Below, one piece after another: positions 1 through 6,710 of a stretch of 6,710 bases of DNA. Made by a program: the position numbers and the translations under genes. Below the pieces are notes generated by a model that was not told the origin of the DNA, searched no databases, and worked only from the letters and a program-made list of their open reading frames with translations. Origin of the DNA: JBFLYE01 sp040756715 [NCBI: bacterium] (GTDB taxonomy: Bacteria > UBA9089 > UBA9088); NCBI GenBank assembly GCA_040756715.1, contig JBFLYE010000157.1:1-6710 (forward strand), in the 5' to 3' direction. How positions within the stretch are numbered: the stretch's first letter is position 1; each line of letters opens with the position of its first letter.

Positions 1-338
1 CCTTAGAAATAAAAGATAAAGAGATAACCATTAAGCCTTTAATCCCATCCCAATCAGAGCTCCTTCAATCATACCCCAATCCCGCAAAGGATGCCTGCTA
101 TATCCCATTCAAGCTTTCCAAAGATTCAAATGTTTCTCTTGAAATCTATAACATCTTAGGACAAAGGGTAAGGACAATAGAGCTAGGACAAAAACCTAAA
201 GGCTCATATACCCAAAAGAATAGGGCAATATTCTTTGACCTAAAAAATAATGCTGGACAAAACCTTTCTTCTGGATTATACTTTTATAAAATAAAGGCAG
301 GGAATTTTTCTGCCATAAAATCTATGGTTGTAAAATAA
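1..338 (+). CDS. 3' end of exported protein with FlgD-Ig/T9SS-type C-terminal domain (partial)
   Basis: An open frame runs in from the window edge (first full codon at base 3) and stops at TAA 336-338, giving the last 111 residues of a longer protein. The tail has the pattern of FlgD Ig-like and type A T9SS C-terminal domains: SYPNPAKDACYIPFKLS, then SLEIYNILGQRVRTI, then FFDLKNNAGQNLSSGLYFYKI, ending KSMVVK. These small beta-sandwich domains sit at the extreme C-terminus of exported or cell-surface proteins; in Bacteroidota they are cleaved during type IX secretion, while similar tails occur in many candidate phyla with no proven secretion route. The substrate or catalytic part lies outside the window, so the overall function is unknown. 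The stop is only 22 bp from the start of the PilY1-like gene with no terminator between them, so co-transcription is likely. Frame and stop are certain; domain assignment is from motif recognition. Confidence 0.85.
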   Translation, partial: LEIKDKEITIKPLIPSQSELLQSYPNPAKDACYIPFKLSKDSNVSLEIYNILGQRVRTIELGQKPKGSYTQKNRAIFFDLKNNAGQNLSSGLYFYKIKAGNFSAIKSMVVK

Positions 339-349
339 AACAAACAATC

Positions 350-356
350 GGGAGGG
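350..356 (+). promoter_or_regulatory. Strong Shine-Dalgarno for the PilY1-like gene
   Basis: GGGAGGG contains the full GGAGG core (351-355), 5 nt before the ATG at 361. This favours ATG 361 over the in-frame ATG at 370, which would be 14 nt away. It is the only clear Shine-Dalgarno positioned before a start codon in the window; the pilin gene downstream has none. Confidence 0.85.
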
Positions 357-360
357 AAAG

Positions 361-3300
361 ATGGGTAAAATGAGAAGATTTTTGGGAAAAATAAGGCTTG
401 AGGAGCTTGTTCTCTTTGTGCCACTTGTCTTAAGCATAAGCTTTATTCTCATAAAGTGCTTTTTGTTTGCCCAGCCAGTGGGCTGGGGGTATAAGGTAAA
501 GATAAGGATAAATAACCCAGGTCCAGCCAGGACAGATTATCCGGTGCGTATTGAGGTTCCTACCACGCCATATATAGATTCAGGAAGGATGAACTCTGAC
601 CTAGGGGATATAAGGTTCTACCAGGGAAGCAACAACCTTCCCTTCTGGATCTATCCCACTGAGGGGATGAACCGAAATTCGTATTCCTTGCCAGTCTATG
701 TAAGAATAAAAACACTGAATAGCGGAGACAATTTTATCTATATGTATTTTGATAAAAGCAAGGGTGCAGATTCTTCCCCTACCCCTCCCGGAGGGACCTC
801 CTACCTCTGTGAGGATTTAGGACCAAATGTTAATTGGAATACTTGTGCCCCTGCCTGTTTAGACCCAAACCGGCCAAGCAATTTTCCCTTTTCGGGAAAA
901 AGCGCAGGGGCTTCTGTCTTCTCTATCTTTGCCTTTGACCCAAGGGATACCGATACCTTTAATACCGATGGAACCGGCTGGATGACCACGGAAGCAAGAA
1001 GAATAAGCAAAACAAGGCTTTCCAATGCCTTTATCTTACATTTTGAAACCCACTTTTGTTTAGGCAATGAGGTTATGGCATATTTTCTTCTTCAGGGAAA
1101 TAATGCTTCACAACTAGACTCAACCAATGGCTATCGACTTTATATTGATTATGACACTAATGTTGAGGACAATTACCATTGGAGTAGGGGAAGGTATTAT
1201 CTAAGGCTATACCGAAGAACAACTGCTGCGGGATGGCAGGAAGTAACCAATTCTAATATGTACATCTACAACAACACAATCTGGCAGTGGGATATAAAGG
1301 TATCCACCAGCACAATTAGGGTTCTCTCAAATGGAAGCGAGGTTTTAGCTTATAATAGAGGAGGTGATGGTGGTGCTAACTTCAAGGGAGGCTATATTGG
1401 GTTTAAGAGGTATCCCATAACTGGGGCAGAATGTGGACAGAATACGACCGATGGCCTATCCCCGATTGCGGCAGTTGATCGATATAATGAGCATGAGCCA
1501 GAGGTTGAAATAATAGGAAACCCTGATTTAGAGGTAAAAAAGGTAAGGCCTAGCCCAGGAACTTCTTATCACGGAAGGAACATTATTGAATACCCGGCAG
1601 GAACACAGAGGGAAGATGGATATATCGATGGCGATACATTTGAGAAATACATTTACCGCGCATATAAGATGGCAGGAAAAAACCAGCAATTTGAATATTG
1701 GGTAAACATATGGAACAGGGGTAGTGCAGAAGATACATTTAATCTTAAAGTAGAGCCAAAAGGAGGGATGAAAGAATGGTTTATTGCCTATAAATATGGA
1801 AGTAATGAGTGGCAAGAAAACCTCCCTGGCATAGGCTCAAATACACTTGGCTCGATAACCATTTCGGGTGGTGGGTCCTGGGAGCTTGGAATTCTTGTCG
1901 TCCCAGCCGCCGATGTTTTATTTAAGGGAGGAAGGTTTGATTTTACCTTTATCGTGGAGGGAGGGATGGATATGTGCCTTGATACTTGTAGGTTTGTCTC
2001 CTATGTTAGGCCAAAGTTTAACTGCTATTGGAAGTATAAAATGCCCATTTTGATAAAGTATCAAGACACCTATGATACAGGAACCCTCACCGATTATCAG
2101 GTTCTTATAAATATCCCCAAGAATAAGCTTGAAGGTGTAGGACCTACAGGCGCGGATATCCTTTTTAGCGACGAGGAGGGTGGCCTTATTCCCTTCTGGA
2201 TGAAGTCATTTGATTATAATAATAAAAAGGGCTCATTCTGGGTGAATGTTCCAAAGATAAAGGCAAATCCTATGATTCCAGGAAAAAGCCCCTTTGATTT
2301 TGCTGTGTTTTCCGACCTCTGCCAGTGCTATATTGGTGGGGGTGCTGGCCCTGTGGTCAACGATGGCTCTGTTCATTCAAATTCCTGTGCGATAATTAAT
2401 AATTGTGCTCATACGATAGTTGAATCAGGCTATATAAATGATTCAGAAAGAACCGGTTGTGGTGGTGATGATTGCCCTAATGGAAGTTCAAACCCAGCCT
2501 ATTCTGGCGATATCCCATTTCCCGAGCTAGACCTTGCTTATTATAGAAATTTGGCACAACAGCAGGAAAGATACTACACATCCTGCTCTGAAGTCTCTCT
2601 TCCTACTAATGGTGGGGTTACCATGGTAGAGGCATCAGGCTGCACAGTAAGCTTTTCAGGAAATCAAACGGGAAAGGGAAGCCTGATAATAATTGGAGCA
2701 AACCTTGAATTTAAAGGAAATGTTGACTTTAAAGGCCTTGTCTATGTATGGGGAGGGAATTTTTCAATGTCTGGGAATGCAAAGGTTACTGGACAGATAA
2801 TTGTAAGTGGACAGGTAGACATAAATGGAACAGATCGGGTCTATTATCAAAAGCAGTTTCCGGTATGCTCTAATTGCCCAGCAGGTCCACCTGCTCCCGC
2901 AGCAACCGCAACCACAACCATATATTGCTGGTGGGGAAATGTAGATTATCCTATCTCAAGGAGCAATATAAAGGAGACATTTGACCTCTGGGAGGATTGG
3001 GAGGAGAGAACCCTTAATGACCAGGTGGGTGATTGTCCAAATATTACATCCAGCTGTAGTCCAGATTCCGGGGGATGGCAAAATATCCCCACCCCAGCCA
3101 ATAACTATAACTGGTGGAAGATAAGGGATAATACGGGTGCAAATAGGGCAATTGACAAGAGGGTTATGATGGCAGATAAGGGTTCTACTTTTAAATCAAG
3201 CGATATTGGCCCATTTGTTACCGGAGGCGATATCAGGTGGAAGAACTATGAGGTTATTTATTCATCCTATGATGAATACAATAACTATGGCGGTGATGCA

Positions 3301-5901
3301 AACCGGGCAAACCCTCAATATAACCCGGTCTGCCATAGGGACCCTGGAAATACCTGGGGAATGGAGTTTTTTGCCACCCAAGGGGGTTTATTTATCTTCC
3401 GTCCCTTTGGTGATGGAAGGGATTGGACCTGGCAATATCAGTCTAATGCAGGAAAAATCCTTGGCGATTCTACATATCCGATGTTTAAGAAAAGATACTG
3501 GATAAAGGTAAGGCCATTCTATAATAATATTGATAAAAAGACATATCTTATGCTTCTGATTAGAAAAGAACCTGCGCCTGCTGATATAGATTCTGATAGC
3601 GGTTTTCTCCCTGTAACCGAGCGTTTTGACCAAATGCCCCCGGGGTTTATCGCACCAAGTGCCTATGCCGCACAAGGTGGAGCAATCGGCTTTGGTGGCT
3701 GGAATGGTGGCTTTTCTTATGACAATATCAGGGTTAGGAAATTTGTTTATCCTGAGCCAAGCTATGAAATAGGAGAGGGGGAAACATTGGCATATAAACC
3801 CATTAAGAGCCTATCATTTCCAAATTTAACCCCACCTTTGATGAATAACAGACCCTGCCTGGTTATAGGAACAATAGAGCCCTGGAAATGGTGGGGAAAC
3901 CTCTATAGCTATTATGGAGATTGCTATTTAGGCGGGGAGTGCGAAGAGGGTGAAAGCAGAGAGATCTTAGCCTCAATAAGCCTCTGGGGAGATACCCAAA
4001 CACAAGTATTAAAGGGCTTTGGCGACCATCTAAAGGAGGCGCAAGTAGGGGATAACAACCCATCATTTGCAGCTTTTCTTCCCCTGCCAGATAATGGGGG
4101 AGATTGGTGGAAAACACAGGGAAGGGTTATCTTTACGGCAAACACAAGCACCGACCAGGCCTTTATCCCCTTTGACATTTCAAACAAAAACCAATTTAAA
4201 CAATACCTGGGAGTTCCTGATCATGAAGTAGATGACCTGATAAGGTTTGTGCGGGGGAAATATATAAACAGGTATAAAAGATCAGAACTTAGGGTATATA
4301 ATAGATATATCCTTGGTTCAACTGCAGATACAAATCAATGGAAGTTGGGTGATATTATTCATTCCAATCCCTTAGCGGTTGGCCTACCGGTTTTATACTA
4401 TCCCGATCAAGAATACACAAAATTTAGCAAAGAGAATTCAACGAGAACCCTCGTGGTATACTTTGGCTCTAATGATGGAGTTTTCCATTGTGTCAGAATG
4501 GCAAAATGGACTAAAGGGGTAGTAACGGAAAGGGGGACATTTAGTATGTACACAAGCGATACCAGTGCGAGGGAACTCTGGTCATTCATTCCCAATGGGT
4601 TATTGGGAAAGCTTAAGGATACAACAGAAAAAGACCATAAATACACAGCCGATGGCTTATTGAGGGCAATTGATTTCTGGGATAATCAAGAGAAAAAATA
4701 CAAAACCCTCTTAGTCGGTGTTTTAAGGACAGGTGGGCAATCTATTTTTGCCATTGATATTACCGATCCATATTATCCAAAGCTCCTTTGGGAAAAGAAC
4801 AATCTTACCAATCCAGAAGAATTTGAAAGGATTGGAGAGACATTTTCTGCCCCTGCTTTAGGAATGCTGGAAGAGGGATTGGATAAAAATAACCGATGGG
4901 TGGGAATCTTTGGCTCTGGCTTACATCCAAATGGGATAAGGAATATCGCAGATAAATGTGCATACCTTACTGTGATAAACCTTAAAGATGGAAGCATTAT
5001 AAAGCAGATTAGGGTTTCCGAGAAGGTAGGTAATATCACCTCTGATCTATCCTGTATGAGGGGTAGAGATGGTGAATTAAAGAGGATATCCTTTGGTGAT
5101 TACTTTGGATGTGTCTTTAGAATAGACCTTCGCACCGAAGGCCTAGTCAGTTCATTTTTAAGCAAAGGAGAGCTTTCTGAGGGCTCTGATTTATTCTTCA
5201 AGCCCGCTGATTACAATAGCTCTAATCTCTGGACAGGAAGCCCTCCAGAAAGGCCTGTTCCCACTATGCCTGTATTTGGAAATGTAGATGTTTCTCAATT
5301 TCCTGCAGACTGGTGGTGTTGGCTATACTTTCCCACCGGTGATTATGATGTCTATGATGAAAATTATCCCCATCAAAGGGTCTATGCCTTAGATGAGAAA
5401 AAACCCCTTCCCTATAACGATATCATAGGCCTTACTAATATGACAGATTCTTCAAAATCAAATCCCAATAATAATAGCTACTATATTGAGCTTGGCCATG
5501 ATGATCCAAAGGATTATGCAACCACAGGTGCTACAAGCCCAAAGGATAGGAATGAACGGTGCATCTCTCCCGTAGAGGTCTTTAATTTTATCCTCTTCTT
5601 TACCACATTTACACCAAACTCTAATATATGTGAGGGTGGCCTTACCAGGTTCTATGCGGTTAGATTTACCTCAGGCGAGGTTTATCAAGACCTTATCGGG
5701 GCAGTGGCTGGAAAGGAAGATGTAAGGAGCGTTGCCTATCCCGATGTGGGTGTTCCATCTACAACCATGATCTATCCAGGAGGAGAAGCATCGGGACCAT
5801 CAGGTGGAATAATGAATACAGGCACAGGTGAGATAATGCAGGTTCCCCTATCCTCTATCTTTCCTCCCGTAGATATACGTTTATGGAGGGAAGTAAGATA
5901 G
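361..5901 (+). CDS. Giant PilY1/PilC-type pilus tip adhesin with DUF2341 domains
   Basis: This 1846-aa exported protein is probably a type IV pilus tip/adhesion factor. A basic N-terminus is followed by a hydrophobic stretch (about 16-37), with likely signal cleavage after LFA (37/38). Residues 42-139 match DUF2341 (WGYKVKIRINNPG, FIYMYF); about 180-386 look like a concanavalin/LamG-type fold; about 387-545 is an Ig-like, NEW3-like domain (PDLEVKK, WNRGSAEDTFNLKV). A second DUF2341 starts at 557, is broken after about 640, and resumes at 853 (TIYCWWGN, SRSNIKETFDLWEDWEE). It is followed by a second concanavalin-like region ending YDNIRVRKFVYPEP (1120-1133). From about 1165 to the end is a PilY1 propeller ending LWREVR. 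Family members are usually about 1000-1500 aa, often with a von Willebrand A domain near the N-terminus; I see none here. The PilY1 assignment is strong; the order of N-terminal modules is inferred from motifs only. No frameshift or internal stop is seen. Confidence 0.9.
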   Translation: MGKMRRFLGKIRLEELVLFVPLVLSISFILIKCFLFAQPVGWGYKVKIRINNPGPARTDYPVRIEVPTTPYIDSGRMNSDLGDIRFYQGSNNLPFWIYPTEGMNRNSYSLPVYVRIKTLNSGDNFIYMYFDKSKGADSSPTPPGGTSYLCEDLGPNVNWNTCAPACLDPNRPSNFPFSGKSAGASVFSIFAFDPRDTDTFNTDGTGWMTTEARRISKTRLSNAFILHFETHFCLGNEVMAYFLLQGNNASQLDSTNGYRLYIDYDTNVEDNYHWSRGRYYLRLYRRTTAAGWQEVTNSNMYIYNNTIWQWDIKVSTSTIRVLSNGSEVLAYNRGGDGGANFKGGYIGFKRYPITGAECGQNTTDGLSPIAAVDRYNEHEPEVEIIGNPDLEVKKVRPSPGTSYHGRNIIEYPAGTQREDGYIDGDTFEKYIYRAYKMAGKNQQFEYWVNIWNRGSAEDTFNLKVEPKGGMKEWFIAYKYGSNEWQENLPGIGSNTLGSITISGGGSWELGILVVPAADVLFKGGRFDFTFIVEGGMDMCLDTCRFVSYVRPKFNCYWKYKMPILIKYQDTYDTGTLTDYQVLINIPKNKLEGVGPTGADILFSDEEGGLIPFWMKSFDYNNKKGSFWVNVPKIKANPMIPGKSPFDFAVFSDLCQCYIGGGAGPVVNDGSVHSNSCAIINNCAHTIVESGYINDSERTGCGGDDCPNGSSNPAYSGDIPFPELDLAYYRNLAQQQERYYTSCSEVSLPTNGGVTMVEASGCTVSFSGNQTGKGSLIIIGANLEFKGNVDFKGLVYVWGGNFSMSGNAKVTGQIIVSGQVDINGTDRVYYQKQFPVCSNCPAGPPAPAATATTTIYCWWGNVDYPISRSNIKETFDLWEDWEERTLNDQVGDCPNITSSCSPDSGGWQNIPTPANNYNWWKIRDNTGANRAIDKRVMMADKGSTFKSSDIGPFVTGGDIRWKNYEVIYSSYDEYNNYGGDANRANPQYNPVCHRDPGNTWGMEFFATQGGLFIFRPFGDGRDWTWQYQSNAGKILGDSTYPMFKKRYWIKVRPFYNNIDKKTYLMLLIRKEPAPADIDSDSGFLPVTERFDQMPPGFIAPSAYAAQGGAIGFGGWNGGFSYDNIRVRKFVYPEPSYEIGEGETLAYKPIKSLSFPNLTPPLMNNRPCLVIGTIEPWKWWGNLYSYYGDCYLGGECEEGESREILASISLWGDTQTQVLKGFGDHLKEAQVGDNNPSFAAFLPLPDNGGDWWKTQGRVIFTANTSTDQAFIPFDISNKNQFKQYLGVPDHEVDDLIRFVRGKYINRYKRSELRVYNRYILGSTADTNQWKLGDIIHSNPLAVGLPVLYYPDQEYTKFSKENSTRTLVVYFGSNDGVFHCVRMAKWTKGVVTERGTFSMYTSDTSARELWSFIPNGLLGKLKDTTEKDHKYTADGLLRAIDFWDNQEKKYKTLLVGVLRTGGQSIFAIDITDPYYPKLLWEKNNLTNPEEFERIGETFSAPALGMLEEGLDKNNRWVGIFGSGLHPNGIRNIADKCAYLTVINLKDGSIIKQIRVSEKVGNITSDLSCMRGRDGELKRISFGDYFGCVFRIDLRTEGLVSSFLSKGELSEGSDLFFKPADYNSSNLWTGSPPERPVPTMPVFGNVDVSQFPADWWCWLYFPTGDYDVYDENYPHQRVYALDEKKPLPYNDIIGLTNMTDSSKSNPNNNSYYIELGHDDPKDYATTGATSPKDRNERCISPVEVFNFILFFTTFTPNSNICEGGLTRFYAVRFTSGEVYQDLIGAVAGKEDVRSVAYPDVGVPSTTMIYPGGEASGPSGGIMNTGTGEIMQVPLSSIFPPVDIRLWREVR
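2281..2904 (+). other. PilX-like, Cys-rich module nested inside the second DUF2341 domain
   Basis: Residues about 641-848 interrupt the second DUF2341 domain. The segment has hallmarks I associate with PilX-like minor pilin ectodomains: FDFAVFSD near its start, a GSVHSN motif (669-674), an IPFPELDLAYYRNLA helix-like stretch (718-732) followed by YYT, then beta-helix-like repeats (GSLIIIGANLEFKGNVDFKG, then LVYVWGGNFSMSGNAKVTGQ, then IIVSG). It holds ten cysteines, several closely paired (654/656, 676/682, 700/705, 836/839), suggesting disulfides. It ends in a Pro/Ala/Thr linker (841-853) before DUF2341 resumes. Boundaries are good to about 10-15 residues. Confidence 0.6.
3853..5898 (+). other. 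PilY1/PilC C-terminal beta-propeller domain
   Basis: Residues about 1165-1846 show PilY1 family signatures in the usual order: WWGNL (1177-1181), DDLIRFVRGKY, LGDIIHSNPLAVG (from 1329), VVYFGSNDGVFHC (1365-1377), ELWSFIPNGLL (from 1405), TLLVGVLRTGGQSIFAIDIT (from 1449) with DP after it, GIFGSG (1515-1520), FGDYFGCVFRIDL (1578-1590), LYFPTGDYDVYD, FNFILFFTTFTPNSNICEGG, and a terminal LWREVR. In PilY1 this domain forms a modified propeller that binds host or surface ligands and controls pilus retraction. The calcium loop that normally precedes the YxGDxxGNxxRFDL-type strand looks degenerate here. The domain appears complete to its usual end. Confidence 0.85.
5859..5893 (+). promoter_or_regulatory. 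Compound hairpin at the 3' end of the PilY1-like gene
   Basis: CTTTCCTCC (5859-5867) pairs with GGAGGGAAG (5885-5893) over 9 bp with one G-U pair. The loop contains a second small stem, CGTA-GATA-TACG (5868-5879). The structure ends 5 nt before the TAG stop (5899-5901). No T-run follows directly; the nearest is TTTT at 5905-5908, so it is a weak candidate for a terminator and might instead be a 3'-end stabiliser, or only a consequence of coding sequence. Confidence 0.25.
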
Positions 5902-5903
5902 AA

Positions 5904-5937
5904 ATTTTAAATGTTGAATTTTGAATGTTAAATTATG
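5904..5937 (+). repeat. Degenerate TTTGAAT heptamer repeat after the PilY1-like stop
   Basis: Starting 3 nt after the TAG stop, the DNA is built of TTTGAAT/GTTGAAT-type heptamers, several degenerate. Its core AATGTTGAATTTTGAAT (5910-5926) is identical over 17 nt to cores at 6598-6614 and 6653-6669. It is in the opposite orientation to the ATTCAAA repeat at the start of the pilin gene. The rest of the 135-bp spacer (5938-6036) is AT-rich with no gene that I can see. Confidence 0.75.
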
Positions 5938-5983
5938 AAGAAAGATAACTTAATTCAAGAAAAAAGTTTTTAGAAATTGAAAG

Positions 5984-6026
5984 TATAATCAATATTTTGA
6001 CTAAAATTGTAAGAACAAGTTCTAAA
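5984..6026 (+). promoter_or_regulatory. Candidate promoter(s) for the pilin gene
   Basis: There are two weak options. A perfect TATAAT lies at 5984-5989 but has no recognisable -35 at standard spacing. Alternatively TTGACT (5997-6002) with TCTAAA (6021-6026) has an 18-nt spacer; transcription would then start near 6033, only a few bases before the ATG at 6037, which would fit the lack of a Shine-Dalgarno (near-leaderless mRNA). AT-rich spacers produce such matches by chance. Confidence 0.25.
6012..6023. promoter_or_regulatory. Small dyad AGAAC-AA-GTTCT upstream of the pilin gene
   Basis: This is a perfect 5-bp inverted repeat with a 2-nt centre, 14 bp before the pilin ATG and overlapping the second candidate promoter. 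It could be an operator half-site pair for a dimeric regulator. It is too short to rule out chance and matches no operator I can name; the spacing is wrong for the GAAC-N4-GTTC LexA box. Confidence 0.2.
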
Positions 6027-6036
6027 TCAATTTAAT

Positions 6037-6591
6037 ATGATTTATAATTCAAAATTCAAAATTCAAAATTCAAAATTTACCGGGTATACCCTATTAGAAA
6101 TTATGGTGGTTGTTTCTATACTGGGAATAGCCCTTGCTGTGATTACCCCAAATATGCTGGGAAGGGCCAGGAGGACAAGCCTGGAATCCTCCCTTTCAGC
6201 CTTAGCCGGTGATATGAAAAAGGCAAGGGCAGAGGCAATGTCTTTTGGAACAAGGACAGTCCTCCTGACCGTTGGCTCAGAAACCTCAGGACCAGAAGAC
6301 CTTGATCAGGATGGAAGAAAAGAGGAGCATTACATCTGCTTTATTGACAATGATCGAAATGGAGCATTTACCCTTAATGTTGATCAGGTTTTATACAAGA
6401 AGAACTGGGGTAATGTTGAGGTAGGAATAAATACCCTATCGCCGATTATCTTTCTTCCCCAGGGAACCATAGTTCCTAATGGACAAGCGCCACGGGCTTT
6501 AAATATAAAATTTCCTAACTACAAGTCTGAATATTCCCTTGAGCTTTTATCAATCCTTGGAATGACAAGGATTGTAAGAATAAGATTATGA
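6037..6591 (+). CDS. GspH/FimT-type minor (pseudo)pilin precursor
   Basis: This 184-aa prepilin has a type IV leader, cleaved by prepilin peptidase after Gly16. Mature protein starts YTLLEIMVVVSILGIALAVI, with the conserved Glu at +5 (E21) and Tyr in place of the usual Phe at +1. The rest fits GspH/FimT: SALAGDMKKARAEAMSFGTR, a CFIDNDRNGAF motif (101-111), and a C-terminal GMTRIVRIRL strand. Length is typical of the family. After cleavage it would sit in the inner membrane and enter the tip of a type IV pilus or type II pseudopilus; the PilY1-type neighbour favours a pilus priming complex (FimT/FimU role). DLDQDG (88-93) may be a metal-binding loop. ATG 6037 is the only ATG before the cleavage site (the in-frame stop TAA is at 6010), yet it has no Shine-Dalgarno, and residues 4-14 of the leader come from a heptamer repeat. 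The TGA stop overlaps the downstream 35-bp repeat. Further minor pilin genes probably lie beyond the window. Confidence 0.88.
   Translation: MIYNSKFKIQNSKFTGYTLLEIMVVVSILGIALAVITPNMLGRARRTSLESSLSALAGDMKKARAEAMSFGTRTVLLTVGSETSGPEDLDQDGRKEEHYICFIDNDRNGAFTLNVDQVLYKKNWGNVEVGINTLSPIIFLPQGTIVPNGQAPRALNIKFPNYKSEYSLELLSILGMTRIVRIRL
6047..6078 (+). repeat. (ATTCAAA)4 heptamer tandem repeat inside the pilin leader
   Basis: Four perfect ATTCAAA units (6047-6074) plus a partial ATTT lie at codons 4-14 of the pilin gene, encoding the NSKFKIQNSKF stretch. A 7-nt unit is not a multiple of 3, so gain or loss of one unit shifts the frame. The repeat itself stays open in all three frames, since each frame cycles through the same seven codons. 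It is the reverse complement of the TTTGAAT-type repeats at 5904-5937, 6585-6619 and 6640-6674. Confidence 0.9.
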
Positions 6592-6619
6592 ATTTTGAAT
6601 GTTGAATTTTGAATTAAAA
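6585..6619 (+). repeat. 35-bp direct repeat, copy 1 (overlaps the pilin stop)
   Basis: Starts ATTATGAATTTTGAATG and ends GTTGAATTTTGAATTAAAA; it is identical over 35 bp to 6640-6674. It contains three TTTGAAT/GTTGAAT heptamers. The TGA stop of the pilin gene (6589-6591) is inside the repeat, so the last codons and the stop are repeat-derived. The following 20 bp (6620-6639) resemble the sequence after copy 2, so the original unit is about 55 bp. Confidence 0.9.
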
Positions 6620-6639
6620 AAGGAAAAACTTTATATAAA

Positions 6640-6674
6640 ATTATGAATTTTGAATGTTGAATTTTGAATTAAAA
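6640..6674 (+). repeat. 35-bp direct repeat, copy 2
   Basis: Exact copy of 6585-6619, starting 55 bp later. It is followed by GGGGAAAATTTTATAAAACTT, a diverged version of the AAGGAAAAACTTTATATAAA after copy 1. This suggests a 55-bp tandem duplication whose second half has drifted. The whole downstream stretch 6592-6710 holds these repeats and no gene, RNA or clear terminator. Confidence 0.9.
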
Positions 6675-6710
6675 GGGGAAAATTTTATAAAACTTAAACC
6701 TTCAATCCAA

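Follow-up and report, generated by a model that had tools for sequence, protein, structure and literature searches.

The window, the stretch of DNA analysed here, is the whole of contig C157 (6710 bases) of source genome G000, whose assembly comprises 1.55 Mb in 218 contigs with a completeness judged to be 96%. It holds an open reading frame (positions 361-5901, on the forward strand, as are all features of its product given below) that encodes a PilY1-type protein of 1846 amino acids with a hydrophobic leader at residues ~1-38, and which matches the Pfam families T4P_PilY1 (E 7.1e-22) and, in two stretches, DUF2341 (E 1.1e-15). The C-terminal PilY1 beta-propeller (PF05567) is recognised at residues 1329-1591 (4345-5133) with 78.3 bits against a cut-off of 28.1, which places the protein in that family, and no other PilY1 match was detected in G000 at E <= 0.01. 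The first DUF2341 domain, matched at residues 80-139 (598-777; profile 1-59, E 0.0019), reaches 19.0 bits when scored alone, under the Pfam cut-off of 23.4, while the second is the subject of this report. The ~400 residues that separate the second domain from the propeller (window 2998-4200) yield no Pfam match at E <= 0.01 and are well conserved in the homologues from genomes G010 and G115.

On its 3' side, the pilY1 gene is adjoined by a GspH/FimT-type pilin gene (6037-6591, forward strand), 32% identical to the gene in the equivalent position of G010. On the other side lies the end of an upstream gene (3-338), which carries a FlgD/Por_Secre-type tail. This tail is repeated within G000, with DNA that is 91-95% identical in contigs C12, C58, C204, and C88, 84-86% identical in C21 and C52, and weaker copies elsewhere; since the copies are found mostly at or near contig ends, the tail probably breaks the assembly. 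A search with the window protein in a collection of genome contigs found no relatives, and the pilY1 gene may have arrived by transfer. The PilY1 of G001, a genome of the same genus, is of a different type, encoded beside minor pilins, in which Pfam recognises the propeller only. From a DNSDS motif, we presume this protein to be VWA-like.

The second DUF2341 domain is interrupted, as the first-pass annotation had claimed from the letters of the sequence. Its N-terminal half (residues 555-636; 2023-2268) matches profile positions 2-41 of 84, and the match stops at residue 636. After profile position ~41 there follows an insert of ~210 residues (residues 637-850, with edges placed to within about 5 residues; 2269-2910), before the domain resumes with its C-terminal half (residues 851-880; 2911-3000), which begins TTTIYCWWGN, contains the motif TIYCWWGN at residues 853-860 where the annotation had placed it, and is delimited by homologue alignment and by the profile match of the joined halves. 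The comparison of homologues that the annotation had called for provides a natural empty site, since the insert is absent from both of the PilY1 homologues that span it: in place of the 218 residues of the window protein (634-851), the protein of G010, a genome of the same phylum but another family (53% identity over window residues 850-1846), has 7, and that of G115, which belongs to another phylum and whose protein is 43% identical to that of G010, has 5. In these two proteins the DUF2341 match is unbroken (profile 1-78 with 48.5 bits in G010; profile 1-76 with 49.9 bits in G115). When window residues 541-635 and 851-900 are joined, they yield one near-full-length DUF2341 (PF10102) match, covering profile positions 2-77 of 84 with 51.4 bits (cut-off 23.4), as compared to 36.6 bits for the first half alone and no match for the second. 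In G009, G138, and G153, whose matches to this DUF2341 stretch are more distant, a gap of the size of the insert is likewise absent. Relatives of the G115 protein at E <= 1e-20 occur in 4 of 290 genomes, G115 included, and the other three match in the propeller part only. The insert-free homologues and the joined-halves match thus confirm, at the level of sequence, an in-frame nested insertion that is not a product of chance, and indicate that the two flanks would form a single DUF2341 sandwich.

The insert carries a DFAVFSD motif near its start (residues 646-652; 2296-2316), with counterparts in G003 (DFAIYTE) and in contig C138 of the source genome (SFALFSD) and similarly placed motifs in several PilX-like pilins, and a GSVHSN motif (residues 669-674; 2365-2382) that is identical in the G003 copy. 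When residues 633-860 alone were searched against Pfam, as had been suggested, a DUF7305 match did appear, but it is weak, and all matches remain under their cut-offs: the best is Bactofilin (PF04519; E 0.0083, 16.8 bits against a cut-off of 27.9), followed by DUF7305 (PF23981; E 0.022, 15.1 bits for the insert alone and 19.7 bits for the G003 copy, against 27) and DUF2572 (E 0.06). PilX_N (PF14341) has no match at E <= 1 in either the window protein or the insert, DUF3494 does not figure among the Pfam hits at that threshold, and PHROGs and NCBIfam returned nothing useful for it. Within window 2281-2910, ten cysteines are found in 210 residues, versus 22 in the 1598 residues elsewhere in the protein (Fisher p 0.0023), while the G003 copy, which is 45% identical, has none in 216 residues; this difference suggests that the cysteines may brace the insert by disulfides in its PilY1 setting. 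Third-position GC in the insert is 0.324, below that of the rest of the gene (mean 0.392, sd 0.026 over 82 overlapping windows outside the insert), and overall GC is similar for insert and remainder, at 0.441 and 0.425.

Structure prediction with AlphaFold2 was informative for part of the insert. For residues 541-1147, modelled from a two-row alignment, the mean pLDDT was 36, and only model residues 183-281 (~723-821, within the insert) exceeded 50; both DUF2341 halves and the first third of the insert are of low confidence in the AlphaFold2 models. The two runs performed, each on a two-row alignment, agree over the confident part (residues 723-822; 2527-2826), where a helix at residues 725-734 is predicted to be followed by a parallel beta-solenoid that extends to ~822, and in the insert-only model this block attains pLDDT values of 78-95 over residues 727-806. 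Foldseek comparison of the insert model with the PDB and with viral structures gave nothing at E <= 0.001. Upon re-alignment of 53 PDB chains, the best 16 (rmsd 2.9-3.3 over 110-115 residues) were solenoids of ice-binding proteins, including mutants of a single protein, with Z scores of 6.9-7.7 that, being under 8, may reflect a common arrangement; the next chain scored 5.4. Neither bactofilins nor ComZ, the pilin discussed below, are among the PDB matches listed for the model, and the insert profile found no relative among PDB sequences, ComZ included.

The distribution of the module links it to pilins of the PilX type. A profile made of two rows was searched in 386 genomes at E <= 0.001 and matched 22, two of which are the genomes from which the profile was made. 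The remaining 20 contribute one locus each, and inspection of all 20 revealed PilX-like proteins at 18 (319-506 residues once trimmed for alignment), a longer PilX-like protein that also matches Kelch and DUF7305 at one (L045, G017), and a FapA protein at another (L046). A strongly hydrophobic N-terminal stretch is present in all 18 pilins (in L038 the stretch that precedes the signature begins at residue 173), an AEAG-like signature in 15, and a W-x-E end in 17; at E <= 0.01, ten of them match PilX_N, four DUF7305, and two Bactofilin, while the Pfam family pAdhesive_15 matches one of the 18 and, in two long PilX-like proteins, the region of the solenoid. Searched against the PDB, the alignment of these pilins matches ComZ of Thermus, their nearest solved relative, with E 1.1e-5; the matched region comprises the pilin part together with the beginning of the solenoid. 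A direct comparison of the insert with the pilin alignment gives E 2.5e-15, a value that is not independent because the pilins had been gathered with the insert. A pilin gathered instead by its N-terminus (L086) matches the insert at E 6.4e-4, with six control stretches at 0.07-0.45, but the FapA solenoid does better still (E 5e-5), and the insert profile, when run against 690 ORFs (111 loci), matched no pilin recruited by its N-terminus alone, retrieving, besides the recruited pilins, FapA and two ORFs that adjoin recruited pilins (E 0.0059 and 0.0067). The FapA match and the weak score of L086 imply that triangular solenoids in general account for part of the signal.

The first-pass annotation had envisaged a PilX-like ectodomain nested within DUF2341. 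The resemblance to the solenoids of PilX-like pilins stands, being borne out at 18 of the 20 loci, and strands and spacing in the DUF7305-type solenoids match those of the insert. The notion of a whole ectodomain, however, does not hold, since the pilin helix, the sheet, and the W-x-E end strand are all missing from the insert. Given that the pilins match ComZ, itself a pilin with a solenoid in its sheet, the insert would correspond to the pilin solenoid, and what the two have in common appears to be a DUF7305-type beta-solenoid and not the pilin fold.

The closest relative found lies in a protein of another kind: it is a stretch, 45% identical over 208 columns, of a 2189-residue secreted CARDB/PKD protein encoded by G003, a genome of the same order (L017; record JASEHO010000004.1). 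There the homologous module has CARDB and PKD repeats on its N-terminal side and, on its C-terminal side, a CarboxypepD_reg domain and a FlgD/Por-type tail. It carries the same motifs as the insert, but is located outside DUF2341 and is free of cysteines. This record was also the only one retrieved when the insert alignment was searched against the genome contigs collection, and none was found among viral contigs. In the source genome itself, a partial copy of the module starts at the very end of contig C138, within a frame (L052, G000:C138) of 2627 residues that is cut by both contig ends and that holds repeated right-handed beta-helix regions, a clostripain-type C11 peptidase domain, and PKD domains. 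The missing part of this copy was found on no other contig of G000. Contig C157, which starts with a FlgD/Por-type tail, may be the neighbour of C138, but this tail recurs at many contig ends and so does not single out a partner. The proteins of G003 and C138 are secreted and are devoid of pilus domains and of DUF2341, so that within the lineage the module is carried by surface proteins of more than one kind. A possible divergent copy, with GKVHSN, precedes the tail of a 1432-residue C10 protein, but in direct comparison it matches the insert profile weakly (E 0.0035).

Published work bears on what such an insert could do. In models of the tip complex, PilX joins PilY1 by beta-strand complementation and the N-terminal domain of PilY1 occupies the outermost tip (PMC13190605, PMC7541494), and pilins and PilY1 have been described as sharing effector modules through a common tinkering strategy, with 68 PilY1 architectures (PMC8179133). 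In RTX adhesins, the emergence of a ligand-binding domain from a split beta-sandwich carrier is a recognised pattern (PMC12077191), although the proteins, the secretion route, and the split domain are unrelated to those considered here. The tip models, the RTX pattern, and the modules shared by pilins and PilY1 lead us to regard the insert as an additional binding head at the tip. On this view, a PilY1-type pilus-tip protein would have gained, by in-frame insertion into a loop of its second DUF2341 domain, a self-contained beta-solenoid module of the type present in PilX-like minor pilins and in large secreted proteins of the lineage; the interrupted domain would act as a split carrier, its fold completed around the insert and the solenoid projected outward, where it would most likely bind an external ligand (a surface, a glycan, or DNA) and endow the pilus with a further binding head. 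We place moderate confidence in this reading of the insert as a mobile, probably ligand-binding solenoid displayed on a split DUF2341 domain. The tip position of the window protein is suggested by PilY1 biology, and binding is the most likely role of the insert, by analogy.

The nearest parallel is ComZ of Thermus thermophilus (PDB 6QVI), a DNA-binding type IV pilin proposed to reside at the tip, in which a beta-solenoid is inserted in the pilin sheet (PMC6561018). By its sequence, the window protein would resemble ComZ in having a solenoid set within another domain of a type IV pilus component for which a tip location is proposed, and the ice-binding protein 4NU2, to which the ComZ solenoid has been compared (PMC6561018), likewise ranks with the best matches obtained for the insert model. 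The insert is modelled as a helix plus a solenoid, its nesting in DUF2341 being apparent from sequence and the carrier having been modelled at low confidence. The carriers differ, a pilin in ComZ versus the DUF2341 domain of PilY1 here, as do the sizes of the solenoids (about 380 versus about 210 residues), and DNA binding has been demonstrated for ComZ only, with which the insert profile has no sequence match. ComZ thus makes DNA one candidate ligand; G000 encodes ComEC, but so do 10 of 14 control genomes. The label of pAdhesive_15 ('putative ice-binding-like adhesive domain') is a further hint as to the ligand.

Other explanations of the insert must be weighed. The fact that Bactofilin is its best Pfam match, that the FapA solenoid also matches it, and that its enrichment in cysteines suggests bracing could indicate a bactofilin-like, polymer-forming solenoid that would connect PilY1 molecules with one another or make the tip more rigid, and that recognises no external ligand. 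This is unlikely in our view: the Bactofilin score falls well short of the family cut-off, the best-ranked folds among the matches listed are ice-binding proteins with an added helix and not bactofilins, and the cysteines are missing from the G003 copy. Still less probable, and by our estimate very improbable, is that the break reflects an assembly artefact or a neutral insertion. The insert-bearing PilY1 architecture was encountered in a single genome, G000, among the 386 searched with the insert profile, and thus in one assembly of 218 contigs, and the lower third-position GC of the insert could be taken to point in the same direction; but the single open frame, the clean edges within a domain, the similar overall GC, and the motifs retained at 45% identity to G003 all speak against it, and at the DNA level the C138 copy and the insert do not match significantly, so that no known near-identical repeat lies behind a possible chimera.

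A third alternative concerns PilX itself. The first-pass annotation had put forward that a fused copy could replace a separate minor pilin or mimic its contact surface, and a related possibility is that a PilX head was transferred to PilY1 as the insert and would there perform the contact or receptor function of a PilX that has lost its own head in this lineage. Genomes G000-G004 have, by pilin profile, only short PilX-like genes (open frames of 148-164 residues), those of G001-G003 directly precede a PilY1 gene, and the G115 locus, with its related PilY1, has the order PilY1-FimT-PilV-PilW, with no adjoining pilX. Genes of this short type, of ~120-150 residues and with no solenoid head, were located at L081:3561-4010, L082:3776-4219, L019:1677-2123, L018:1720-2154, and L083:808-1167. 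Yet G000 retains its short gene alongside the insert, which leaves replacement unsupported, and the PilX-like gene of G010 is again a short one only (121 residues) although its PilY1 is insert-free, as is that of G115; the insert is therefore not needed to offset a headless PilX. Mimicry of the PilX contact is likewise disfavoured, since published models of that contact employ beta-strand complementation (PMC13190605) and the closest copies of the module are found off the pilus, in secreted proteins and not in pilins. Moreover, the insert has no pilin helix, and the short genes match PilX_N below its cut-off or not at all: among six of their products tested, three match PilX_N at E 0.00024-0.003 and three give no match, and the cut-off of that family is passed by such genes in none of 10 genomes. 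We thus consider it doubtful that the insert has taken over the role of PilX, and equally doubtful is the broader form of the idea, in which a PilX/ComZ-type receptor head was moved between tip-complex partners, leaving the lineage with a headless PilX and an outward solenoid, perhaps meeting DNA, carried by PilY1 within DUF2341. Such a move between partners is possible in this lineage but not favoured; if it did occur, DUF2341 would serve as a split carrier on which tip receptors can be exchanged.

With the insert taken as an additional binding head, the case can be set against what is known of PilY1 diversity. The N-terminal regions of PilY1 proteins vary greatly and for the most part have no assigned domain, and a comparison from 2026, covering fifteen PilY1/PilC proteins from the literature, names only VWA and DUF4114 as conserved N-terminal domains (PMC13190605); the present protein adds one module, with relatives in both minor pilins and secreted proteins. 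The sharing of modules with pilins also holds for the modular PilC/PilY1 proteins of PMC8179133, which, in the available text, are described as fused, with nesting unmentioned, and DUF2341 occurs in proposed tip proteins of archaeal type IV pili (PMC4858521), where the accessible text likewise makes no mention of a nested solenoid. Searches of the open-licence literature retrieved no description of a PilY1 with a nested solenoid and no relevant paper on the G003 isolate, DUF7305 did not surface in searches on DUF2341/DUF7305, and a search for PilY1 with a domain insertion returned the ComZ paper only. The principle of modules shared by pilins and PilY1 is known, while the nesting of this module in PilY1 appears to be new, and extends the idea of one module pool for both partners to insertion within another module. 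The natural pairs with and without the insert at one site render its role in tip binding testable by simple deletion. In the same phylum, PilX-like proteins that combine a Kelch beta-propeller with a DUF7305 solenoid (L086:6536-9307 in G014; L045/L053 in G017) mirror this arrangement, in that a propeller protein carries a solenoid.
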